From Spirochaeta lutea (lineage in GTDB: Bacteria > Spirochaetota > Spirochaetia > DSM-27196 > Salinispiraceae), in contig NZ_JNUP01000065.1 of NCBI RefSeq assembly GCF_000758165.1, forward strand, positions 147,359-211,358: a DNA stretch of 64,000 nt. Direction: 5' to 3'. A program made the translations under genes and the position numbers. A model generated the notes under the pieces. That model ran no database searches. It had not been told where the DNA came from and saw only the letters and a list, made by a program, of their open reading frames with translations. This document shows, one piece after another, positions 1 to 64,000 of the stretch; the first letter of the stretch is position 1; every line of letters begins with the position of its first letter.

Positions 1-697
1 ATAAAAAGTTGTTGAAATTATTGGACGAGGACGGAGATTCGTATCTGAATCGGGCGTCCGGGATGTTTTGGTTTGTCCGTATGTTGGTAAAGGTAAGAAT
101 TACCCGGCGCCGGTCCCCGGTGAGACCTGATATGCGGCGGATCATTTGATCAGAATCGATGGAGAGCTCAATCTCCCGGAATCCCTCGTTGGTATTTTTC
201 CACTGCAGCAGAAGTTTGACCACCGGTTCGCTGGAGCCCCGGGGGTTTTCTTCCAGATTATCCAGGGGTACGGGGTTCGGGCTGTCCAGGAAGGCGATAG
301 TGTAGTTCCGGCGTAGGAGATCCAATCCCTGGGCGGTGGCTATACCGCCGGGTGAGGTCGTGCTCAGAGGATCCAGCGCCTGGTTCAGGGTTACATCGTA
401 GCGCGGCACGTAGATTTGCAGAACCGATCCGTCGCTTACCAGGACTTGTTCCTCTGGATCTGTAAAGTCTATCCGTAGGAGGTTGGGTTCTTTGTAGTAG
501 ATCTGGCCTTCCATGCGCTCGGATTCTACCTGGAGCACTAAATCAGCAACATAGTCGTTGAGATCGCGGTAATTTGCAGCTACCTGGTCAAAGTACATGG
601 GTGCCGTAATAATGGACTGGGCAGCCAGGGGTGAAAGCAGGACCAGGAGGAGTGCGCTGAGAAATAGTCGGGCCGGGAGGGTTCGTTTCATATTCAT
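1..697 (-). CDS. LolA-like outer-membrane lipoprotein carrier, partial (runs off window)
   Basis: The minus-strand reading frame is open from the ATG at 697 to the window edge, so the C-terminus is missing. The N-terminus has a basic start, a hydrophobic core and an Ala-Gln cleavage site (SPLAAQS), a typical Sec signal. The mature part starts with a helix, then a stretch reading GQIYYKEPNLLRIDF and later EQVLVSDGSVLQIYVP, the beta pattern of LolA/LolB-type half-barrels that carry lipoproteins across the periplasm. An ATG two codons inside (691) is an alternative start. It is transcribed divergently from pyrH. The LolA assignment comes from motif pattern only; another member of the same fold is possible. 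Confidence 0.7.
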   Translation of the reverse strand, partial: MNMKRTLPARLFLSALLLVLLSPLAAQSIITAPMYFDQVAANYRDLNDYVADLVLQVESERMEGQIYYKEPNLLRIDFTDPEEQVLVSDGSVLQIYVPRYDVTLNQALDPLSTTSPGGIATAQGLDLLRRNYTIAFLDSPNPVPLDNLEENPRGSSEPVVKLLLQWKNTNEGFREIELSIDSDQMIRRISGLTGDRRRVILTFTNIRTNQNIPDARFRYESPSSSNNFNNFL

Positions 698-709
698 GAC
701 GTAGGTCTC

Positions 710-738
710 ACTATTCCGAAAAGCGCTAGGCTTGTCAA
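710..738 (-). promoter_or_regulatory. sigma70-type promoter of the LolA-like gene
   Basis: On the minus strand TTGACA (738-733) is followed after 17 bp by AATAGT (715-710). The -10 box ends 12 bp before the ATG at 697, so the 5' leader would be very short and no Shine-Dalgarno sequence is visible. Confidence 0.6.
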
Positions 739-742
739 TATA

Positions 743-771
743 TTGCCTCTTTGGTGTATTTACCCTAGGAT
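743..771 (+). promoter_or_regulatory. candidate pyrH promoter
   Basis: TTGCCT (743-748), 17-bp spacer, TAGGAT (766-771). It lies back to back with the divergent lolA promoter and would give a leader of about 20 nt containing the GAGGA ribosome site of pyrH. Confidence 0.45.
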
Positions 772-797
772 TGCCGAGAATTAACGAGGAGTAGAAC

Positions 798-1493
798 ATG
801 GTAAAGATTGTATCACTTGGCGGGTCTATTGTCGCGCCTGACGGGGTGGATGCCGAGTTTGTCCGGTCGTTTGTGGATGAGGTCCGCAGCTACCTGGGGG
901 AGGATGATCGGCGTAGATTGATATTAATCGTCGGCGGGGGGGCTCCTGCACGGAGGTACCAAGAGGCGTACCGTGTGCTGACCGGCGGGGAATGTTCGGA
1001 GGACCAGGACTGGGTGGGTATAATGGCAACCCGGTTGAATGCGGAACTTGTGCGCGCCGTGTTTCACCATGAGGGGTTGTGTGATGATCCGGTGGTGACT
1101 GATCCCACGGCTCCGGAGGTGAGGTTCAGCGGCAGGGTGTTGGTGGGGGCCGGTTGGAAGCCTGGTTTTTCTACGGATTTTGATGCGGTGAAACTTGCCG
1201 AACGCTACAGCGCTGATACGGTTATTAATTTGAGCAATATCGAGCAGGTTTATACTGCCGACCCCCGGATCGATGCTGATGCGGTTCCCCTCAGTTCTAT
1301 TTCCTGGAAGGATTTTACGGCCTTAGTGGGCGAGGACTGGAAGCCGGGGAGCAATCTGCCCTTTGATCCAGTAGCAACCAAGCAAGCCCGTCAGCTGGGA
1401 CTGAAGGTGGTCGCTGCAGGGGGGCGAGATCTGGCAAACATTGGGAAGATTCTCCGGGATCAGGAATTTTTCGGTACCAAGATCGGCGGTTAG
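798..1493 (+). CDS. pyrH: UMP kinase, archaeal-type PyrH
   Basis: Amino-acid-kinase fold protein of 231 residues predicted to phosphorylate UMP to UDP with ATP in the cytoplasm. It starts with VKIVSLGGSIVAPDG (glycine-rich nucleotide loop), has IVGGGAPARRYQ near residue 45, a central DWVGIMATRLNAELVRA helix, and VINLSNIEQVYTADPR, the conserved Asn/Asp loop with the usual YTADP segment. Length and motifs fit the short archaeal/spirochaetal type rather than the E. coli hexameric type. ATG 798 is preceded by GAGGA at 785. It converges on the TPR lipoprotein gene with 29 bp between. Confidence 0.85.
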   Translation: MVKIVSLGGSIVAPDGVDAEFVRSFVDEVRSYLGEDDRRRLILIVGGGAPARRYQEAYRVLTGGECSEDQDWVGIMATRLNAELVRAVFHHEGLCDDPVVTDPTAPEVRFSGRVLVGAGWKPGFSTDFDAVKLAERYSADTVINLSNIEQVYTADPRIDADAVPLSSISWKDFTALVGEDWKPGSNLPFDPVATKQARQLGLKVVAAGGRDLANIGKILRDQEFFGTKIGG

Positions 1494-1522
1494 TATAGAA
1501 GAAACCGAGATGGGGTTGGGGG

Positions 1523-3181
1523 TTAGGACGGTTGACGGTCCCATTCAGCTAAGAGGTTCCGCAGCCGATCTGTCTGAGGTTGCAAAGTTCCCGGGGGAAT
1601 AATTGAAAAGAGGTTACTGGCTGCCAGGCTTAGGGTGTAGGGGTCCTGAATGGTTCCGAGAAGCTCCAGGGCAGCGTCTGTTTGGCCGGTCCGGGCCAGG
1701 GCCAAGGAGGCGTTGAGCAGGCTCTGATCCCGCTGGTTCTCCAGGGTGTTGAGGGTGGCCACCAGCCGGTCCGAGAGCATCTGGCGCTGTTGGGTGGCGG
1801 CCTGATCCTGAGAACCGCTTTCCTGGGCGAGGGCTTCTAAGGCCCGGGAGAGGGCGCTCGCTCGAACCGCCCCGGACTGGATACGGGCCAGCAGGGCGGT
1901 GGCGGCGTCCGTAATCCCCAGCCGAGAAGCCAGAACAAACAGATCTGCCTTTCCGAAATCGTCCAGAAGCGCTGGGTTCTGCTGCAGCTCTTGGATCAAC
2001 TGCTCTACATAGTATTGGGCGATCAGCGGGTCGTTGTTTTCCAGGTATAGCCCGGCAATACGCAGGGTGGTGAGGGCTTGGGTCTGCAGGGCCTGAGGCC
2101 CGGGGATTTGCCGGGAACGCTGCAGGACCTGCTGGAGAAAAATTTCCGCTGCAAAGGGTTCACCCTGTTCAAAATAGTATTCCGCCAGATAGAGAGAAAG
2201 CTCCTGCTGTTCCGTGGTTTGGGTAAAATACTGGATGTATTCTCCCGTCTGCCCGGCATACCCCATGGGAATGAGATCCTGAATGCCCTGACGGACGGTT
2301 TCTTGCTGAGCAGGTGTGAGGGTGTCTATAGCAAGCTCCTCCAGGATTGAGTAGGCTTTTTCGGCGTAGCGCAGGGCTTCCTGACTATCCTGCTGCTCCT
2401 GGAACCTCAGGGCGATCTGGGCGTATGCCTGGAAGCGATCCGCAGGGTGGGGAATGGCTGATGCCCCTGCTAATGCTTGTTGAAGAAGAACTCCGGCGCG
2501 TTGCCCGGACCCGAGCTGCTGGTATTCCCGGGCTGTCCGGGTTAAAAGGCGCACCCTGAGGGTATAGTCCTGAATGAGATATATCCGCTGCACAGCCTGA
2601 CGCAACAGGGGATATCCAGCTGTGCCGGTGTTAAACAGAGCGTAGATTAGGTCTTCCAGGATCTGTACTTCCCGCCCCTGGGCCTCATCAGGATTGAATA
2701 GGGGGAAGACTAGATCTGCAGCCTGTTTCAGCAGGCTGAGGGCTTGCTCCGCTGCCTGATATCCGAGAAAATCACCGCTCAGGGCTGAAAATAGTTCAGC
2801 TCGGCGTAGGGCTGAATCGATCTCCTGGGCCATCCCAATACTCTGCTGGAGAGAATCAAATCCGATTTCACGTCCTTGCGAGAGCTGGGTGGTATTTTGC
2901 TGTAACTGGTCATCCCCGGGAGCCCACCGGTCCTGGGCCACTAAGGCTTCCTGGGCGATTCGGCTCAGGGCGAAGACCCGGGAGTAGGTGTCGGGAATGG
3001 TATCCGCTGCAATGCGGGCAAGGACCAGGAGGCTGGGTTCGTAATTCTGCCAGGGAAACGAGGGGATAGGTGCAGCTCGGCGGCTGACCGGAGTGGAGGC
3101 GCATCCCGAGAGTACGAGGATAGTGAGGAGAACCAAGAATCTACGCCGATGGTTCAGCGGTGGTGAGGGCCCGGGCTGCAT
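1523..3181 (-). CDS. TPR-repeat lipoprotein of unknown function
   Basis: 552 residues. The N-terminus has a hydrophobic stretch ending in VLSGCAS, a good lipobox with Cys at about residue 27, so the product should be lipid-anchored. The rest is alpha-helical and rich in Ala, Gln and Leu, with repeated helix pairs such as ALRYAEKAYSILEEL and LYLAEYYFEQGEPFAAE, typical of TPR/SEL-type solenoids. No catalytic motif is visible. The likely role is a periplasmic or outer-membrane scaffold, but this is inference. There is no Shine-Dalgarno; a promoter sits 6 bp upstream of the ATG. Confidence 0.75.
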   Translation of the reverse strand: MQPGPSPPLNHRRRFLVLLTILVLSGCASTPVSRRAAPIPSFPWQNYEPSLLVLARIAADTIPDTYSRVFALSRIAQEALVAQDRWAPGDDQLQQNTTQLSQGREIGFDSLQQSIGMAQEIDSALRRAELFSALSGDFLGYQAAEQALSLLKQAADLVFPLFNPDEAQGREVQILEDLIYALFNTGTAGYPLLRQAVQRIYLIQDYTLRVRLLTRTAREYQQLGSGQRAGVLLQQALAGASAIPHPADRFQAYAQIALRFQEQQDSQEALRYAEKAYSILEELAIDTLTPAQQETVRQGIQDLIPMGYAGQTGEYIQYFTQTTEQQELSLYLAEYYFEQGEPFAAEIFLQQVLQRSRQIPGPQALQTQALTTLRIAGLYLENNDPLIAQYYVEQLIQELQQNPALLDDFGKADLFVLASRLGITDAATALLARIQSGAVRASALSRALEALAQESGSQDQAATQQRQMLSDRLVATLNTLENQRDQSLLNASLALARTGQTDAALELLGTIQDPYTLSLAASNLFSIIPPGTLQPQTDRLRNLLAEWDRQPS

Positions 3182-3187
3182 GGGATC

Positions 3188-3216
3188 ACTCTATCAGGTT
3201 TGCCGGACAATTTGAA
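3188..3216 (-). promoter_or_regulatory. promoter giving a probable leaderless mRNA (TPR lipoprotein)
   Basis: Minus strand TTCAAA (3216-3211), 17 bp, TAGAGT (3193-3188), then 6 nt (GATCCC) to the ATG. Transcription would start at or next to the start codon. Confidence 0.5.
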
Positions 3217-3247
3217 TCTATTCATACCCCGGGCCTAGAAGAATAAT

Positions 3248-3562
3248 CTATCCGGGAACGATACTCATTCTGCCTTGGTGGTAGAGGAGCCGGACCTGGG
3301 CCTTTTTAAGTCCTAGGTCGGCCACGGTTTTGCTATTCAAGATGACCGTATTATGTGCGACCTCGTTTTTCAGATAAATGATGCCGGAGAGGGCCGGGAT
3401 GCTTCCCGTTCCGAGGGACTCTTCGGTGGCGCCCAGTTCCAACATAATGGGATACTGGGTTGTCATGAGGCCGAGGTCAAAGCCGTCGTTGGGATTTATA
3501 TGGATATCGGCAACGTCCTGATGCCGGTCTGAAATAACCCGTAGGGGGGCACTTCGCTTCAT
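3248..3562 (-). CDS. small conserved-looking protein, unknown
   Basis: 104 residues, no signal peptide, no membrane segment. The C-terminal half (GIIYLKNEVAHNTVILNS, then KTVADLGLKKAQVRLLYHQG) looks like a small beta domain. The start is well supported by AGGAG 7 nt upstream of the ATG. Codon use is like its neighbours. I do not recognise the family; a flagellar SpoA-like beta domain was considered but the characteristic pattern is not there. Confidence 0.6.
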   Translation of the reverse strand: MKRSAPLRVISDRHQDVADIHINPNDGFDLGLMTTQYPIMLELGATEESLGTGSIPALSGIIYLKNEVAHNTVILNSKTVADLGLKKAQVRLLYHQGRMSIVPG

Positions 3563-3651
3563 TTTCAGACTCCTGGGTATGGTGTTATCCTAAGGGTAGG
3601 CGGGATTTTGGGTAAGCGCAAGAAAAACCTGGTGCATGTTTCCCGGCGGGA

Positions 3652-3680
3652 TTGTCAGACCCCGGGTTTTCGTCTACACT
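3652..3680 (+). promoter_or_regulatory. promoter of tRNA-Leu
   Basis: TTGTCA (3652-3657), 17 bp, TACACT (3675-3680), placing the start about 14 nt before the 5' end of the tRNA. Confidence 0.6.
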
Positions 3681-3700
3681 TCCAACCTGCAGAGAAACAG

Positions 3701-3784
3701 GCCGGCGTGGCGAAATTGGTAGACGCGCTAGACTCAAAATCTGGTGGGGGCAACTCCGTGTCGGTTCGAGTCCGACCGCCGGTA
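3701..3784 (+). tRNA. tRNA-Leu, anticodon CAA
   Basis: Complete cloverleaf: the 7-bp acceptor stem GCCGGCG pairs with CGCCGGT, discriminator A at 3784, anticodon arm CTAGA-CTCAAAA-TCTGG gives anticodon CAA (reads UUG), long variable arm TGGGGGCAACTCCG as expected for Leu, T arm with GGTTCGAGTCC. The 3' CCA is not encoded. No other tRNA is adjacent. Confidence 0.95.
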
Positions 3785-3973
3785 TTCTGTTTTCATACCC
3801 TGCAATTACATCGAGGCGATTGCCTAGAGCGTTTCGCAGGATCCTTGAAGGTATGATTCTTCGGGTTTCAAGGCCACATCCCGCCGCCCCTCCCTAACAC
3901 AAGACTGTACCTCATGGAACATCAATCCCGAGGCAAATTCCGGGGTTCCCAGGTCTTCAGCGCCTTTTATAGG

Positions 3974-4073
3974 GTGTAAAAAGGTTGTTCCTTTGCACCC
4001 CGGCGAAACCACCCCCGGGTGGACTTATAGGTTGCTTCGCTATATCCGGTGTGGTTACCAACCTTTTGCGCAC
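3974..4073. repeat. ~100-bp intergenic repeat element, copy A
   Basis: The left end reads GTGTAAAAAGGTTG and the right end ACCAACCTTTTGCGCAC, imperfect inverted repeats of each other. It carries TTGCACCCCGG at offset 19 from the left end, as copy C (55244-55344) does at offset 20. It lies in the 475-bp gap between tRNA-Leu and the TetR gene; I see no gene in the remainder of that gap. A further right-end-like piece (TACCTTGGCGCA) occurs at about 4159-4170. Confidence 0.6.
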
Positions 4074-4127
4074 TAGGAGTGCCATCCTCACCTATATCAC
4101 TATCTCGTGATTCAGGATCCATTCCCG

Positions 4128-4163
4128 GGTACCGGAGGGTGCCATCCCATCGCTGCCGGTACC
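4128..4163. repeat. 8-bp perfect inverted repeat upstream of tetR
   Basis: GGTACCGG (4128-4135) and CCGGTACC (4156-4163) can form a hairpin with a 20-nt loop. No T-run follows on either strand, so it is not an obvious terminator. Two related GTGCCATCC segments flank it (4079 and 4139). Confidence 0.45.
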
Positions 4164-4195
4164 TTGGCGCATGGTTGGGTGTAGTTATTACGTTC

Positions 4196-4241
4196 TTGAC
4201 AGACCATTCTTCTTCGGTATAAAACATACCAACCAGTATGT
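4196..4241 (+). promoter_or_regulatory. tetR-MATE promoter with TetR-type operator
   Basis: TTGACA (4196-4201), 16 bp, TATAAA (4218-4223). Directly after the -10 box is the inverted repeat ACATAC-CAACCA-GTATGT (4224-4241), covering the expected start of transcription. This geometry fits autorepression by the TetR-family protein encoded 18 bp downstream. Confidence 0.7.
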
Positions 4242-4258
4242 ATGTTTGAGGGGAAGAT

Positions 4259-4912
4259 ATGGGACGCGGAGAAGAAAGCAGGGAACGAATCTTAGCCATT
4301 TCTCTGAAGCTGTTTATGAAGATGGGTTATCGGGGTACCAGCCTGGCGGATATATGTAAGGCCACAGGTCTTACCAAGGGAGCCTTGTATCATCATTTTT
4401 CCGGAAAAGATGACCTGTATGTGCATGCCCTGGATAGTTTTTTCCAGTATTCCCGAGTTCCACGGTGGATGACCGACCAGACCCTGAGCCTGCGGGATCG
4501 CATTCACCAAGGGTTTAAGGAGCTGGATTCCAGTAAGGCCTGGATTATGGATACGGTGGGAAGCAGCCAGGACGATGCCATTCTGCAGTTCTATTCGTTC
4601 CTCTATGAGGCTACTCGGCGCTGCCCGGAGTATCAGCAGCGCTTGGACGAATATGATCGCATGAAACACCAGGCCCTAGCCGATGTATTTCGGAAGGCTC
4701 AGGAAACCGGGCAGCTCCGGAAGGATATTGATCCTGAGGCCACGGCTATTGAGCTTGATGCGCTTTTACAACAGCTGCTGTACCTGCGGTTTGTAAACCA
4801 CCGGGTGCGGATGGATGATTTTTTATTGGAACAGATGGTGGAAAATTACTGGCGGCGTCTTGTTCCGCTGGAACATGACATCTCCAAGGATTCCCGGGGG
4901 CTGCCGGGTTAA
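4259..4912 (+). CDS. TetR/AcrR-family transcriptional repressor
   Basis: 217 residues. The N-terminal helix-turn-helix spans about residues 7-55 (SRERILAISLKLFMKMGY, TSLADICKATGLTKGALYHH, then FSGKDDLY), the classic TetR signature. The variable C-terminal ligand domain contains many aromatic and acidic residues. ATG 4259 follows GGGGAAGATAT. The gene directly precedes a MATE exporter in the same orientation, with 66 bp between, so it most likely controls that exporter in response to a toxic ligand; the ligand cannot be read from sequence. Confidence 0.85.
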   Translation: MGRGEESRERILAISLKLFMKMGYRGTSLADICKATGLTKGALYHHFSGKDDLYVHALDSFFQYSRVPRWMTDQTLSLRDRIHQGFKELDSSKAWIMDTVGSSQDDAILQFYSFLYEATRRCPEYQQRLDEYDRMKHQALADVFRKAQETGQLRKDIDPEATAIELDALLQQLLYLRFVNHRVRMDDFLLEQMVENYWRRLVPLEHDISKDSRGLPG

Positions 4913-4978
4913 GCGGGGACGTCTTTGAGGCGTGGGGCGTTGGAATCACCCTTTACATTGGAATGGAAGGAAACGAGG

Positions 4979-6529
4979 ATGCAAGGATTCGCACATAAAC
5001 AATTGTATAAGCAGACCCTGCGCACCAGGCGGAAGTGGATTTTCTCCATCGCCCTGCCCATCATCATTCAGAACATGGTGCAGCATTTTCAGGTGCTCAT
5101 TGATCGGGCTTTTTTGGGGAACCTGGATAGCCGCTACCTGGCGGCCATCGGGAATGTGATCATCCCCTACAATGCCGTTTCGATATTTTTGATGTTCGCT
5201 GCCATGGGCATAACCATTCTGGTGGCCCAGCATGTGGGGGCCGGACGCCTGGATGCGGCCCGGGAGGTGAGCGAGTCAAGTTTTGTGTATTCGTCAATCT
5301 TCTCGGCTCTGACCTGGCTGCTCTGGTTTACTTCAGCGGATGCGATTTTCGGGTTGTTGGGTACGTCGGGGCCGATTAAGCAGGATGCGGTAACCTATGT
5401 CCGTATCCTGTCCGTGTCTCTTATCTTTTTCGGGGCGGAGATTACCGCGGCGAGTACCCTTCAGGGGGTGGGACATACCCGGCCGATCATGTTTGTCGGC
5501 ATGCTCAAGAATGTGCTGAATATCCTTTTCGATTGGCTGTTGATCTTCGGGAATCTGGGGTTTCCCGAGATGGGGTTGGAAGGGGCCGCCCTGGCTACCC
5601 TGATTGCCAATGCTGCCGGTTCGGTGACCCTGACGATCTTTGTGCTTAGGACGAAACGCCTGCCCTTCCGGTACCGTTTGGAGGAGATTCTCCGGCCCAG
5701 CTGGATCCGGTATAAGCGGGGGCTTGCTCTGGGTCTGCCCTCCGGGGTGGAGAGTTTGCTCTGGTTTGTGGGACAGCTGGTTCTCCTTCGGATGCTCAAC
5801 GGGGTGAATCCCATGGCGGTGGGGGTGCTGAGTCTGGTCCAGAGTGTGCAGCTCCTGGGACATTTTATTTACCAGGGGTTTGCCCGGGCGACTACCACGG
5901 TGGTGGGACAGTTGTGGGGGCGGGAGGATTGGGATGAGGCTCTTCGGGGGGGATTCCAATGCCTGCGGCTCAGCATCCTGGTGAGTATCATCTGGGCGGG
6001 CATTATGGCTAGTTTTCCCGGGCCGTTGGCGCGGATTTTTACCGACGACCCCTATGTGTTAGAGCAGGCTCGGACCATCATTCGGATGGCGGCCTTGTTC
6101 ATCAACTTCCAGGCGGTGAATGTGGTGGTGGGCAACGCGGTCCGGGGGACGGGAGATACCCGGTGGATGCTATTCAGCCAGATTTTCGGGACGGTGTTTG
6201 TTCTGCTGGTTAGTTATGTCCTGATAGTACAGCAGGGATTCGGTCTGGTGGGAATGTATGTGACCATGATTCTGGATGAGTTTATCCGGGGAATGGTGAA
6301 TCTGCTGCGGTTTATTCTGGGGCGGAATCCCTTTACCCAGGGGGTCAGCGGATTTATTGGGAGATTGAAGATTGCCCTGGGTAGTCCGGAGCCCCGGGGG
6401 CCGGGAAGCGGGGCTGCCGTTTCTGCGGCTACCGGAACTGTTTCAGACCGGGACGGGTCGGGGACCGTTCTAGGGGTTGGAGAGGACATGTCGCCGGAGG
6501 CTGCTGATGGGGCAGAGAGCGAAGAGTAG
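4979..6529 (+). CDS. MATE-family multidrug/cation antiporter
   Basis: About 516 residues with roughly 12 hydrophobic segments in two homologous halves (IALPIIIQNMVQHFQVLIDR at the start; LALGLPSGVESLLWFVGQLV at mid-protein), the MatE arrangement of Na+- or H+-driven drug exporters in the inner membrane. I chose ATG 4979, after GGAAGGAAACGAGG, over the TTG at 4925 because it has the better ribosome site and puts the first membrane helix close to the N-terminus. The last ~70 residues are a hydrophilic Gly/Ser/Glu-rich tail, unusual for the family and probably cytoplasmic. Confidence 0.85.
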   Translation: MQGFAHKQLYKQTLRTRRKWIFSIALPIIIQNMVQHFQVLIDRAFLGNLDSRYLAAIGNVIIPYNAVSIFLMFAAMGITILVAQHVGAGRLDAAREVSESSFVYSSIFSALTWLLWFTSADAIFGLLGTSGPIKQDAVTYVRILSVSLIFFGAEITAASTLQGVGHTRPIMFVGMLKNVLNILFDWLLIFGNLGFPEMGLEGAALATLIANAAGSVTLTIFVLRTKRLPFRYRLEEILRPSWIRYKRGLALGLPSGVESLLWFVGQLVLLRMLNGVNPMAVGVLSLVQSVQLLGHFIYQGFARATTTVVGQLWGREDWDEALRGGFQCLRLSILVSIIWAGIMASFPGPLARIFTDDPYVLEQARTIIRMAALFINFQAVNVVVGNAVRGTGDTRWMLFSQIFGTVFVLLVSYVLIVQQGFGLVGMYVTMILDEFIRGMVNLLRFILGRNPFTQGVSGFIGRLKIALGSPEPRGPGSGAAVSAATGTVSDRDGSGTVLGVGEDMSPEAADGAESEE

Positions 6530-6651
6530 CCCGAGGCTGGCGGAGCAGCAGGGGATGGCTAGGGTTCGGATGGACCGCAGAGTAGCGGCGGGTGAGGTAT
6601 TTCATAGTATTTGCGGGTTTACAAATGCAGAAGCATCTTAAGGAGAAGCAG

Positions 6652-8733
6652 ATGAGTGATTGGTTTAAAGATTCGGTGGTGTACCAGATTTATACCCGGA
6701 GTTTTAAGGATTCCAACAGGGACGGGATCGGGGATTTCGGAGGCGTTATTGAAAAGCTTGATTACCTGAAGGATCTCGGTGTTGATGTACTCTGGCTGAG
6801 TCCGTTTTGCGATTCCCCCAACGATGATAACGGGTACGATATAAGCGATTACCTGACCATCATGCCAGAGTTCGGTACCATGGATGACTTTGATGCCCTG
6901 GTGAGGGGGGCTCACTCTCGGGGGATGAAGATTATGATGGATTTGGTGATGAACCATACCAGCGACGAGCATCCCTGGTTTCTGGAGAGCCGGTCCTCCC
7001 GGAATAACCCAAAACGGGATTGGTATATCTGGGCACAACCCTCCCAGGGGCCCGGTGAGGGATTTGAGGAGATCGATTTTGATCAAGCCGGCCGCGGGTA
7101 TGCCGGCCGGGCCAGGGGACCCCGGCTATCCGGGGTAGACACAGGGTTTCTTCCCAACAATTGGGACAGCTACTTCGGGGGCAAGGCCTGGGAGTTTGAT
7201 CCCCAGACTGGGGAGTACTACTGCCATATCTTCTCAAAAAAACAACCGGACCTCAATTGGGCTAATCCTGAGGTGCGTGAGGAGATGTTCCGGATTGCCC
7301 ATTGGTGGATTGACCGTGGGGTCGATGCCTTTCGGCTGGATGCTGTTCACCATATCGGGAAGCCGGAAGACTGGCCCGATGCCCCGGTCCCCAAGGAACC
7401 CTGGGGATTTTGCCTCTATAAAAACACCCCGGAGACCCATGCGTACCTCCAGGAGATGAACCGTCGGGTATTCCAGCCCAGGGCTGTGCTGACGGTGGGT
7501 GAAACCGGGGGAACTACCCCGGAGTCCGCCAGATTGTATGTTGATTCGGACCGGAATGAGCTGGATATGATTTTCCATTTTGCCCATGTCCACATGGAAA
7601 ATCCTAATGACGCTTCAGCTCTCACCGGATTGATGAGTCAATGGTATGCAGCCCTAAAACCCGGGGCCTGGGATGCCCAGTTTTTCTCGAATCATGATCT
7701 GCCCCGCCAGGTTTCTTCCTTCGGGGATGACCGGTGGTTGCGGGGAAAAAGCGCTAAGGCAATAGCGGCCCTGCTGTTAACCTCCTGGGGAACACCCTTC
7801 ATGTACCAAGGAGAAGAAATCGGACTACCCAATGCCTATTTCCCGGACATCGGGGATTACCGGGATATCCATGCCCTCCGGGGATATCGGGAGGGGTTGG
7901 TATCGGGGGAGGATCCCGAGTTGGTAATGGCCGTGTTTCAGACCCGCAATCGAGACAATAGCCGGACGCCTATGCAATGGTCAGGAGAGGCTAATGCAGG
8001 TTTTTGTGAAGCCGATGTTCAGCCCTGGATTCCTGTGCCCCAACAGAACCGCCATATTAACGTGGGAGCCGAGTTAGCAGGCCGTGTCGAATATGCACCC
8101 GGAGGAAGTATTGGTGGTGCAGGGATTCTGTCGTGGTACCGGGATCTTATTGCGTTGCGAAAACGGTATAGCGTGCTGCGTCGCGGCGCCTATGCACCCG
8201 TGAATCCCAACCACTCCAGGGTTATCTGTTACCTCCGGTACCTGGAAGACCCGGCCTTTACCGAGGATCCGGCAAGATCGAAGGAACTGGGGCATTCCTC
8301 CCCGGTCCAATCCGAGGATCAGCCCCGGGCCGGGGAGAAGACATTGGCTCTTGTCATCATCAACTGGACGGGAACCCAGGCGGATTACCACCTATCCCCC
8401 CGGCTGCTTTCCCAGGCTGAATACCTGGATACACCGCCTGAGGCTGTAAAAGATGGTTCCCTATCGGGCTTCTCCCTGGAGGCGGGAAACTATGCAGTAC
8501 CCGGGACCCCCGGGCCCGGTGAGGAATCCCTGGGGGGACTGTGTCCCGATGAATCCGGGGCCATTCAGGGCGGTACCACCGGTGTTGCGGATTTCGCAGC
8601 CGCCTTGGGCGGGGACAGCGGAGAATTTGATTCTGATGATGATCTTCCAGAAACGGGACGCCCTGTACTGGGGTCGGCTCCTGCCAAAAAAATGAGGCTC
8701 CGGCCTTGGGAGTGCCGGGTGTATCTAGGATAG
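6652..8733 (+). CDS. GH13 alpha-glucosidase (oligo-1,6-glucosidase / trehalose-6-phosphate hydrolase type)
   Basis: About 693 residues, no signal peptide, hence cytoplasmic. It begins DSVVYQIYTRSFKDSNRDG and has the GH13 set: DLVMNHTSDEH near residue 100, nucleophile Asp230 in DAFRLDAVHH, acid/base Glu284 in TVGETGG, and Asp349 in SNHDLPR. These fit GH13 subfamilies that split isomaltose, short maltodextrins or trehalose-6-phosphate; the substrate is not decidable here. ATG 6652 follows AAGGAGAAGCAG. The C-terminal beta domain is interrupted by two acidic Gly/Pro-rich stretches (about 540-570 and 620-680), which make it ~130 residues longer than usual. Confidence 0.85.
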   Translation: MSDWFKDSVVYQIYTRSFKDSNRDGIGDFGGVIEKLDYLKDLGVDVLWLSPFCDSPNDDNGYDISDYLTIMPEFGTMDDFDALVRGAHSRGMKIMMDLVMNHTSDEHPWFLESRSSRNNPKRDWYIWAQPSQGPGEGFEEIDFDQAGRGYAGRARGPRLSGVDTGFLPNNWDSYFGGKAWEFDPQTGEYYCHIFSKKQPDLNWANPEVREEMFRIAHWWIDRGVDAFRLDAVHHIGKPEDWPDAPVPKEPWGFCLYKNTPETHAYLQEMNRRVFQPRAVLTVGETGGTTPESARLYVDSDRNELDMIFHFAHVHMENPNDASALTGLMSQWYAALKPGAWDAQFFSNHDLPRQVSSFGDDRWLRGKSAKAIAALLLTSWGTPFMYQGEEIGLPNAYFPDIGDYRDIHALRGYREGLVSGEDPELVMAVFQTRNRDNSRTPMQWSGEANAGFCEADVQPWIPVPQQNRHINVGAELAGRVEYAPGGSIGGAGILSWYRDLIALRKRYSVLRRGAYAPVNPNHSRVICYLRYLEDPAFTEDPARSKELGHSSPVQSEDQPRAGEKTLALVIINWTGTQADYHLSPRLLSQAEYLDTPPEAVKDGSLSGFSLEAGNYAVPGTPGPGEESLGGLCPDESGAIQGGTTGVADFAAALGGDSGEFDSDDDLPETGRPVLGSAPAKKMRLRPWECRVYLG

Positions 8734-8734
8734 G

Positions 8735-8833
8735 GACCAAACGACCCTAGGCAACCCCGGATATGGCAGGACTGCCTGAGGTGCGGCTCCCGGGGTAGCG
8801 CCGCCGAGGGGCAATGTAATAACCCTTGCGCCC
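8735..8833. repeat. ~100-bp intergenic repeat element, copy B
   Basis: It shares the 18-bp block AGCGCCGCCGAGGGGCAA (8797-8814) exactly with copy D (60537-60554), at the same distance (19-20 bp) from the right end, followed in both by a CCTT-TTGCGC-like end. The left half (CAAACG, CCCCGGAT) also aligns with D. The terminal inverted repeat is more decayed than in the other copies. It fills most of the 175-bp gap between the GH13 gene and arcA. Confidence 0.6.
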
Positions 8834-8896
8834 TCGGTTCGCCTTGGCTCGGGTGATTCATCCGAAATTTAGTTCCATTATTCGGGAAATACCCGG

Positions 8897-8902
8897 TACA
8901 CT
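8897..8902 (+). promoter_or_regulatory. candidate -10 box 6 nt upstream of arcA
   Basis: TACACT is followed by 6 nt (AGTACC) and the ATG. There is no Shine-Dalgarno sequence; the -35 region (TTCCAT at 8873, 18-bp spacer) is poor. Part of the leaderless pattern seen at other genes here. Confidence 0.35.
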
Positions 8903-8908
8903 AGTACC

Positions 8909-10195
8909 ATGAACCTGAGTATACCCAATGAGGTTGGTCGTCTCCAGTCGGTACTGCTTCATAACCCGGGCCGGGAGGTAGCCGCAATGACCCCGGATCG
9001 CGCCTCGGAGAACCTGTTCTACGATGTGGTACCCTTCGAACCCATGGTGGAGGAATACCGTCGGTTTCGAAAGGTCATGGAGGTCTTTTCCGAGCCGGTT
9101 TTTATCCGGGATCGGTTGGCTGTTGAGCTCCGGGACGAGGGCGGGTTGGCCCGGCGATGGCTGGTGCATCATGGCCTGTTAGCCGGGCTGCACCGGTCCA
9201 AGGCAGCCCGGCTTCATACCTGGCTCATGAAGGCATCGGTGGAGGAGTTGATTCAGGGGCTCGTGGGCGGTAGGGAGAAGCGGAGTGATACCCTTGAGGA
9301 TTACCTGTCCGGTGAAACCCACGATCTCCCACCCCTGCCGAATCTATTCTTTACCCGGGATCCCGGGTTTGTCATTGGGTCGGATTTGTTTATTTCTGCC
9401 ATGGCACATCCGGTGCGGAGGAGGGAGGGGTTGCTGACCGCCCTCGCCCTGGGTGCCTGGCGGCTGGATGACCAATCCATCACCCCGGATACCGGCTCGA
9501 TTCCCAGGATGCACATGCTCTCCGGCTCCATTGAAGGTGGCGATGTACTGGTGCTGGATGGATCCACCATCGTGGTTGGACTCAGTCAGCGTACAAATCC
9601 CCGGGGTGTTGATAGTCTGATTTCTTCCCTGTGGAGCCGGCGGAATGGGAAATCGAATCCTCCCGTACCCCATCGGATTATTTTGGTTCATCTCCCCCAT
9701 CAGCGGTCCATGATTCATCTTGATATGGTGTTCACCTTGGTTTCTTCCACCCAGGCCCTGATGTACCGGCCCCTCTTTGAGGGAGTCCGGGGTGTCCGGG
9801 TAACCGGTGTATCCTGGGAGAACAGAGAACCCCCGCGGTTTTATGAGTATGATTCGGTGTTTCAAGCCCTGGAAGCGGCCGGACATCCCCTGGAGCCCCT
9901 GTGGGGAGGTGGTGGGGATGCCACAGTCCAGCAGAGAGAGCAGTGGATGGCCGGGATCAATGTGTGTTCCCTCGATGAGGGCCTCGTGATTGCCTATAAG
10001 AACAATCCCGCCACAATTCAGACCCTGGCTCATGCGGGGTTTTCAATAATGAGCGATCAGAAGGTCCTCTCCTCCAGGGATTTGATGGAGAAACGCCCCC
10101 TTTGCATCACCCTGCCGGGACTTGAGCTGGCACGGGCGGGGGGCGGGCTGCGGTGTATGACCATGCCGCTTACCCGGGCGGCCGTCACAAGGTAG
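8909..10195 (+). CDS. arcA: arginine deiminase
   Basis: 428 residues, cytoplasmic. Predicted to hydrolyse arginine to citrulline and ammonia. Guanidino-group modifying enzyme motifs are all present: LHNPGREVAAMTP at the N-terminus, NLFFTRDPGFVIG, EGGDVLVLDG, IHLDMVFT with its catalytic His/Asp, and the C-terminal GGGLRCMTMPLTR with catalytic Cys416. The usual partners of the ADI pathway (ornithine carbamoyltransferase, carbamate kinase, antiporter) are not in the window, so its use for energy or for ammonia production against acid is open. Confidence 0.88.
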   Translation: MNLSIPNEVGRLQSVLLHNPGREVAAMTPDRASENLFYDVVPFEPMVEEYRRFRKVMEVFSEPVFIRDRLAVELRDEGGLARRWLVHHGLLAGLHRSKAARLHTWLMKASVEELIQGLVGGREKRSDTLEDYLSGETHDLPPLPNLFFTRDPGFVIGSDLFISAMAHPVRRREGLLTALALGAWRLDDQSITPDTGSIPRMHMLSGSIEGGDVLVLDGSTIVVGLSQRTNPRGVDSLISSLWSRRNGKSNPPVPHRIILVHLPHQRSMIHLDMVFTLVSSTQALMYRPLFEGVRGVRVTGVSWENREPPRFYEYDSVFQALEAAGHPLEPLWGGGGDATVQQREQWMAGINVCSLDEGLVIAYKNNPATIQTLAHAGFSIMSDQKVLSSRDLMEKRPLCITLPGLELARAGGGLRCMTMPLTRAAVTR

Positions 10196-10258
10196 GCTCG
10201 GGGTTTGAGGTCGGCCTTCACCATCGCGATGGCATCCCAGACCGGACACCCGGTACGC

Positions 10259-10849
10259 TCAGGGGTCGAGGACTACCCGGCCGATTTCAACCAGGTGTGA
10301 TCGGCCCGGGGCTACCGATGCCTCGCCCAGGGGATCGTCGGCATCGGGATCTTGAACCTTTACGATCCGCAGGGTTTCCCCTCGGGCAGTCATGGGGGGC
10401 AGGTCGCGGTGTAACTGGGCCGCCAGGACCTCTGCTCGGTGGCGGGCATCATCGGCATCACCCTGAAACCTGGCGACACAGAGATGGGGTTCGAAGGAAA
10501 TATGCTCCGGCCATTGACCGGCCAATTTATCGGAGTAATACCGGGTATGCAGTCTGGTGCAGGCCTCGTAGCCGGTGTTCGGCACCAAATACACGTGCCA
10601 GGCGGGGGAGTTTTGGCAGTTTGTGGTAATTACCCGGGAAAACTCCAGGGGAAATTGGCGCTCTCCCTGACTGAGGATGGAGATTTCCAGAAGAAATAGT
10701 TCAGGGGGAAGGTAGGCTGTAGGATAGACAAGGGTGATGTGCGGCGGGATCCATCCGAACCGATCGCCGTCGTATTTCTCTCGGATACCTTCAATGAATG
10801 CCAGGTCCGGGGCCTTGAATGTGGGTTCTATTATCGCTGCGCAACGCAT
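10259..10849 (-). CDS. 2H phosphoesterase superfamily (2'-5' RNA ligase-like) protein
   Basis: 196 residues from ATG 10849 (MRCAAIIEP), which starts right at the first beta strand of the fold. Two His motifs spaced as in the 2H family: PPHITLVYP (His37) and FEPHLCVARF (His122). The second is His-x-Cys rather than the usual His-x-Thr/Ser, a small departure at the active site. Family members act on cyclic phosphates or 2'-5' RNA linkages; the true substrate is unknown. No good Shine-Dalgarno is seen; TATAGT ends 6 nt upstream of the ATG. It converges with arcA. Confidence 0.7.
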   Translation of the reverse strand: MRCAAIIEPTFKAPDLAFIEGIREKYDGDRFGWIPPHITLVYPTAYLPPELFLLEISILSQGERQFPLEFSRVITTNCQNSPAWHVYLVPNTGYEACTRLHTRYYSDKLAGQWPEHISFEPHLCVARFQGDADDARHRAEVLAAQLHRDLPPMTARGETLRIVKVQDPDADDPLGEASVAPGRSHLVEIGRVVLDP

Positions 10850-11014
10850 AGTTCCACTATAGTACAGTGTGAACGGAATTTTGCGGATAGCTGTCAAAAC
10901 TCGCGAAGAAACCGAGGGCAGGGCATAATCAGAGCAGTCGTTTCGGAGGTGATTCCCAGAATCCCGGCAGCCGGTAAGGCGGGCGGCCGCCGGGTAGGGT
11001 TTTAAGGGGCCCGA

Positions 11015-12340
11015 TTACAAGAGGTCTAGAATTACCGGTTCCCGGGGGATGGAGGTTTTCCCCTGGGTGAGTCTGACCGGTTCACCGTCCAGGAGGTTTT
11101 TTGCTTCAAGATTGAGCAGCCCCTGGGGCAGTACCTCGGTGAGATCGAGGGTTCCTCGTTTGTCCTCTAGGGTGAAGATACCGAGGCGCAGCCTGGAGAC
11201 GGAAAGGTCCTCGGCGGTATTGCGGTAGGTGGCAACCACTACTCCCCGGGTGGAGGTCCGGTGAATCTGGTAGAACCCCTGGCAATGGATTGGATCTCGG
11301 CGGACCTTGGTAAGCTTCTGGATGAATCCGGCAAACCCGGGCTCGGTTTCCCAGCGGACAGGATCCTTGTCAAACAGGTCCGGACGGTGGGGGTCTGCAA
11401 CCTCCTGCCCGCCGTAGACCAGAAAGGTCCCCTGTTCGAAGGCAGTGAAGGCCGTCCAGTTTCTATGGGCCCGAGGATCGGGAATCCAGTGTCGGCTGCG
11501 TTCCTGGTCGTGATTCTCGGTGAACCGCAGCTTGAGGTAATTCCCGGGTAGGATGTACTGCTGCCTGCGTTTGACATCGATAAAGTCCTCAAAATCCGCC
11601 CGGCCCTCCAGGTAGAGTTTGAAAACATCGAAGCTGTCATAATCGTAGGCTACATCGAAGGCCCGGTAAATCTCGCCATCGGACAGGCAGCCGTAGCCCC
11701 TGTTCCGCATCTCCAGGAGAAACCGGGGTTCCACCGACTCGGATAACCAGATGACTCCGGGTTTCCGTGCCTCGCAGCGCTCCCGGGCAAGCATCCAGAA
11801 CTCCAGGGGCAACAGGGGCGCTACATCGCAGCGGAAGCCGTCGACACCCAGGGACAGCCAGTATTCCAGGGTATCAATGAGATAATCCTGGAGGTCTTGG
11901 TTGGAAAAATCCAGATCGATTATGTCGTACCATTCCCCGACCCGGTTTCCGGGACCACCCCCGGGTTTCTGGTAGAACCATTCGGGGTGCTGCTCAAAGA
12001 GCAGCGAATCGGGGCTTGTATGGTTATACACCACGTCGATCATCACCTTCATGCCGAGGCGGTGGGCTTCCTCCACGAATCCGGTGAAATCCTCCAGGGT
12101 TCCGTACTCCGGGTTTATGCCCCGGTAGTCCCGGATCGCGTAGGGGCTGCCGGCGGATCCTTTGCGGTTTTTTTCTCCGATGGGATGGATGGGTAACAGC
12201 CAAAGGATGTCCGTGCCCAGATTCCGGATCCTCGCTAGATCTCCCTGAGCAGCCCGAAGGGTTCCCTCCGGGCTGTGGTTTCGCAAATACAGGGAATAGA
12301 TTGTGCTATTCCGCAGAGATAAATCGGTGTTTAATGCCAT
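11015..12340 (-). CDS. cytoplasmic GH13 alpha-amylase-family glycosidase
   Basis: 441 residues without a signal peptide. TIM-barrel motifs: IDVVYNHTSPDS near 101, nucleophile Asp172 in DGFRCDVAPL, acid Glu201 in WLSESVEP, and Asp278 in RFTENHDQE. It is compact, with a very short C-terminal domain. It follows malQ by 25 bp on the same strand and probably acts with it on maltodextrins or glycogen fragments. The exact specificity (amylase, maltogenic or neopullulanase type) cannot be decided by eye. Confidence 0.8.
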   Translation of the reverse strand: MALNTDLSLRNSTIYSLYLRNHSPEGTLRAAQGDLARIRNLGTDILWLLPIHPIGEKNRKGSAGSPYAIRDYRGINPEYGTLEDFTGFVEEAHRLGMKVMIDVVYNHTSPDSLLFEQHPEWFYQKPGGGPGNRVGEWYDIIDLDFSNQDLQDYLIDTLEYWLSLGVDGFRCDVAPLLPLEFWMLARERCEARKPGVIWLSESVEPRFLLEMRNRGYGCLSDGEIYRAFDVAYDYDSFDVFKLYLEGRADFEDFIDVKRRQQYILPGNYLKLRFTENHDQERSRHWIPDPRAHRNWTAFTAFEQGTFLVYGGQEVADPHRPDLFDKDPVRWETEPGFAGFIQKLTKVRRDPIHCQGFYQIHRTSTRGVVVATYRNTAEDLSVSRLRLGIFTLEDKRGTLDLTEVLPQGLLNLEAKNLLDGEPVRLTQGKTSIPREPVILDLL

Positions 12341-12365
12341 GTAATACTCTCCAGAGAGGCTTGGG

Positions 12366-13892
12366 TTAATACCGGCCGTAGAGCTGGGTCAGATCTGCCA
12401 GGCGATCCACCAACCGGCGGTTGAGTGAGCCTGGTTTCATACGCCAGGTCCAGTTATTACCCAGGGTACCGGGGAAGTTGAACCGGGCTTCAGTGCCGAG
12501 ACCCAGAACATCCTGGAGGGGAAATACCGCCAGGGACGAGACCGAGGCCATGGCCGCCTGGATAAAATCCCAGTGAATATCCTTACCGCTGGAGCTTCCG
12601 GACTTCAGGTACCGCCGGGCATAGTCCTGATCCCGCTGGGGCGCGTTGGTGTACCAACCCGTCACCGTGTCATTATCATGGGTACCGGTGTACATGAGGG
12701 AGTTCGGATCAGCGGTATGGGGCAGGTGGTCATTTTCCTCCCCGGAATCAAAGGCGAATTGAAGCACCTTCATTCCCGGAAATCCGCAGAATTCGATGAG
12801 CTCCTTCACATCCTGGGTAATAACCCCAAGATCTTCCGCGATTACCGGGGCATCGCCGATCTCCTGTTTAACCGCCGTAAACAGCTCTTTTCCCGGCGCG
12901 GGAATCCAGGAACCGTTAATGGCGGTCTTCTCACCGTAGGGAACCGCCCAGTAGGCGGAAAATCCCCTGAAGTGGTCGATCCGAATCAGATCGTACATGG
13001 AGAGCTTATCCTTCAGTACATCAATCCACCAACGGAAGTTGGTTTTCCGCAGATAGTCCCAGTCGTAGAGGGGATTGCCCCAGAGCTGGCCGGTGGCAGA
13101 AAAATAGTCAGGCGGTACCCCTGCTACGTGGGTGGGCCGTCCCTCCTCGTCGAAAAGGAAAATTTCCGGGTTGCTCCAGGAATCTGCGCTGTCATAGGCG
13201 ATAAAGATGGGCATATCGCCGATGATCTTGATCCCGTTATTATTCGCATAGGATCGTATCGCCCTCCACTGGGTGAAAAACTCGAACTGCATGAACTTGT
13301 GGAACTGAATCTCGTCACCACGCTCGGAGCGTACCGCGTCCAGGGCAGCCCAATCCCGTTTCCGGAACTCCTCGGGCCACTGATCCCAGCTGACGCCTCC
13401 GAATTTATCCTTAATCACCATGAAGAGGCTGAAATCCTCCAGCCAATCCTTCTCTTCGTGGCAGAACCGATTAAACCGTTCGGCTGCCAACCGACTCGAG
13501 GCATCGGATCGCTGGATTTTTTCAACGAAACGCTGGTACGCCTTTCTCAGGGCATCCAGCTTTAAGGGAATAAGCGCGCCGAAATCCACAGTATCCTGAG
13601 GCAGGTGGCTCAACTTCTCCAGCTCACTGCGTTGGAGAAGTTTCTGGGAAACCAGATCCTCCAAATCGATGAGGTAGGGATTTCCGGCATAGGCTGAAAA
13701 ACACTGGTACGGGCTGTCACCGTATCCTGTAGGTCCCAGGGGGCAGATCTGCCAAATGGATTGTTTGGCCAACACCAAGGTGTCAATAAATTGATATGCT
13801 TCTCTTCCAAGACTTCCGATCCCGTAGTTTCCGGGTAAACTCGTGGGGTGCAGCAGAATACCGCTGGCCCGTTTGAACGCTTGCGTAGACAT
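12366..13892 (-). CDS. malQ: 4-alpha-glucanotransferase (amylomaltase)
   Basis: 508 residues, the normal size of the GH77 family. It starts with ASGILLHPTSLPGNYGIG and has LIRIDHFRGFSAYWAVP (nucleophile Asp), VIAEDLGVI (acid Glu) and GTHDNDTVTGWY (third carboxylate), all diagnostic. It moves maltosyl units between maltodextrins, releasing glucose. A strong ribosome site (AAGGAGGAGG) precedes the ATG. It is first gene of an operon with the GH13 gene, under the promoter/operator at 13938-13966. Confidence 0.95.
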   Translation of the reverse strand: MSTQAFKRASGILLHPTSLPGNYGIGSLGREAYQFIDTLVLAKQSIWQICPLGPTGYGDSPYQCFSAYAGNPYLIDLEDLVSQKLLQRSELEKLSHLPQDTVDFGALIPLKLDALRKAYQRFVEKIQRSDASSRLAAERFNRFCHEEKDWLEDFSLFMVIKDKFGGVSWDQWPEEFRKRDWAALDAVRSERGDEIQFHKFMQFEFFTQWRAIRSYANNNGIKIIGDMPIFIAYDSADSWSNPEIFLFDEEGRPTHVAGVPPDYFSATGQLWGNPLYDWDYLRKTNFRWWIDVLKDKLSMYDLIRIDHFRGFSAYWAVPYGEKTAINGSWIPAPGKELFTAVKQEIGDAPVIAEDLGVITQDVKELIEFCGFPGMKVLQFAFDSGEENDHLPHTADPNSLMYTGTHDNDTVTGWYTNAPQRDQDYARRYLKSGSSSGKDIHWDFIQAAMASVSSLAVFPLQDVLGLGTEARFNFPGTLGNNWTWRMKPGSLNRRLVDRLADLTQLYGRY

Positions 13893-13937
13893 ACGCCTCC
13901 TCCTTAGCGGGGGTTTATCTTATTAGGTAGTAGTGTC

Positions 13938-13966
13938 AGTGTAGGGGTGTAAACCGGTTTAGTCAA
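13938..13966 (-). promoter_or_regulatory. malQ promoter with LacI-type palindromic operator
   Basis: Minus strand TTGACT (13966-13961), 17 bp, TACACT (13943-13938). The spacer holds the perfect 12-bp palindrome TAAACCGGTTTA (13950-13961). Its central CG and AAA/TTT flanks fit LacI-family sugar repressors, and its position between -35 and -10 would block RNA polymerase. No LacI gene is in the window. Confidence 0.65.
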
Positions 13967-14103
13967 GAAAAAATTCATGGGAATATGGGAGGCAATTGCA
14001 AAACAGAGTGTAGGGAGCCTCGTTGGTAAAGGGATTCGAATGCCTCTGGTTCCCCGGAATGCCGGGTAAACAACTGATCAGGGCTGATTCACCCCCGGGG
14101 CAT

Positions 14104-14135
14104 AAAAAAGCTGCAGTCCCGGGGGGAACTGCAGC
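14104..14135 (-). terminator. rho-independent terminator, minus strand
   Basis: The 8-bp stem GCTGCAGT/ACTGCAGC (14110-14117 with 14128-14135) is followed on the minus strand by six T (14109-14104). It lies 150 bp beyond the membrane-protein gene that ends at 14285 and probably terminates it. Confidence 0.65.
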
Positions 14136-14137
14136 CC

Positions 14138-14226
14138 TTCGTCCCCATACCCGGGGTGCGGGGGTGATTTGCCAGGCTCTGATGCACATACGAGGCGTTT
14201 CGTCCCCATACCCGGGGCGCAGGGGC
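14138..14226. repeat. pair of direct repeats, 61 bp apart
   Basis: TTCGTCCCCATACCCGGGG occurs at 14138-14156 and 14199-14217; similarity continues for 9 more bases (TGCGGGGGT and CGCAGGGGC). The 33 bp between hold no gene. In the 392-bp gap 13893-14284 I see only the malQ promoter, the terminator and these repeats. Confidence 0.7.
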
Positions 14227-14284
14227 CGAGGACCCGGTTCCGACGGTTTGCAGGCCATAGATACCCTGCCAAACCGGGCCGCCC

Positions 14285-14902
14285 TTAATCCTCGGGATTT
14301 TCCTCCAAGCACAGCACCGCGTAGAGGTAGCCCTGGGCCGAAATCGAAAAGGAAACGGTGAAGAGCATTACAAAAAATCCTACAATTCCTGCAACGGCCT
14401 CGCCGAGAATGGCGCCGGCGATATATCCCAAAATACCGGTGATAGCTCCGGAGATAATGGCGATAACCAGATACGTCAGAAAGATTGTTTTTTTCTGGCC
14501 ATAGGTCCGGTTATTGCTCATTTGTATGGCCGCCAGGGGAGACATTCCCTGATCCACGGTCAATAGGGGTGCGAAGAGCCATGCGAAGGACAGGATAATT
14601 CCAGGAACCAGGAGGAAGCTTGTCCCAATGAGGGTTCCAAGACATACGAAGGCGGTAACCAGGAAATAATCGCCCATGTACTTTCGGTACCGGGGATTAA
14701 AGATCTCGGTATACGAAATCGGTTCGTTTCTCGCCGCCTTGGCGGGCAACCCCACTACAAGCCCGATAGTCGTTCCAACATTGATGTATGGGATCCAGAT
14801 GGTGAGTACCCATAACACGGCGTTTGACAGAATGGGTACGAGGTTCTGAATTCCCCGGGTTAGGGCGTTACTAATTACATCGCCTACGCGTAAATCCTTC
14901 AT
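14285..14902 (-). CDS. polytopic membrane protein, unknown (DUF975-like)
   Basis: 205 residues from ATG 14902, which has AAGGAG 9 nt upstream; the upstream in-frame extension lacks this. Five or six hydrophobic segments (IQNLVPILSNAVLWVLTIWI, VTAFVCLGTLIGTSFLLVPG, AGAILGEAVAGIVGFFVMLF). The LVPGIILSFAWLFAPLLTVD segment, with a Pro-Gly in a helix followed by a charged QGMSPLAAIQMS helix, resembles DUF975/glycerophosphodiester-esterase membrane domains. No function can be given. Confidence 0.65.
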   Translation of the reverse strand: MKDLRVGDVISNALTRGIQNLVPILSNAVLWVLTIWIPYINVGTTIGLVVGLPAKAARNEPISYTEIFNPRYRKYMGDYFLVTAFVCLGTLIGTSFLLVPGIILSFAWLFAPLLTVDQGMSPLAAIQMSNNRTYGQKKTIFLTYLVIAIISGAITGILGYIAGAILGEAVAGIVGFFVMLFTVSFSISAQGYLYAVLCLEENPED

Positions 14903-14946
14903 ACTTCCAACTCCTTTATGTTGTGATATTTTGTGGATATTCCTGG

Positions 14947-14974
14947 ATTTTAAGAATACCCACCCCCATGGCAA
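14947..14974 (-). promoter_or_regulatory. promoter of the DUF975-like gene
   Basis: Minus strand TTGCCA (14974-14969), 16 bp, TAAAAT (14952-14947), about 45 bp before the ATG. Confidence 0.45.
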
Positions 14975-15004
14975 TGATAATACAGGGAGGATAGGATTTC
15001 ACGC

Positions 15005-16327
15005 TTATTTATTAGCATCTCCCAGGGTTCTCAGATAGGACACCAGACTCTCTATGGCTGGTTTAAACACCGCCGGGTCTTTTAACAGGGTAATGACCAG
15101 GGCGGGGTAGTCGTCTATGCCGTACAGGTATCCGGGGTGCACGAGAATTCCGAGGGTACTGAGGATATCCAGGGCAAGGCCCTCATCGTCTCCCTGGCAG
15201 GCCGGTACTGCAAGGATGCAGTGGATGCCTCCTTGAGGCTGGTGGGGAAGCAGAGAATCGATACCGGGGGTCGTGAGCAGGGTTTCCCGGTTTTGCTGCA
15301 ATAGCCGTACAATCCGATGGGTTATACCCCCGTCCTGATGGACCTGTGCCAACAAGCCGGGCAGAAGGGCCTGGGAGAGGCTTGAGCAGTTTAGGTAGAC
15401 ATCATTCGCCGTTTCAAGCCGCTGGAGGATTTGATCGAGGGGTAAAAAGTCATCCTGTCGGAGGGGCGTGTCCTCAGGATAGCCCTGTGTAGGCTTCGGT
15501 GTCGGCGTCCCAGGGGGCTGGGGGGGCTCTGCCGGCGCGGTCCCGCCGGTATGCACCACTAGCCAGCTGAGCTTCAGATCCGGGGAGGCACAGAGCTTCG
15601 AGATGCCGTTGATGGTGAAGCTGGGAACCGGGGTATCCAGGGATAGGGGACGGGGAAGCGACGGAAGGGTAGGGTCAGGGAGGGGTTCACCCGGGGATGG
15701 GGGATCACAGGCATTCGAATCACCGTAGAGAAAGGAGCTGAACACCTCATCAAAGATGATCATGATTCCGTATTCTTTTCCCAATTCTAAAATGTCTTCC
15801 AGATCCCGGCGGCCCAGGACGGCGCCGGTGGGGTTGTTGGGGCTGATGAGGAGGATGAACCGGGTTGTGGGCTGGATGAGGCTCTCCAGGACTGAGAGGT
15901 TCGGGCGGAATCCCCTGTCGGGTTCCAAGGGGTAGTAGTCGGGTTCCAGGCCGGCGAAACTTGCGAGCTCCTCGAAGAGCGGGTAGCCCGGAAGGGGGAG
16001 GAGCAGACGGTCTCCGGGGTCGGCCAACTGGGTGAACAGCAGGGTGTAGCTTTCGCTGGACGAGGCGGTGATGAGGATGCGGTCCGGGTGAAGGGTGATT
16101 CCTTCCCGGGCGTAGAAGCGTGCGATGGCCCGGCGGGCTTCTATGCTTCCCCGGGGATCGGGGTTGTACCGGCGATGGGTAAAGTAGGACGCAGCTTCCC
16201 GGGCGAGCAGATCCGGGTCGGGGACTAACCCGTTGTCGTGGAAGTTGCTGTCCACCAGATTAATGATATGGGTACCCTGGGCGGTTAGCTGGTCCAGGAG
16301 CTGGTGTAGGGGGTTTTTACCGTTCAT
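15005..16327 (-). CDS. PLP-dependent aminotransferase, class I/II
   Basis: 440 residues. Fold-type I motifs: RRYNPDPRGSIEARRAIARF, ITASSSESYTLLF (phosphate loop), LISPNNPTGAVLGR (substrate Asn), IIFDEVFSSF (PLP Asp) and NGISKLCASPDLKLSW with the Schiff-base Lys. It transfers an amino group between an amino acid and a keto acid; the substrate is not readable. Two Pro-rich low-complexity loops (PSPGEPLPDPTLPSLPRPLS and EPPQPPGTPTPKP) flank the Lys region and are not part of the usual domain. No Shine-Dalgarno; TATACT sits 8 nt upstream. Confidence 0.8.
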   Translation of the reverse strand: MNGKNPLHQLLDQLTAQGTHIINLVDSNFHDNGLVPDPDLLAREAASYFTHRRYNPDPRGSIEARRAIARFYAREGITLHPDRILITASSSESYTLLFTQLADPGDRLLLPLPGYPLFEELASFAGLEPDYYPLEPDRGFRPNLSVLESLIQPTTRFILLISPNNPTGAVLGRRDLEDILELGKEYGIMIIFDEVFSSFLYGDSNACDPPSPGEPLPDPTLPSLPRPLSLDTPVPSFTINGISKLCASPDLKLSWLVVHTGGTAPAEPPQPPGTPTPKPTQGYPEDTPLRQDDFLPLDQILQRLETANDVYLNCSSLSQALLPGLLAQVHQDGGITHRIVRLLQQNRETLLTTPGIDSLLPHQPQGGIHCILAVPACQGDDEGLALDILSTLGILVHPGYLYGIDDYPALVITLLKDPAVFKPAIESLVSYLRTLGDANK

Positions 16328-16335
16328 ATGCCGGG

Positions 16336-16341
16336 AGTATA
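16336..16341 (-). promoter_or_regulatory. -10 box 8 nt upstream of the aminotransferase ATG
   Basis: Minus strand TATACT followed by 8 nt and the ATG at 16327. No convincing -35 is seen at 16-18 bp. Consistent with a leaderless mRNA. Confidence 0.4.
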
Positions 16342-16453
16342 CCGGGTTTGACCCCGGGGTGTGGAGGGCCGCTTCCTGGGTGGAATACCGCAGGGGCTGA
16401 GGGGTGCTTCCCGGGGCAACGCAAGCACCGGGGGCAACGCGAGTACCTGGGGC

Positions 16454-16488
16454 AAAAAAAAACCGTCCAGCCCGGGGGCTGAACGGTT
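16454..16488 (-). terminator. rho-independent terminator of eno
   Basis: AACCGT and ACGGTT, then CAGCCC and GGGCTG, form a 12-bp stem with one mismatch (16461-16488), followed on the minus strand by nine T (16462-16454). It is 72 bp beyond the enolase stop codon. Just beyond it are GGGGCAACGC repeats (16413-16438). Confidence 0.85.
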
Positions 16489-16559
16489 AGGTTCTGCAGG
16501 TTACAGGTTGTTCCGTCGGTGCATTGATTGGTCTGAAGCTTGCACCGTGATCCTATCAG

Positions 16560-17864
<1,305 letters not shown>

Positions 17865-17893
17865 CTATATATATCGGGTTTGAGGGTCTTTTT

Positions 17894-17922
17894 ACTATGG
17901 CTGTTCGGGGGGCTAATGTCAA
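17894..17922 (-). promoter_or_regulatory. eno promoter
   Basis: Minus strand TTGACA (17922-17917), 17 bp, CATAGT (17899-17894), about 40 bp before the ATG. Confidence 0.6.
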
Positions 17923-18034
17923 TACGGAGGCATTCTCCTTGGGGTGGGGGAACTAGGCTTCCGGCGGGGGCTGGGATGGGGGTTCGGTTTTTCCGTAATT
18001 GAACCCCATTCTCTTCCTGGGGGACCGCCCAGAA

Positions 18035-18063
18035 TTGACCCGGGTTCAATCCCAGCCTACAAT
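18035..18063 (+). promoter_or_regulatory. proS promoter giving a probable leaderless mRNA
   Basis: TTGACC (18035-18040), 17 bp, TACAAT (18058-18063), then 8 nt to the ATG at 18072. It is the clearest case here of a near-consensus promoter placed directly before a start codon with no ribosome site. Confidence 0.65.
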
Positions 18064-18071
18064 ACAGGTAC

Positions 18072-19832
18072 ATGAAGTACACCCGTATCCTAATCCAAGA
18101 CACCGAAGCTCCCTACGACAGCGGGTTTTCCCGGGGCATGATGGGCCTGCTCCATGGCGGCTACGTTCGGGACATCGGCCGGGGTCTCTTCGCGTTTATG
18201 CCCATGGGATTGCGGGTGGTAAAGCATATTGAGGAGATAATCCGGGACGAATTTCAGGGTTTGGACGGGGAAGAGATTTTACTTCCCCTGGTGACCCCCG
18301 CGGGGCTCTGGTCTGAAACCGGGCGTGATGTTGTGGCTTCGGAGGAACTGACCTACCTCCTGGACCGGAGTGATAATTCCCTGGTGCTTGCTCCCAGCCA
18401 TGAGGAAGCCCTGTTGGCATTGATCCGCCAGGTGATAACCGATCCGGAGCAGCTGCCTCGGTTTCTCTATCAAATCCAGCTCAAGTTCAGGGATGAAGAC
18501 GGAAGTCATCCCGGATCAGGACTGGTTCGGGGGCGTGAGTTTATCATGGGCGACGGATTTAGTATTCATCCCTCCTATGCGGGACTGAATAATTTCTTCC
18601 CCCGGGTTTTTGCAGCCTTTCACCGGATATTCCGGCGTTGCGGCATCGCGGTATTCGTTGCTGAGGGAGCTGCGAACTTTCTTGGCGGAGCCGGTTCGTA
18701 CGAATTTCTGATGCCCTTTCGAGGGGGGGAACATCGGGTGGTGATCTGTCAGTCCTGTCATTATGCGGCCAATCAGGATGTGGCAGTGGGCTTGTTTAAG
18801 AATCGGACCGGAAAGCTGCTTGCTCTGGAGCCGGTGCAGCATACCGGCGATGCCTGTCTCGATGAGTTACATAGGAGTCTCGGGGTACCACGGTACCGGT
18901 TAACCCGGTGCCAGGTTTTTTTGACCATGGGGGGATTTGCCATGGCGGTGCTCCGGGGGGACCAAATGGTCAGCCTGGATAAACTCAGCCGGGTATTGGA
19001 TGAGCCGGTTATCCGGGAGGCGACCCAGGATGAGCTGTTTGAGTTAGGGCTCAAGCCGGGGTACCTTTCCCCCCTGGGATTATCCGAGGAGATCAAGACA
19101 GCCGCCGGTCTACGGACAGTGGCCGATTCCGTTATGGCTGATTCCACAAATCTGGTAATCGGGGGTAACGAAGACGGCAAACTGTGGGTGAACAGCAACT
19201 TCGGCCGGGACTACAGCACCGATTTGGTTGGGGATATCGCCAGGGTGGATGAGAGCTGCCGGTGTTATCACTGCGGCGGTGAGCTGCGGATCGAAAAGGT
19301 CACCAAGCTGGCCCATCTCATCCGCCTGGGCTCACGCTTCAGCCGCCGGATGGAATTCTCCCTGCCAAACCCCCGGGGCGGCCTCATCTACCCCCATCTC
19401 GGCTCCTACGGCATCGGTATCGGCCGCCTCATGGCATCCATTGCCGAGGCTAACACCGACACCCGGGGACTGCTCTGGCCATTGGGTATCGCCCCATTTA
19501 AGGCCTACTTTGTTGTGGTGGGCCGGGGACACACCATCCAGCAGATCGCGGGGCACGTTTACACCCGGGTGCAGGACGTGGTGCTGTACGATGACCGCAA
19601 AATTCCCGTTCTGAAGAAATTTAAGGACGCCCAACGCCTGGGCATACCCATCCTCCTTGTACTCAGCGCGGCCAGCCTTCAAGACGGATGTGTGATGTTG
19701 GGCCACCGTCGGCTCTGTCCGGCAACCCGGGTGCCCTTCCATCAGATCCCGAAGAAAATCGAAGAATTAATGGAACTCGAAGAAGAAATGAGGCAGCAGC
19801 ATGCAGGTGAGATTAACCAGAGAACTACTTGA
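18072..19832 (+). CDS. proS: proline--tRNA ligase, divergent bacterial type
   Basis: 586 residues, class II synthetase. Motif 2 region KFRDEDGSHPGSGLVRGREF, motif 3 GSYGIGIGRLMASIAEANTD followed by RGLLWPLGIAPFKAYFVVV (anticodon-domain start), and the TxE-like SHEEALLALIRQ are in order. The central insertion domain (about 230-400) has a YbaK-like editing layout but contains two Cys pairs, CQSC near 227 and CYHC near 398, which could bind zinc. Several normally fixed positions differ (for example GREFIMGDGFS instead of the usual KDAYS). Confidence 0.88.
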   Translation: MKYTRILIQDTEAPYDSGFSRGMMGLLHGGYVRDIGRGLFAFMPMGLRVVKHIEEIIRDEFQGLDGEEILLPLVTPAGLWSETGRDVVASEELTYLLDRSDNSLVLAPSHEEALLALIRQVITDPEQLPRFLYQIQLKFRDEDGSHPGSGLVRGREFIMGDGFSIHPSYAGLNNFFPRVFAAFHRIFRRCGIAVFVAEGAANFLGGAGSYEFLMPFRGGEHRVVICQSCHYAANQDVAVGLFKNRTGKLLALEPVQHTGDACLDELHRSLGVPRYRLTRCQVFLTMGGFAMAVLRGDQMVSLDKLSRVLDEPVIREATQDELFELGLKPGYLSPLGLSEEIKTAAGLRTVADSVMADSTNLVIGGNEDGKLWVNSNFGRDYSTDLVGDIARVDESCRCYHCGGELRIEKVTKLAHLIRLGSRFSRRMEFSLPNPRGGLIYPHLGSYGIGIGRLMASIAEANTDTRGLLWPLGIAPFKAYFVVVGRGHTIQQIAGHVYTRVQDVVLYDDRKIPVLKKFKDAQRLGIPILLVLSAASLQDGCVMLGHRRLCPATRVPFHQIPKKIEELMELEEEMRQQHAGEINQRTT

Positions 19833-20760
19833 TCAAGTGGTGTTCGGTATGGAAAACCAGGAACTGAACTTTTTCCTGGATATGGAGACCGGGGAAATTC
19901 TGAGCTTCGATGAGGGCCAGACGGACACCATCCTTGAAGACCCTGAATCAAAACGGTATGTTCCCATCCCGGAATGGACCAGCACCGACGGCTACAATCT
20001 CATGGAGAAATTCGTAGCGGGCCTTCGCAACCCCCTTGCCCGGGAGCGGCTCCGTGCCATCCTGCAGGCCGGACGGAGGGTTTTTCGACAATTCAAGGAC
20101 ACCCTACGGGAGCACCGCGAGGTCGAGCGTCTCTGGTTCCGATTTAAAGAGCAGGAGATGCGGGATGTCGTGCTGGATTGGTACGCCAATCTCATGGAAA
20201 CCTGGGGGATAGAGTATGAGGAACCGGATTTTGAGGATACCCAGGTTCTGGTTTTTGACGACTTTGATTTCAGGCCGGCCATTCTTTCCGGGGAGGATTC
20301 CAATGCTGTGTGGAAGGAGATTACCTCCTGGGACCGCCAAGCCTTCTTTGATGCCTATCCCACTTCCGTGGAGGCTGAGTTCTGGTACAACCGCTTCCGG
20401 GGGCCCCAGCCCGTCGGCCATTATGCACAAGCCAATGCCGAAGGCCAAGCCCCGCAGGGCCCCCAGGACGACTTCCTGCTGCGCCTGATGACCCCCGGGA
20501 ACGAACTGGCCGCCTTCGCCTGGGGCCAGTATGAAGAGATTCAGCCCGGCCGGCGGTGGCTTTTTATCAAGCAACTCTATGTACTAGTAGAATATCGCGG
20601 ATTAGGCATTGCCAAGGCCCTGATCGGACAGATCTTTGAATGCCGGGATCCGGTGGAGAAGATCATCCTCGAGCTTCCTGGTAATGCCGATATCCTGGGA
20701 AACTTTCTGGAGGATCAGGGATTCCGCACCTCCGCGGCCGTTTGGATCTGCGGGGAATAG
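19801..20760 (+). CDS. UPF0158-like N-terminus with C-terminal GNAT acetyltransferase domain
   Basis: 319 residues. The N-terminal ~170 (LDQVVFGMENQELNFFLDME, TGEILSF, LREHREVERLWFRFKEQEMR) match the UPF0158 pattern, a helical family of unknown role. The C-terminal ~120 carry a GNAT core: WLFIKQLYVLVEYRGLGIAK, where RGLGIAK is the acetyl-CoA loop. The start overlaps the last 32 bp of proS, implying coupled translation. The acetyl acceptor is unknown; a link to tRNA or synthetase quality control is only a guess from context. Confidence 0.7.
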   Translation: MQVRLTRELLDQVVFGMENQELNFFLDMETGEILSFDEGQTDTILEDPESKRYVPIPEWTSTDGYNLMEKFVAGLRNPLARERLRAILQAGRRVFRQFKDTLREHREVERLWFRFKEQEMRDVVLDWYANLMETWGIEYEEPDFEDTQVLVFDDFDFRPAILSGEDSNAVWKEITSWDRQAFFDAYPTSVEAEFWYNRFRGPQPVGHYAQANAEGQAPQGPQDDFLLRLMTPGNELAAFAWGQYEEIQPGRRWLFIKQLYVLVEYRGLGIAKALIGQIFECRDPVEKIILELPGNADILGNFLEDQGFRTSAAVWICGE

Positions 20761-20834
20761 GCCCTAGGCCTGTTGCAGCAGCCGGCGGATGGTGCAGTCC
20801 TTGGCGAGCTCAGGATGATTCCGGTACGGGCGGG

Positions 20835-21770
20835 TCAGTTATCCTGTGTATATCCGTCCTCATCCGGGGGATGGTTGGCGGGCAGGTGGACTGACCGGAG
20901 GCTTCGGGCTTGGAAATGCAGGGATTTGAGCTCTGCCATGACCAGGTCGGCGGTGGCCTGCTTTACCTCTGCTGCCGGAGCCTCCGGGGAGGCAGCCTCC
21001 CGGGCGCGTTTTCGGTAATCCTCGGCAGATGATATCGTTCCGGCGGAGAAAACTACCACATCCTCGGTGATAAAGTCATCGGCCATGGTTCCTTCCTGGT
21101 TCACCCGGAGGATGTTTCCGGAGATTCCCACGGGCAGAACGTAATCGAAGGCCCTGAGGTATGAATCCACCTCGGGAAGACCCCGCCGGGTAGCCTCATT
21201 GCCCGGACGGTACCGGGTGCCCGAGGGAAACAGGAGGATGATGTATCCGTCGTGTTTTCTCCGGACCATTTCATGCAGAGCCGCCATGTTTATCTGTCTG
21301 CTCTTCTTTTTTTCCTCGGCCCATTGGTCTGTGCCCTCGTAGGGCTGAAGACTCCGGGAGGGATAGATGACCAGACGGGTGTATGCCTCGGTGAAGGCCC
21401 GCACGAAGTCGCTTTCGGCGTTGAGTTTTAGACCGGCCATGGGAATGATGCTGTTGCTCACCTTCGGACCGGCCTGGGTAGACTGGCTAATCAGGTAATG
21501 AAAGGTTGGAATATCAAAGTTGCTGTAATGCTCCATGAGCAGCAAGCAGGATTTCCCCTCTTGGGCGAGCTCGAAGAGGCGGTGTAGTTCATGAATTCCC
21601 TCGATGCGGCTACCGGGAAGCAGGAGCTCCTCCACTACCTCATCGATGAGTTTACGGTTTTTTTGGTTTGCTTCTTGAAAAACCCGGTCACTGGTTACTG
21701 ATGATGAATGTTTTGAATTAGCGATGAGCTGTTTTGCAACGTGCCCGTACCGCTGTTTTACTGTTTGCAT
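20835..21770 (-). CDS. glycerol-3-phosphate/1-acylglycerol-3-phosphate acyltransferase-like
   Basis: 311 residues. The acyltransferase HX4D motif is His81-Asp86 in LMEHYSNFDIP, and a later IILLFPSGTRYRPG matches the phosphate-binding block of PlsB/PlsC-type enzymes. No clear membrane helix, so it resembles the soluble or peripheral plastid-like GPATs. It likely adds an acyl chain in phospholipid synthesis. TATACT lies 7 nt before the ATG, although GCAGGA could also serve as a weak ribosome site. Confidence 0.75.
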   Translation of the reverse strand: MQTVKQRYGHVAKQLIANSKHSSSVTSDRVFQEANQKNRKLIDEVVEELLLPGSRIEGIHELHRLFELAQEGKSCLLLMEHYSNFDIPTFHYLISQSTQAGPKVSNSIIPMAGLKLNAESDFVRAFTEAYTRLVIYPSRSLQPYEGTDQWAEEKKKSRQINMAALHEMVRRKHDGYIILLFPSGTRYRPGNEATRRGLPEVDSYLRAFDYVLPVGISGNILRVNQEGTMADDFITEDVVVFSAGTISSAEDYRKRAREAASPEAPAAEVKQATADLVMAELKSLHFQARSLRSVHLPANHPPDEDGYTQDN

Positions 21771-21777
21771 GTCCTGC

Positions 21778-21783
21778 AGTATA
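21778..21783 (-). promoter_or_regulatory. -10 box 7 nt upstream of the acyltransferase ATG
   Basis: Minus strand TATACT, then GCAGGAC and the ATG. The -35 (TTTTAA, 17-bp spacer) is poor. Confidence 0.35.
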
Positions 21784-21848
21784 CCCGAAGGGTGCTGTTA
21801 TTAAAAGTCGGGATTTCAAGGGAGTCCTCCGGAGGCGGGAGTCGGCGG

Positions 21849-22490
21849 TCAGGGTAATCCGGTCAGCAGGTTGGGAAGCTCCCATAGGCTGGGGATGCGC
21901 GGGGCATTCAAATCACCATAGCGTCCGAATTCATCAATAAGAACCCCTATGCCCCCCACATCGATGAAGCCCTGAACATAGCTGGGCGCATCATCAATGA
22001 AGACTGTTTTTTCGGCCGGGACGTTTAGGGCCGATAGAACCCGCCGATAGGAGGCTGGGTGGGGTTTTCCCTCCAAATCGTTGAAGGTAATGTCGAAAAC
22101 GTGGGTAAAACATGACCGGATTCCCAGGCGCTCCAATACCCGCTGGGCATGGAAATGGGGTGAATTGGTGAAGACGGCCTTGGGATAGGGCAGGCTGTCG
22201 AGGAAGCTGGTCAGAGCTGGGTTTTCCGGAATAAAGGGCTCAACATCTTCTGGATGAACTTGCTCAAGGAACTCAACAGTGGTACGCAAGCCGTGCTCCA
22301 ATTGCAGCCATCGGAGGGTCGTTCCGTGGTTTAAAAATCCTGATCGGCGGGCTTCAGCAGCCTTCTCCTCGGAGATACCCAGGTACCGGGCTACATAGGC
22401 GGTCATTCTGCGGTGTATTTCCTGCTGCATACCACTGGATTCAGGGTACAGGGTGTTGTCCAGGTCAAATAGTAGGTAGTCAATGGTCAT
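21849..22490 (-). CDS. HAD-superfamily phosphatase (pyrimidine 5'-nucleotidase-like)
   Basis: 213 residues from ATG 22490 (MTIDYLLFDLDNTLYPE). The DLDNT motif has nucleophile Asp9 and acid Asp11; motif II is VFTNSPHFH, motif III a Lys in LEGKPHPASY, motif IV VFIDDAPSYVQG. The helical cap after DNTLYP is like HAD-IA 5'-nucleotidases (SDT1/PHM8 group). The start is 4 bp beyond the stop of the CBM48 gene, so the two are probably co-transcribed. Confidence 0.8.
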   Translation of the reverse strand: MTIDYLLFDLDNTLYPESSGMQQEIHRRMTAYVARYLGISEEKAAEARRSGFLNHGTTLRWLQLEHGLRTTVEFLEQVHPEDVEPFIPENPALTSFLDSLPYPKAVFTNSPHFHAQRVLERLGIRSCFTHVFDITFNDLEGKPHPASYRRVLSALNVPAEKTVFIDDAPSYVQGFIDVGGIGVLIDEFGRYGDLNAPRIPSLWELPNLLTGLP

Positions 22491-22494
22491 GGGG

Positions 22495-23355
22495 CTATTG
22501 TGGTATATGTAGCTTGGAAAGGGCAATGCCCTCCTCGTCGGCGCCCATGGAGGGGTTCAGTGGATCTATTATCCGTCTGCCCCCGGTTACATAATAATAG
22601 AAGTATGTGCCCGGACGAAGGTTCAGGGTGATTCTGAATACCCCGGGTTGGATCTCCTTGAGGCGGTGGAGGTAGGGATCCCATTGGTTGAATGTTCCTG
22701 AGAGGTAAACCAGGCTGCCCGAGGGTGCCTCGAAGAGAAAGGTGACCTCCCGGAGGCTCATGGGGCCTGTTTGCGAGACCACCGGGGTTTCCTTGGGAAT
22801 TAACGGTGCCTGGGGCAGGGGAACCTGGGATATTTGGATGCCGCTGAGTAGGCGGCGCTGGTGCGGATTGTTTTTATCATTGATCCATACTCCGTCCACC
22901 ACAAAACGGTACTCCAGGGTACGGATCTCTGAAAGCAGGCTGTCTTCGTAATCAAAAAAGAAAAAGAATACGCCCTCGGGGCTGCGATCCATGGCGTGGA
23001 GGACCCGGTACTGTTCATGCCCGAAGGCTACTGCTACCTGGCGCGGCCCCCGGGACCGGTACTGGATCTGATTCCGGTATCCCACAGTTTCGGACTGCCG
23101 GGCGGGCTCATAGGTGAGGATGATCTGCTGCTGCTCCGGGCGGAGGACCGGCGCCTGGGCGCGGGACAGTCCGAGAATAAATAAATGATCCTCAACGGAC
23201 ATTTGCCGGGGCAGGGCGGAGTAGTCTCCGGGTTGTACCGGTTCTGCTTGAGAAAACAGTGGTAGGGTGCCGGTTATCAGCACGAGCATTGCCGCAATTA
23301 GGGTCGGTGTTCGGCGCCGATGGTAGATACAGACCGGTAGGAACAGGTGTTTCAT
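22495..23355 (-). CDS. secreted protein with tandem CBM48/E-set (glycogen-binding-like) domains
   Basis: 286 residues from ATG 23355, which gives a signal peptide (LIAAMLVLITGTLPLFSQA); a longer upstream frame would overlap the divergent gene. Two immunoglobulin-like E-set domains follow: about 95-185 (VEYRFVVDGVWINDKNNP-like end) and 195-286 (VYLSGTFNQWDPYLHRL, then GTYFYYYVTGGRRIIDP). The second has the SGTFNxW and YYxxV...DP pattern of CBM48 modules. No catalytic domain, so a carbohydrate- or protein-binding envelope protein is likely. Confidence 0.75.
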   Translation of the reverse strand: MKHLFLPVCIYHRRRTPTLIAAMLVLITGTLPLFSQAEPVQPGDYSALPRQMSVEDHLFILGLSRAQAPVLRPEQQQIILTYEPARQSETVGYRNQIQYRSRGPRQVAVAFGHEQYRVLHAMDRSPEGVFFFFFDYEDSLLSEIRTLEYRFVVDGVWINDKNNPHQRRLLSGIQISQVPLPQAPLIPKETPVVSQTGPMSLREVTFLFEAPSGSLVYLSGTFNQWDPYLHRLKEIQPGVFRITLNLRPGTYFYYYVTGGRRIIDPLNPSMGADEEGIALSKLHIPQ

Positions 23356-23445
23356 ACGAAATCTATTGTCGACAGATATGCAAGAATCCTTGAGAATACT
23401 GTAGAATAGCCGACAATTGAGCAAGAGGAGACGGAGCATCCGGGC

Positions 23446-26400
23446 ATGCCTAGTATTGAAGACCTGAAACAGTTCAATCAGCAACTCATTCAGACCGGTG
23501 AAGAAGACCGGATCAAGGCTGAACGCGGGGAGGAGGTGGAAATCCTTGATCCCCCCAGCCCTGAGCAGGCCCAAGCCCTGGCCTCCCGCAACCGCCTGCG
23601 GGTACGGAAGAATCCCAACGCTCCGGAGACCGGAGCTGCTGATTCCTCCGGGAAGGCCGAGTCCTCCGAAGACCGAGAGCCCTCGGCAACCCCCGAGGGG
23701 GAAGAAAACCCCAGCATGGACGATTTTCTCTCTTCAACCCTCGGCGGAGGGGAGGATCAGGCATCAGAGGATGGCGGCCAGAGTCCGGATTTTGATTTTG
23801 GCGACTTATTCGCCTCGGATGATGGCGGTTCAGAATCCGATGAATTGGATCTTGATGCCCTGGGACTAACCGATGCTCCCGAGCAAGCTGATTCCCCAGG
23901 GGAGGATGAACAGAGCCTCCTAGATGACTTTCTGAACGATTTTGCCCCCCAGGAGGATGAGGATCTCGAGGAGGCGCCGTCCCAAGACGAGAACTTTTTC
24001 GATCAGGGTGATGAGATTCCCGGGGGCCGTGTCGAGCCGGGCGGTCAATCAACGGAGCCGGGCGAACAGTTTTCAGAGCCGGGCGAAGCAACAGAGCCGC
24101 CAGACCAACAAACAGAGCCCGACCAACCATCAGCAGAGACCGGGTTCCCGGATTTCACGGATCTGGAAACCGGCCCCGAACCGGACACCGACATAGATTT
24201 CGGAGCCGGAACTGAGGGAGAGGCTGGAACTGAAATCCCGGATTTTGCCGACCTGGAAGAGGGATCGGCACCGGATTCCGATGACGGTTTTGATATCCCG
24301 GATTTCGCCGACCTTGATATGGATACCGAAGGGGCTGCGACCCCGCCTGATTTTTCGGACCAGGAAGCCCTGGAGGACCTTGGGACCGGCGAGAGCTCCG
24401 AGGAATCGGAGTTCTCCATCCCCGAGGATCTGGCATCCCAGGAAGATCTTGATTCCGGCTTGGATGTCGGAGGTCCTGATGACGGATTCGATTTCGGATC
24501 CGATGCAGACCTGGATTTTTCCGGGGCGGATTTCGAAGCCGACCTGGATTCCCTTGAAGCAGATATGCCGACAGAGGATGACGCCGAGCAGGGGGCCCCA
24601 CCTCAAGAGATCGGGGAGCCCGCCCCGTCCGAGGATGACCTTGACAGCTTCGGTGACCTGGATGAACCCTCTGAACTACCCGATGACCTGGCGGATCTGG
24701 ACGATTTTGCCGAATCCCCCGATGACCTGGAGGACCTGTCTGATCTGGCGGACCTTGAAGAATCCCCTGAACCCCCGGACGACCTGGCAGACCTTTCTGA
24801 TCTCGACCAGGATGACCAAACTCCTGAAACAGCCGGTGACCTGGACGATCTATCGGATCTGGCGGATCTTGATCAGGCCGGGTTCGGAACCGATGACTTT
24901 ACCGCTGACGATTTCGGCAGCGATGACTTCGGCAATGGCGATTTTGGTGCTGCGGATTTCGGAGAATCAGAGGGGCCCGGTGAGCTGGGAGAGCCGGGTG
25001 AGGCCTCCCTGGATGACAGCTTTGCCCAAGAATCCCCCCAAGAACCCCCCGATTTTGATGATGCCTTCGGAGCTGAGGGCTTCGGGGGTGACGAGGAATT
25101 CTCCGATGAGTTCAGTATGGGGGACTTCGGAGCGGAGTTCGGAATCCTGGACGATGAACAGAGCCTGCTGGGAGACGAAGAGGTTTCTGTTCCCGGCGAG
25201 CAGCCCCTGCCCGATGAAGAGCTCGGGATGGCCACCAGCAGCGATGAGGCCCAGGGGTTTGGCATCAGCGATGATGAGTTCGGGGCATTAAAATCCACCC
25301 TGGCCGTCCTGCCCCTTAACCTGAAATTAGCAACCGCGGAAGCCCTGACAAAGCAGGACCTGCCCTTCGAGGGACAGAAGGCCCTCATCCAAGCCCTGGT
25401 TGCCGGCGAATCGGCTAAAAAAATTGCAGCCCATGTAAACAAACTGACCGGCCGAAGAATCCAGGTTCCCCGGGGCTATGAAAAGAAAACCGGGGAGGAG
25501 TTCGCCCGGGAACAGCAGACCTTCGCCTATCAGTTCCGGGAGAAGATATGGCCGGTCATTCGAATCTCCGCCCTCATAACCCTGGCTGTGGGATTCCTGG
25601 GCTTTGTAGGCTACCGGTATGTCTACGAGCCCCTCTATGCCGCCAGCCTGTACGACCAGGGTATTCAGAACATTCAGGCGGATCAGTATCCCCGGGCAAA
25701 CCTGCTGTTCGGCCGGGCATTTACCATCTGGCCCGATGAAGGACGGTTCCTTCAATACGCCCAGGAATTCTCGGGAAAACGGCAGTACAGCCTCGCCCAG
25801 GAAAAGTACCGCCAGGCCATCGAATATAATCCGGAGAACCGCACCGCCATCCTTGAATATGCCGACTTCGCCGCCTACACCCTCCGGGACTACCAGGAAT
25901 CCATTGATACCCTGTCCATCCTGCTCAATAAATCGAAGAACGACTTCGACCCCCTCCTGGCCTACGGAGATGTGTACATGGAATGGGCCCGGTACACCCG
26001 GGAACCCCAGCCCAAGGAAGAACGGTACGACGAGGCACGGTTCGCCTACGTCCGGCTGACCAACGTGTACGGCCAAACCGACCAGCTCCTCTATCGCCTC
26101 ATGCTCTATTTTATCCGTACCGACAACCTTCCCGGGGCCTTTGAGCTGCACAAGGTCTTCGCCTTGGATCCCCGGGCCTCGGTAAACCCGCGCATCTATG
26201 CGGAGCTCGGGGGATTCTACGTCGATCGCCACCTCTCCGGGGAACGCAATCCCTTTGAGGGCCGGGAAATCTCCACCGAAGAGCGCCTGCTCCTGACCCT
26301 CCCTGACCTACTGGAGGAGGCCCAGGAGGTTCTCCAAGCCGCCATCGAACAGGATCCGCGGATTCCCGAGGCCCACTATAATCTATCCCGGGTGTTCGCA

Positions 26401-27327
26401 GAGCAGGGAAAATACGACCTGGAGCTCCAAGCCCTGAACAGCGCAGAGACACTGTTTTCCCAAACCCGGGAGAACCGCCCCCTGAACCAGTTCGAGGCGG
26501 CCCAGGAAATAGACACCCACACCCGCCTGGGAGTCAGTTACCAGCGAACCGGAAACAACCTCTCCGCCGAGCAATACTACCGCCAGGCAGCCGCCCTCTA
26601 CGAGCGCGCACGGGATAACGCCTGGGTTCAACCGGCCCACGATTACGGAAAGATCTACGCCAACCTGGGCGATCTCTATTATTATCAGGGCAACGACTAC
26701 CCAGCGGCCCTGCAGTTTTTCCTCCAGGCCCGGCAGAACGGCTTCGGCCAGTCCGAGCTTCCGGAAATGACCCTGCTGCGCCGGGATCTATCGTATAAAA
26801 TAGGATACATCTACTACCTGCAAGAAGAGTTCACCGATGCCCTGGATTATTTCAACCAGGCCGAAGGCTCGACCCTAACCCGGAATAACAATCTGCTCTA
26901 CGCCAAGGCGAACACCTACTACCAACAGGGAAATTACCCCGCCGCGGTGGCCCATTACCGGATCCTCGCCAACCGCCTCGTCCAGGAACGGGACCGTATC
27001 TCTACCTTCCTCGTACAGGAGGACTCTACCCACCGGGGGCTCATCGACTTTACCATCCGGACCTACAACAATCTTGGAGCAGCCCTCCATCACCTGGCTC
27101 TTATGGCCGGCCCCCAGCGTGGGCAGCACCAGGTGGAGGCCCAGTACTACTTCTCCAAGGCCACCGAGCTCTCGGAGAATCTGAACCGCGACCTGGATAC
27201 GGCGGTGCGGGCCGATACCCGGAGTGTTGCCTACCTGAACCTGCGTTCCGTCTTGGTGCCCGGCTTCGAGGATCAGGTGCTCCTGGATCCCGACCTGCGC
27301 AAGGATCTTCAGGCAGAGGTATTCTAG
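23446..27327 (+). CDS. giant acidic membrane-anchored TPR protein (candidate flagellar-collar FlcA-like)
   Basis: 1293 residues. Residues ~60-590 are an extreme Asp/Glu-rich, low-complexity region with many copies of short DLxDL/DFADL motifs and almost no basic residues. A compact segment follows (~605-690, TLAVLPLNLKLATAEALTKQ, INxLTGRR-like), then one membrane helix at about 705-725 (ALITLAVGFLGFVGYRYV), then ~550 residues of TPR repeats (YDQGIQNIQADQYPRANLLF and many more). Topology: acidic cytoplasmic tail, periplasmic TPR domain. Spirochaetes use a TPR protein of this general layout in the periplasmic flagellar collar; assignment here is by architecture only. Confidence 0.6.
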   Translation: MPSIEDLKQFNQQLIQTGEEDRIKAERGEEVEILDPPSPEQAQALASRNRLRVRKNPNAPETGAADSSGKAESSEDREPSATPEGEENPSMDDFLSSTLGGGEDQASEDGGQSPDFDFGDLFASDDGGSESDELDLDALGLTDAPEQADSPGEDEQSLLDDFLNDFAPQEDEDLEEAPSQDENFFDQGDEIPGGRVEPGGQSTEPGEQFSEPGEATEPPDQQTEPDQPSAETGFPDFTDLETGPEPDTDIDFGAGTEGEAGTEIPDFADLEEGSAPDSDDGFDIPDFADLDMDTEGAATPPDFSDQEALEDLGTGESSEESEFSIPEDLASQEDLDSGLDVGGPDDGFDFGSDADLDFSGADFEADLDSLEADMPTEDDAEQGAPPQEIGEPAPSEDDLDSFGDLDEPSELPDDLADLDDFAESPDDLEDLSDLADLEESPEPPDDLADLSDLDQDDQTPETAGDLDDLSDLADLDQAGFGTDDFTADDFGSDDFGNGDFGAADFGESEGPGELGEPGEASLDDSFAQESPQEPPDFDDAFGAEGFGGDEEFSDEFSMGDFGAEFGILDDEQSLLGDEEVSVPGEQPLPDEELGMATSSDEAQGFGISDDEFGALKSTLAVLPLNLKLATAEALTKQDLPFEGQKALIQALVAGESAKKIAAHVNKLTGRRIQVPRGYEKKTGEEFAREQQTFAYQFREKIWPVIRISALITLAVGFLGFVGYRYVYEPLYAASLYDQGIQNIQADQYPRANLLFGRAFTIWPDEGRFLQYAQEFSGKRQYSLAQEKYRQAIEYNPENRTAILEYADFAAYTLRDYQESIDTLSILLNKSKNDFDPLLAYGDVYMEWARYTREPQPKEERYDEARFAYVRLTNVYGQTDQLLYRLMLYFIRTDNLPGAFELHKVFALDPRASVNPRIYAELGGFYVDRHLSGERNPFEGREISTEERLLLTLPDLLEEAQEVLQAAIEQDPRIPEAHYNLSRVFAEQGKYDLELQALNSAETLFSQTRENRPLNQFEAAQEIDTHTRLGVSYQRTGNNLSAEQYYRQAAALYERARDNAWVQPAHDYGKIYANLGDLYYYQGNDYPAALQFFLQARQNGFGQSELPEMTLLRRDLSYKIGYIYYLQEEFTDALDYFNQAEGSTLTRNNNLLYAKANTYYQQGNYPAAVAHYRILANRLVQERDRISTFLVQEDSTHRGLIDFTIRTYNNLGAALHHLALMAGPQRGQHQVEAQYYFSKATELSENLNRDLDTAVRADTRSVAYLNLRSVLVPGFEDQVLLDPDLRKDLQAEVF

Positions 27328-27382
27328 GCCGGCGGGTTGCCGGTTGTTCTGGGGGTTGGTTTTTTTGTTCTAGGGTGATTCG

Positions 27383-27408
27383 AATGCCGGGGGGCAGCTC
27401 CCGGCATT
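27383..27408. terminator. hairpin between convergent genes
   Basis: AATGCCGGG (27383-27391) and CCCGGCATT (27400-27408) form a perfect 9-bp stem, 8 bp beyond the ilvE stop and 56 bp beyond the TPR gene stop. Neither strand has a long T-run directly after it, so its terminator role is uncertain. Confidence 0.4.
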
Positions 27409-27415
27409 TCCGTAC

Positions 27416-28522
27416 CTATTCACGCTCCAGGGGTACATCCACCATCCAGGAATGAACATCCTCCACCGCCCCGTATTGGATCCCCTTGAGGGTCTTAAGC
27501 AGATCGAGGGTTAGGTCGCCCATTTTACCCTGGTTGAATACCGAGGTTCTCCCCTGATGGGTCAGGGATTCGATGTAGCTGACCCCTGCGGCGGTCCCGG
27601 TTACAAAACACTCCTGCCCATCTTCCATGGCCTCGTCTATGCTGATGGGGCGCTCTTCCACCGCTACTCCCTTGTCCAGAGCCAGCTGAATAACCGATCG
27701 ACGGTTAATACCATTGAGAATCCGGTCTTCTACTGCAGGGGTTACCAGGGTGCCGTCCTTCAGTCGGAAGAAAATATTACAGCTAGATCCCTCTTCGATA
27801 AACCGGCCCTCCCGGGAATCGAGGAACACCGCCTCCATGTAGCCCTGGGCAATGGCCTGTTTCTTGGCCAGAGTGGGGATCACGTAATTGGCATTGCATT
27901 TTATCCAACCGGTGCCGTTGGGTGTTGCCCGGACCATGTCGGTGGTAATCGCTTTAGAATTGGCATCGGGATCAAAGTAGCTGCCCACCGGGGTGGCTGC
28001 GATAACAACCCAGGGAAAGGAGCTCAGGTTCAAACCGATGCCGCCCTCGCTCAGGGAGAAGGGACGCAGATACACCGAATCGGCGGTAACGAAGTGGTTG
28101 GCTTCCCATTCTTTCCAGTACTCGGGGCGGAACCCCAGGGCTGCATTTCGGGCCACGATCTGGATGACGGCCTTCTCGAAGAGGTCCCCGGGGTAGCCGG
28201 GCATTTTCAGCCCCTTCATGGAGGCCTCGAAGCGGGATGCATTCATGTCGGGGCGGAACACCTTCAATCCGCCCCCGGGCTGGGGGTAGGCCTTGAGGCC
28301 CTCAAAGCAGCCCATGCCGTATTGGCTGGTGTAATTTATTAGAGGAAGATCGGGAAAGCTGTTGCGCAGTGAAAGCAGGCTGGCCCGGTCGCTGTCTCCC
28401 ATCCGTGCTTCTTCTTCGGGGGTGCGGTGTGGCTTTTCCTGGAATTCCTCCACCCAGCCCTGTCCGTCATACTTCGCCTTGTACACCCAGGGGTACACAC
28501 TTAGGGTAAAACCTGCAGCCAT
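27416..28522 (-). CDS. ilvE: branched-chain amino acid aminotransferase
   Basis: 368 residues, fold-type IV PLP enzyme of the longer (mitochondrial/Gram-positive-like) class. It has YGMGCFEGLKAYPQPGG, FRPDMNASRF, the catalytic Lys in TGWIKCNANYVIP, and EEGSSCNIFFRLKDG with GINRRSVIQLA. It makes or degrades Leu, Ile and Val. I chose ATG 28522 because AAGGAGG lies 6 nt upstream; an ATG at 28546 is in frame but has no ribosome site. Confidence 0.9.
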   Translation of the reverse strand: MAAGFTLSVYPWVYKAKYDGQGWVEEFQEKPHRTPEEEARMGDSDRASLLSLRNSFPDLPLINYTSQYGMGCFEGLKAYPQPGGGLKVFRPDMNASRFEASMKGLKMPGYPGDLFEKAVIQIVARNAALGFRPEYWKEWEANHFVTADSVYLRPFSLSEGGIGLNLSSFPWVVIAATPVGSYFDPDANSKAITTDMVRATPNGTGWIKCNANYVIPTLAKKQAIAQGYMEAVFLDSREGRFIEEGSSCNIFFRLKDGTLVTPAVEDRILNGINRRSVIQLALDKGVAVEERPISIDEAMEDGQECFVTGTAAGVSYIESLTHQGRTSVFNQGKMGDLTLDLLKTLKGIQYGAVEDVHSWMVDVPLERE

Positions 28523-28544
28523 CTCAATCCTCCTTAGGACCTCC

Positions 28545-28574
28545 ATATTACGGCGTACCCCGAAGACAGGTCAA
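28545..28574 (-). promoter_or_regulatory. ilvE promoter
   Basis: Minus strand TTGACC (28574-28569), 18 bp, TAATAT (28550-28545). Confidence 0.6.
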
Positions 28575-28713
28575 TCCTCGCTCCCCGCCCTCGGCCGGTA
28601 TGATGCCGTATTGCCATCCTGCTGTATCTAAAAGTAGACAACTTGTGAAAATTGAAACAGCGGCTATAACTGAATACTAATCAATTACCCCGGGGCGCCC
28701 CTAGCTAAAAAAC

Positions 28714-28743
28714 TTGACAGTAAATTCAGCTGGTTGCTATACT
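28714..28743 (+). promoter_or_regulatory. strong promoter of the outer-membrane protein gene
   Basis: TTGACA (28714-28719), 18 bp, TATACT (28738-28743), with an A-rich stretch (AGCTAAAAAAC) just upstream. Near consensus, in keeping with the expected high expression. Confidence 0.75.
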
Positions 28744-28765
28744 GATTCAGAAATCCTAAGAATAA

Positions 28766-28798
28766 GGGGAAACCCTGACGGCCGTAGGCCTCAGCCCC
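28766..28798 (+). promoter_or_regulatory. stable hairpin in the 5' leader of the outer-membrane protein mRNA
   Basis: GGGG (28766-28769) pairs with CCCC (28795-28798), and inside it CTGA-GGCC pairs with GGCC-TCAG around a GTA loop with one bulged C. It sits between the promoter and the AAGGAGG ribosome site in a ~72-nt leader. It could stabilise the mRNA or modulate its translation. Confidence 0.5.
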
Positions 28799-28821
28799 GC
28801 AACCTTCAAGGAGGAACTTAA

Positions 28822-29967
28822 ATGAAGAAGTTAACTCTCGTACTTGCTGCTCTTCTTCTGGTAAGCGCTGGCGCATTCGCTGTTGATGTGGTGCCCACTG
28901 CTGCTATCGAAGGAAACGCGTCTGTTACCTTTGGTATCGACCTGAACGATACCTCAACTGGTCTTGCAAATGCCAATGAGGCAAAGCTGACCATCACCCT
29001 GGTACCCGAGGATACCACCGAGTCTAAGGGCGAAGGTGCTCCCACCGGGTTCATCACCCTGAAGTTTGATGCTATGGGTAATTCCGATGACGGTAACTTT
29101 ACCCTCCGGGCTTCTGTAGACGCTGCTAAGTTGAACCTGACCGACATGATCAGCCTGAACATCCTCGGTCTCGACAAGACCGTGAACAAGGCTTCTACCG
29201 GTATGGGAATCAATCCCGGACTCAAGATCGAATCTGCTGTTGTAGCTGATGTTTCTGAAGCTGTTGCAGAAGAGCACAAGGGTCTTGGAATCGGTTTCGA
29301 CTTCGGCGCCGCTACCCTTGATCTGGGCGTAAGCTCTGCATATGACTGGATTGCTGCTGACAAGAATACTGATAACGACTACAGCTTCTACGCTGGTGTT
29401 GCCCTTACCGCTGTTGAAAACCTGACCGCTGAAGTTGCCTTCAATTTCGAGTTGGAAAATAATACTTGGGGCTTGGGTATTAAGGCCGGTTACGACCTGG
29501 GCATCGTTCCCATCCTTGTTGGATTTGATTTCAACTCCTCCAATGCATGGCAGCTTGGTGCCGGTCTTGCTCTGAAGCTTGGCGACGGCGAAAAAGAAGC
29601 CTTCGGTGCTGATGATCCTAAGTTCAAAGAAGGACTTACTGTAGGATTCGGTATGGATAGTGCCGATCCCATGGGCATTGACCTTACTGCATCTTTCTTC
29701 GACGGAGCCCTGATTCCTGTTGTAGACCTCCTGGTAGTATTCGAAATGGCTAATCTTGAAAATCTCGGTCTCGGTGTACGTGCCGACTTCGACCTGGGCG
29801 ACATCGATCCCTATGCTGAGTTCAAGCACACTGCTGCTGCAAACGCTCTTGAAGTTGGTGTAAGCATGGCTGTTATCGACCTGACCACCTTCACCCTGAA
29901 GTATGTGAGCACCGATCTCGGAGACGACAGCGGTGTTATCACCTTCGAAACCAAGGTTTCTTTCTAA
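28822..29967 (+). CDS. major outer-membrane beta-barrel protein
   Basis: 381 residues with a signal peptide cut at AGAFA-VDVV. The rest is alternating hydrophobic/polar beta strands rich in Gly, Asp, Ala and Leu (VGFDFNSSNAWQLGAGLALK, AEVAFNFELENNTWGLGIKA) and ends in an aromatic residue (ETKVSF), the outer-membrane insertion signal. Codon use differs from its neighbours: strong preference for a few codons (CTG, GGT, GCT, GAC), a sign of very high expression, as for a major porin. Excellent ribosome site AAGGAGG 7 nt upstream. Own promoter and terminator. Confidence 0.8.
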   Translation: MKKLTLVLAALLLVSAGAFAVDVVPTAAIEGNASVTFGIDLNDTSTGLANANEAKLTITLVPEDTTESKGEGAPTGFITLKFDAMGNSDDGNFTLRASVDAAKLNLTDMISLNILGLDKTVNKASTGMGINPGLKIESAVVADVSEAVAEEHKGLGIGFDFGAATLDLGVSSAYDWIAADKNTDNDYSFYAGVALTAVENLTAEVAFNFELENNTWGLGIKAGYDLGIVPILVGFDFNSSNAWQLGAGLALKLGDGEKEAFGADDPKFKEGLTVGFGMDSADPMGIDLTASFFDGALIPVVDLLVVFEMANLENLGLGVRADFDLGDIDPYAEFKHTAAANALEVGVSMAVIDLTTFTLKYVSTDLGDDSGVITFETKVSF

Positions 29968-29992
29968 GTTAGACCTTAGTTAGGTTCTTGTG

Positions 29993-30026
29993 AGGCTGTC
30001 CTGCCTGGTGCGGGGCAGCCTTTTTT
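29993..30026 (+). terminator. rho-independent terminator of the outer-membrane protein gene
   Basis: AGGCTG...CC pairs with GG...CAGCCT around CTGCCTGGTGCG-type loop, followed by six T (30021-30026), 25 bp after the stop codon. Confidence 0.85.
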
Positions 30027-30075
30027 GTTACCCTGGCGTATAGTCAATTGTTACCCAGCCGTTGGAGGATGATGA

Positions 30076-30756
30076 ATGAGAAAGATTGTAACTGTAATAC
30101 TGCTTCTGAGCTCAGCAGCCCTGGTTATCGGACAGACTGCCATCCAGGGAGAGGGTTGGCGACTGAACGCCTACCCCTATGCCGAGGATATTCAGGAACT
30201 GGTGAACCGGGAGATCCAGGACGGGTATGTACCTGCGGGGCTACATGTGGTCCCCGGAGAATCCATCATGGTGCTCTTCCATGAATCGGATCAGGAGATA
30301 GATCAGTGGGCCTTGGTGGCTATCGATTCCCTGGACCGGGTTAATGCCGAGGTGTCCGGGTTCCTGCAGGAGGGCTGGCTTCCTGTGGATTTCTCCATGA
30401 CCGGGGAGGATATGCATGTGCTGTTTCTGAAAACCGATTACGAGTTTACAAGCTGGCGGATTGTTACGGCCACCTCGGACAGCGATGAAGCCCTGCTTTC
30501 GATCATCGGGGATGTAACCAAAACCCAATTCGACGAAGACCGAATTCTATTCGGGGTAAACGCTCTGGGTAATCAGGTACACCTGCTTTTTGTTGATTCC
30601 GATACCCTGTTAGCCAATAGTCAGATGGCTGTTCAGGTCTATCCAAACGACGGGGAGGCATTTTACAACGCCCTGAACGAACATCTGGCAGCCGGAGCAG
30701 TTCCGGGTGGATTTGCCCTGAGCCAGGACCGGGTGGTCATTCCTTTCTTCCGCTAG
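30076..30756 (+). CDS. secreted protein of unknown function
   Basis: 226 residues with a signal peptide (VTVILLLSSAALVIGQ). The mature part appears to contain three repeats of ~60 residues, each with a helix then PVDFSMTGEDMHVLFLKTD-like strands (compare VPAGLHVVPGESIMVLFHES and VPGGFALSQDRVVIPFFR). This internal repetition suggests a propeller-like or tandem alpha/beta fold. GGAGG precedes the ATG. I do not recognise the family. Confidence 0.65.
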   Translation: MRKIVTVILLLSSAALVIGQTAIQGEGWRLNAYPYAEDIQELVNREIQDGYVPAGLHVVPGESIMVLFHESDQEIDQWALVAIDSLDRVNAEVSGFLQEGWLPVDFSMTGEDMHVLFLKTDYEFTSWRIVTATSDSDEALLSIIGDVTKTQFDEDRILFGVNALGNQVHLLFVDSDTLLANSQMAVQVYPNDGEAFYNALNEHLAAGAVPGGFALSQDRVVIPFFR

Positions 30757-30868
30757 GTCAGCAAAAAAAACTGCTTTTTTCTCATCGGTTTGAAGCAAAA
30801 CCACTGTTTCTCACGGATATAAGGTATGACGCGTCGGAAGCAACCTAATGATTCAAGGAGAAGCAGAA

Positions 30869-31321
30869 ATGAGCAATTTTAATCAGGTACTGATAGAGGG
30901 TAATCTAACCCGGGATCCGGAGCAGCGCCTTACCCCCAAGGGTACAAAGGTGACGGTTTTCTCCATAGCCTCCAACCGGTATTTTGGAAGCGGCGAAAAC
31001 CGAACCGAAGAGGTGAGTTTTTTCGAGATCGAGGCCTGGAACCGGCTTGCTGAGGTGTGTGGTGAGTATCTGACCAAGGGACGCGGTGTGCGGGTTATCG
31101 GCAGGTTGAAACAGGACCGCTGGGAAACCCCCGAGGGAGAGCACCGGAGTAAGGTTAAGGTTATAGCCCGGGAGGTTGAATTCAAACCCCAGGCAAGCCG
31201 TCAGGAAACCGAGGCCCTTAAGTCTGCAGTAGATGGAACCGAGGATGGGAATAGCCTCCCCGATGACGGTACCCAAACCGATAAGGCAGCGGCCGAACGC
31301 CCCGAGGCGATGGTTATCTAG
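30869..31321 (+). CDS. ssb: single-stranded DNA-binding protein
   Basis: 150 residues from ATG 30869 (AAGGAG 9 nt upstream). OB-fold motifs: NQVLIEGNLTRDPEQRLTPK, VTVFSIASNRYF, VSFFEIEAWNRLAEVCGEYL, GRGVRVIGRLKQDRW. The C-terminal tail is acidic but ends PEAMVI rather than the usual DDIPF tip that recruits partner proteins. It may therefore be an accessory SSB rather than the replicative one. Confidence 0.88.
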   Translation: MSNFNQVLIEGNLTRDPEQRLTPKGTKVTVFSIASNRYFGSGENRTEEVSFFEIEAWNRLAEVCGEYLTKGRGVRVIGRLKQDRWETPEGEHRSKVKVIAREVEFKPQASRQETEALKSAVDGTEDGNSLPDDGTQTDKAAAERPEAMVI

Positions 31322-31430
31322 CTAAATCCGGGTTACAACCCTTCTGGTAAGCTCGAAACCCGCGGATGGGAGTTGATGAGTTCCTCTTTGGTCTGAGTAG
31401 TCTTGGACAGATGGTAGTATGCTCCTGATT

Positions 31431-31462
31431 GCCGGAATGCCGCGAGGTGTTTCGGCTTTTTT
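31431..31462 (+). terminator. rho-independent terminator after ssb
   Basis: GCCGGAA (31431-31437) pairs with TTTCGGC (31450-31456, one G-T pair), followed by six T. It is 110 bp after the ssb stop and separates it from the trp leader. Confidence 0.65.
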
Positions 31463-31485
31463 GTGGTCTCTGGAAAAAAAAAGCC

Positions 31486-31514
31486 TTGACCCCGGAGGAA
31501 TTTCCTTTTAAGCT
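31486..31514 (+). promoter_or_regulatory. candidate trp operon promoter
   Basis: TTGACC (31486-31491), 17 bp, TAAGCT (31509-31514), preceded by a nine-A tract that could act as an UP element. The -10 is only 7 nt before the leader-peptide ATG, so the leader peptide would be translated from a leaderless mRNA. Confidence 0.45.
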
Positions 31515-31521
31515 GAACCCC

Positions 31522-31593
31522 ATGAAGCGTTACTGTATAGAGAAACACTGCAAGCGAAATCTCAGTAACATTTGGAACTGGCGCCCCATGTAG
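31522..31593 (+). CDS. trpL: trp operon leader peptide
   Basis: A 23-codon frame, MKRYCIEKHCKRNLSNIWNW followed by RPM, with Trp codons at positions 18 and 20 (31573-31575 and 31579-31581). It ends just before overlapping RNA stems and a strong terminator upstream of trpE. Two Trp in 23 residues, at the edge of the first RNA stem, is the hallmark of ribosome-mediated attenuation. No Shine-Dalgarno is present. Confidence 0.75.
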   Translation: MKRYCIEKHCKRNLSNIWNWRPM

Positions 31594-31656
31594 GATTGTT
31601 CCCGGGTGCTGCTGTGTCCTAAAGGTCCATCCGCTCTCGGGATGGACCTTTTTTTT
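31581..31656 (+). promoter_or_regulatory. trp attenuator (alternative hairpins plus terminator)
   Basis: Three competing stems are readable. 1:2 = GCGCCC (31581-31586) with GGGTGC (31604-31609). 2:3 antiterminator = CGGGTG (31603-31608) with CATCCG (31628-31633). 3:4 terminator = GGTCCATCC (31624-31632) with GGATGGACC (31640-31648), followed by eight T (31649-31656). Segment 1 begins in the second Trp codon, so a ribosome stalled there would free segment 2 to form the antiterminator. All three stems were found by eye. Confidence 0.75.
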
Positions 31657-31718
31657 AGGTCAGGGATTAACGGGGATGCTAAACCTTGTATTGAGATACG
31701 ATGAGGAGCGGAGGATTC

Positions 31719-33167
31719 ATGGATGCGAAGAATCAGGTTGTAAAAATAGTTGCCGGGGAGAGGTTCACACCACTGACCTTGGCCAAAAAGCTCGGAGCCC
31801 GGATCATTCTGGAGAGCTCCAGTTTTCAGAAGGGAAGAGAGCGCTACAGCGTGCTCATGGTACAGGAGGCCTTTCAGGTTGAGCAGAGAGACGGTCAGGT
31901 GTTTTTTAGTCCTGCGGATCGGCCGTTAGAGCGCTACCGCCTGAAGAGCAGCGCCAGAGACATTTTGGATGTACTCCTATACTTTGCAAACCAGCATAAA
32001 CCCCCTCACCAGGACTTTCCCTTTCCGGCGGGAGGCGTCGGATTTTTAAGTTTCGAATTCGCCAGGTACTGCGACACCATACCCTTCCGGGATAAACCGA
32101 ATAGTCTCGGACTCCCCGAGGCCCGGTTTCTCTTTGGACACGTATTCATCATCTTCGATCATTATACGGATCTCCTGTACATCATCGGGTTGAATTACAA
32201 AGAACACAGCATTGACCTGCATGCCGCCCTAGAGGAAACCGAGGCCCGCATTAACGATCTGAACTTCAATTATCTGCAGGATGATGAGACTGCCTATCCC
32301 TGTGTCAGGCTGACCGGCCACGAAGCAGATGAGGAATACAAGAAAAATGTTGAGGCCATCCGTAGGGAGGTGGTAGCGGGAAACCTGCTCCAAGGGGTTC
32401 CCAGCCGGCGGCTGCAGTTTAAGACGGAGATTCCGGCGTTAGAGGCCTACCGGAGGCTGCGGAGGACCAATCCGAGTCCCTACCTGTTTTACCTAAACTT
32501 TGGGGAATACGAGTTGTTCGGTGCAAGCCCTGAGGTCCATTGCAAGGTTAAGGAGGGACGGGCTGTGGTCCGCCCCATTGCCGGTACCCGGCGGCGGGGG
32601 GCTACCCGGGCTGAGGATCTGGATCTGGAGCGGGAACTTCTAGGGGATCCCAAGGAGCGGGCCGAACACCTCATGCTGGTGGATCTTGGCAGGAACGACC
32701 TTGGCCGGGTCTGTGAACCGGGAACGGTGCAGGTTAAGGATTATATGATAATCGAGCGATATAGCCATGTCATGCATATTGTGAGTCAGGTGGAAGGCGA
32801 TTTACTTGAGGGTAAGACCGGCGCCGACGCCCTGCGGGCTACCTTTCCTGCGGGAACGGTTTCCGGCGCTCCGAAGATACAGGCAATAAAGACCATTGAC
32901 GCCCTGGAAACAGAACGGCGGGGGTTTTATGCCGGGGTCGTGGGGTATATGGAGCCCGGGGGTAATCTGGATACCTGTATAGCCATCCGCAGCGCATTGA
33001 AACAGGGCGAGGTTCTGACCTTGCAGGCCGGCGGGGGAATTGTGTTTGATTCCAAGGCTGATCGGGAACTGGAGGAGACCAACGAAAAACTTGGGGCGTT
33101 GCTTCGGGCCATCGGCGCTGAGCAGCAGCCGTTGAATCACCCTGAAAAAAGCGAGGAAACCCGATGA
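31719..33167 (+). CDS. trpE: anthranilate synthase component I
   Basis: 482 residues from ATG 31719, which has GGAGG 6 nt upstream. Converts chorismate and ammonia/glutamine to anthranilate with TrpG. C-terminal chorismate-binding motifs: [67 protein letters not shown]. An ILESSS element near residue 34 matches the LLES region that binds feedback Trp, so end-product inhibition is likely on top of attenuation. Stop overlaps the trpGD start by 4 bp. Confidence 0.95.
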
Positions 33168-34831
33168 TTGTATTAATCGATAATTATGATTCGTTTACCC
33201 ATAATCTGTACCAGTATCTGACTGAGATAACCTCTTTGGAGGTGCGGGTTGTTCGAAATGACCGGATTGATGTCCAGGGGATTCGGCGTTGGAAGCCGAG
33301 CCATATCATTATCAGCCCCGGACCGGGACGGCCCGAGGATGCCGGGATCAGCCTGGAGGTGGTGAAGGCCTTTGCCGGGGAGCTGCCTATTCTTGGTGTT
33401 TGTCTTGGGCACCAGGCTATAGCCCAGGCCTTCGGTGCGCGGATCGTGAGCGCCCAGGAGATTGTTCACGGTAAGGCTGAACCCATAACCCTGGATGGTA
33501 AGGGGTTGTTCCGTGCGATTCCCAGCCCGGGGGTGTTCACCCGGTACCATAGTTTGGCGGTGGAGGAGAGTACCCTGGGGGAGGAGTTCGAGATTACCGC
33601 CCGGGCGGATGATGGAGAAATCATGGGAATTCGCCATCGGGAGTTTGTGCTCGAGGGTGTCCAGTTTCATCCGGAGTCCATCGCCAGTGAGTACGGGAAA
33701 ACACTGCTTCGGAACTTTTTGAACTACCGGCGTCAGCCCTTCGTAGGCGCCCAGCTTCTGAGTGCCATCAGCCGGGGAGAGGATCTTACAGCCGAGCAGG
33801 CGGAGAGCTTTATGGAGGAGCTTACCGAGGGAAACCTGTCGGATATCCAGATAGCCGGGTTTTTGACTGCCCTTAATACCAAGGGAATCGCCGCCGACGA
33901 GATTGCCGGTTGTGCCCGGGTGCTCCAGCGCAAGCGGGTGAAAATCACCAGTTCCAAACCGTGCTTGGATACCTGCGGTACCGGTGGGGATGGTCTGGGG
34001 ACCTTCAATATTTCCAGTTTATCGGCCTTGGTAGCATCGGCCTGCGGCGCCCGGGTGGCCAAACACGGGAATCGGGCGGTGAGCAGCCGGAGCGGTAGCG
34101 CAGAGTTCTATAAGGCCCTGGGGTTTGTTATAGAGCTCAGTCCGGGGGATACCTCCGCCCTGCTGGAGCGGAACGATTTCGCCTTCCTTTTTGCACCCAC
34201 GTACCACGGCGCCATGCGGTTCGCTGCTCCTGCCCGGCGGGAACTCAAGGTAAAGACAATAATGAACCTTCTGGGCCCCTTGGCGAATCCTGCGGCGGCG
34301 GATTATCAGCTCATCGGCGTGTACAGTGAGGACCTTTGCCCGGTTATCGCCCGGGCCGCCCATATGCTGGGAATCAAGCGGGGGATGGTAGTCCATGGCC
34401 GGGACGGCGAGGATGAACTTTCGGTGGTCACGACCAGCCGGGTGGTGGAGTTCGATGAACAGGGCAGGCTGACATCCTACGATTTTGACCCTGCCTCCAT
34501 TGGTATTTCCGGGTTTACCATTGATGATTTAATCGGTGGCGATGCAGACCTGAATGCGGAGCTTGCCCGGCAGGTGGTACGGGGCCAGGGGGTTGCCGCC
34601 ATCCGAGAATCCGTCTGCCTGAACGCGGGGGCGGCATTAAAACTCTACGGTCTTGCCGGTTCTATAAAAGAAGGGTACCAGATAGCGAAAGCCGCCCTGC
34701 AATCCGGGAAGGTAGCCAGGAAAATTGAGGATACGATCTTCCTGAGCCGGCGTCTTCGGGAAGAGGCAGAGGCGGCGGAGGCTGGCGAATCGGACAAATC
34801 CCTCCAGAGCACCGGAGGTCGCGTTTCATGA
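33164..34831 (+). CDS. trpGD: fused anthranilate synthase glutaminase / anthranilate phosphoribosyltransferase
   Basis: 555 residues. Residues 1-190 are a class I glutamine amidotransferase with triad Cys80 (GVCLGHQA), His169 and Glu171 (QFHPES). From ~195 on is Trp[38 protein letters not shown] (PRPP loop), [16 protein letters not shown] and [13 protein letters not shown]. The fusion has the same order as in enterobacteria. ATGA overlaps join it to trpE and trpCF, so translation is coupled along the operon. Confidence 0.95.
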
Positions 34832-36300
34832 ATATCCGGGATGAGATCGTAGAAAAACGCCGTCAACGAATTGCCAGCCACGGGCATACCATGGGTTGTT
34901 CTGTTCCTGAGGAGCGTAGGGTACCAGTGCTTCACTTCGGATCCGATCCTCTGGTTATTTGCGAGGTAAAACGCAGGAGCCCGAGTAAGGGAGTCATTGC
35001 TGAAGAATTAGATCCGGTGAAGCAGGTCGGTTTGTATGCCCAAAGCGGCATCACCTCGGTGTCCGTTTTAACCGAAGAAGACTATTTTTCTGGCAGCCTG
35101 GCTGATTTGATGGCAGTGAAGGAAGCCTTCCCTGGAGTAGCGGTCCTGCGCAAGGATTTTTTGGTGGATGTATCGGATGTGGATGTCAGCTACCGTGCCG
35201 GAGCCGATGCTGTTTTATTGATTGCCTCCATGCTGACTCCGCCGCTTCTCGGTGCCATGCTTGAACGGGCCCGGGGGCTGGGCATGCAGGCCCTTGTAGA
35301 GGTCCATTCCCTGGAGGATGTGGAGAAGGTTCGTCCCCTCCGGCCTCAGCTTATGGGAATCAATTCCAGGAACCTGGAGACCTTCCAGGTTGATCTCCTA
35401 GACCCCCTGGTGTTGTTGCCTGCCATTGATTGGCCGGCCAGGGTGGTTTTCGAGTCAGGAATCTTCCAAGCCCACCAGGCATTCTGGGCAGGCCAGGCGG
35501 GATTTTCCGGGGTTCTGGTGGGAGAGGCGGCGGTTCGGAACTCCCGGCTGCCCGGTCTATTAGGGCCTGCCCTGGAACAGGGGATTGCGGCTGGACGGAA
35601 GGGCCCGGAGTCCTTTTGGCCCGTGCTTGCCAGAAGGTTGTTTAGTCTGCGACTCGGTGTCGGTGGAGGCCGTAAGGGCTATGGCGGTCCACTGGTAAAG
35701 ATCTGCGGAATAACGAACCGGGAGGATGCAGAGCTAGGGGTTTCCCTTGGAGCGGATGTTCTGGGATTAGTCTTTGTTCCCAGCCCCCGGCAGGTCGGCA
35801 TGGAAACTGCAGCTGCTCTGGCGGATCTGCCGGTGTTAAAAGCCGCTGTGGTGTACGCCGGGGGGCCGGAGTTTGAGACCGCCCTGGAGGCTGTCCGGAA
35901 TGGATTTATTGATGTGCTCCAGCTCCATGGGGATGAGGAGCCTGAGGAATGTTGGCAGATTCCCGTGCCCTGGTATAAGGCGCTTCGGGTGAAGGATCGG
36001 AAGGTTGTAGACATGGCCTCGGCGTATTTGAGCCCCCGGATCTTATTCGATGCCTACCACCCGGATCTCCGGGGAGGTTCGGGCAGAACCATGGATGAAG
36101 GCTCATTGGAGGCGGCGGGTAGACAGCCGGGCCCCTGGTTGGCCGGTGGATTGAACGACCGAAACATCCGGGGCTTTCTGGAGGGCTACGAGCCGGAACT
36201 TGTGGATGTTTCCAGCGGTCTGGAGGCTGAGCCGGGGAGGAAAGATCCGGAGAAGATGAAACGGTTTTTTGAGGAGATTCATAATGTCAGATCCCGATAG
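34828..36300 (+). CDS. trpCF: fused indole-3-glycerol-phosphate synthase / phosphoribosylanthranilate isomerase
   Basis: 490 residues. The N-terminal ~265 are [50 protein letters not shown] and GVLVGEAAV. From ~288 is [24 protein letters not shown] with the catalytic Cys, [22 protein letters not shown] and [10 protein letters not shown] with VDVSSGLE near the end. Together they turn PRA into indole-3-glycerol phosphate. A linker of Gly/Arg residues joins the two barrels. The end overlaps trpB by 17 bp. Confidence 0.95.
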
Positions 36301-37537
36301 GATAGTGCAGAGTTTTTTTGGTGATTTTGGGGGACGGTACGTAGCGGAGGTGCTGAGGGCACCCCTGGATGAGCTGGAAGTCGAGTTTATTACGGCTATG
36401 CAGGATCAGGAGTTTCTCCGCCTGTACCGCAATCTCTTACGGGACTTCGTTGGAAGACCCACCCCGCTGTTGTATGCAGAGAATACCAGCCGTGAGATCG
36501 GCGGCGCAGATATCTATATAAAACTTGAAGGCCTCGCGGCAACTGGGGCCCATAAGATCAATAACGCCCTGGGTCAGGGATTGTTGGCGAAGCGGATGGG
36601 CAAAGGCCGGGTTATAGCGGAAACCGGGGCGGGACAGCACGGGGTCGCAACTGCGGCGGTCTGTGCGAAGCTGGGAATACCCTGCCGGGTGTACATGGGA
36701 GAGGTGGATGTCCGACGTCAGCGGCCTAACGTGTTTTCCATGGAGCTTTACGGGGCGGAGGTTGTTCCGGTAAAGACAGGATCCAAAACCCTGAAAGATG
36801 CGGTTAACGAGGCTCTGCGGGACTGGGCTTCCAGTTTCCAGGACACCCACTACCTGCTCGGCTCTGCCCTGGGACCGAGCCCCTTTCCTGATATGGTTCG
36901 GGAGTTTCAATCAGTCATCGGGCGAGAGCTGATTGAGCAGACCCAGGAGCGGGGGATTGTCCCGGATGCCATGGTTGCCTGTGTGGGCGGTGGATCTAAT
37001 GCCATCGGTTTTTTTGCCCCCCTTCTTGAGCGCCGGGAGATACGGATGATCGGGGTTGAGGCCGGAGGCCGCGGATCTGCTACGGGAGATCATGCTGTTC
37101 GAATGGAGGGCGGCGGCCGTCTCGGTATCGTTCAGGGGTACAAGAGCATGTTTTTATTGGATTCGGACGGCCAGGTACAGGATACCCATTCTGTGAGTGC
37201 AGGATTGGATTATCCGGGCATCGGGCCGCAGTTAGCCTACCTGGGAGCCAGCGGGAGAGTAGAGTTCACCCGGGCATCGGACCAGGAGGCCCTGGACGCC
37301 CTTCGGGTATTCGCCCGAAATGAAGGGGTAATTTTCGCCCTTGAATCTGCCCATGCCGGAGCCCAGGTCCTGAAAACCGCCAAGGAACTCGGGCCGGGGA
37401 AGACGGTAATCGTGAATATGTCCGGCAGGGGAGACAAGGATATTTTCATTACCGCTAAGGAGCTTACACCCCAGACCTGGAAGGATTTTATGCAGCGCGA
37501 GGTGCAGGAGATAGAAGCAAAGGAGAAACAATCATGA
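36284..37537 (+). CDS. trpB: tryptophan synthase beta chain
   Basis: 417 residues from ATG 36284 (GAGGAG 8 nt upstream); the ATG at 36269 is less likely. PLP Lys91 is in ATGAHKINNAL, followed by GKGRVIAETGAGQHGVATAA, CVGGGSNAIGFFAP (phosphate loop) and GLDYPGIGPQL. Condenses indole and serine to tryptophan in an alpha2beta2 complex with TrpA. The residues before the Lys (LEGLAA) differ from the usual LEDLNH, a mild divergence. Confidence 0.95.
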   Translation: MSDPDRIVQSFFGDFGGRYVAEVLRAPLDELEVEFITAMQDQEFLRLYRNLLRDFVGRPTPLLYAENTSREIGGADIYIKLEGLAATGAHKINNALGQGLLAKRMGKGRVIAETGAGQHGVATAAVCAKLGIPCRVYMGEVDVRRQRPNVFSMELYGAEVVPVKTGSKTLKDAVNEALRDWASSFQDTHYLLGSALGPSPFPDMVREFQSVIGRELIEQTQERGIVPDAMVACVGGGSNAIGFFAPLLERREIRMIGVEAGGRGSATGDHAVRMEGGGRLGIVQGYKSMFLLDSDGQVQDTHSVSAGLDYPGIGPQLAYLGASGRVEFTRASDQEALDALRVFARNEGVIFALESAHAGAQVLKTAKELGPGKTVIVNMSGRGDKDIFITAKELTPQTWKDFMQREVQEIEAKEKQS

Positions 37538-38271
37538 CCCACCTGATGGCCCATATGATACCCTACTTCCCGGATTATCCCACCAGCTTGGAGGCCGCCC
37601 GAGCCTTGATAGATGCCGGTGTGTCTTTCTTGGAGATTCAGTTTCCCTTTTCCGACCCGACGGCTGACGGTCCTACCATCGAGGCTGCCTGTACAACAGC
37701 CCTTGCTCAGGGGTTCTCGGTGGACCGGGGGTTTGAATTTGTTAAGGCCCTGGCGGGAAGGGGGCCGGAGATAGTTATAATGACCTACGCGAGTCTGGTA
37801 ATATCCCGGGGGGTGGACCGGTTCTGTAGAGATGCAGCCGCCGCCGGTGCTTCCGGCGTAATAGTCCCCGACCTGCCTGTGGACAGTGATGAGGGTCTTT
37901 GGAACGCTGCGGAGAAAGCGGGCCTTACCGTCATCCCGGTGATTGTTCCCACGACCTCGGAGGAACGCTTACAAAAAATTGCCGGCGTTAATCCCCGGTA
38001 CATTTATTGTGCTCTTCGTACGGGCATTACCGGAACGCGAACCGAGCTTGGGGCAGAGAACCTGGCCTTTCTGGATAGGGCGGGAAGGACCGGAGCTAAG
38101 ATTCTGGCCGGCTTCGGCATCCAGAGCCCGGAGCAGGTGCGTACCCTAAAGGGGCATGTGCACGGAGCTATTGTCGGTTCCGCTCTGGTTCGGGTGATCA
38201 GCCAAGCAGCGAGTCCTGAGGCCTGTTATGAATCCCTGTTGGGTGTGGCCCAGGAGCTTGTACGGGCTTGA
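37534..38271 (+). CDS. trpA: tryptophan synthase alpha chain, short N-terminus
   Basis: 245 residues. Glu34 and Asp45 (FLEIQFPFSDPTADGPTI) are spaced as the catalytic pair of TrpA; GVIVPDLPVDSDEG, YCALRTGITGTRTEL (loop 6) and ILAGFGIQSPEQV (phosphate site) follow. It starts directly at MTHLMAHMIPYFPDYPTS, lacking the ~15-residue first helix of most TrpA proteins. The ATGA overlap with trpB fixes the start, so the shortness looks real. Confidence 0.92.
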   Translation: MTHLMAHMIPYFPDYPTSLEAARALIDAGVSFLEIQFPFSDPTADGPTIEAACTTALAQGFSVDRGFEFVKALAGRGPEIVIMTYASLVISRGVDRFCRDAAAAGASGVIVPDLPVDSDEGLWNAAEKAGLTVIPVIVPTTSEERLQKIAGVNPRYIYCALRTGITGTRTELGAENLAFLDRAGRTGAKILAGFGIQSPEQVRTLKGHVHGAIVGSALVRVISQAASPEACYESLLGVAQELVRA

Positions 38272-38296
38272 AATGCTGGGGTTGAGGGGCTAATGT
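38268..38296 (+). promoter_or_regulatory. candidate trxA promoter overlapping the end of trpA
   Basis: TTGAAA (38268-38273), 17 bp, TAATGT (38291-38296), about 30 bp before the trxA ATG. It would let trxA be expressed apart from the trp operon. Confidence 0.45.
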
Positions 38297-38325
38297 GTAT
38301 CTATGAAAGTACCACGGAGGAAGTA

Positions 38326-38649
38326 ATGGCACAGGAAGTAACCCTAACGGTGGATAATTTTGAGGAAGAGGTTTTGAAGTCACCTGTTCCTGTCTTAGTT
38401 GATTTTTGGGCAGAGTGGTGTATGCCCTGCAAGATGATTGCTCCTGCCCTGGCCGAGATGGCTCAGGAGCTTGACGGAAAACTGAGGATCGGAAAGGTAA
38501 ACGTAGACGACCATGGGGAACTTGCCCAACAGTACAGCGTAGTCAGTATTCCAACCCTGTTAGTATTCAAGGACGGATCCATGGTTAAGCAGCATGTCGG
38601 AGCAGCACCGAAGCCGACCCTCCAAAAGATTGTGGAGCCCTTTATTTAG
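38326..38649 (+). CDS. trxA: thioredoxin with WCMPC active site
   Basis: 107 residues from ATG 38326, with GGAGG 5 nt upstream. The complete thioredoxin fold is present: [20 protein letters not shown] (Cys32/Cys35), [20 protein letters not shown] with the cis-Pro, [17 protein letters not shown]. The active site is Cys-Met-Pro-Cys rather than Cys-Gly-Pro-Cys, which should shift its redox potential. It follows trpA by 54 bp. Confidence 0.92.
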
Positions 38650-38716
38650 TTCCATTATTGCGCACTATATAACAGGTTGAAATACTGTATGCCGGGCATG
38701 GGAGCTGTCTGTTATG

Positions 38717-39808
38717 TTATCGATTTGAATTGTACCGGTCGGTGGTATTTTCTCCACCCAGGGTTGCCCCGCCTGTGGGAGCTATGAACCATTCCTGGGG
38801 AGCAAAACCCCGGTTGAGGGTACGGGTAGAGGTGCTGCCGGTGTTAGATATGAAATGACTCGGGGTAAGGTTTGTATCTCCTGCTATACTCCAGACATTC
38901 ATGGCTACCAACTCTTCCGCTGTTTCCAGACTGGCGGCACTTCCGAATCCCCCGTAGGATTCCGCAGGTTCAGCAGCACGCTTGGTGTACATCATGGCAT
39001 CAACAACCGATTCCGGCGAGGTATACATGGGGCTGACGGTGAGGGTAATGGCCTGGCTCGTATCCGATAGCCCCCCTGGTAATAAAAACACCGGTATATC
39101 TGGATTTACCAGGCTCAACCGCAAACCATCAATTGTACCGGACATACCATCAGAAGCCTGTAGGAAGCCCCAGTAGGTATCCTGGAACCGTTCGAGGCGA
39201 CAGGGCTCCAATATGTGTTCTTCCGTCCGCAAGAAAACCACCGCATAATCTCCCTGGGACATTTCCAGGTCCGGAAATACCAACCGGGATGTGAACCTGT
39301 TCGGTGTGCCGATCCAGAGGGTCTGGCCGCCCAAGGAACCGCCCTGGAGACACATCAGCTCGATGGCTTCAGGTCGAGTTTTCGAATGGACAGACCGAAT
39401 TTCATTGAGCTGAAGCACCGCAGGCTGGGTATTGAAGCCGAATCCAGGGAGGTCGAAATACAGGGCGTTGTCTGAAAGATCATGTACCCTGCCCTGGATA
39501 CTGAAGGGTTGCCCTAGGCCGGAAGCCGGATCGGTATCCCAAAGTAGGATCAGACGGCGGTCCTCGGTACTGGCAGCCGTCGGCGGCCTCTGGGTGCTGA
39601 CCAACCACTCCTGGCCGCCCTGGGGCAGCTGTACCGGCTCATTGAACCAGATGGTGAACTCCCCGGGTCCGGTCTGCTGGAAGGTTTCAATCCATGGAGG
39701 AGTGTTGTCCCGTTGTCCCGTGAGCAGGGGGAAGAAGGGGGTGCAGGACGATAGAATCACCCAAACAAACATGCTCAGGGCGGCTGGTATGGCGCTTCGT
39801 TGTTTCAT
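38717..39808 (-). CDS. lipoprotein with Ig-like and lamin-tail-like domains
   Basis: 363 residues; lipobox VILSSCTP with Cys at ~22. The mature N-terminus (NTPPWIETFQQTGPGEFTIW, then FNEPV) resembles bacterial Ig-like (Big_5) domains. From ~135, LQLNEIRSVHSKTRPEAIEL and the LGGQTLWIGTP region match the lamin-tail-domain pattern (NEI...EAIEL). Such proteins are usually surface or periplasmic and may bind other macromolecules; no enzyme motif is seen. It converges on trxA with a 67-bp gap. Confidence 0.6.
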   Translation of the reverse strand: MKQRSAIPAALSMFVWVILSSCTPFFPLLTGQRDNTPPWIETFQQTGPGEFTIWFNEPVQLPQGGQEWLVSTQRPPTAASTEDRRLILLWDTDPASGLGQPFSIQGRVHDLSDNALYFDLPGFGFNTQPAVLQLNEIRSVHSKTRPEAIELMCLQGGSLGGQTLWIGTPNRFTSRLVFPDLEMSQGDYAVVFLRTEEHILEPCRLERFQDTYWGFLQASDGMSGTIDGLRLSLVNPDIPVFLLPGGLSDTSQAITLTVSPMYTSPESVVDAMMYTKRAAEPAESYGGFGSAASLETAEELVAMNVWSIAGDTNLTPSHFISNTGSTSTRTLNRGFAPQEWFIAPTGGATLGGENTTDRYNSNR

Positions 39809-39869
39809 GCTATAAATACCGTGGAGGGAGGCGATTTTACTTCAAAATGTACGTACTACCATCTGTTTT

Positions 39870-40409
39870 ATGATGATTCTCGGGATCTGGGCGGTTCCCG
39901 GGGCCGGGGCTCAGGTGCCGGAGATTGTTAATCCCCTGGGACATTTACTCGGGGTAGAACTGGACCTGGTAGGGTTCCCCTATCTGCCCTCCAATGGGTT
40001 GGTCTACGATGCCGCCCGATACCAATTAATTTCCGAATCGGGTGAGGGAACCACCCTAGAGGTCTACCGCCTTGAAGCAGGGGAAGAGCGTGAAGGCCGG
40101 CGGGACGGTTCGGCTGCTCTGGATGGGGTGAACTCGGGCGAGCAGGAGGATCCCGTGGCTGAGTTTCTTTCCTCCGGGGGGGTGGAAGCCGGCTTATGTG
40201 CCGAAGGAGGCTATCGGTACGGCTTTGAAGACCGCTATGTTCTAGCGTTTCCTGGAGAGCAGAGCTGGTTCTTCTTCGTATTCCCCGATCGTTCCTTGGG
40301 GGTATGTGAGTTTGTGGATGCCTTTTTTGAGATGTACCGCTTCTTTCAGGAGCGGTTGGGGCAGGGGGAGCCCAGATTTCCCGGTATTGTGGGTGGGCTG
40401 CCGGATTAA
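39870..40409 (+). CDS. secreted small protein, unknown
   Basis: 179 residues with a short signal peptide (MILGIWAVPGAGAQ). The mature part is acidic (EREGRRDGSAALDGVNSGEQ loop) and ends in an aromatic-rich segment (WFFFVFPDRSLGVCEFVDAF). No ribosome site; TACCAT lies 7 nt upstream of the ATG (39857-39862) and may be the -10 box of a leaderless mRNA. Its 24-bp distance to the vWA gene suggests joint expression. Family not recognised. Confidence 0.55.
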   Translation: MMILGIWAVPGAGAQVPEIVNPLGHLLGVELDLVGFPYLPSNGLVYDAARYQLISESGEGTTLEVYRLEAGEEREGRRDGSAALDGVNSGEQEDPVAEFLSSGGVEAGLCAEGGYRYGFEDRYVLAFPGEQSWFFFVFPDRSLGVCEFVDAFFEMYRFFQERLGQGEPRFPGIVGGLPD

Positions 40410-40433
40410 GGCCCCTATGGTTCCGGCCGAGCA

Positions 40434-41810
40434 ATGGTGCTCCCAAGCCTGTATACCACCCCGGGTTGGGTAGAGCGATCCGGGAGCAAAGCCGGAGGTA
40501 GTGGTACTATCGTGACGGCAGCATGGTTTACCCCCGGAGCGTGGGATAAAAATCTAAGCAGGAAGGCGAAATTTGACGATAAGCCGGGTATGGCTTTGGA
40601 TACCTATTTCTGGAGAATCTTTGATCATTCCGCGAATCGGCTGAATGGGCGGCGGGCAAGCGGCCCAGGGCAATCCTTGGTTCGTGCTGTAGTATTCCCC
40701 CTCTATCTGTTTCTTATCGTTCTGGTTGCTCCCGGATTTGGTCAGTCCAGCCCCGATTCCCCGTCCCTCAGAATAGGTCCGGAGGATGTCCGGATAGAAC
40801 AGAGCATTGAGGGCGGCTACTACCTCTACATTCAGAAAACGCCTGGGATATCATCGGTACTGATTACCGAGTCCACCGAGGACCCGAACAAAGAGGTCGC
40901 CAGTTATGCATACCGGAATCCGGAATACCATCCCGAGAATGGAGACGAACGACGAATACTGGATGGCGAGTTTCTTACCACCCCGGGGCTGTACTCTCTC
41001 ATTGATTCTACCCCGGTGGAGGATGAGCAGTTCGGCCAGGCCTTCCGGATCTTTATTCCCTATATAATCGTATACGGCTATCCCTGGACCAGAAATGGTG
41101 AGGAACAGGTCCTGGACGGCACCTACCTGAGTATCAGAGCCTTTGAAAAACCCTATGCCGATTATTCCGGAGCCTTCAGGGATAATCCCTTCCGTATCAG
41201 GGTGGCGGAGCAACGACCCTCCGAGGGACCCCCAGAGGGTAATTACATGGACGATACCGTTGACCGTTTCACTGAGGTGAGCCAGGATACTGCGGGTGTT
41301 ACCCGGTACTCCCTGGGTGAAGAAGACCTGGTGGATACCATCCGGGAAATTCTGGAGGATCAACCCTCAGGGCCCCTGGAGCTTGTGTTCGCCATTGATA
41401 CCACCCAGAGCATGGAAGATGATATGCAGGCCGTCCGGGCTACCCTGGTTTCCATCCTCGCTGAGCAGGTTGAACGCTTTGATCCCCTCCGGATCGGATT
41501 TGTCCTCTACCGTGACTACCTGGAGGAATACATGGTCCGGCTGGTACGCTTCCGTGATGGTGTAGACCACGTGCAAGCCACCCTCGATCGAATCCGAACC
41601 GCCGGCGGACGGGATATCCCCGAGGCTGTGTACGAGGCGCTTCACACCGCTGTAACGGAGTTTGACTGGCGAACGGATAACCGCCGGATCGTACTGATCG
41701 GCGATGCACCTCCCCATCCCCGACCCCGGGGAAGGGTGACCAAGGAACTGGTGGTTTCCGAGGCGGAGAGCCGCGGGGTAGTGGTGGATGTCATTATCCT
41801 GCCCCACTAA
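40434..41810 (+). CDS. exported von Willebrand factor A domain protein
   Basis: Up to 458 residues. The hydrophobic export signal (VVFPLYLFLIVLVAPGFGQS) lies at 86-105, so the true start is probably internal, near ATG 40590 or the TTG at 40677; neither has a clear ribosome site. A beta-rich domain follows (~110-300), then a vWA domain (~315-458) with the MIDAS residues in LVFAIDTTQSMEDDM (DxTxS variant) and IVLIGDAPPHP. It probably binds a protein partner through a metal ion at the envelope. Confidence 0.65.
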   Translation: MVLPSLYTTPGWVERSGSKAGGSGTIVTAAWFTPGAWDKNLSRKAKFDDKPGMALDTYFWRIFDHSANRLNGRRASGPGQSLVRAVVFPLYLFLIVLVAPGFGQSSPDSPSLRIGPEDVRIEQSIEGGYYLYIQKTPGISSVLITESTEDPNKEVASYAYRNPEYHPENGDERRILDGEFLTTPGLYSLIDSTPVEDEQFGQAFRIFIPYIIVYGYPWTRNGEEQVLDGTYLSIRAFEKPYADYSGAFRDNPFRIRVAEQRPSEGPPEGNYMDDTVDRFTEVSQDTAGVTRYSLGEEDLVDTIREILEDQPSGPLELVFAIDTTQSMEDDMQAVRATLVSILAEQVERFDPLRIGFVLYRDYLEEYMVRLVRFRDGVDHVQATLDRIRTAGGRDIPEAVYEALHTAVTEFDWRTDNRRIVLIGDAPPHPRPRGRVTKELVVSEAESRGVVVDVIILPH

Positions 41811-41817
41811 CCCCAGT

Positions 41818-42258
41818 CTACTCGTCGGTCTGTTGCAGTTCCTGAAATTTTGCCTGGGCGAGAACCAATATCCAGGACGGCAGGGCTCCTTGTTCGCCGG
41901 ATTGATCGGCGTCAGCCTCATTCTGTCCGGGTTGATCTTCATACTCATCAATAATGGCTTGGAATTCCTGGAGGGCAAGATCGGTTTTTCCCTCTTTCGC
42001 ATGGTAATGGGCTCGGTGGTATTCCGCGGTGAGACGCTGTTCGGGATCCTCTGAGAATCGGGTAAACACCGCATCAACATAGACGTGGGCTGCCTTATAG
42101 TTGCCCTGGTCCGCATATTCCTGGGCTGCTTGGAAGAGCTCCGGGGCGGTGAGGTTCTCAGGAACCTCATCGGGAACCGAAGCACAGCCGCTGAGGGCCA
42201 CCAGAATTCCCAGTGCCAGGAGAAAAAGGATTGGTGTAATGGGTAGGGTAGTTTTCAT
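41818..42258 (-). CDS. small TPR-type lipoprotein
   Basis: 146 residues from ATG 42258. Signal with lipobox VALSGCAS (Cys ~24), then helix pairs (LFQAAQEYADQGNYKAAHVY, YHRAHYHAKEGKTDLALQEF) that form about two TPR units, then an acidic stretch (DQPGQNEADADQSGEQG). Transcribed from a promoter 6 bp upstream with no leader. Converges with the vWA gene, 7 bp apart. Function unknown. Confidence 0.7.
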   Translation of the reverse strand: MKTTLPITPILFLLALGILVALSGCASVPDEVPENLTAPELFQAAQEYADQGNYKAAHVYVDAVFTRFSEDPEQRLTAEYHRAHYHAKEGKTDLALQEFQAIIDEYEDQPGQNEADADQSGEQGALPSWILVLAQAKFQELQQTDE

Positions 42259-42264
42259 ACCGGT

Positions 42265-42293
42265 AGTATAGCGGACTTTTACCACGGAACCAA
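42265..42293 (-). promoter_or_regulatory. promoter giving a probable leaderless mRNA (TPR lipoprotein 2)
   Basis: Minus strand TTGGTT (42293-42288), 17 bp, TATACT (42270-42265), 6 nt, ATG. Confidence 0.6.
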
Positions 42294-42323
42294 GAGATTC
42301 CGGCTGCAGACCTAGGGTTCCTG

Positions 42324-42638
42324 CTATTGATCCTCAGGGAGGGTCTGCAGGGTAAGCGGGTCGTAGATCTCATCCTTGAGGGGGAGGGAATCTTTCAGGT
42401 TTCTCAGGAATTCGCTGACCTCACCCATGGCTTCATAATGGGGGCATGATTCAATGCTCCGACGGGTGACGGTGAAATACTTGTAGATTTTTTCCTCACC
42501 CAGACGTTTCTTCCACATACCCCGGGCACAGCGTACCCGGAGGACGCAGCCCTCACCCTCTTCGGCAGGAGTCGGAATGATTTTGCAATGCAGGCAGTTT
42601 GCGCAATAGATTTTGTCCTGCTCAGATTTACTAATCAT
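42324..42638 (-). CDS. small Cys-rich probable zinc-binding protein, unknown
   Basis: 104 residues, cytoplasmic. Cysteines lie in YCANCLHCK (Cys12, 15, 18), CVLRVRCARGMW (Cys31, 37) and SIESCPHYE (Cys65 with His67), enough for one or two metal sites. The middle is basic (WKKRLGEEKIYKYFTVTRR). The pattern suggests a nucleic-acid- or metal-binding adaptor. I do not recognise the family. The promoter lies 9 bp before the ATG with no ribosome site. Confidence 0.65.
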   Translation of the reverse strand: MISKSEQDKIYCANCLHCKIIPTPAEEGEGCVLRVRCARGMWKKRLGEEKIYKYFTVTRRSIESCPHYEAMGEVSEFLRNLKDSLPLKDEIYDPLTLQTLPEDQ

Positions 42639-42647
42639 TATAGAGAA

Positions 42648-42677
42648 AGTTTATCATAGCCGTTCTATTTGGGTCAA
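42648..42677 (-). promoter_or_regulatory. promoter giving a probable leaderless mRNA (Cys-rich protein)
   Basis: Minus strand TTGACC (42677-42672), 18 bp, TAAACT (42653-42648), 9 nt, ATG. Confidence 0.5.
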
Positions 42678-42729
42678 TGTAGAGGGTCTTTCAAAAGGGT
42701 GTTTTATTAGAATCATCTTGACCCGATCA

Positions 42730-42759
42730 TTGCCTGATCCGGGGCAATTGGGCTACTAT
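42730..42759 (+). promoter_or_regulatory. promoter giving a probable leaderless mRNA (DUF554 protein)
   Basis: TTGCCT (42730-42735), 18 bp, TACTAT (42754-42759), 7 nt, ATG at 42767. It is divergent from the Cys-rich gene's promoter. Confidence 0.5.
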
Positions 42760-42766
42760 CCAAGCA

Positions 42767-43552
42767 ATGATTGCAACCGTTATAAACGCTATCGCTGTAA
42801 TTCTCGGAGGTCTTGTCGGATTAGCCGGTGGAAAGAAACTGGAGCGCAATACCCCATTGCAGAACACTGTGTTCTATGGAATCGGCGTCATTACCCTGAT
42901 CATCGGGCTGATGATGGCCCTGCGTACCCAGCGTATACTCTATCTCACCCTATCGCTGGTATTCGGGGGCATAATCGGGCATCTGATAGGGATCGAAGGG
43001 GCCATACTTCGCCTGGGGCGCAGTATCGAAGGACTCACCCGGCGGAGGGGATCCAATCCACGGAAACCTGGCCCAGTACCCGGGGCCCCGGTCCAGGCTG
43101 AGCAAACCATGGAGGACTCCGAAGCCAGGGCTGCGCGGTTCGCTCTGGGCTTTCTGGAAGCCTCGGTGTTGTTCTGTGTGGGGTCCATGACCATTCTGGG
43201 ATCCATTCAGGCGGGAATCGAAGGGCATTACAGCATTCTGTTAACCAAATCGGTTATGGACGGCTTTATGGCGGTACTATTGGCGGCGGGGCTCGGAGCC
43301 GGTGTGCTGTACTCCTCTATTACGATTTTGGTGTATCAGGGGATTCTAACGGCTATAGCATCCTGGGCGGGAACCGGGGTACCCGATCTGGTTCTTTCAG
43401 AGATAAGCGGTATCGGAGGAGCCATGATCATCATGATCGGTATTAACCTGCTGCAGCTTAAAAAGGTGCCCACAGCCAATTATTTACCCGGGCTGGTGCT
43501 CATAGTCATTCTGAGTCTATTGGACCCCTATCTGCCAGGGGTGTTCAAGTAG
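42767..43552 (+). CDS. DUF554-family integral membrane protein
   Basis: 261 residues. It starts ATVINAIAVILGGLVGLAGG, with GVITLIIGLMMALRTQ, FCVGSMTILGSIQAGIEGHY and the GIGGAMIIMIGINLLQL end, the distinctive DUF554 (YdfK-like) pattern with ~6-7 membrane helices. A hydrophilic loop at ~90-120 (RRRGSNPRKPGPVPGAPVQA) is longer than usual. Possible transport role; function unproven in the family. Confidence 0.85.
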   Translation: MIATVINAIAVILGGLVGLAGGKKLERNTPLQNTVFYGIGVITLIIGLMMALRTQRILYLTLSLVFGGIIGHLIGIEGAILRLGRSIEGLTRRRGSNPRKPGPVPGAPVQAEQTMEDSEARAARFALGFLEASVLFCVGSMTILGSIQAGIEGHYSILLTKSVMDGFMAVLLAAGLGAGVLYSSITILVYQGILTAIASWAGTGVPDLVLSEISGIGGAMIIMIGINLLQLKKVPTANYLPGLVLIVILSLLDPYLPGVFK

Positions 43553-43559
43553 GATAGGC

Positions 43560-43645
43560 CGGCAGCCGGCAGCCAGCAGCCTGGAAAAAAGGCTAATCTG
43601 GATTCTCGAGAATAGGAAATAGCCGCCGGCAGCCCGCAGCCCGCA
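43560..43645. repeat. GCAGCC-rich simple repeats
   Basis: CGGCAGCCGGCAGCCAGCAG (from 43560) and a related CCGGCAGCCCGCAGCCCGC (43625-43643) lie 65 bp apart between DUF554 and hom. Each is followed within a few bases by an A-run (AAAAAA or AAAAA). Confidence 0.6.
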
Positions 43646-43691
43646 AAAAGGGGTTCCACAGCCTTCACTCATTCCCCAGCCGCCCAGGAGC

Positions 43692-43721
43692 GTACCTCGG
43701 AAGCCTGCAGCTCCGAGGTAC
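43692..43721. repeat. perfect 10-bp inverted repeat downstream of hom
   Basis: GTACCTCGGA (43692-43701) and TCCGAGGTAC (43712-43721), 10-nt loop containing CTGCAG. It is 32 bp beyond the hom stop, between convergent genes. There is no T-run, so it may be an mRNA 3'-end stabiliser rather than a terminator. Confidence 0.6.
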
Positions 43722-43753
43722 AGAGTACCGGGGACTGTCCAGGAAATCCAGCC

Positions 43754-45097
43754 CTAGAATTCCCGGAACTCGGGATGTTCGTCAATTATGGGAATTACCG
43801 CCGAACCGGGTTGAACCGCCGCCAAGTTCTCAATCTCCCGGATTGCGGAGTGCAGATCTGCCTCTTTGACCCGGTGGGTGGTTATAACAATGGGAACAGA
43901 TCCCGGCTCGTTAGAATCCCCCTGAATCGATTCAGGAATTTCATGCTGCATGATGGAGGAAAGGCTTATGCCCTTGCTGCCCAGGACCGTGGTTATTCGG
44001 CCCAGGTTTCCGGGCTTGTCCTGTACCATGAGTCTGAGGTAGTACCGTTGATGGATTTCCGCGGGATCCAGCTGGGTTGCCGGTTTGGTTTTGCCCTGCC
44101 AAATATTGATCTGTTTGAACTGGATGGGGTAGGCGCCCCCGGCGATGGCGATGCAGTCTCCCGCAACCGCGCTGGCAGTGGGCGATCCCCCCGCCCCCCG
44201 GCCGTAGTACATGGTATGCCCCACGGCATGTCCGTAGATGGAGACGGCGTTAAAGCTGCCCCCGACCCACGCCAGGGGATGATCCATGGAAATGAAGGCC
44301 GGCTCGACCCGGACAAAACAACCCCGGTTGGTTTGAACTGCCGAGGCTATCAGCTTGATGACGTATCCCATTTCATTACCGTAGGCAACGTCCTCCGCCT
44401 GGAGGCGGTTGATTCCTGCCACAGGAATCCGGTCCAGATCTACCGTTGCGCCGAAGGCCAGGCTTGCCATGATGCAGATCTTGTGAGCGGAGTCGATTCC
44501 GGCTACATCCAGGGTAGGATCCGCTTCAGCAAGACCGTCAGCCTGGGCCTGGGCCAGGGCGTCATCGTAGCTTTGACCCTTCTCAATCATTTCCGTGAGG
44601 ATGTAGTTACAGGTGCCGTTTACAATGCCGTATATGGCATCGATGGTATTGGCCATGAGACCGTCATACAGGGTCCTAACCAGGGGGATTCCGCCGCCGC
44701 AGCTGGCTTCGAACCCAATGCTGCAACCGTTCTGCTCCGCGAGGGGAAAGAGTTCCGCCCCGTGATGGGCCAACAGGGCTTTGTTGGCGGTTACCAGGTG
44801 TTTTCCCGCCTTCAAGACGCGCCGGCTGAGTTCCAGGGCAAAACCGGTTCCACCTACCAACTCAATGACAATCTGTACCTCCGGATCGCTTAGTGCCGTG
44901 TCCAGATCCTCGGTAAACAGGGTTTCGGGTAGTTCCAGACTCCTGGCAACATCAAAATTCTTATCGACGATGTACCGTAATTCCAGATGCACGCCGCTTC
45001 TCTGGTGAATCTTTTCTTCCTGGTCGAGCAGTAGGGCTGCTGTCGAACCGCCTACGGTGCCACAGCCTACCAATGCTACACCTACCCGTTGACTCAT
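43754..45097 (-). CDS. hom: homoserine dehydrogenase
   Basis: 447 residues. NAD(P) site VGVALVGCGTVGGSTAALLL at the N-terminus, VTANKALLAHHG, the catalytic core SCGGGIPLVRTLYDGLMANT and GIVNGTCNYILTEM, ADPTLDVAGIDSAHKICIMA with the catalytic Asp/Lys, and a C-terminal ACT domain from ~355 (YLRLMVQDKPGNLGRITTVL), which normally senses Thr. Reduces aspartate semialdehyde to homoserine for Thr/Met synthesis. Ribosome site AGGGAGG upstream. Confidence 0.95.
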   Translation of the reverse strand: MSQRVGVALVGCGTVGGSTAALLLDQEEKIHQRSGVHLELRYIVDKNFDVARSLELPETLFTEDLDTALSDPEVQIVIELVGGTGFALELSRRVLKAGKHLVTANKALLAHHGAELFPLAEQNGCSIGFEASCGGGIPLVRTLYDGLMANTIDAIYGIVNGTCNYILTEMIEKGQSYDDALAQAQADGLAEADPTLDVAGIDSAHKICIMASLAFGATVDLDRIPVAGINRLQAEDVAYGNEMGYVIKLIASAVQTNRGCFVRVEPAFISMDHPLAWVGGSFNAVSIYGHAVGHTMYYGRGAGGSPTASAVAGDCIAIAGGAYPIQFKQINIWQGKTKPATQLDPAEIHQRYYLRLMVQDKPGNLGRITTVLGSKGISLSSIMQHEIPESIQGDSNEPGSVPIVITTHRVKEADLHSAIREIENLAAVQPGSAVIPIIDEHPEFREF

Positions 45098-45126
45098 GAT
45101 TTCCTCCCTGTCTTGGTTGTCCGGTT

Positions 45127-45155
45127 ATCCTATGCAGGCCTAAGAGCCCTGTCAA
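45127..45155 (-). promoter_or_regulatory. hom promoter
   Basis: Minus strand TTGACA (45155-45150), 17 bp, TAGGAT (45132-45127), about 30 bp before the ATG. Confidence 0.65.
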
Positions 45156-45300
45156 GCTCAGTATGGGGCCCCTCGCCTGGGGAGCTTGGAGTATCACACC
45201 CTACAACCTGGAAAAAAAGTTAAAAACGCCCTATAGTAATGACGAGGAGGCGGGTATCTGCGGGTATGCAGCGCCGCCCCGACTAAAAGACGAGGTTTAC

Positions 45301-46440
45301 ATGAACAATCCAACACGCTATTTTTTCCGAATCGCCGTTGCGGCCCTGCTGCTATGCAGTACCGGACCGCTTTTTGCTCTCCAGGATGTCATCGGAGAAA
45401 TTGTGTATTTCGACGGAGACGTGAAGGTTATCCGGGATACCGATACCCTGACCGGCCAGGTTGACTTTGGATTTCCGGTGGAAAACTTCGATCAGATCCA
45501 AGTTGGTCCCGGGGGGATTGCCGAGGTTGCCCTTTATCCTGAGACCGGCCTGAGTTCCTCCATAACAATTCAGTCCGATTCCACCCTGTATTTTGATATT
45601 ACCAGTCTGCGCCAGGATCAGCAGGGCACGGTGGAACTGCTCACCGGAGCGGTAAACCTGAAGGTTAATAAAATGGCAGCCAACAGCCGACTCCAGGTAC
45701 GTACAAGCTCCGCGGTTATGGGGGTTCGGGGTACGACCTTTGATGTAGTAACCGCGGTGAACGGCGATATCCTCCTAGCCACCCAAGAAGGCCTGGTTGC
45801 CTGCGAAACCCGGGGCGGGGAGATCTTTTTCTCCGAACCGGGTCGGGTCGTTCAAGCCGAGCAGGGTGTATGGTCCGAGGTTCCGGTGGCGGTTTCGAGC
45901 CTTGAGCAGTTTCAAAGGGATTGGAATGCCCAGCGCATCCAGGCACTGGAGGCAAATGCAGGGCGCGCCATCCAAAACTTCGCCGGGATCTACCTTGATC
46001 TCCGGGAAGATTTTATCAACGCCTACGTCTCAATTATGCAAAACCGCAGTATTATCCAGAAATGGATTCAAGAGGACCGGGCTGGAACCCTAGGGTCCAC
46101 CATGGATCAGATGCGGGAGAAACGCCAGGTAGTAGGATCATTGTTGGCCATGCGGCGGGTATTGGCACAGTGGGAGCGGGTCTATTACCGGGTGGTGGAG
46201 CTCAGGGATTACCTTCAGGGCAATGGCGGGGTAGTAATCCGCCGGGGAATGTCCGCAACCCAATTTTACCGGCAAGTGCAGGAAGAACAGGAGCTACTGG
46301 CGGGACGGATGCAGGAGGTTCGGTACATTTTGAAGCTCTATGCAAAACGTAACGAGGGCCGGTCTCCTGTGGATGTCTTCGAGAACGACGGCGTCAGCAG
46401 TGAAGATGATTTTTTCGACGATCCGGAGTCCTTCTTTTAA
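45301..46440 (+). CDS. FecR-domain periplasmic protein
   Basis: 379 residues from ATG 45301 (GACGAGG upstream), giving a signal peptide (VAALLLCSTGPLFA). The FecR domain spans ~30-165: GEIVYFDGDVKVIRDTDTLT, QVGPGGIAEVALYPETGLSS, LLTGAVNLKVNKM and VRTSSAVMGVRGTTFDVVTA. The C-terminal part is helical and charged. In spirochaetes such stand-alone FecR proteins are common without the sigma/receptor system, and none is next to this gene. It converges on cheD. Confidence 0.85.
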   Translation: MNNPTRYFFRIAVAALLLCSTGPLFALQDVIGEIVYFDGDVKVIRDTDTLTGQVDFGFPVENFDQIQVGPGGIAEVALYPETGLSSSITIQSDSTLYFDITSLRQDQQGTVELLTGAVNLKVNKMAANSRLQVRTSSAVMGVRGTTFDVVTAVNGDILLATQEGLVACETRGGEIFFSEPGRVVQAEQGVWSEVPVAVSSLEQFQRDWNAQRIQALEANAGRAIQNFAGIYLDLREDFINAYVSIMQNRSIIQKWIQEDRAGTLGSTMDQMREKRQVVGSLLAMRRVLAQWERVYYRVVELRDYLQGNGGVVIRRGMSATQFYRQVQEEQELLAGRMQEVRYILKLYAKRNEGRSPVDVFENDGVSSEDDFFDDPESFF

Positions 46441-46463
46441 GAAGAGCACCCGTTGGTGAGGGG

Positions 46464-47144
46464 TTATTCCTTGGTGAACAGGGTAATAGAACCCTGATCG
46501 GGAGTCGTAAGCTTTTTGCTGATGGTTTTAAGGTACTGCCCTTCTTCGATGGCAACGTTCTGAATCAGACTGGAACCGGTCAACCGCTTCTGCAGTACCG
46601 TACCGTTCTGACTGAACAGAAACAGCTTTCTGCCGGTGGACCCGCCAAGATCGTGGGCCTGGAGGGGTATTTTTTCGGTCGCGATGTACTCCAGGGCAAA
46701 TTGAATATTGGACTCCGCGACGGACTTTCCACTTTTTTCAAAATCGAAACTATCCAGATCGGTATACCGGTTCTCCCCGTCCCGGCTGGAATAGAGCCTG
46801 GCTGACCCCTTCTCCAGGCTTGACAGCACCCGTCCTCCGCCGAACACCTTTGCAACCAGGTTCTGTTTCTTGGCACCCAATTTGAGCATGTCATTTATTA
46901 GCAGGTCCATAGCATAGGTCCCGTAGCGTCCGGCTTCTTCCTGGTAAAAATGCCGGGTGTCGCGGATGGCGGGAAGCATGAAATGGTTCATGCCGCTGAT
47001 AGCACGTACCGAATCGTAGAGTACCAGGGCAACACAGCTGCCCAAAACGGTTGAGATGAGCTCGTTCTTATCGGTGGCATAGTAATCTCCGGGGTGAAGA
47101 ATTATCCATGGCAGATTGAACCGCTCATTCATGGCTCTATGCAC
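46464..47144 (-). CDS. cheD: chemoreceptor glutamine deamidase CheD, C-terminally extended
   Basis: 226 residues. Catalytic Cys37 and His54 lie in STVLGSCVALVLYD and ISGMNHFMLP; AKVFGGGRVLSS follows. It deamidates receptor Gln residues and can act with CheC/CheX-type phosphatases. Typical CheD proteins are ~160 residues; here ~60 more follow (IQNVAIEEGQYLKTISKKLT). Start ATG 47144 (weak AAGGA 14 nt upstream); Met5 is possible. It follows cheR by 18 bp. Confidence 0.88.
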   Translation of the reverse strand: MHRAMNERFNLPWIILHPGDYYATDKNELISTVLGSCVALVLYDSVRAISGMNHFMLPAIRDTRHFYQEEAGRYGTYAMDLLINDMLKLGAKKQNLVAKVFGGGRVLSSLEKGSARLYSSRDGENRYTDLDSFDFEKSGKSVAESNIQFALEYIATEKIPLQAHDLGGSTGRKLFLFSQNGTVLQKRLTGSSLIQNVAIEEGQYLKTISKKLTTPDQGSITLFTKE

Positions 47145-47162
47145 GGTTGGGTATTCCTTTCG

Positions 47163-48026
47163 CTAGTCTACCCGCTGGTAGATGGTATTACCGAGGTTCT
47201 TGAAACCCCGGGTATCAGCTAGGAGGGACTCGGAGTGGCCGAGGAACAGAATCCCCCCGGGACGCAGATGCTCCCTCATCCGGGCCACAATCTGTTTCCG
47301 ATCATCCTGTTGAAAATAGATTAAAACATTACGACAAAAAATGCCGTTGAATCCCTTCTTAAAGGGAAAGGGCGCAATGAGGTTCAGGCGGCGTACGGTG
47401 AGAATCTGGCGGAGCCTGGCGTTAACGGCGTATGAACCCTCCGGTGTCTTGGCAAAGAATTTTTTACGGAGATCCTGACTGATGGGGCCGAGCTTCGATT
47501 CTTGATAGACCCCCCCCAGGGTATGGCGGAGTACGTTGGTGTCCAGGTCCGTGGCTAAAATCTTGAGATCGACCCGGGAGGAGGCTTTCAGCTCTTCCAG
47601 GACCTGGCTCAGGGTGATGGCCAGGGTGTAGGGTTCCTCACCGGTGGAGCAGCCCGCACTCCAGAATCGGATGTTCGTAACCCCCCGGGAAACCAGGTCG
47701 GGAATCATGGTGCTCCGGATGAATTCAAAATGGTGTGCCTCACGGAAAAAATCGGTTTTATTGGTGGTGATTTGATTGATGAACTCCGGAATCTCTGCGA
47801 GCTGTCCGGTTTCCGAGGTTAACAGATCGTAGTACTGGGAAAAGCTGGACATACCGTAGAACTTCAGGCGTTTACCCAGGCGGGATACCACCAGCTGGCG
47901 CTTTTTCTCCGTCATGTGAATCCCCGTCAGCTGGTAAATGAGACGGGTGAACTGCTCAAATTCCTTGTCGGTGATTTCAACGCTCTGAAAACTCTTATGA
48001 ATCTGGCTGTTCAGGTCATGTGTCAT
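47163..48026 (-). CDS. cheR: chemotaxis protein methyltransferase CheR
   Basis: 287 residues. The N-terminal helical CheR_N domain (EFEQFTRLIYQLTGIHMTEK, KKRQLVVSRLGKRLK) is followed by the SAM domain with RFWSAGCSTGEEPYTLAITL, NVLRHTLGG and NGIFCRNVLIYFQQDDRKQI. It methylates Glu residues of chemoreceptors with SAM. It lies 14 bp after the MCP-like gene and before cheD, forming a three-gene sensory-adaptation unit. Confidence 0.95.
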   Translation of the reverse strand: MTHDLNSQIHKSFQSVEITDKEFEQFTRLIYQLTGIHMTEKKRQLVVSRLGKRLKFYGMSSFSQYYDLLTSETGQLAEIPEFINQITTNKTDFFREAHHFEFIRSTMIPDLVSRGVTNIRFWSAGCSTGEEPYTLAITLSQVLEELKASSRVDLKILATDLDTNVLRHTLGGVYQESKLGPISQDLRKKFFAKTPEGSYAVNARLRQILTVRRLNLIAPFPFKKGFNGIFCRNVLIYFQQDDRKQIVARMREHLRPGGILFLGHSESLLADTRGFKNLGNTIYQRVD

Positions 48027-48040
48027 AGGCTGGTAGCCCC

Positions 48041-49828
48041 CTAGAAGAGGGTGACATCTCCGCTGGCTGTGGCCTCTCCGACCTCAAATCCCCCCAGATC
48101 ACCCGCAGCCTTCTTGTGGGAGAAGATGGTAAACCGCTGAATAATACGCTTGAGTTTTTCGTTGTGTAAACCCCATTCATGGATCTCCTGCTCCTCCATG
48201 AGCTGCCGGCGGGCCGTGAGTGCCTCTTGTTCGATGCTCTCCAGGTTTGAAGAGATGGAGGAGATTTCATCCAGGAGGGTATCGAGTTGATCAATGGATG
48301 CCTCGGTTCGGGAGAAGAGGGAATGAAAATTGTCAGTGAATACTGAGAAGGTTTTTAGGGACTCGGTGAGACTGGCTTTTTGGGTCTCTACCTGAGTGAG
48401 CTGGAGGGACAGAAGCTGCTCTTTCCTGCGTACCTCGTCTCCTTCCTGTTGGAACTGATCACGAAAGGTGTGGATGGTGTCCTCGGAGCTGAGTAAAAAC
48501 TCGTTGGTGGCGCTGTATGACTCGTCAACGTCCGTGCCGATCCTGCGGGTAAGGTCTGTCATCTCCTGGACCGTCGAGGTCATCTGGGATAACACCTCGT
48601 TTTTTGCGACCTCAATCCGGGAGGCAATGTCGATGGTCTGAAAGCGGGTGATAAGACTGGTAAAGTACTTAAAACTGGCATTCAGGGCCTGAATCTCCCG
48701 GAGAAGTTCTAAGCTGAAGTCTCCAAGTTTAAGCTTCTTCTTCAGGACCTCATGGAGATTCGACATCATTTCGGCAATTCCCGAGCGAAGTGCCTCAAAA
48801 TTCCGTTCTAACCCGGGAAGATCCCTGCCGTTTCCATACAAACCCTCCTCCAGGACTGATCTACGGGTTTGGGTGATCCTGGTTACAGTGTCCTTGGCGT
48901 TAGCCAGCTGATGCATAAACCGTTTTTTACTTGTGGAAATCTGATCGGATACCTCATTCAGTACTGCAATGCAAAGCCGGGGCATGGTTTGCAGGAATGT
49001 GAGCTCGTCCAGGATCTGTTCAGGACTGTCCTCGGCTGAAATACTTTTTAACTCATCCAGGGATATGATGACGTGCTCAATTGATTGGCGTATGAGATCC
49101 TGGTGCTGGGTTTCTTCCATAATCTTGGTAAGGGGGACATTGATGCTGCGGGCCTGTTCCACCAGATCTGAGAGACCGGTGGTGATATTCTGGAGCTGGT
49201 TCAAAAAATCGGTAAAGGTTTTGGAGCATTCTTCCTCGATCCGGTCAAAGAGCCGCGCCTGGAAGGTGCTGACCTCGTTCATCTGCCCCCGGAGGTTGTT
49301 AAAGTTGGTAAGAACCTGTTCTCCGCTCTGGGTAACTCCATCGGTCAAGGAGATGATCTTGGTAGAAAGCCGCTTCAGTTCTTCCGTAATGTAGGAAAAC
49401 GCCCTGCCGGAACTGCCTGCCTTCAGCGCTACGGTCATGGCGTTGAGAGAAATGATTTCCATTTCAATGGAATCTTCCTTGATATGTTCAATTCTGGCTC
49501 CCAGGGTTGAAATGCTCTGTATGCCCTCCTCCAGCCTGCTAAAAAGGGAGTCATCGTCCTCTTCCATGGAGTTCATGGTGCTAATGGTTGCGCGAATCAG
49601 TTCCTGGGTTTTATTCACCGCTGCAGCGAGCCCAAGGCGGTCATTGCTGCCTGAGGCCATGGCGAACTCCCGGCACACCGCCTGGGCACGGCTGAGGCTG
49701 GTGGTGGTTTCCTTTAACAGCTTCGGGTACTCCTTGGCGAAGCCCAGGTAAATCTCCTCGGTTTTTGTGATAATACTGTTTAAACTGGAAATCAGGCTGT
49801 TTCGTAGTTGGAGATTTTGTAGTTCCAT
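48041..49828 (-). CDS. soluble coiled-coil protein with an MCP-like signalling hairpin
   Basis: 595 residues from ATG 49828; no membrane helix or signal peptide. Almost entirely helical with heptads. Residues ~127-157 (ISLNAMTVALKAGSSGRAFS then YITEELKRLS) follow the chemoreceptor sequence LNAxxEAARAGxxGxGFxVVxxExxxLA, while a second coiled-coil part (~360-420, FQTIDIASRIEVAKNEVLSQ) repeats a similar theme. It is cytoplasmic and probably senses or scaffolds internally; context with CheR and CheD supports a chemotaxis role. A classical hairpin tip for CheA/CheW binding is not evident. Confidence 0.65.
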   Translation of the reverse strand: MELQNLQLRNSLISSLNSIITKTEEIYLGFAKEYPKLLKETTTSLSRAQAVCREFAMASGSNDRLGLAAAVNKTQELIRATISTMNSMEEDDDSLFSRLEEGIQSISTLGARIEHIKEDSIEMEIISLNAMTVALKAGSSGRAFSYITEELKRLSTKIISLTDGVTQSGEQVLTNFNNLRGQMNEVSTFQARLFDRIEEECSKTFTDFLNQLQNITTGLSDLVEQARSINVPLTKIMEETQHQDLIRQSIEHVIISLDELKSISAEDSPEQILDELTFLQTMPRLCIAVLNEVSDQISTSKKRFMHQLANAKDTVTRITQTRRSVLEEGLYGNGRDLPGLERNFEALRSGIAEMMSNLHEVLKKKLKLGDFSLELLREIQALNASFKYFTSLITRFQTIDIASRIEVAKNEVLSQMTSTVQEMTDLTRRIGTDVDESYSATNEFLLSSEDTIHTFRDQFQQEGDEVRRKEQLLSLQLTQVETQKASLTESLKTFSVFTDNFHSLFSRTEASIDQLDTLLDEISSISSNLESIEQEALTARRQLMEEQEIHEWGLHNEKLKRIIQRFTIFSHKKAAGDLGGFEVGEATASGDVTLF

Positions 49829-49834
49829 AGTGTT

Positions 49835-49863
49835 AGTATAGGGTGTCATAGTAGTACTCGCAA
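49835..49863 (-). promoter_or_regulatory. promoter giving a probable leaderless mRNA (MCP-like/cheR/cheD operon)
   Basis: Minus strand TTGCGA (49863-49858), 17 bp, TATACT (49840-49835), 6 nt, ATG. This supports ATG 49828 over the upstream in-frame ATG at 49849. Confidence 0.55.
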
Positions 49864-49926
49864 GGGTTCTCTGCTCACCCGGCCGGGGGGCGGGCAGGCT
49901 GTGCTTAGTGGTATGCGGATCGAAGG

Positions 49927-49958
49927 AAAAAAAGGCCCCGCAGCGGTGCTGCGGGGCC
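49927..49958 (-). terminator. strong rho-independent terminator of the MsmK/UgpC gene
   Basis: Perfect 11-bp stem GGCCCCGCAGC/GCTGCGGGGCC (49934-49944 with 49948-49958), 3-nt loop, then seven T on the minus strand (49933-49927), 22 bp after the stop codon. Confidence 0.95.
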
Positions 49959-49979
49959 GATCCACAAAAGGAGTGTTTC

Positions 49980-51077
49980 TTACAGGTTGATAGCTTCTTC
50001 GGTTTCGCCGTCGAAGAATACAGCCTTGTCGAGGTTCGGCACGAACTTGGCCTTATCGCCAACACTGAAGGCGATGCTTGGCTCGGTTCGGGCGATGAGC
50101 TGGTGCTTCCCGGTATTTACATACACGTGGGTTTCTGCACCCAGGGGCTCAATAACCTCAACGGTGGTAGGAATGAAGCTTCCTTCAGCTGCCTTCATAT
50201 CGTACTGACAGTCCTCGGGGCGGATACCAAAGGTAACAGCCTTGCCTACGTAGGGCTTGAGGGGCTCAGCGTACCGGCCTTCGATGGCCATTTTGAAGGT
50301 GCCTTCATCAATCCAAATCTTCCCGCCCTCTTCTGTTACCTGAGCAGCCAGGAAGTTCATGGGAGGAGATCCGATGAATCCTGCTACGAAGCGGTTAACC
50401 GGCTGGTTGTACAGGGAAAGAGGGTCACCAATCTGCTGGATGACTCCGTTGCGCATTACAACGATCTTATCACCCATGGTCATAGCTTCAACCTGGTCGT
50501 GGGTAACGTAGATCATGGTAGCCTGGAGCCGGGTGTGTAATGAGCTGATCTCAGCGCGCATCTGAACCCGCAGCTTTGCATCAAGGTTAGAGAGGGGCTC
50601 ATCGAAGAGGAATACCTTGGGGTGACGCACGATAGCACGGCCAACAGCAACACGCTGTCGCTGTCCTCCGGAGAGCGCCTTAGGCCGGCGTTCCAGAAGT
50701 TCCCGGATTTCCAGGATGTCCGCAGCCTCGTCAACACGCTGCTGGATAGTTTCCTTGGGCATCTTACGGATCTTCAGACCGAAGGCCATGTTATCGTACA
50801 CGGTCATGTGGGGATACAGAGCGTAGTTCTGGAAAACCATGGCGATGTCCCGGTCTTTCGGGGGTACATCGTTCACCCGCTTTCCGTCGATAAACAGATC
50901 GCCGCCGGAAATATCTTCCAGACCGGCTATCATTCTGAGAGTGGTGGTCTTACCACATCCGGATGGACCTACCAGAACAACAAATTCTTTGTCCTGAATG
51001 GTTATGTCTGCAGACTTAACCGCCTGCACACCGCCGTCATACACTTTGCTGACGGACTTGAGTTCAACAGTTGCCAT
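49980..51077 (-). CDS. ugpC: carbohydrate ABC transporter ATP-binding protein (MsmK/UgpC type)
   Basis: 365 residues. Walker A GPSGCGKTTTLRMIAG, Q-loop VFQNYALYPHMTVYDN, signature LSGGQRQRVAVGRAIVRHP, Walker B FLFDEPLSNLD, H-loop YVTHDQ. A C-terminal OB/TOBE regulatory domain (~240-365) ends AVFFDGETEEAINL, as in MalK-like subunits that serve several sugar importers. No binding protein or permease lies nearby, so it is likely a shared ATPase. Own promoter, GGAGG site and terminator. Confidence 0.92.
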   Translation of the reverse strand: MATVELKSVSKVYDGGVQAVKSADITIQDKEFVVLVGPSGCGKTTTLRMIAGLEDISGGDLFIDGKRVNDVPPKDRDIAMVFQNYALYPHMTVYDNMAFGLKIRKMPKETIQQRVDEAADILEIRELLERRPKALSGGQRQRVAVGRAIVRHPKVFLFDEPLSNLDAKLRVQMRAEISSLHTRLQATMIYVTHDQVEAMTMGDKIVVMRNGVIQQIGDPLSLYNQPVNRFVAGFIGSPPMNFLAAQVTEEGGKIWIDEGTFKMAIEGRYAEPLKPYVGKAVTFGIRPEDCQYDMKAAEGSFIPTTVEVIEPLGAETHVYVNTGKHQLIARTEPSIAFSVGDKAKFVPNLDKAVFFDGETEEAINL

Positions 51078-51113
51078 GTTGATACCTCCAAGTGTGTTAT
51101 CTTATTCGTTTCT

Positions 51114-51142
51114 ATCTTATGGCCATTTTGCCGGTCTGTCAA
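51114..51142 (-). promoter_or_regulatory. promoter of the MsmK/UgpC gene
   Basis: Minus strand TTGACA (51142-51137), 17 bp, TAAGAT (51119-51114), ~36 bp before the ATG. Confidence 0.7.
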
Positions 51143-51194
51143 TTTTTTATTCCCTAGAGGTTCTTGCATTATTCCATGCCGGCTCGGGAATTTC

Positions 51195-52448
51195 TCAGGG
51201 CCAGGTGCTTAGGAGGCTGAAATTCTGGATGAGTTCGGATAACGAACTGAGGAGATCAAGGATGACGGCATTGTGGGCGAATCTGCCCTTACTTGTGAGG
51301 CTGAGGGCGTCCGGGCTGTCTATCCATTCTTCGGTCCAGGCGCCTGCCCGGATCGCCCGGAGCACCAGGTCGTCCATGGCCGGGGGAAACCCGCGGCCCG
51401 ATGGGAGATCCAGGGAGAAGCGGGTGTTTAGCAGGGAACGGGATAAGCCCCGGCGGGTTCGGGTGGCGGTGAGAATATGGTCTGCCAATAGTTCCCAGGG
51501 AGAAAGGTGTTCCCGGTGGGGGGTGTAGTCTCCCAGGGGGCGGGAGGGGGGAGAGTAGGCGAATATATCGGGGTTAGTGGTGCGGATAGCCGGCTGCCGG
51601 GGATTCCCCGTGGGCAGGGTAGAGACGGCTCCGGGTCCAAGGCCGATGTAGGGGGTCATGGCCCAGTAGGAGAGGTTATGGGCGGATTCGGCTCCGGGGC
51701 GGGCAAAGTTACTGATCTCATAGTTGGTATATCCGTGGGTTTCCAGGTAGTCGTGGGCGATGAACCATAGAGTATCGTATTCCTGCTCCGGGAGGGGGGC
51801 GAGACCGGCGCGGATGTATTGTTCCAGGGGGGTGCGGGGTTCGATGGTGAGGCTGTAGACGGAGATGTGGGCGGGGTCAAATTCTCGGGCGGTGTCCAGG
51901 TCCGCCAGGAGGTTCTGCCGGGTTTGGCCGGGAATTCCCGTGATGAGATCCACGTTGAAATCACCCTTCCAAAAACCGGAGAGAAGGTTCAGAGCATCTA
52001 AGGCATGACCGCGGGTTGCCCGACGTCCCAGGGTGTGGAGGAGATCGTCCTGGAAGCACTGGACCCCTAGGCTGATTCGGGAGACGCCGTGGTTGTGCAA
52101 TACCTCAAGGAGGGCCTGGGAGAGGGACTCGGGGTTGCATTCCACGCAGAATTCCCGGAGATGTCCGGGGTTCCAGGATGGGTCCGTTCTTCGTAAGTTC
52201 TCCGATAGTTGACGGAGGAAGGAGTCGAATTGATCCGGAGGTACGGTGCTGGGGGTACCCCCGCCGATGTAGATGGTTTTTAGCTGCCGGGCCGAGAAGA
52301 AGCCGGGGTGGTAGTGCCGCCGGGATTCCTGGAGGATGCCCTCCAGGGTCCGCTGCATGATCCTGGGGGACCAACCGGTTTCAAAGTAGAAATTACAGTA
52401 GCGGCAGCGGCTGGTACAAAAGGGAATGTGGATGTAGAGACTGTGCAT
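51195..52448 (-). CDS. hemW: radical-SAM heme chaperone HemW-like
   Basis: 417 residues. The CX3CX2C cluster site is Cys11, Cys15, Cys18 in IPFCTSRCRYCNFYF, with Phe after the third Cys as in HemW rather than the fourth Cys of HemN. IYIGGGTPSTVPPDQ, VECNPESLS, RISLGVQCFQDDLLHTLGR, NVDLITGIPGQTRQN and the HemN_C-like end are in order. It is expected to handle heme for respiratory proteins, not to oxidise coproporphyrinogen. Last gene of a three-gene minus-strand cluster, 3 bp after the small membrane protein. Confidence 0.88.
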   Translation of the reverse strand: MHSLYIHIPFCTSRCRYCNFYFETGWSPRIMQRTLEGILQESRRHYHPGFFSARQLKTIYIGGGTPSTVPPDQFDSFLRQLSENLRRTDPSWNPGHLREFCVECNPESLSQALLEVLHNHGVSRISLGVQCFQDDLLHTLGRRATRGHALDALNLLSGFWKGDFNVDLITGIPGQTRQNLLADLDTAREFDPAHISVYSLTIEPRTPLEQYIRAGLAPLPEQEYDTLWFIAHDYLETHGYTNYEISNFARPGAESAHNLSYWAMTPYIGLGPGAVSTLPTGNPRQPAIRTTNPDIFAYSPPSRPLGDYTPHREHLSPWELLADHILTATRTRRGLSRSLLNTRFSLDLPSGRGFPPAMDDLVLRAIRAGAWTEEWIDSPDALSLTSKGRFAHNAVILDLLSSLSELIQNFSLLSTWP

Positions 52449-52451
52449 AGG

Positions 52452-52664
52452 CTACCGCAGCCGCCGGTAGAGAAGTAACAGCAGTCCCAGGCCCAGGGTA
52501 GCCAGGATGTTTAGGATGATCTGGAGGCCTCGGTCCACGGGCATGGCTTGGGACATGGTGGACAGGGGGCCGAGCAAGGAAGACCAGATGAGGGCAGTTC
52601 CCAGAAGGAAGAGCAGTAGGAGGATCCAGCTAGGGGGTCGGCGTTTGGGGGTTTGTGTTTTCAT
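52452..52664 (-). CDS. small two-helix membrane protein
   Basis: 70 residues from ATG 52664, overlapping the end of the flippase-like gene by 35 bp. Basic N-terminus (KTQTPKRRPPS), then two hydrophobic helices (WILLLLFLLGTALIWSSLLG and LQIILNILATLGLGLLLLLY) and a positive end (RRLR). The tight overlap with both neighbours supports a real, co-translated gene. No family recognised. Confidence 0.5.
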   Translation of the reverse strand: MKTQTPKRRPPSWILLLLFLLGTALIWSSLLGPLSTMSQAMPVDRGLQIILNILATLGLGLLLLLYRRLR

Positions 52665-53781
52665 GGCCGTTCTTGGGCAGACTAACATGATCGCGTTTGA
52701 GATACCAGAAGGTGGTGAGGAGTCCAAGCAGGATGATGAGGTAGTAGGTGCCGATGCGCCAGGAAATAACGGCGATGAGGGTCTGTTCGGGCAGGCCGGT
52801 GAGCCCGGCGAATACCAGGGCGAAGAAGCCCTCGATGGTGCCGCTGGCGCCGGGGGTGGGAATATAGAATACTACCTGCCACACAATGATGAAGGTTACG
52901 ATACTATCCAGCAATCCGATGCTCTGCCCGGCCAGCATATACACGGGATAGAACACTGCCAGGCCTTCCAGAAAGATAACCAGAAAATTGAGGAACACAT
53001 CGGTGATCATGGTGGAGAGCTTCTCAGACCAGAGAAACTGGATCTCCGTCCGCAGGGAATGGGTCCATTTCATGAGGGATAGGGACCAGTTGGGTTTTTT
53101 TGAGATCTTGCCGATCCAGGTACCCAGACGGTTATGCCGGAGTTTAAGGCTTATACGGCCGATGATGGTGGGGTTGATGAGTACGATCAGAAAGAAGATG
53201 GCAAAGCTGAAGGTTACGATGAGGCCGAGGTAAAATACGAAGGCGCCGATGGTAACCGATCCGGCGATCTGGATAATCTTCGGGATGGAGAACAGGAGAA
53301 CCGTAAGCAATGCCATGGCGTTGACTACGAACCGGGAAAAAATGATGTTGGTTGCGGTTTTTGCCTCGAACCCATGGCGTTGGAGATGGTAGATCTGAAA
53401 GGGCTGGCCTCCGGCGGCCATGGGGGTTAGGGCGTTAAAAAAGACTCCCAACATGCTGTTGATAAAGGAGTCTGCCGGGGAGATCCTCTGGCTGAAATGC
53501 CGGCCGATTAGCACGGTTCTCAGGGCGTTTATCAGGATGAGCCCGAACTGACAGGCAAAGGGAACGATGATGATCCAGGGCGACACCTGGCTTACCGATG
53601 AAAGGAGTTTCTCCCCGTCCAGGAAAATGCCGATGAGGCCGTTTACCAGGATGCCGAAGAGCAGGGCCAGAGCGATGCCTCTGGCTAGTTTTTTGGCCGA
53701 TTGGGGTTTGTAATCAGATTCCGGCTCTGCAGCCGCCTTTATCGGTTCTTCTTGGGGGTCCGGTTGCGTCTTATCGTTCAT
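52630..53781 (-). CDS. flippase-like integral membrane protein (LPG synthase TM / UPF0104 type)
   Basis: 383 residues from ATG 53781. About eight membrane helices with motifs of the LPG_synthase_TM/AglD family: LFGILVNGLIGIFLDG, FINSMLGVFFNALTPMAAGG (the conserved NxLxPxxxGG block), PFQIYHLQRHGFEAKTATN, and YIPTPGASGTIEGFFALVF (PTPGaxGxxE block). These proteins move or transfer lipids in the inner membrane; the MprF synthetase domain is absent. The ~35 hydrophilic residues at the start are probably cytoplasmic. Confidence 0.82.
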   Translation of the reverse strand: MNDKTQPDPQEEPIKAAAEPESDYKPQSAKKLARGIALALLFGILVNGLIGIFLDGEKLLSSVSQVSPWIIIVPFACQFGLILINALRTVLIGRHFSQRISPADSFINSMLGVFFNALTPMAAGGQPFQIYHLQRHGFEAKTATNIIFSRFVVNAMALLTVLLFSIPKIIQIAGSVTIGAFVFYLGLIVTFSFAIFFLIVLINPTIIGRISLKLRHNRLGTWIGKISKKPNWSLSLMKWTHSLRTEIQFLWSEKLSTMITDVFLNFLVIFLEGLAVFYPVYMLAGQSIGLLDSIVTFIIVWQVVFYIPTPGASGTIEGFFALVFAGLTGLPEQTLIAVISWRIGTYYLIILLGLLTTFWYLKRDHVSLPKNGHENTNPQTPTP

Positions 53782-53944
53782 GGTCTTCACCAACGGGACT
53801 ATAGCACGGAGGGAGCGGTTTATTCAGGGCTGCCGGGGGCTAAACTATGAATTTTCTATGAGCTGTTTTCCCGAGGCCGGGGGGAGGTATCTGGACAATG
53901 AAAAATGGGATGGTTATTGTAATGTTTATGTTAAGGAGGAGCGT

Positions 53945-55144
53945 ATGAAACGTGTGTTATCAGGTGTATTACTCTTGATATTGGTTCTGGGGATCTTGGT
54001 GACCCTGGGGTGCAGCCAGGAAAAAGAAGTTAAGATCGGATTTGTCGGTCCCATGACCGGGGACTATGCCAACTATGGAGAGCTGATGAGCCAGGCGGTG
54101 ACCATTGCCGTAGAGGAATGGAATGCCAACGGCGGTATCGGCGGAGTGCCTGTTGCGTTGGTGATCGAGGATTCCGAGGGTAAGGCGGATAAGGCGAATG
54201 CAGCGATTGAGAAGTTAGCCAGCGTAGACCGGATTTTCGGGCTTGTGGGAGCTGTTTTTAGTTCCAGTTCATTGGCTATAGCTCCCCGGGCAAACCAGGA
54301 GAAGATTGTCATGATCTCTCCCTCTTCAACCCATGCTGATTTGACCGGCCTCGGGGAGTACATCTTCCGTGACGTGGCCAGCGATGCCCTTCAGGCTCAG
54401 GTTTTCGCCCATTATGTCTATAAAGAGCTGGGGTTGCGGCGCATTGCAATCCTCTTTACCAAGAACGATTACAGCCAAGGTCTTGCTGAAGGATTTCAGA
54501 GCACCTTCGAATCCCTGGGCGGACAGATTGTGGCCATGGAGAGCGGCCAGCAGGGCGATAAGGACTTTAAAACCCAGCTGACTACCATTAAGAACGAGAA
54601 TCCCGACGGATTGTTCCTTCCCAACTACGTTGCGGAAATCGCTCAGATGCTGGAACAGGCTGCTCAGTTGGGCATTGAGGCTCAGATTCTCAGTGCTGAC
54701 GGGTTCTCAAACCCCGAAATCTTCGACCTAGCCGGTGACTATGTGGATGGAGTTATCTATTCAGGTCCTGAGATTGAATCTGAGGGCGGCTCTGCAGGAA
54801 CCGGTACCGAGGCGTTTACGGCGAAGTACACCGAGAAGTACGGGGTTGGACCGGACAGCTTCAGCCTGAATTCCTATGACGGTGCAAATATTATTTTTGC
54901 TGCGATTCAGAAGGCGTATGAGGCTGCCAGCGATGCTGACAAGGAGAGCTTGAATCTGAACCGGGATCTTATCCGCCAGACAGTGGCTAATACCCAGGGG
55001 TACCGGGGAGTTTCTGGAGAGATAACCTTCGATGCTATCGGGGACGTGGTGAAGAACCAGGGTATTCTGACCGTTCGAGACGGCGCTTACAGCCAGCTCG
55101 GGGTTTACCGGGTGGAGAATGATAATCTGCTGAAGGTGGATTAA
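53945..55144 (+). CDS. livK: branched-chain amino acid ABC transporter, substrate-binding lipoprotein
   Basis: 399 residues from ATG 53945 (AAGGAGG 5 nt upstream). Lipobox VTLGCSQ with Cys ~23. The Peripla_BP_6 fold reads VKIGFVGPMTGDYANYGELM, VEEWNANGGIGG, ISPSSTHADLTGLGEYIFRD and LGLRRIAILFTKNDYSQGLA. The ligand is probably Leu/Ile/Val or another amino acid. The matching permeases livHM and ATPase livG are 6.4 kb downstream with unrelated genes between. A clean terminator follows. Confidence 0.92.
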   Translation: MKRVLSGVLLLILVLGILVTLGCSQEKEVKIGFVGPMTGDYANYGELMSQAVTIAVEEWNANGGIGGVPVALVIEDSEGKADKANAAIEKLASVDRIFGLVGAVFSSSSLAIAPRANQEKIVMISPSSTHADLTGLGEYIFRDVASDALQAQVFAHYVYKELGLRRIAILFTKNDYSQGLAEGFQSTFESLGGQIVAMESGQQGDKDFKTQLTTIKNENPDGLFLPNYVAEIAQMLEQAAQLGIEAQILSADGFSNPEIFDLAGDYVDGVIYSGPEIESEGGSAGTGTEAFTAKYTEKYGVGPDSFSLNSYDGANIIFAAIQKAYEAASDADKESLNLNRDLIRQTVANTQGYRGVSGEITFDAIGDVVKNQGILTVRDGAYSQLGVYRVENDNLLKVD

Positions 55145-55177
55145 TCCATATTGGCCTGAGAGGGTTTGTGGATGAAC

Positions 55178-55213
55178 GCCGGTTGTGCCGTGGTGGTACA
55201 GCCGGCTTTTTTT
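55178..55213 (+). terminator. rho-independent terminator of livK
   Basis: GCCGGTTGTGCC (55178-55189) pairs with GGTACAGCCGGC (55195-55206) with two G-T/T-G type pairs, then seven T. Confidence 0.92.
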
Positions 55214-55243
55214 GTTTTGTATGTAGAGAGCAAAAGATTGGTG

Positions 55244-55344
55244 GTGCGCAAAAGGTTGTAATATTGCACCCCGGTGACACTATTCCTGGTTTGGTTCCCA
55301 AGTGGTGCCACTAGGGGTGGTGTAGTTTGCAACCACTTGTGCAC
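55244..55344. repeat. ~100-bp intergenic repeat element, copy C
   Basis: The left end GTGCGCAAAAGGTTGTAA and the right end TTTGCAACCACTTGTGCAC are imperfect inverted repeats. TTGCACCCCGG occurs at offset 20 (55264-55274), as in copy A. The copy has no reading frame of note. The 346-bp gap 55145-55490 holds this, the livK terminator, a tandem 8-mer and a large hairpin; no gene. Confidence 0.65.
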
Positions 55345-55369
55345 CAAGGATTTCTTGTTGGGGTTTGTA

Positions 55370-55393
55370 TCGGGTCGTCGGGTCGTCGGGTCG
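55370..55393. repeat. tandem 8-bp repeat, three units
   Basis: TCGGGTCG occurs three times head to tail at 55370-55393. It is short and unflanked; a possible slippage site. Confidence 0.8.
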
Positions 55394-55406
55394 GATGTGG
55401 GGGAAA

Positions 55407-55452
55407 ACCCCCGCTTAGCCGGGGAAGAACGGAGAGCCGGTTAAGCGGGGGT
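55407..55452 (-). terminator. 16-bp hairpin, probable terminator of the DUF4168 gene
   Basis: ACCCCCGCTTA plus CCGG (55407-55422) pairs with CCGG plus TAAGCGGGGGT (55437-55452) through one G-T pair, around a 14-nt loop. On the minus strand it is followed by TTTTCCCCC, and it is 38 bp after the DUF4168 stop. The T-run is short, but the stem is the strongest in the window. Confidence 0.6.
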
Positions 55453-55490
55453 GTGGAGTATGGGCAACTATGGATGTTATGGGAGAGGGA

Positions 55491-55940
55491 TTACCCTTCC
55501 ATTAACTGCTGGATTTCCGCCATGAGGTTCGGGTCGCTCTGGGCTTGGGTGATGATTGTGTTATAGTCGTCCACAGAAATCCCCTGGTCCTCTACTGCTT
55601 CTACCATCTTTTCCTGGGCTTCACCCTCAACTGCAGTTACTTCATTCAGTACTTCCTGATAGATGCGAAGCTGATCTTCGGGAATATTGTCCGTGGGGGT
55701 ACCTTGACTGATTTGGTTGTGAATTTGGTAGAACTGATCTGTATCCATATCACCGTTTTCAACAACTTCGTTTATTTCTCCCTGCATATCTTGTTGGATG
55801 CCCTGGATAGCAGTTAAGGCCTGCACGAAGGATTCAAGATCCGATTGAGAAAACTCTTCAGCCTGGGCAAAGGCAGCGGGCGCTGTCAGTATTGCTCCTA
55901 TCACTAGTAGTACTGGTAGTATTGTTTTTGCTTTACTCAT
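55491..55940 (-). CDS. DUF4168-domain secreted protein
   Basis: 149 residues with a signal peptide (LLVIGAILTAPAAFAQ). The acidic helical mature part (FSQSDLESFVQALTAIQGIQ, then DQFYQIHNQISQ and DDYNTIITQAQSDPNLMAEI) matches DUF4168, a periplasmic family of unknown role. AAGGAG precedes the ATG by ~10 nt. Its long 5' leader (~165 nt) holds a candidate structured RNA, which suggests regulated expression. Confidence 0.8.
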   Translation of the reverse strand: MSKAKTILPVLLVIGAILTAPAAFAQAEEFSQSDLESFVQALTAIQGIQQDMQGEINEVVENGDMDTDQFYQIHNQISQGTPTDNIPEDQLRIYQEVLNEVTAVEGEAQEKMVEAVEDQGISVDDYNTIITQAQSDPNLMAEIQQLMEG

Positions 55941-55985
55941 ACATTTTACTCCTTGTTTATAATAAAGATTTTAGATTTTGCAAAA

Positions 55986-56012
55986 GCGGGCCTGTTGTTG
56001 AAATAAACCCGT
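55986..56012 (-). promoter_or_regulatory. weak terminator-like hairpin in the DUF4168 leader
   Basis: On the minus strand ACGGG and CCCGC form a 5-bp stem with a 17-nt loop, followed by TTTT. It lies between the structured RNA and the ribosome site and could be the expression platform of a riboswitch-like element. Weak on its own. Confidence 0.3.
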
Positions 56013-56028
56013 CTTGGTATCATAAAAA

Positions 56029-56092
56029 CGGCACCTCCGGTTCCCAGACGAGGGTAGCGTCCGACATAAGGGCTAACCTGAACTGAGAGCCG
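56029..56092 (-). ncRNA. candidate cis-regulatory structured RNA
   Basis: The segment folds on itself (listed as plus-strand positions): P1 56029-56032 with 56089-56092 (CGGC/GCCG); P2 56039-56045 with 56070-56078 (GGTTCCC with GGG-CT-AACC); P3 56045-56050 with 56058-56063 (CAGACG/CGTCCG, one wobble), loop AGGGTAG. Nested stems with purine-rich joints in 64 nt, in the leader of a regulated-looking gene, suggest a riboswitch or protein-binding RNA. I cannot assign it to a known class. The strand is inferred from the neighbours. Confidence 0.45.
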
Positions 56093-56107
56093 ATAACGGG
56101 GTGAGGT

Positions 56108-56233
56108 CTAATATTCCTGGTTCATCGTGTTTGGATCTTCGGGCCTTCCGAACTCACCTTCCGGGGCTTCACAACTCAAGAAGGCTAATGCCAGGATTAG
56201 ACCGAGGGCTGTAATGCTCAGTGCGCGTTTCAT
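56108..56233 (-). CDS. 41-residue lipoprotein
   Basis: Starts at ATG 56233 with a strong AAGGAGG site. The translation is a basic start (MKRALSITALGLILALAFLS) followed by the lipobox Cys21 (AFLSC), then a short acidic tail (EAPEGEFGRPEDPNTMNQEY). Apart from its signal it has only 20 residues. It lies upstream of the structured RNA and DUF4168 gene and may be co-transcribed. Small anchors of this kind resemble entericidin-like or lysis-type lipoproteins; that is only an analogy. Confidence 0.65.
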   Translation of the reverse strand: MKRALSITALGLILALAFLSCEAPEGEFGRPEDPNTMNQEY

Positions 56234-56302
56234 AAAACGCCTCCTTTCTTATTGTTCTTGTACTAGAGGGTGCCATGGCGATGTCCGGGGAGTTTTAAGG
56301 CT

Positions 56303-57319
56303 ATGTTAAGAGTTTGTAAAGTAACGGACGGAATATACCGGGTACTACTGGTGGTTGGTTTTATCCTAGTATTTCCATGGGGGTTCAGTCAGGTGATCCC
56401 GGCGGCTACGACAGGCCTGGATACATCAAGTATTCCCGACCCCCTCGGTGAGTTGCGAGGCGTTGTGGATCGGGTAATTACCTATGAAGGGGTTGGTACT
56501 CCCGGAGCACTCGTTCGTCTAGAAGAGCTTGAAGTGAATGAATCTGACGTACTGGTGACATACTTTGAAAACGGGCGAGCTGTTGAAACGGCTACCTTTG
56601 TGTACCGTGAGGGGATGATTCAAGAATACCTGGTGCAGAGCCTGCCGGGCAATGATATCCGGAAAAAGATCAGACGTGTTCCGATCACAGATTCCCAGGA
56701 GTTACCTGGAGCGGGTTATCGGGAGTATCACCTCGGTCCCCTTGGCGAGTTATTATCTATTCGTGAGGTAGAATTTGCTGAAGGGTTCGATTTCTTGAGG
56801 ATTATTCGAGAGAGTTATTATGATGGCAACGGCCAGCCGCTGTGGGAGAGAAAATATGCACCCTGGGAAGGGAGCCAAGAGGATTCACTGGAGTTGGATT
56901 GGGAGTTGATTCAACACGATGGCACGGTATTGTCCCGGGGAAGCCAAGTCTTCACCCCAGAAGGGCTCATTGTTACCGAGACAGTGGAATCACCCCCGGG
57001 CACCCCTAAAGAGTATATCCACCGGGAGTTTTCCCCCGATGGCCAGCTGGTGGCTGAGCAGGTGTATTCCGGCCCCAACAGAGAACCGGTTCATGAGGTG
57101 CGGGGAAGGTATGAGAATGGAGTGCTGAAGCACCTGCGGAGAACAGACTTTGTGAAAGATGGGGAGCGGATACGGGACGAGTACTTTAGTTATGATAGCC
57201 ACGGGAATTGGGTTCAGAAGCGGCGGCTAGTGGTTCTGCGGTTAGAGGAGGGGGTTTCCAGGGTGTTGGAGAGCCGTCTTTATACGAGGAAGATTTTTTA
57301 TCCAGAGGGGGCGGTTTGA
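56303..57319 (+). CDS. exported protein with YwqK/MORN-like repeats
   Basis: About 338 residues from ATG 56303; an ATG at 56270 is in frame. Signal or anchor helix near the start (YRVLLVVGFILVFPWGFSQV). The body has repeated hairpins with Gly-Asn/Asp turns (YYDGNGQPLWERKY, FSPDGQLVAEQVYSG, YENGVLKHLRRTD, YDSHGNWVQKRRL), the pattern of YwqK-type MORN-variant repeats. Its stop codon overlaps the TTG start of the response-regulator gene, so it is probably tied functionally to that two-component system, perhaps as its envelope sensor partner. Confidence 0.65.
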   Translation: MLRVCKVTDGIYRVLLVVGFILVFPWGFSQVIPAATTGLDTSSIPDPLGELRGVVDRVITYEGVGTPGALVRLEELEVNESDVLVTYFENGRAVETATFVYREGMIQEYLVQSLPGNDIRKKIRRVPITDSQELPGAGYREYHLGPLGELLSIREVEFAEGFDFLRIIRESYYDGNGQPLWERKYAPWEGSQEDSLELDWELIQHDGTVLSRGSQVFTPEGLIVTETVESPPGTPKEYIHREFSPDGQLVAEQVYSGPNREPVHEVRGRYENGVLKHLRRTDFVKDGERIRDEYFSYDSHGNWVQKRRLVVLRLEEGVSRVLESRLYTRKIFYPEGAV

Positions 57320-58035
57320 CCGGTGAAATAATTCTTGTGGAGGATAATCAAGATATCCGAGAGGCGTTACGGGAATACCTCATTATTGAGGGATACACAG
57401 TAAAAGAATTCTCCGGAGTGAAGGGTGTTTCCCAGGAGTTGAAGCAGCAGCGTGGTGACTTGGTTATTCTGGATCTCATGCTGCCCGACGGGAGCGGGTT
57501 CAGTTTGCTGAAGGAGATCCGTTCTATCCGTGGTGTTCCGGTACTCATCCTCTCGGCCAAGGACACTGAGTCGGATCGGATTACCGGCTTTGAGCTGGGG
57601 GCAGATGATTATGTGGTTAAACCCTTCTCTCCCCGGGAGATAGTCTTGCGGGTTGGGGCGTTGTTACGCCGGGGAGGGGGATCTGAATTCGAAACCAAGA
57701 GAGGTCGTGACGAAGCCTCAATTATTGAAATAACTGTCCGGGGCACAACCATTGTGCAGGACCTGGATGCCCATAGCCTGATGGTAAACGGAGAGATAGT
57801 GGAGGTAACCGCTGCGGAGTGGGAGATTCTCGGTTTATTATTATCCAGTCCGGGGAGGGTGTTCTCCCGGGAGCAGATTCTGGACCGGTGTCTTGGATAT
57901 TCATTGGCAGGTACTACCAGAACAGTGGACACCCATATTTCTAATCTACGATCCAAATTGGGCGGTGAAGGCTGCATTCGAACTCATCGGGGGTACGGGT
58001 ATGCCATCCACTCGGATCAATCTGTCCCGGATTAA
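57316..58035 (+). CDS. OmpR/PhoB-family response regulator
   Basis: 239 residues. I chose the TTG at 57316 since it overlaps the upstream stop (TTGA), has GAGGGGGCGG before it and starts right at the receiver domain (LTGEIILVEDNQDIREALRE). The phospho-acceptor Asp is in DLVILDLMLPDGSG, with VLILSAKDTESDR and DDYVVKPFSPREI. The winged-helix output domain has VTAAEWEILGLLLSSPGRVF and RTVDTHISNLRSKLG, then THRGYGY. It binds promoter DNA when phosphorylated by the histidine kinase encoded 12 bp downstream. Confidence 0.95.
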   Translation: MTGEIILVEDNQDIREALREYLIIEGYTVKEFSGVKGVSQELKQQRGDLVILDLMLPDGSGFSLLKEIRSIRGVPVLILSAKDTESDRITGFELGADDYVVKPFSPREIVLRVGALLRRGGGSEFETKRGRDEASIIEITVRGTTIVQDLDAHSLMVNGEIVEVTAAEWEILGLLLSSPGRVFSREQILDRCLGYSLAGTTRTVDTHISNLRSKLGGEGCIRTHRGYGYAIHSDQSVPD

Positions 58036-58047
58036 TGAGATGAAGAA

Positions 58048-59400
58048 ATGAAACGAAATCCCCAGCAACCAGGAATGTTCTCCTTCATGATCGTGAATGC
58101 CCTCCTGCCTGCGGTGTTATCGGTGGCTGTATTCTTTGTGGTGGTGATGGTCTCTCTCCAAGATTCCGTGGAGAACTGGAACAGGTACCGACATCAGGCC
58201 AGGAGCGAAACCTACGCATCCATTATTACCTCAATCTACGCCTCTCAGGGGGAATTAGGGGAATCGGCTCTTCAGGATGCCCTCTCGCCACTGCTGGATG
58301 GAGGCAGCTATCTGTTGGTGGCGGATACCCAGCGTCAGCCGGTGTGGGTGTATATTCGAGGTCAGCGGGTAATTCCCCCGGAGGGGCAGAGTCCCACCCA
58401 GGTTCTGGCTGCCCAGGGGATCAAGGGGACGGCGCTTCCCCGGGTTCTCCTAAACGGGGCTGAGGTGGTAGGCTATCTGTACAGCGGCATCGGCGGATTC
58501 CTGGATGATCCGGCAAATGTCCAGTTTTTCACCCACATCCTCCGGTCCCTTTTTTGGGGTGGAGGGATCGGTCTTGTTAGCGCGTTTGCCATAGGAATGT
58601 TTAGGTCTACTGGGTTCAGTCGATCCCTGGGTCGGTTGAGCAGGGTCTTACAAGAAGGTGATTTGAATGCCCCCGATCTGGAGCATCTGAGGGTTCCAAC
58701 CCGGGAAATTGATGAACTTGTATCATCGGTGGTGAGTCTTCGAAGGCGTCTGAACCGAGAGAAGGAATTACGAAAACACTGGAATCAGAACATAGCCCAT
58801 GACCTTCGTACCCCCTTGACGGTGTTCCGTGCCCAAATTGAGGGGATCTTAGACGGCGTGTTAACCCTGGATCAGGACCGCGGTACCCGGCTCCTTACCC
58901 AGTTGGAGCATATCGAATCATTGGTACAAAACCTGAGGAACCTCACCGCAGCAGAAGATCCGGACACTGCGGTACAGATGGACTGGTATGAGGCCGGGGA
59001 GGTATTGGAGCATTTACCTGGGGTGGAAGAGAAACTAACTATCACAATTTCTCCCAAGACACTGCGTATTTACGGAGATCTTCATCTATTACGCCGGGGG
59101 GCGGCGAATCTCATTCAAAATGCCCTGGATAACAGCACCAGCGGCAGGGCAGAACTTCTGATTCATCAGGCAGGTACCGGAACTCACCGGCTCCTCAAAA
59201 TCACCGCTAAAAATCCCGGCAGCGTAGAATCGGAGAATGATTCCCCGAAGGAGGGGCCGGAGATTACCCGGGGTCGATTCCGGGGGTTTGGAATCCCCAT
59301 TCTACACGCCATTGCCCAGCGCCACGGCGGGAGCTTTACTATGGCCCAGCAGGGTAGTGAGGTGGTTTCTGAATTAGTAATTCCTCAACCGGCGGCTTGA
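58048..59400 (+). CDS. sensor histidine kinase
   Basis: 450 residues. Two membrane helices (~10-33 and ~168-190) frame a ~135-residue extracytoplasmic sensor. A HAMP-like linker (GRLSRVLQEGDLNAPDLEHL) leads to the phospho-His in NQNIAHDLRTPLTVFRAQIE and the ATPase domain with RGAANLIQNALDNSTSG (N-box) and RGRFRGFGIPILHAIAQRHG (G-box). The DxGxG G1-box is not obvious, so ATP binding may be altered. It ends by overlapping the convergent epimerase gene by 16 bp. Confidence 0.92.
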   Translation: MKRNPQQPGMFSFMIVNALLPAVLSVAVFFVVVMVSLQDSVENWNRYRHQARSETYASIITSIYASQGELGESALQDALSPLLDGGSYLLVADTQRQPVWVYIRGQRVIPPEGQSPTQVLAAQGIKGTALPRVLLNGAEVVGYLYSGIGGFLDDPANVQFFTHILRSLFWGGGIGLVSAFAIGMFRSTGFSRSLGRLSRVLQEGDLNAPDLEHLRVPTREIDELVSSVVSLRRRLNREKELRKHWNQNIAHDLRTPLTVFRAQIEGILDGVLTLDQDRGTRLLTQLEHIESLVQNLRNLTAAEDPDTAVQMDWYEAGEVLEHLPGVEEKLTITISPKTLRIYGDLHLLRRGAANLIQNALDNSTSGRAELLIHQAGTGTHRLLKITAKNPGSVESENDSPKEGPEITRGRFRGFGIPILHAIAQRHGGSFTMAQQGSEVVSELVIPQPAA

Positions 59401-60413
59401 TCCTTTTTCCAGGCTTGGCAGCTGAATTCCAAGCCCTGGGCGCAGGGGGTTTGAGGTTGGTATCCCAGGTCGGATCGGGCCTTGTCCATGGAAAAGTGGT
59501 AGTGGTGTCCTGCCTGCTGCACCCGATAGCGGGTCAGGGGAGGGGGTGTTTTTATGCCCAGAAGGCGGTAGACCAGGGTTAACAGGGCTGCTGCGGTGTG
59601 CCCCAGCCAGGCTGGGATACTGGTTTTAGGCCGGGTGAGTCCGGCGAAGTCTGCCGCAAGCTCGGAGTAGGCGCGCCAGGTTATGGTTTCTCCGCTGGTT
59701 ATGTTGTAGATCTGCCCGGAAATTCGGTTTCGGGCGTCCTGATCGCTTCCCAGATAGATGGCGACCATCCGGGCGTAGGCCTGTACCAGGTCGTCAATGT
59801 ACACCGGGCAGGTGAGGCTCCGGCCGCGGTCGATGTAGCCGTAGATTCCCCGCCTCATGGCTCCCAGGATGTTGTAGAGAGTGGTGGTATCTCCGGGGCC
59901 ATAGACGTTCCCCGGCCGTATGATGGACCGGGGTACCGTGCCCGGATGGCCGAGGACGAGGGACTCAGCCCGGAGTTTTGATCGCTGATAGTGGCTGACC
60001 GGGGCTGTGTAGGGGCCGTCCTCCCGGGTATTCACATGGTCCCGGCCAAACCCGTGAACAGAAATACTGGATGTGTATAAAAAAAAGCACATGGATTGGG
60101 CTTCGGCTTGTTCTAGGAGGTGGAGGGCGCTGGATACATTGGCTGCTTCGAAGGCGTCAGGTTTTCCCCAGTCCAGGGCGAGGCCAGCCACGTGAATGAT
60201 GCCTTCGACCCGCCAATCCGGGCTGCTCAGGAGGTCCCGTACCTCCGAGGGGCTGGTGAGGTTGGTTTTAAGGGATTTGAACGCGGGTGATTCCGGGAGC
60301 CTCGGGGGATTACGGTTGTAGGTCCCCAGGACTCGGTGGCCGGCCCGGATGAGTGCCTGGGCGATGCTGCTTCCGATGAAGCCTGAGACGCCGGTGACCA
60401 GAAGGGTTGCCAT
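59385..60413 (-). CDS. NAD-dependent epimerase/dehydratase family protein
   Basis: 342 residues from ATG 60413 (GGAGG 8 nt upstream). Extended SDR: TLLVTGVSGFIGSSIAQALI (TGxxGxxG), Ser in YTSSISVHGFG, catalytic YQRSK, RPGNVYGPGDTT and a C-terminal substrate region. Its closest layouts are the 3-beta-HSD/NAD-epimerase and dihydroflavonol-reductase-like groups. The substrate is not readable from context. Confidence 0.82.
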   Translation of the reverse strand: MATLLVTGVSGFIGSSIAQALIRAGHRVLGTYNRNPPRLPESPAFKSLKTNLTSPSEVRDLLSSPDWRVEGIIHVAGLALDWGKPDAFEAANVSSALHLLEQAEAQSMCFFLYTSSISVHGFGRDHVNTREDGPYTAPVSHYQRSKLRAESLVLGHPGTVPRSIIRPGNVYGPGDTTTLYNILGAMRRGIYGYIDRGRSLTCPVYIDDLVQAYARMVAIYLGSDQDARNRISGQIYNITSGETITWRAYSELAADFAGLTRPKTSIPAWLGHTAAALLTLVYRLLGIKTPPPLTRYRVQQAGHHYHFSMDKARSDLGYQPQTPCAQGLEFSCQAWKKDQAAG

Positions 60414-60475
60414 GTTCAGAACCTCCAATGTTTGGTAGAATCCGGGGATGTTTCAATCCCTGATACCTAGTTGGC

Positions 60476-60574
60476 GTGCAAACGTTGTAACCAGCACCGG
60501 ATGCAGCGGAGCTATCTGGGGTCCGGCCCCAGGGGGAGCGCCGCCGAGGGGCAAGGGTACTACCTTTTGCGCAC
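60476..60574. repeat. ~100-bp intergenic repeat element, copy D
   Basis: The left end GTGCAAACGTTGTAAC and the right end TACTACCTTTTGCGCAC are related as inverted repeats. It holds the 18-bp block shared exactly with copy B (60537-60554). It lies in the 193-bp gap between the epimerase and CPBP genes, which otherwise contains only their ribosome sites. Confidence 0.65.
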
Positions 60575-60606
60575 TACATACCTATTAAAGCAGATAAGGA
60601 GAGGGT

Positions 60607-61440
60607 ATGACCAGTCAGCTTCGCCGTTTTATTCTACTGGGGGGTATAACCCTGGCAATTTCCGGATATGTGTATCTTAATCTGCCTCTGGCACAGGTTC
60701 CTTGGATTGCCCGGGTTCTGGGATTGGGGAATTTACCCGGGGACCTTCCCTGGTATGCGAACCGGTTCGGTTCAGCGTTTCTTCTCATGGGGCTGGTTCC
60801 CATGGGGTTATTCCGGCTCCTGGGCTGGCGCTGGAACCAGGCATATCTGAGGCCCCGGGGAGAGTTTATTACCGATCCGGTGTATTGGGTCCTGGTGGCA
60901 GGGTTTCTCGGTGTGATTGCCCTTTCCGCAGGCAGTCCCCCCATCCGGGGGTTTTACCCCTTTTCCAAGACCCTGGGGGAGATGGCTGCCCAGGATGGCT
61001 GGGGGTACTTCTTGATCCACGGTGTATTGTATGTGGGGCTGTACTACCTGCCCTGGGAGATTTTGTTCCGGGGAATTCTGATAGGCGGATTGATCCAGGA
61101 GCCTGGAAGCATGACCAGGGTCGAGGCTAGGGCTGGCCTTGGTAGGCGGCCGGCGGGAGCCGGTGAGGCTGCCGGGGAGGTCCCGGGCAGGAGGGACGGG
61201 AAGGGAAGCCTCCGGGCATGGAAGGCGAGCCTTGCCGGGCCACTGGGGCTGGCGGGGGTTCAGGTGCTGCCCACGGTGTTGCTGCATATTAACCATCCCT
61301 TTTCCGAGGTGGCCGGGGCGGTGGTGTTTGGCCTGGTAGCGGGGCTGATGGTGGTGCGCTACCGGAGCATTCTGCCGGTATTGGTGCTGCACGGGGCCGC
61401 GGGGCTTTTGACCGACGGCATCATAATCGCTGCCGGGTAG
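60607..61440 (+). CDS. CPBP-family intramembrane metalloprotease
   Basis: 277 residues with about six to eight membrane helices and the CPBP (Abi/CAAX-like) motifs: YLPWEILFRGILIGG (Glu and Arg of motif 1), VQVLPTVLLHINHPF (motif 2 His) and VLVLHGAAGLLTDGI (motif 3 His). The usual EExxxR has only a single Glu here. A Gly/Arg/Ala-rich insertion (~173-205) separates motifs 1 and 2. AAGGAGA lies before the ATG. Possible peptide or prenyl-protein processing. Confidence 0.75.
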   Translation: MTSQLRRFILLGGITLAISGYVYLNLPLAQVPWIARVLGLGNLPGDLPWYANRFGSAFLLMGLVPMGLFRLLGWRWNQAYLRPRGEFITDPVYWVLVAGFLGVIALSAGSPPIRGFYPFSKTLGEMAAQDGWGYFLIHGVLYVGLYYLPWEILFRGILIGGLIQEPGSMTRVEARAGLGRRPAGAGEAAGEVPGRRDGKGSLRAWKASLAGPLGLAGVQVLPTVLLHINHPFSEVAGAVVFGLVAGLMVVRYRSILPVLVLHGAAGLLTDGIIIAAG

Positions 61441-61533
61441 GGTGCCGGAGCTTGTAGAGCCGGTGTACAGGTCGGGAGGCATGGGAATCACCCTAGGAAT
61501 AGAGAAAATATAGGCCCCAAGGCGATGGGGGGC

Positions 61534-61562
61534 TTGTCCGGGGGAGTAGAGCTGTTTATCAT
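61534..61562 (+). promoter_or_regulatory. livHMG promoter
   Basis: TTGTCC (61534-61539), 17 bp, TATCAT (61557-61562), ~33 bp before the GTG start of livH. Confidence 0.5.
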
Positions 61563-61595
61563 GATTTCACCAAAACAGACCGACGGGAGACCAAT

Positions 61596-62504
61596 GTGAG
61601 CGAATTAATGCAACACCTGGTAAACGGATTGACCCTGGGAGGGATTTACGCCCTGATTGCCCTGGGCTATACCATGGTGTATGGAATTCTGAAGTTTATA
61701 AACTTTGCCCACGGGGAAATACTCATGATGGGTACCTACGCCGGGCTTTTTACCTATAACCTGCTACGTACCGGGCTTCAAGGACCGGCTCTGGTGGGGG
61801 TGTTTTTTGTGAGTGTCCTGGTGGCTATGGTAGCCGGGGGCACCCTGGGGGTTGTGGTCGAACGGATTGCCTACCGGCCCCTGCGGCGGGCTCCGCGTCT
61901 GGCGCCCCTGTTGAGCGCCATCGGGGTGTCTATTATTTTGATGAACCTCGCGGGGTTCGTGTTCGGTACCAAATCCCTTAAATATGAGTATCCCTTCAGC
62001 AATAAGCCCTTTGTTGTGGGCGGGGTTTCGATTACCCCCAATCAGCTGCTGATTCTGGGTGTTTCGGTGGTGATGATGGTGCTGCTGAAGCTCTTCATCG
62101 ACCGTACCCGCATGGGACGGGCAATGCGGGCAACCAGTTTGGATCAGGATGTGGCCCGGCTGATGGGGGTGAGTGTGGATACCATCATCAGCCTGACCTT
62201 TGCTATCGGTTCAGCCCTGGCTGCGGTGGCGGGGGTACTTATTGCCCTGGAATTCAAGGTGTATCCGACCATGGGAACCATGGCCGGGCTTAAGGCCTTC
62301 GTCGCAGCCGTTGTGGGAGGAATCGGGAATATTTCCGGTGCCATGATCGGCGGGGTGCTCCTGGGGATTCTTGAGACCTTCGGGGTGGCGGTGCTGGGTA
62401 TTCCCGTGGGCTTAAAGGATACCATTGCCTTTACGGTGCTGATCATCATTCTTTTGGTGAAGCCTGCGGGTATCTTGGGTAAGGCAATTCGGGAGAAGGT
62501 GTAA
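61596..62504 (+). CDS. livH: branched-chain amino acid ABC permease LivH
   Basis: 302 residues, about eight membrane helices. The LivH pattern is clear: LVNGLTLGGIYALIALGYTM, VYGILKFINFAHGEILMMGT, RAMRATSLDQDVARLMGV (coupling loop to the ATPase) and GNISGAMIGGVLLGILETFG. GTG 61596 has GGGAG 7 nt upstream; the ATG at 61608 is an alternative. First gene of livHMG, 2 bp before livM. Confidence 0.93.
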   Translation: MSELMQHLVNGLTLGGIYALIALGYTMVYGILKFINFAHGEILMMGTYAGLFTYNLLRTGLQGPALVGVFFVSVLVAMVAGGTLGVVVERIAYRPLRRAPRLAPLLSAIGVSIILMNLAGFVFGTKSLKYEYPFSNKPFVVGGVSITPNQLLILGVSVVMMVLLKLFIDRTRMGRAMRATSLDQDVARLMGVSVDTIISLTFAIGSALAAVAGVLIALEFKVYPTMGTMAGLKAFVAAVVGGIGNISGAMIGGVLLGILETFGVAVLGIPVGLKDTIAFTVLIIILLVKPAGILGKAIREKV

Positions 62505-62506
62505 CT

Positions 62507-63529
62507 ATGATTAATTTTGTTTTACTGCTCCTGGTATATATGGGGATTTATTCGATTCTGGCCCTGAGCCAGAACCTGATTACCGGGTTCGGGGGAATGC
62601 TCAGTCTTGCCCATGCTGCGTTTTTTGCCATTGGCAGCTACACCACGGCAATCATGATGCATTCTGCGGCCCAGGCCGGGGCAGGGTTTGATCTGATCTG
62701 GGCGTTTATGTTGTCGGCCCTGTTGAGCGGTTTGCTGGGGGTGCTCATCGGACTGCCGACCCTGCGGCTCCGGGGGGATTATCTGGCCATTGCGACCCTG
62801 GGATTCGGGGAGATTACCCGGAATGTGATCCTGAACTGGGATTCCCTGACCAGGGGGCCCATGGGGTTCAGCGGGTTGGCTGCCCCGAAAATTTTGGGGT
62901 TGCAGCTGGATCCGACCAATAAGTGGGGTTATGTGATCATGACCTGGCTGGTGGTGGCCCTGGTGTTCCTCCTGCTCCGGCGATTGACCAGGAGCAGGAT
63001 CGGCAGGGCTCTGGATGCGGTCCGGGAGGATGAGATCGCCGCCTGGTCCATGGGGATAAATATTACCCAATACAAGGTGGGGGCCTTCATTGTAGGGGCC
63101 CTGGTGGCTGGGTTCGCCGGAACCCTGTGGACGGCCTACAACCAGTCTGTATCGCCGAATAGTTTTGATTTTCTTCTGTCTGTGAATGTTTTATGTATGG
63201 TGGTTCTGGGAGGTCTGGGGAATCACTGGGGTTCCATCCTCGGTGCGGTTCTCCTGGTGCTGGTGGCGGAGCTGCCACGGTTATTGGGGCTTTCCAGCAT
63301 CCTGCCCCCCCAGGTGCGGCAGATTCTCTTCGGTGTTGTACTGGTGTCTATGATGATTTTCCGGCCCCAGGGGATTATTGTCCGGCGGAGACCGGCGTTA
63401 CCCGGCCGGAGGGCCGGGGGCGGCGGATCTAGTGGAGGGCCTGGCGGCGGGTCCGGAGGACGGGCCGGCAGCAGTCCCGGACAGGGCATAGGGGATGCGG
63501 CGGTGGATGTTTCCGGGGGTGATGCATGA
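62507..63529 (+). CDS. livM: branched-chain amino acid ABC permease LivM, with Gly-rich tail
   Basis: 340 residues. LivM motifs: NLITGFGGMLSLAHAAFFAI, LPTLRLRGDYLAIATLGFGE, RIGRALDAVREDEIAAWSMG (coupling loop) and GGLGNHWGSILGAVLLVLVA. After the last helix come ~48 residues of Gly/Arg/Ser-rich low complexity (GRRAGGGGSSGGPGGGSGGR), absent from normal LivM and probably cytoplasmic. The stop overlaps livG by 4 bp (ATGA). Confidence 0.93.
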   Translation: MINFVLLLLVYMGIYSILALSQNLITGFGGMLSLAHAAFFAIGSYTTAIMMHSAAQAGAGFDLIWAFMLSALLSGLLGVLIGLPTLRLRGDYLAIATLGFGEITRNVILNWDSLTRGPMGFSGLAAPKILGLQLDPTNKWGYVIMTWLVVALVFLLLRRLTRSRIGRALDAVREDEIAAWSMGINITQYKVGAFIVGALVAGFAGTLWTAYNQSVSPNSFDFLLSVNVLCMVVLGGLGNHWGSILGAVLLVLVAELPRLLGLSSILPPQVRQILFGVVLVSMMIFRPQGIIVRRRPALPGRRAGGGGSSGGPGGGSGGRAGSSPGQGIGDAAVDVSGGDA

Positions 63530-64000
63530 ATGTGCTGCTAGAGACGAAGGGCTTGACCCGCCGGTTTGGCGGGGTAGTTGCGGTGAATGAGGTGGATTTC
63601 ATGGTTCCACCCAATCTTATTTCCGGATTGATCGGTCCCAACGGTGCGGGGAAGACCACCCTGTTCAATACTATTACGGGTATGGATACGGCAACCTCGG
63701 GGGGCGTTACCCTTGAAGGTCGGGATATTACCAAGGCTCCGGCCCATGCAATTTCCCGGTGGGGTATCGGCCGTACCTTTCAAAATATCCGGCTGTTCAA
63801 GGAAATGACGGTGCTGGAGAATGTTCTGATCGGGCGGCATGGGAAGAACAGCCATATGGGAAGCTTCGGCAGCCGGTTTGTGCATGCCGTGGCGAGCTTT
63901 TTGATGATCCAAAAGGATGAGCAGGAGTTGCTTGAGGGTGCCTGGCGCTGGCTGGATTTTCTTAATCTTGGTGAATTCGCCCATAATCTGGCAAAAAACC
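63526..64000 (+). CDS. livG: branched-chain amino acid ABC ATPase LivG, partial
   Basis: The first 158 residues are in the window; the rest is cut off. TKGLTRRFGGVVAVNEVDF, Walker A LIGPNGAGKTTLFNTITGM, and GIGRTFQNIRLFKEMTVLEN with the Q-loop are canonical LivG. The signature and Walker B motifs lie beyond the end. livF would be expected next. Confidence 0.95.
   Translation, partial: MNVLLETKGLTRRFGGVVAVNEVDFMVPPNLISGLIGPNGAGKTTLFNTITGMDTATSGGVTLEGRDITKAPAHAISRWGIGRTFQNIRLFKEMTVLENVLIGRHGKNSHMGSFGSRFVHAVASFLMIQKDEQELLEGAWRWLDFLNLGEFAHNLAKN

Follow-up and report, generated by a model that had tools for sequence, protein, structure and literature searches.

A predicted leaderless trp attenuator with a probable repressor operator inside its leader ORF in Spirochaeta lutea

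The stretch of Spirochaeta lutea DNA analyzed here (64,000 nucleotides, called the window throughout; the source genome is a 3.5-Mb assembly of 69 contigs) very likely carries, ahead of trpE, a ribosome-mediated trp attenuator whose leader peptide would be translated from a leaderless mRNA. In our reading this is classical ribosome-mediated attenuation in a leaderless form, joined with what is probably a repressor operator lying within the leader ORF itself. The evidence comes from the elements of the window, from their counterparts in related genomes and from the distribution of a TrpR-family gene.

The trp operon and its leader region

The operon reads trpE-trpGD-trpCF-trpB-trpA on the forward strand, its genes being named by Pfam and NCBIfam. 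It comprises trpE (31719-33167), which has its own Shine-Dalgarno sequence (GGAGGA) before the ATG at 31719, a trpGD fusion (33164-34831; NF011201 above cut-off, and Pfam domains), a trpCF fusion (34828-36300; IGPS and PRAI domains), trpB (36284-37537; TIGR00263 above cut-off) and trpA (37534-38271; TIGR00262 above cut-off). The TrpG-TrpD and TrpC-TrpF fusions agree with a preliminary description of this DNA, which had spoken of a fused-gene trp operon. Upstream, an ssb-like gene, named by sequence only, is divided from the trp unit by an intrinsic terminator on the same strand (31431-31462, with a stem at 31431-31456 and then a T run). Judged by TrpE, the nearest named relatives are Spirochaetales metagenome bins.

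The leader ORF, trpL, extends on the forward strand from an ATG at 31522 to a TAG at 31591-31593 and encodes in 23 codons the peptide MKRYCIEKHCKRNLSNIWNWRPM, which has Trp-rich counterparts in relatives. Its regulatory Trp codons, 18 (31573-31575) and 20 (31579-31581), give the motif WNW; the preliminary description had named a leader of this length with Trp at these two codons, and 31522-31593 matches it exactly. The trp terminator follows at 31621-31656 (forward strand), with a 5' arm at 31621-31632, a loop at 31633-31639, a 3' arm at 31640-31651 and a run of eight T at 31649-31656. Its stem folds at -19.9 kcal/mol, and the eight-T terminator already proposed before trpE is confirmed as ending at 31656.

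Three alternative stems, 1:2, 2:3 and 3:4, had also been proposed. Segment 1 (GGCGCCC, 31580-31586), which overlaps Trp codon 20, finds its partner at 31604-31610 with a fold of -12.5 kcal/mol in context. Segment 2 (31600-31610) takes as its partner either segment 1 or segment 3 of the antiterminator (31633-31642), which lies inside the terminator region; in the latter case 31600-31609 pairs with 31633-31642 at -17.4 kcal/mol. Stem 3:4, as drawn by folding, joins 31621-31632 to 31640-31651. All three stems can therefore be drawn on the forward strand, but within the window 1:2 and 2:3 do not rise above shuffled segments (p 0.26 and 0.10), and antiterminator strength equals the shuffled mean (z -0.16). 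The folding of 31580-31660 is better than that of 200/200 dinucleotide shuffles (z -3.8), and the entire 31520-31660 region reaches a z of only -1.6 against such shuffles. Stem 2:3 keeps its -17.4 kcal/mol with a ribosome stalled on Trp and drops to -4.4 kcal/mol when 11 nt are taken as covered by a ribosome standing on the stop codon. Freeing the terminator 5' arm takes 4.8 kcal/mol with the ribosome on Trp versus 3.0 kcal/mol with it at the stop, values that are unremarkable by that measure, partly because in the window the antiterminator extends into the start of the 3' arm as well. No Rfam leader family matched, at the gathering cut-off or even at an E-value of 5. As stems 1:2 and 2:3 do not outperform shuffles, the window by itself would support only a weak verdict, and it is the relatives, rather than the window, that show the arrangement to go beyond chance.

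Conservation of the predicted attenuator in relatives

By searching the order and the class with TrpE we obtained usable trpE upstream regions from 106 Spirochaetia genomes, and in 35 of these trpE is preceded by a short ORF containing a cluster of Trp codons, together with a terminator; because the genomes are related the 35 and the 106 are not independent and these counts overstate independence, and, some genomes being incomplete, some absences of TrpR may be gaps. An attenuator would be contradicted if relatives had lost the Trp codons or the stems, and the opposite was seen: the 35 loci show a Trp-codon cluster followed by a terminator, 22 of them coming from the window's order and 13 from elsewhere in the class. 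The clusters take the forms WW, WWW and WxW, with WW or WWW in most leaders. Across the order the Trp-rich leader and its terminator are kept mostly in genomes without TrpR.

Averaged over the 35 loci, sequestration of the terminator 5' arm amounts to 8.7 kcal/mol when a ribosome occupies the first of the clustered Trp codons and 4.3 kcal/mol when it occupies the stop, and this low-minus-high difference lies above that of shuffled spacers (mean z 1.5). The probability of the antiterminator goes up with the ribosome stalled on Trp in 30/35 leaders, the reverse being found in 0/35. In one family of the window's order, f2, the stems form a six-segment chain (S1:S2, S2:S3, S3:S4, S4:S5, S5:S6) that is 99-100% paired in five species, against 23-47% for slid versions. 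Formal covariation, to which the preliminary description had looked for support, appears there in a single pair with a two-sided change; as the segments hardly vary, the family demonstrates conserved pairing rather than covariation. The geometry had further been called enterobacterial, which suits the four segments of the window but not family f2, whose six chained segments are like the chain of alternating hairpins in the his and leu attenuators of enterobacteria. From those attenuators the spirochete leaders differ in using Trp rather than His or Leu codons and in being predicted leaderless.

In G002, the nearest relative, trpE is preceded by a promoter and a TrpR-like box (L029/L001), and no attenuator is present. 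Outside the phylum, a Neomarinimicrobiota genome carries a short ORF, MRNGNEKFNCYYWWFFYGGLRRQP, about 334 nt before trpE (L020), together with a terminator-like stretch, and this is possibly a trp attenuator in another phylum.

A palindrome inside the leader ORF

Codons 3-9 of trpL contain an 18-bp palindrome, GTTACTGTATAGAGAAAC (31529-31546), of the form GTTWCT-N6-AGWAAC, which the preliminary description, supported in its leader and attenuator, had overlooked. We regard it as the probable operator of a TrpR-family repressor. The motif stands upstream of trpE in most sampled Spirochaetia and tracks the TrpR-family gene, being present in 62/66 genomes with that gene versus 6/40 without it (odds ratio 88, Fisher p 3e-17); in shuffled upstream regions it occurs in 0.5%. 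The S. lutea genome has two perfect copies only, the one in trpL and one before a second trpB outside the operon (G000:C42:7249-7266, equivalent to L099 1501-1518). A search allowing one mismatch in this genome returned 24 sites versus 38 in the control, at or below background, so the two perfect sites alone were used.

It is unlikely that the palindrome, instead of being a repressor operator, acts as an RNA hairpin or is recognized by a different regulator. A short hairpin could form at the RNA 5' end, and the TrpR-family protein, which passes the PF01371 cut-off and has TrpR as its top NCBIfam match, falls below the cut-off of the curated TrpR equivalog TIGR01321 (43.6 vs 67.25 bits); its assignment to TrpR rests on Pfam, where PF01371 takes in related proteins too, as a B. 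subtilis control that also gave a signal illustrates. However, the palindrome co-occurs with the TrpR-family gene, both perfect copies of the S. lutea genome stand before trp genes, and in the non-attenuated genomes it overlaps -35 or -10 elements or falls in the 5' UTR, as an operator would.

Leaders and palindromes are mostly mutually exclusive, and ten genomes carry both. In six of these ten, all with leaderless leaders (G055, G072, G106, G120, G132 and G142), the palindrome starts exactly at ATG+6, counted from the A, and in the window at ATG+7, so that codons 3-8 (3-9 in the window) belong to the palindrome and encode peptide as well; in four relatives, GTTTCTATAAATAGAAAC encodes V-S-I-N-R-N. 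One half of the palindrome is repeated in the window as CAGTAAC at 31563-31569, whose RNA could pair with GTTACTG at 31529-31535 into a hairpin over codons 3-16, which may act in pausing or be fortuitous.

The promoter and the start of trpL

A -35 box, TTGACC (31486-31491), and a -10 box, TAAGCT (31509-31514), separated by a 17-nt spacer, precede trpL on the forward strand and predict a transcription start at about 31521-31522. The end of the -10 box is 7 nt from the trpL ATG, which has no Shine-Dalgarno sequence and would itself lie at about +1. As a -10 box TAAGCT is a weak match, and a stricter consensus scan returned no promoter at this site.

For the comparison with relatives, the 60 nt before the ATG of each of the 35 leaders were searched and the best promoter was kept; where more than one in-frame ATG was available, as at a few loci, the one closest to the promoter was taken as the start. 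TTGAC is found at the corresponding place in 35/35 leaders, and the arrangement TTGAC-17/18-TAnnnT directly before the ATG is conserved among them. The distance from the -10 end to the ATG is 6-10 nt, without a Shine-Dalgarno sequence, in 32/35 leaders and 17 nt in 1/35; in the remaining two, G048 and G074, it is 41-46 nt and AGGAG is present. By way of control, promoters of equal quality stand 5-11 nt before only 6% of the other ATGs in the same upstream regions. The earlier suggestion that the leader may be leaderless is strongly supported by these comparisons. In Streptomyces lividans, the distances measured between the -10 box and the transcription start are 4-9 nt (PMC8079986), from which a start on the trpL ATG or a few bases away would be expected.

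The two exceptions, G074 (L014) and G048 (L017), have a trpL led by a Shine-Dalgarno sequence, the palindrome sitting in a 5' UTR some 35-40 nt long, and form a natural counterpart of the leaderless leaders.

It is distinctly improbable that the attenuator is real and trpL is not leaderless, with transcription starting farther upstream and translation initiating through GGAGGA at 31494-31499 or a TTG at 31486. The GGAGGA exists and the TTG is in frame. However, the GGAGGA lies about 22 nt from the ATG, within the promoter spacer, and is missing from the other leaders, whereas TTGAC-17/18-TAnnnT next to the ATG is conserved; the upstream gene, moreover, has its own terminator. As the Shine-Dalgarno sequence of trpL, GGAGGA at 31494 was rejected by its spacing and absence of conservation.

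Promoters of the leaderless type are common in the S. lutea genome: a search with the pattern TTGAC-N-TAnnnT-N5-9-ATG gave 55 matches versus 14 for the reversed pattern used as a control. Among the 55 are the TrpR-family gene and several others whose translations point to housekeeping functions. In the TrpR-family repressor gene (G000:C21:157030; L093/L070) the leaderless-type promoter stands right before the ATG. Leaderless genes have previously been predicted in spirochetes at 1.8-6.9% (PMC3160421).

A second candidate for a leaderless attenuator lies elsewhere in the genome on the reverse strand (G000:C27:31243-31282; leader ATG at L077 1503, reverse strand). Its leader, MKHTNLSSQHLHLAAAAAAAATMVGPL, includes a run of eight Ala codons and, together with a strong terminator, stands ahead of a gene for a PLP aminotransferase (NF005334, with alanine aminotransferase as the runner-up match), whose orthologue in G022 and G012 also has a poly-Ala leader upstream.

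Proposed mechanism

From the ORF, its Trp codons, the terminator, the promoter elements and the palindrome, all read from the sequence together with their conservation, we infer the transcription start, ribosome stalling, stem switching and repressor binding in the following model. Transcription would start at the trpL ATG or within a few nucleotides of it, so that the ribosome would load at the 5' terminus of the RNA, no Shine-Dalgarno sequence being involved. With charged tRNA-Trp scarce, the ribosome would stall at Trp codons 18 and 20 and cover segment 1, leaving segments 2 and 3 to pair and RNA polymerase to continue into trpE. With Trp plentiful, the ribosome would be found at the UAG, covering part of segment 2, and the 3:4 hairpin with its eight T would end transcription near 31656. 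Initiation would very probably come under a second control, through binding of the TrpR-family repressor to the palindrome, which would span about +8 to +25 within the leader ORF.

A plain TrpR-regulated promoter, with the leader ORF and terminator as remnants or chance, is highly improbable, since, although the palindrome is present, G002 has the palindrome only and stems 1:2 and 2:3 of the window are not significant alone, the Trp-rich leader and terminator are conserved across the order, mostly where TrpR is missing, and both Trp codons and the -19.9 kcal/mol terminator are intact in the window.

Comparison with known systems

Trp attenuation is a textbook mechanism. The system described here resembles that of Escherichia coli in its Trp-codon leader peptide, in the predicted alternatives 1:2, 2:3 and 3:4, in a U-run terminator before trpE, in a TrpR-family repressor as a probable second control and in the fused trpGD and trpCF genes. 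In E. coli, a 5' UTR bearing a Shine-Dalgarno sequence precedes trpL and the operator overlaps the promoter, whereas the spirochete trpL is predicted leaderless and has its probable operator within the leader ORF.

A leaderless trp attenuator is known from a different phylum: in Sinorhizobium meliloti, the trpL-trpE(G) attenuator RNA (rnTrpL, peTrpL) starts directly with the leader AUG (PMC7298713). There is no Trp-dependent repression of trpLE(G) in that organism (PMC7298713), unlike the spirochete system, where the leader codons hold a probable operator. Leaderless short ORFs also precede amino-acid genes in Streptomyces lividans (leuL, metL and thrL), several of them without a clear terminator, and the sections consulted do not mention an embedded operator (PMC8079986).

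Searches of mostly open-access literature found neither trp attenuation in spirochetes nor a spirochete TrpR regulon, nor any operator inside a leaderless leader ORF, which is not proof of absence. Leaderless trpL (S. meliloti) and leaderless leader peptides (Streptomyces) are known, and the spirochete system and the embedded operator are, as far as we found, undescribed.

Significance

We lean towards the view that in some spirochetes the opening codons of leaderless trp leaders double as the DNA operator of a repressor, and that lineages have moved among repressor only, attenuator only and the fused form. If this is true, a single short stretch would bind the repressor, load the ribosome and begin the Trp sensor. 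Attenuation requires that the first ribosome be in step with RNA polymerase, and, as a leaderless leader would load its ribosome on the RNA 5' end, this set of leaders would be a natural one for testing the loading route against coupling, for which the Shine-Dalgarno-led trpL of G048 and G074 would provide an internal comparison. Likewise, the way in which the TrpR-family gene, the operator and the attenuator occur together or apart across Spirochaetia may show how two controls of one operon replace one another or merge.
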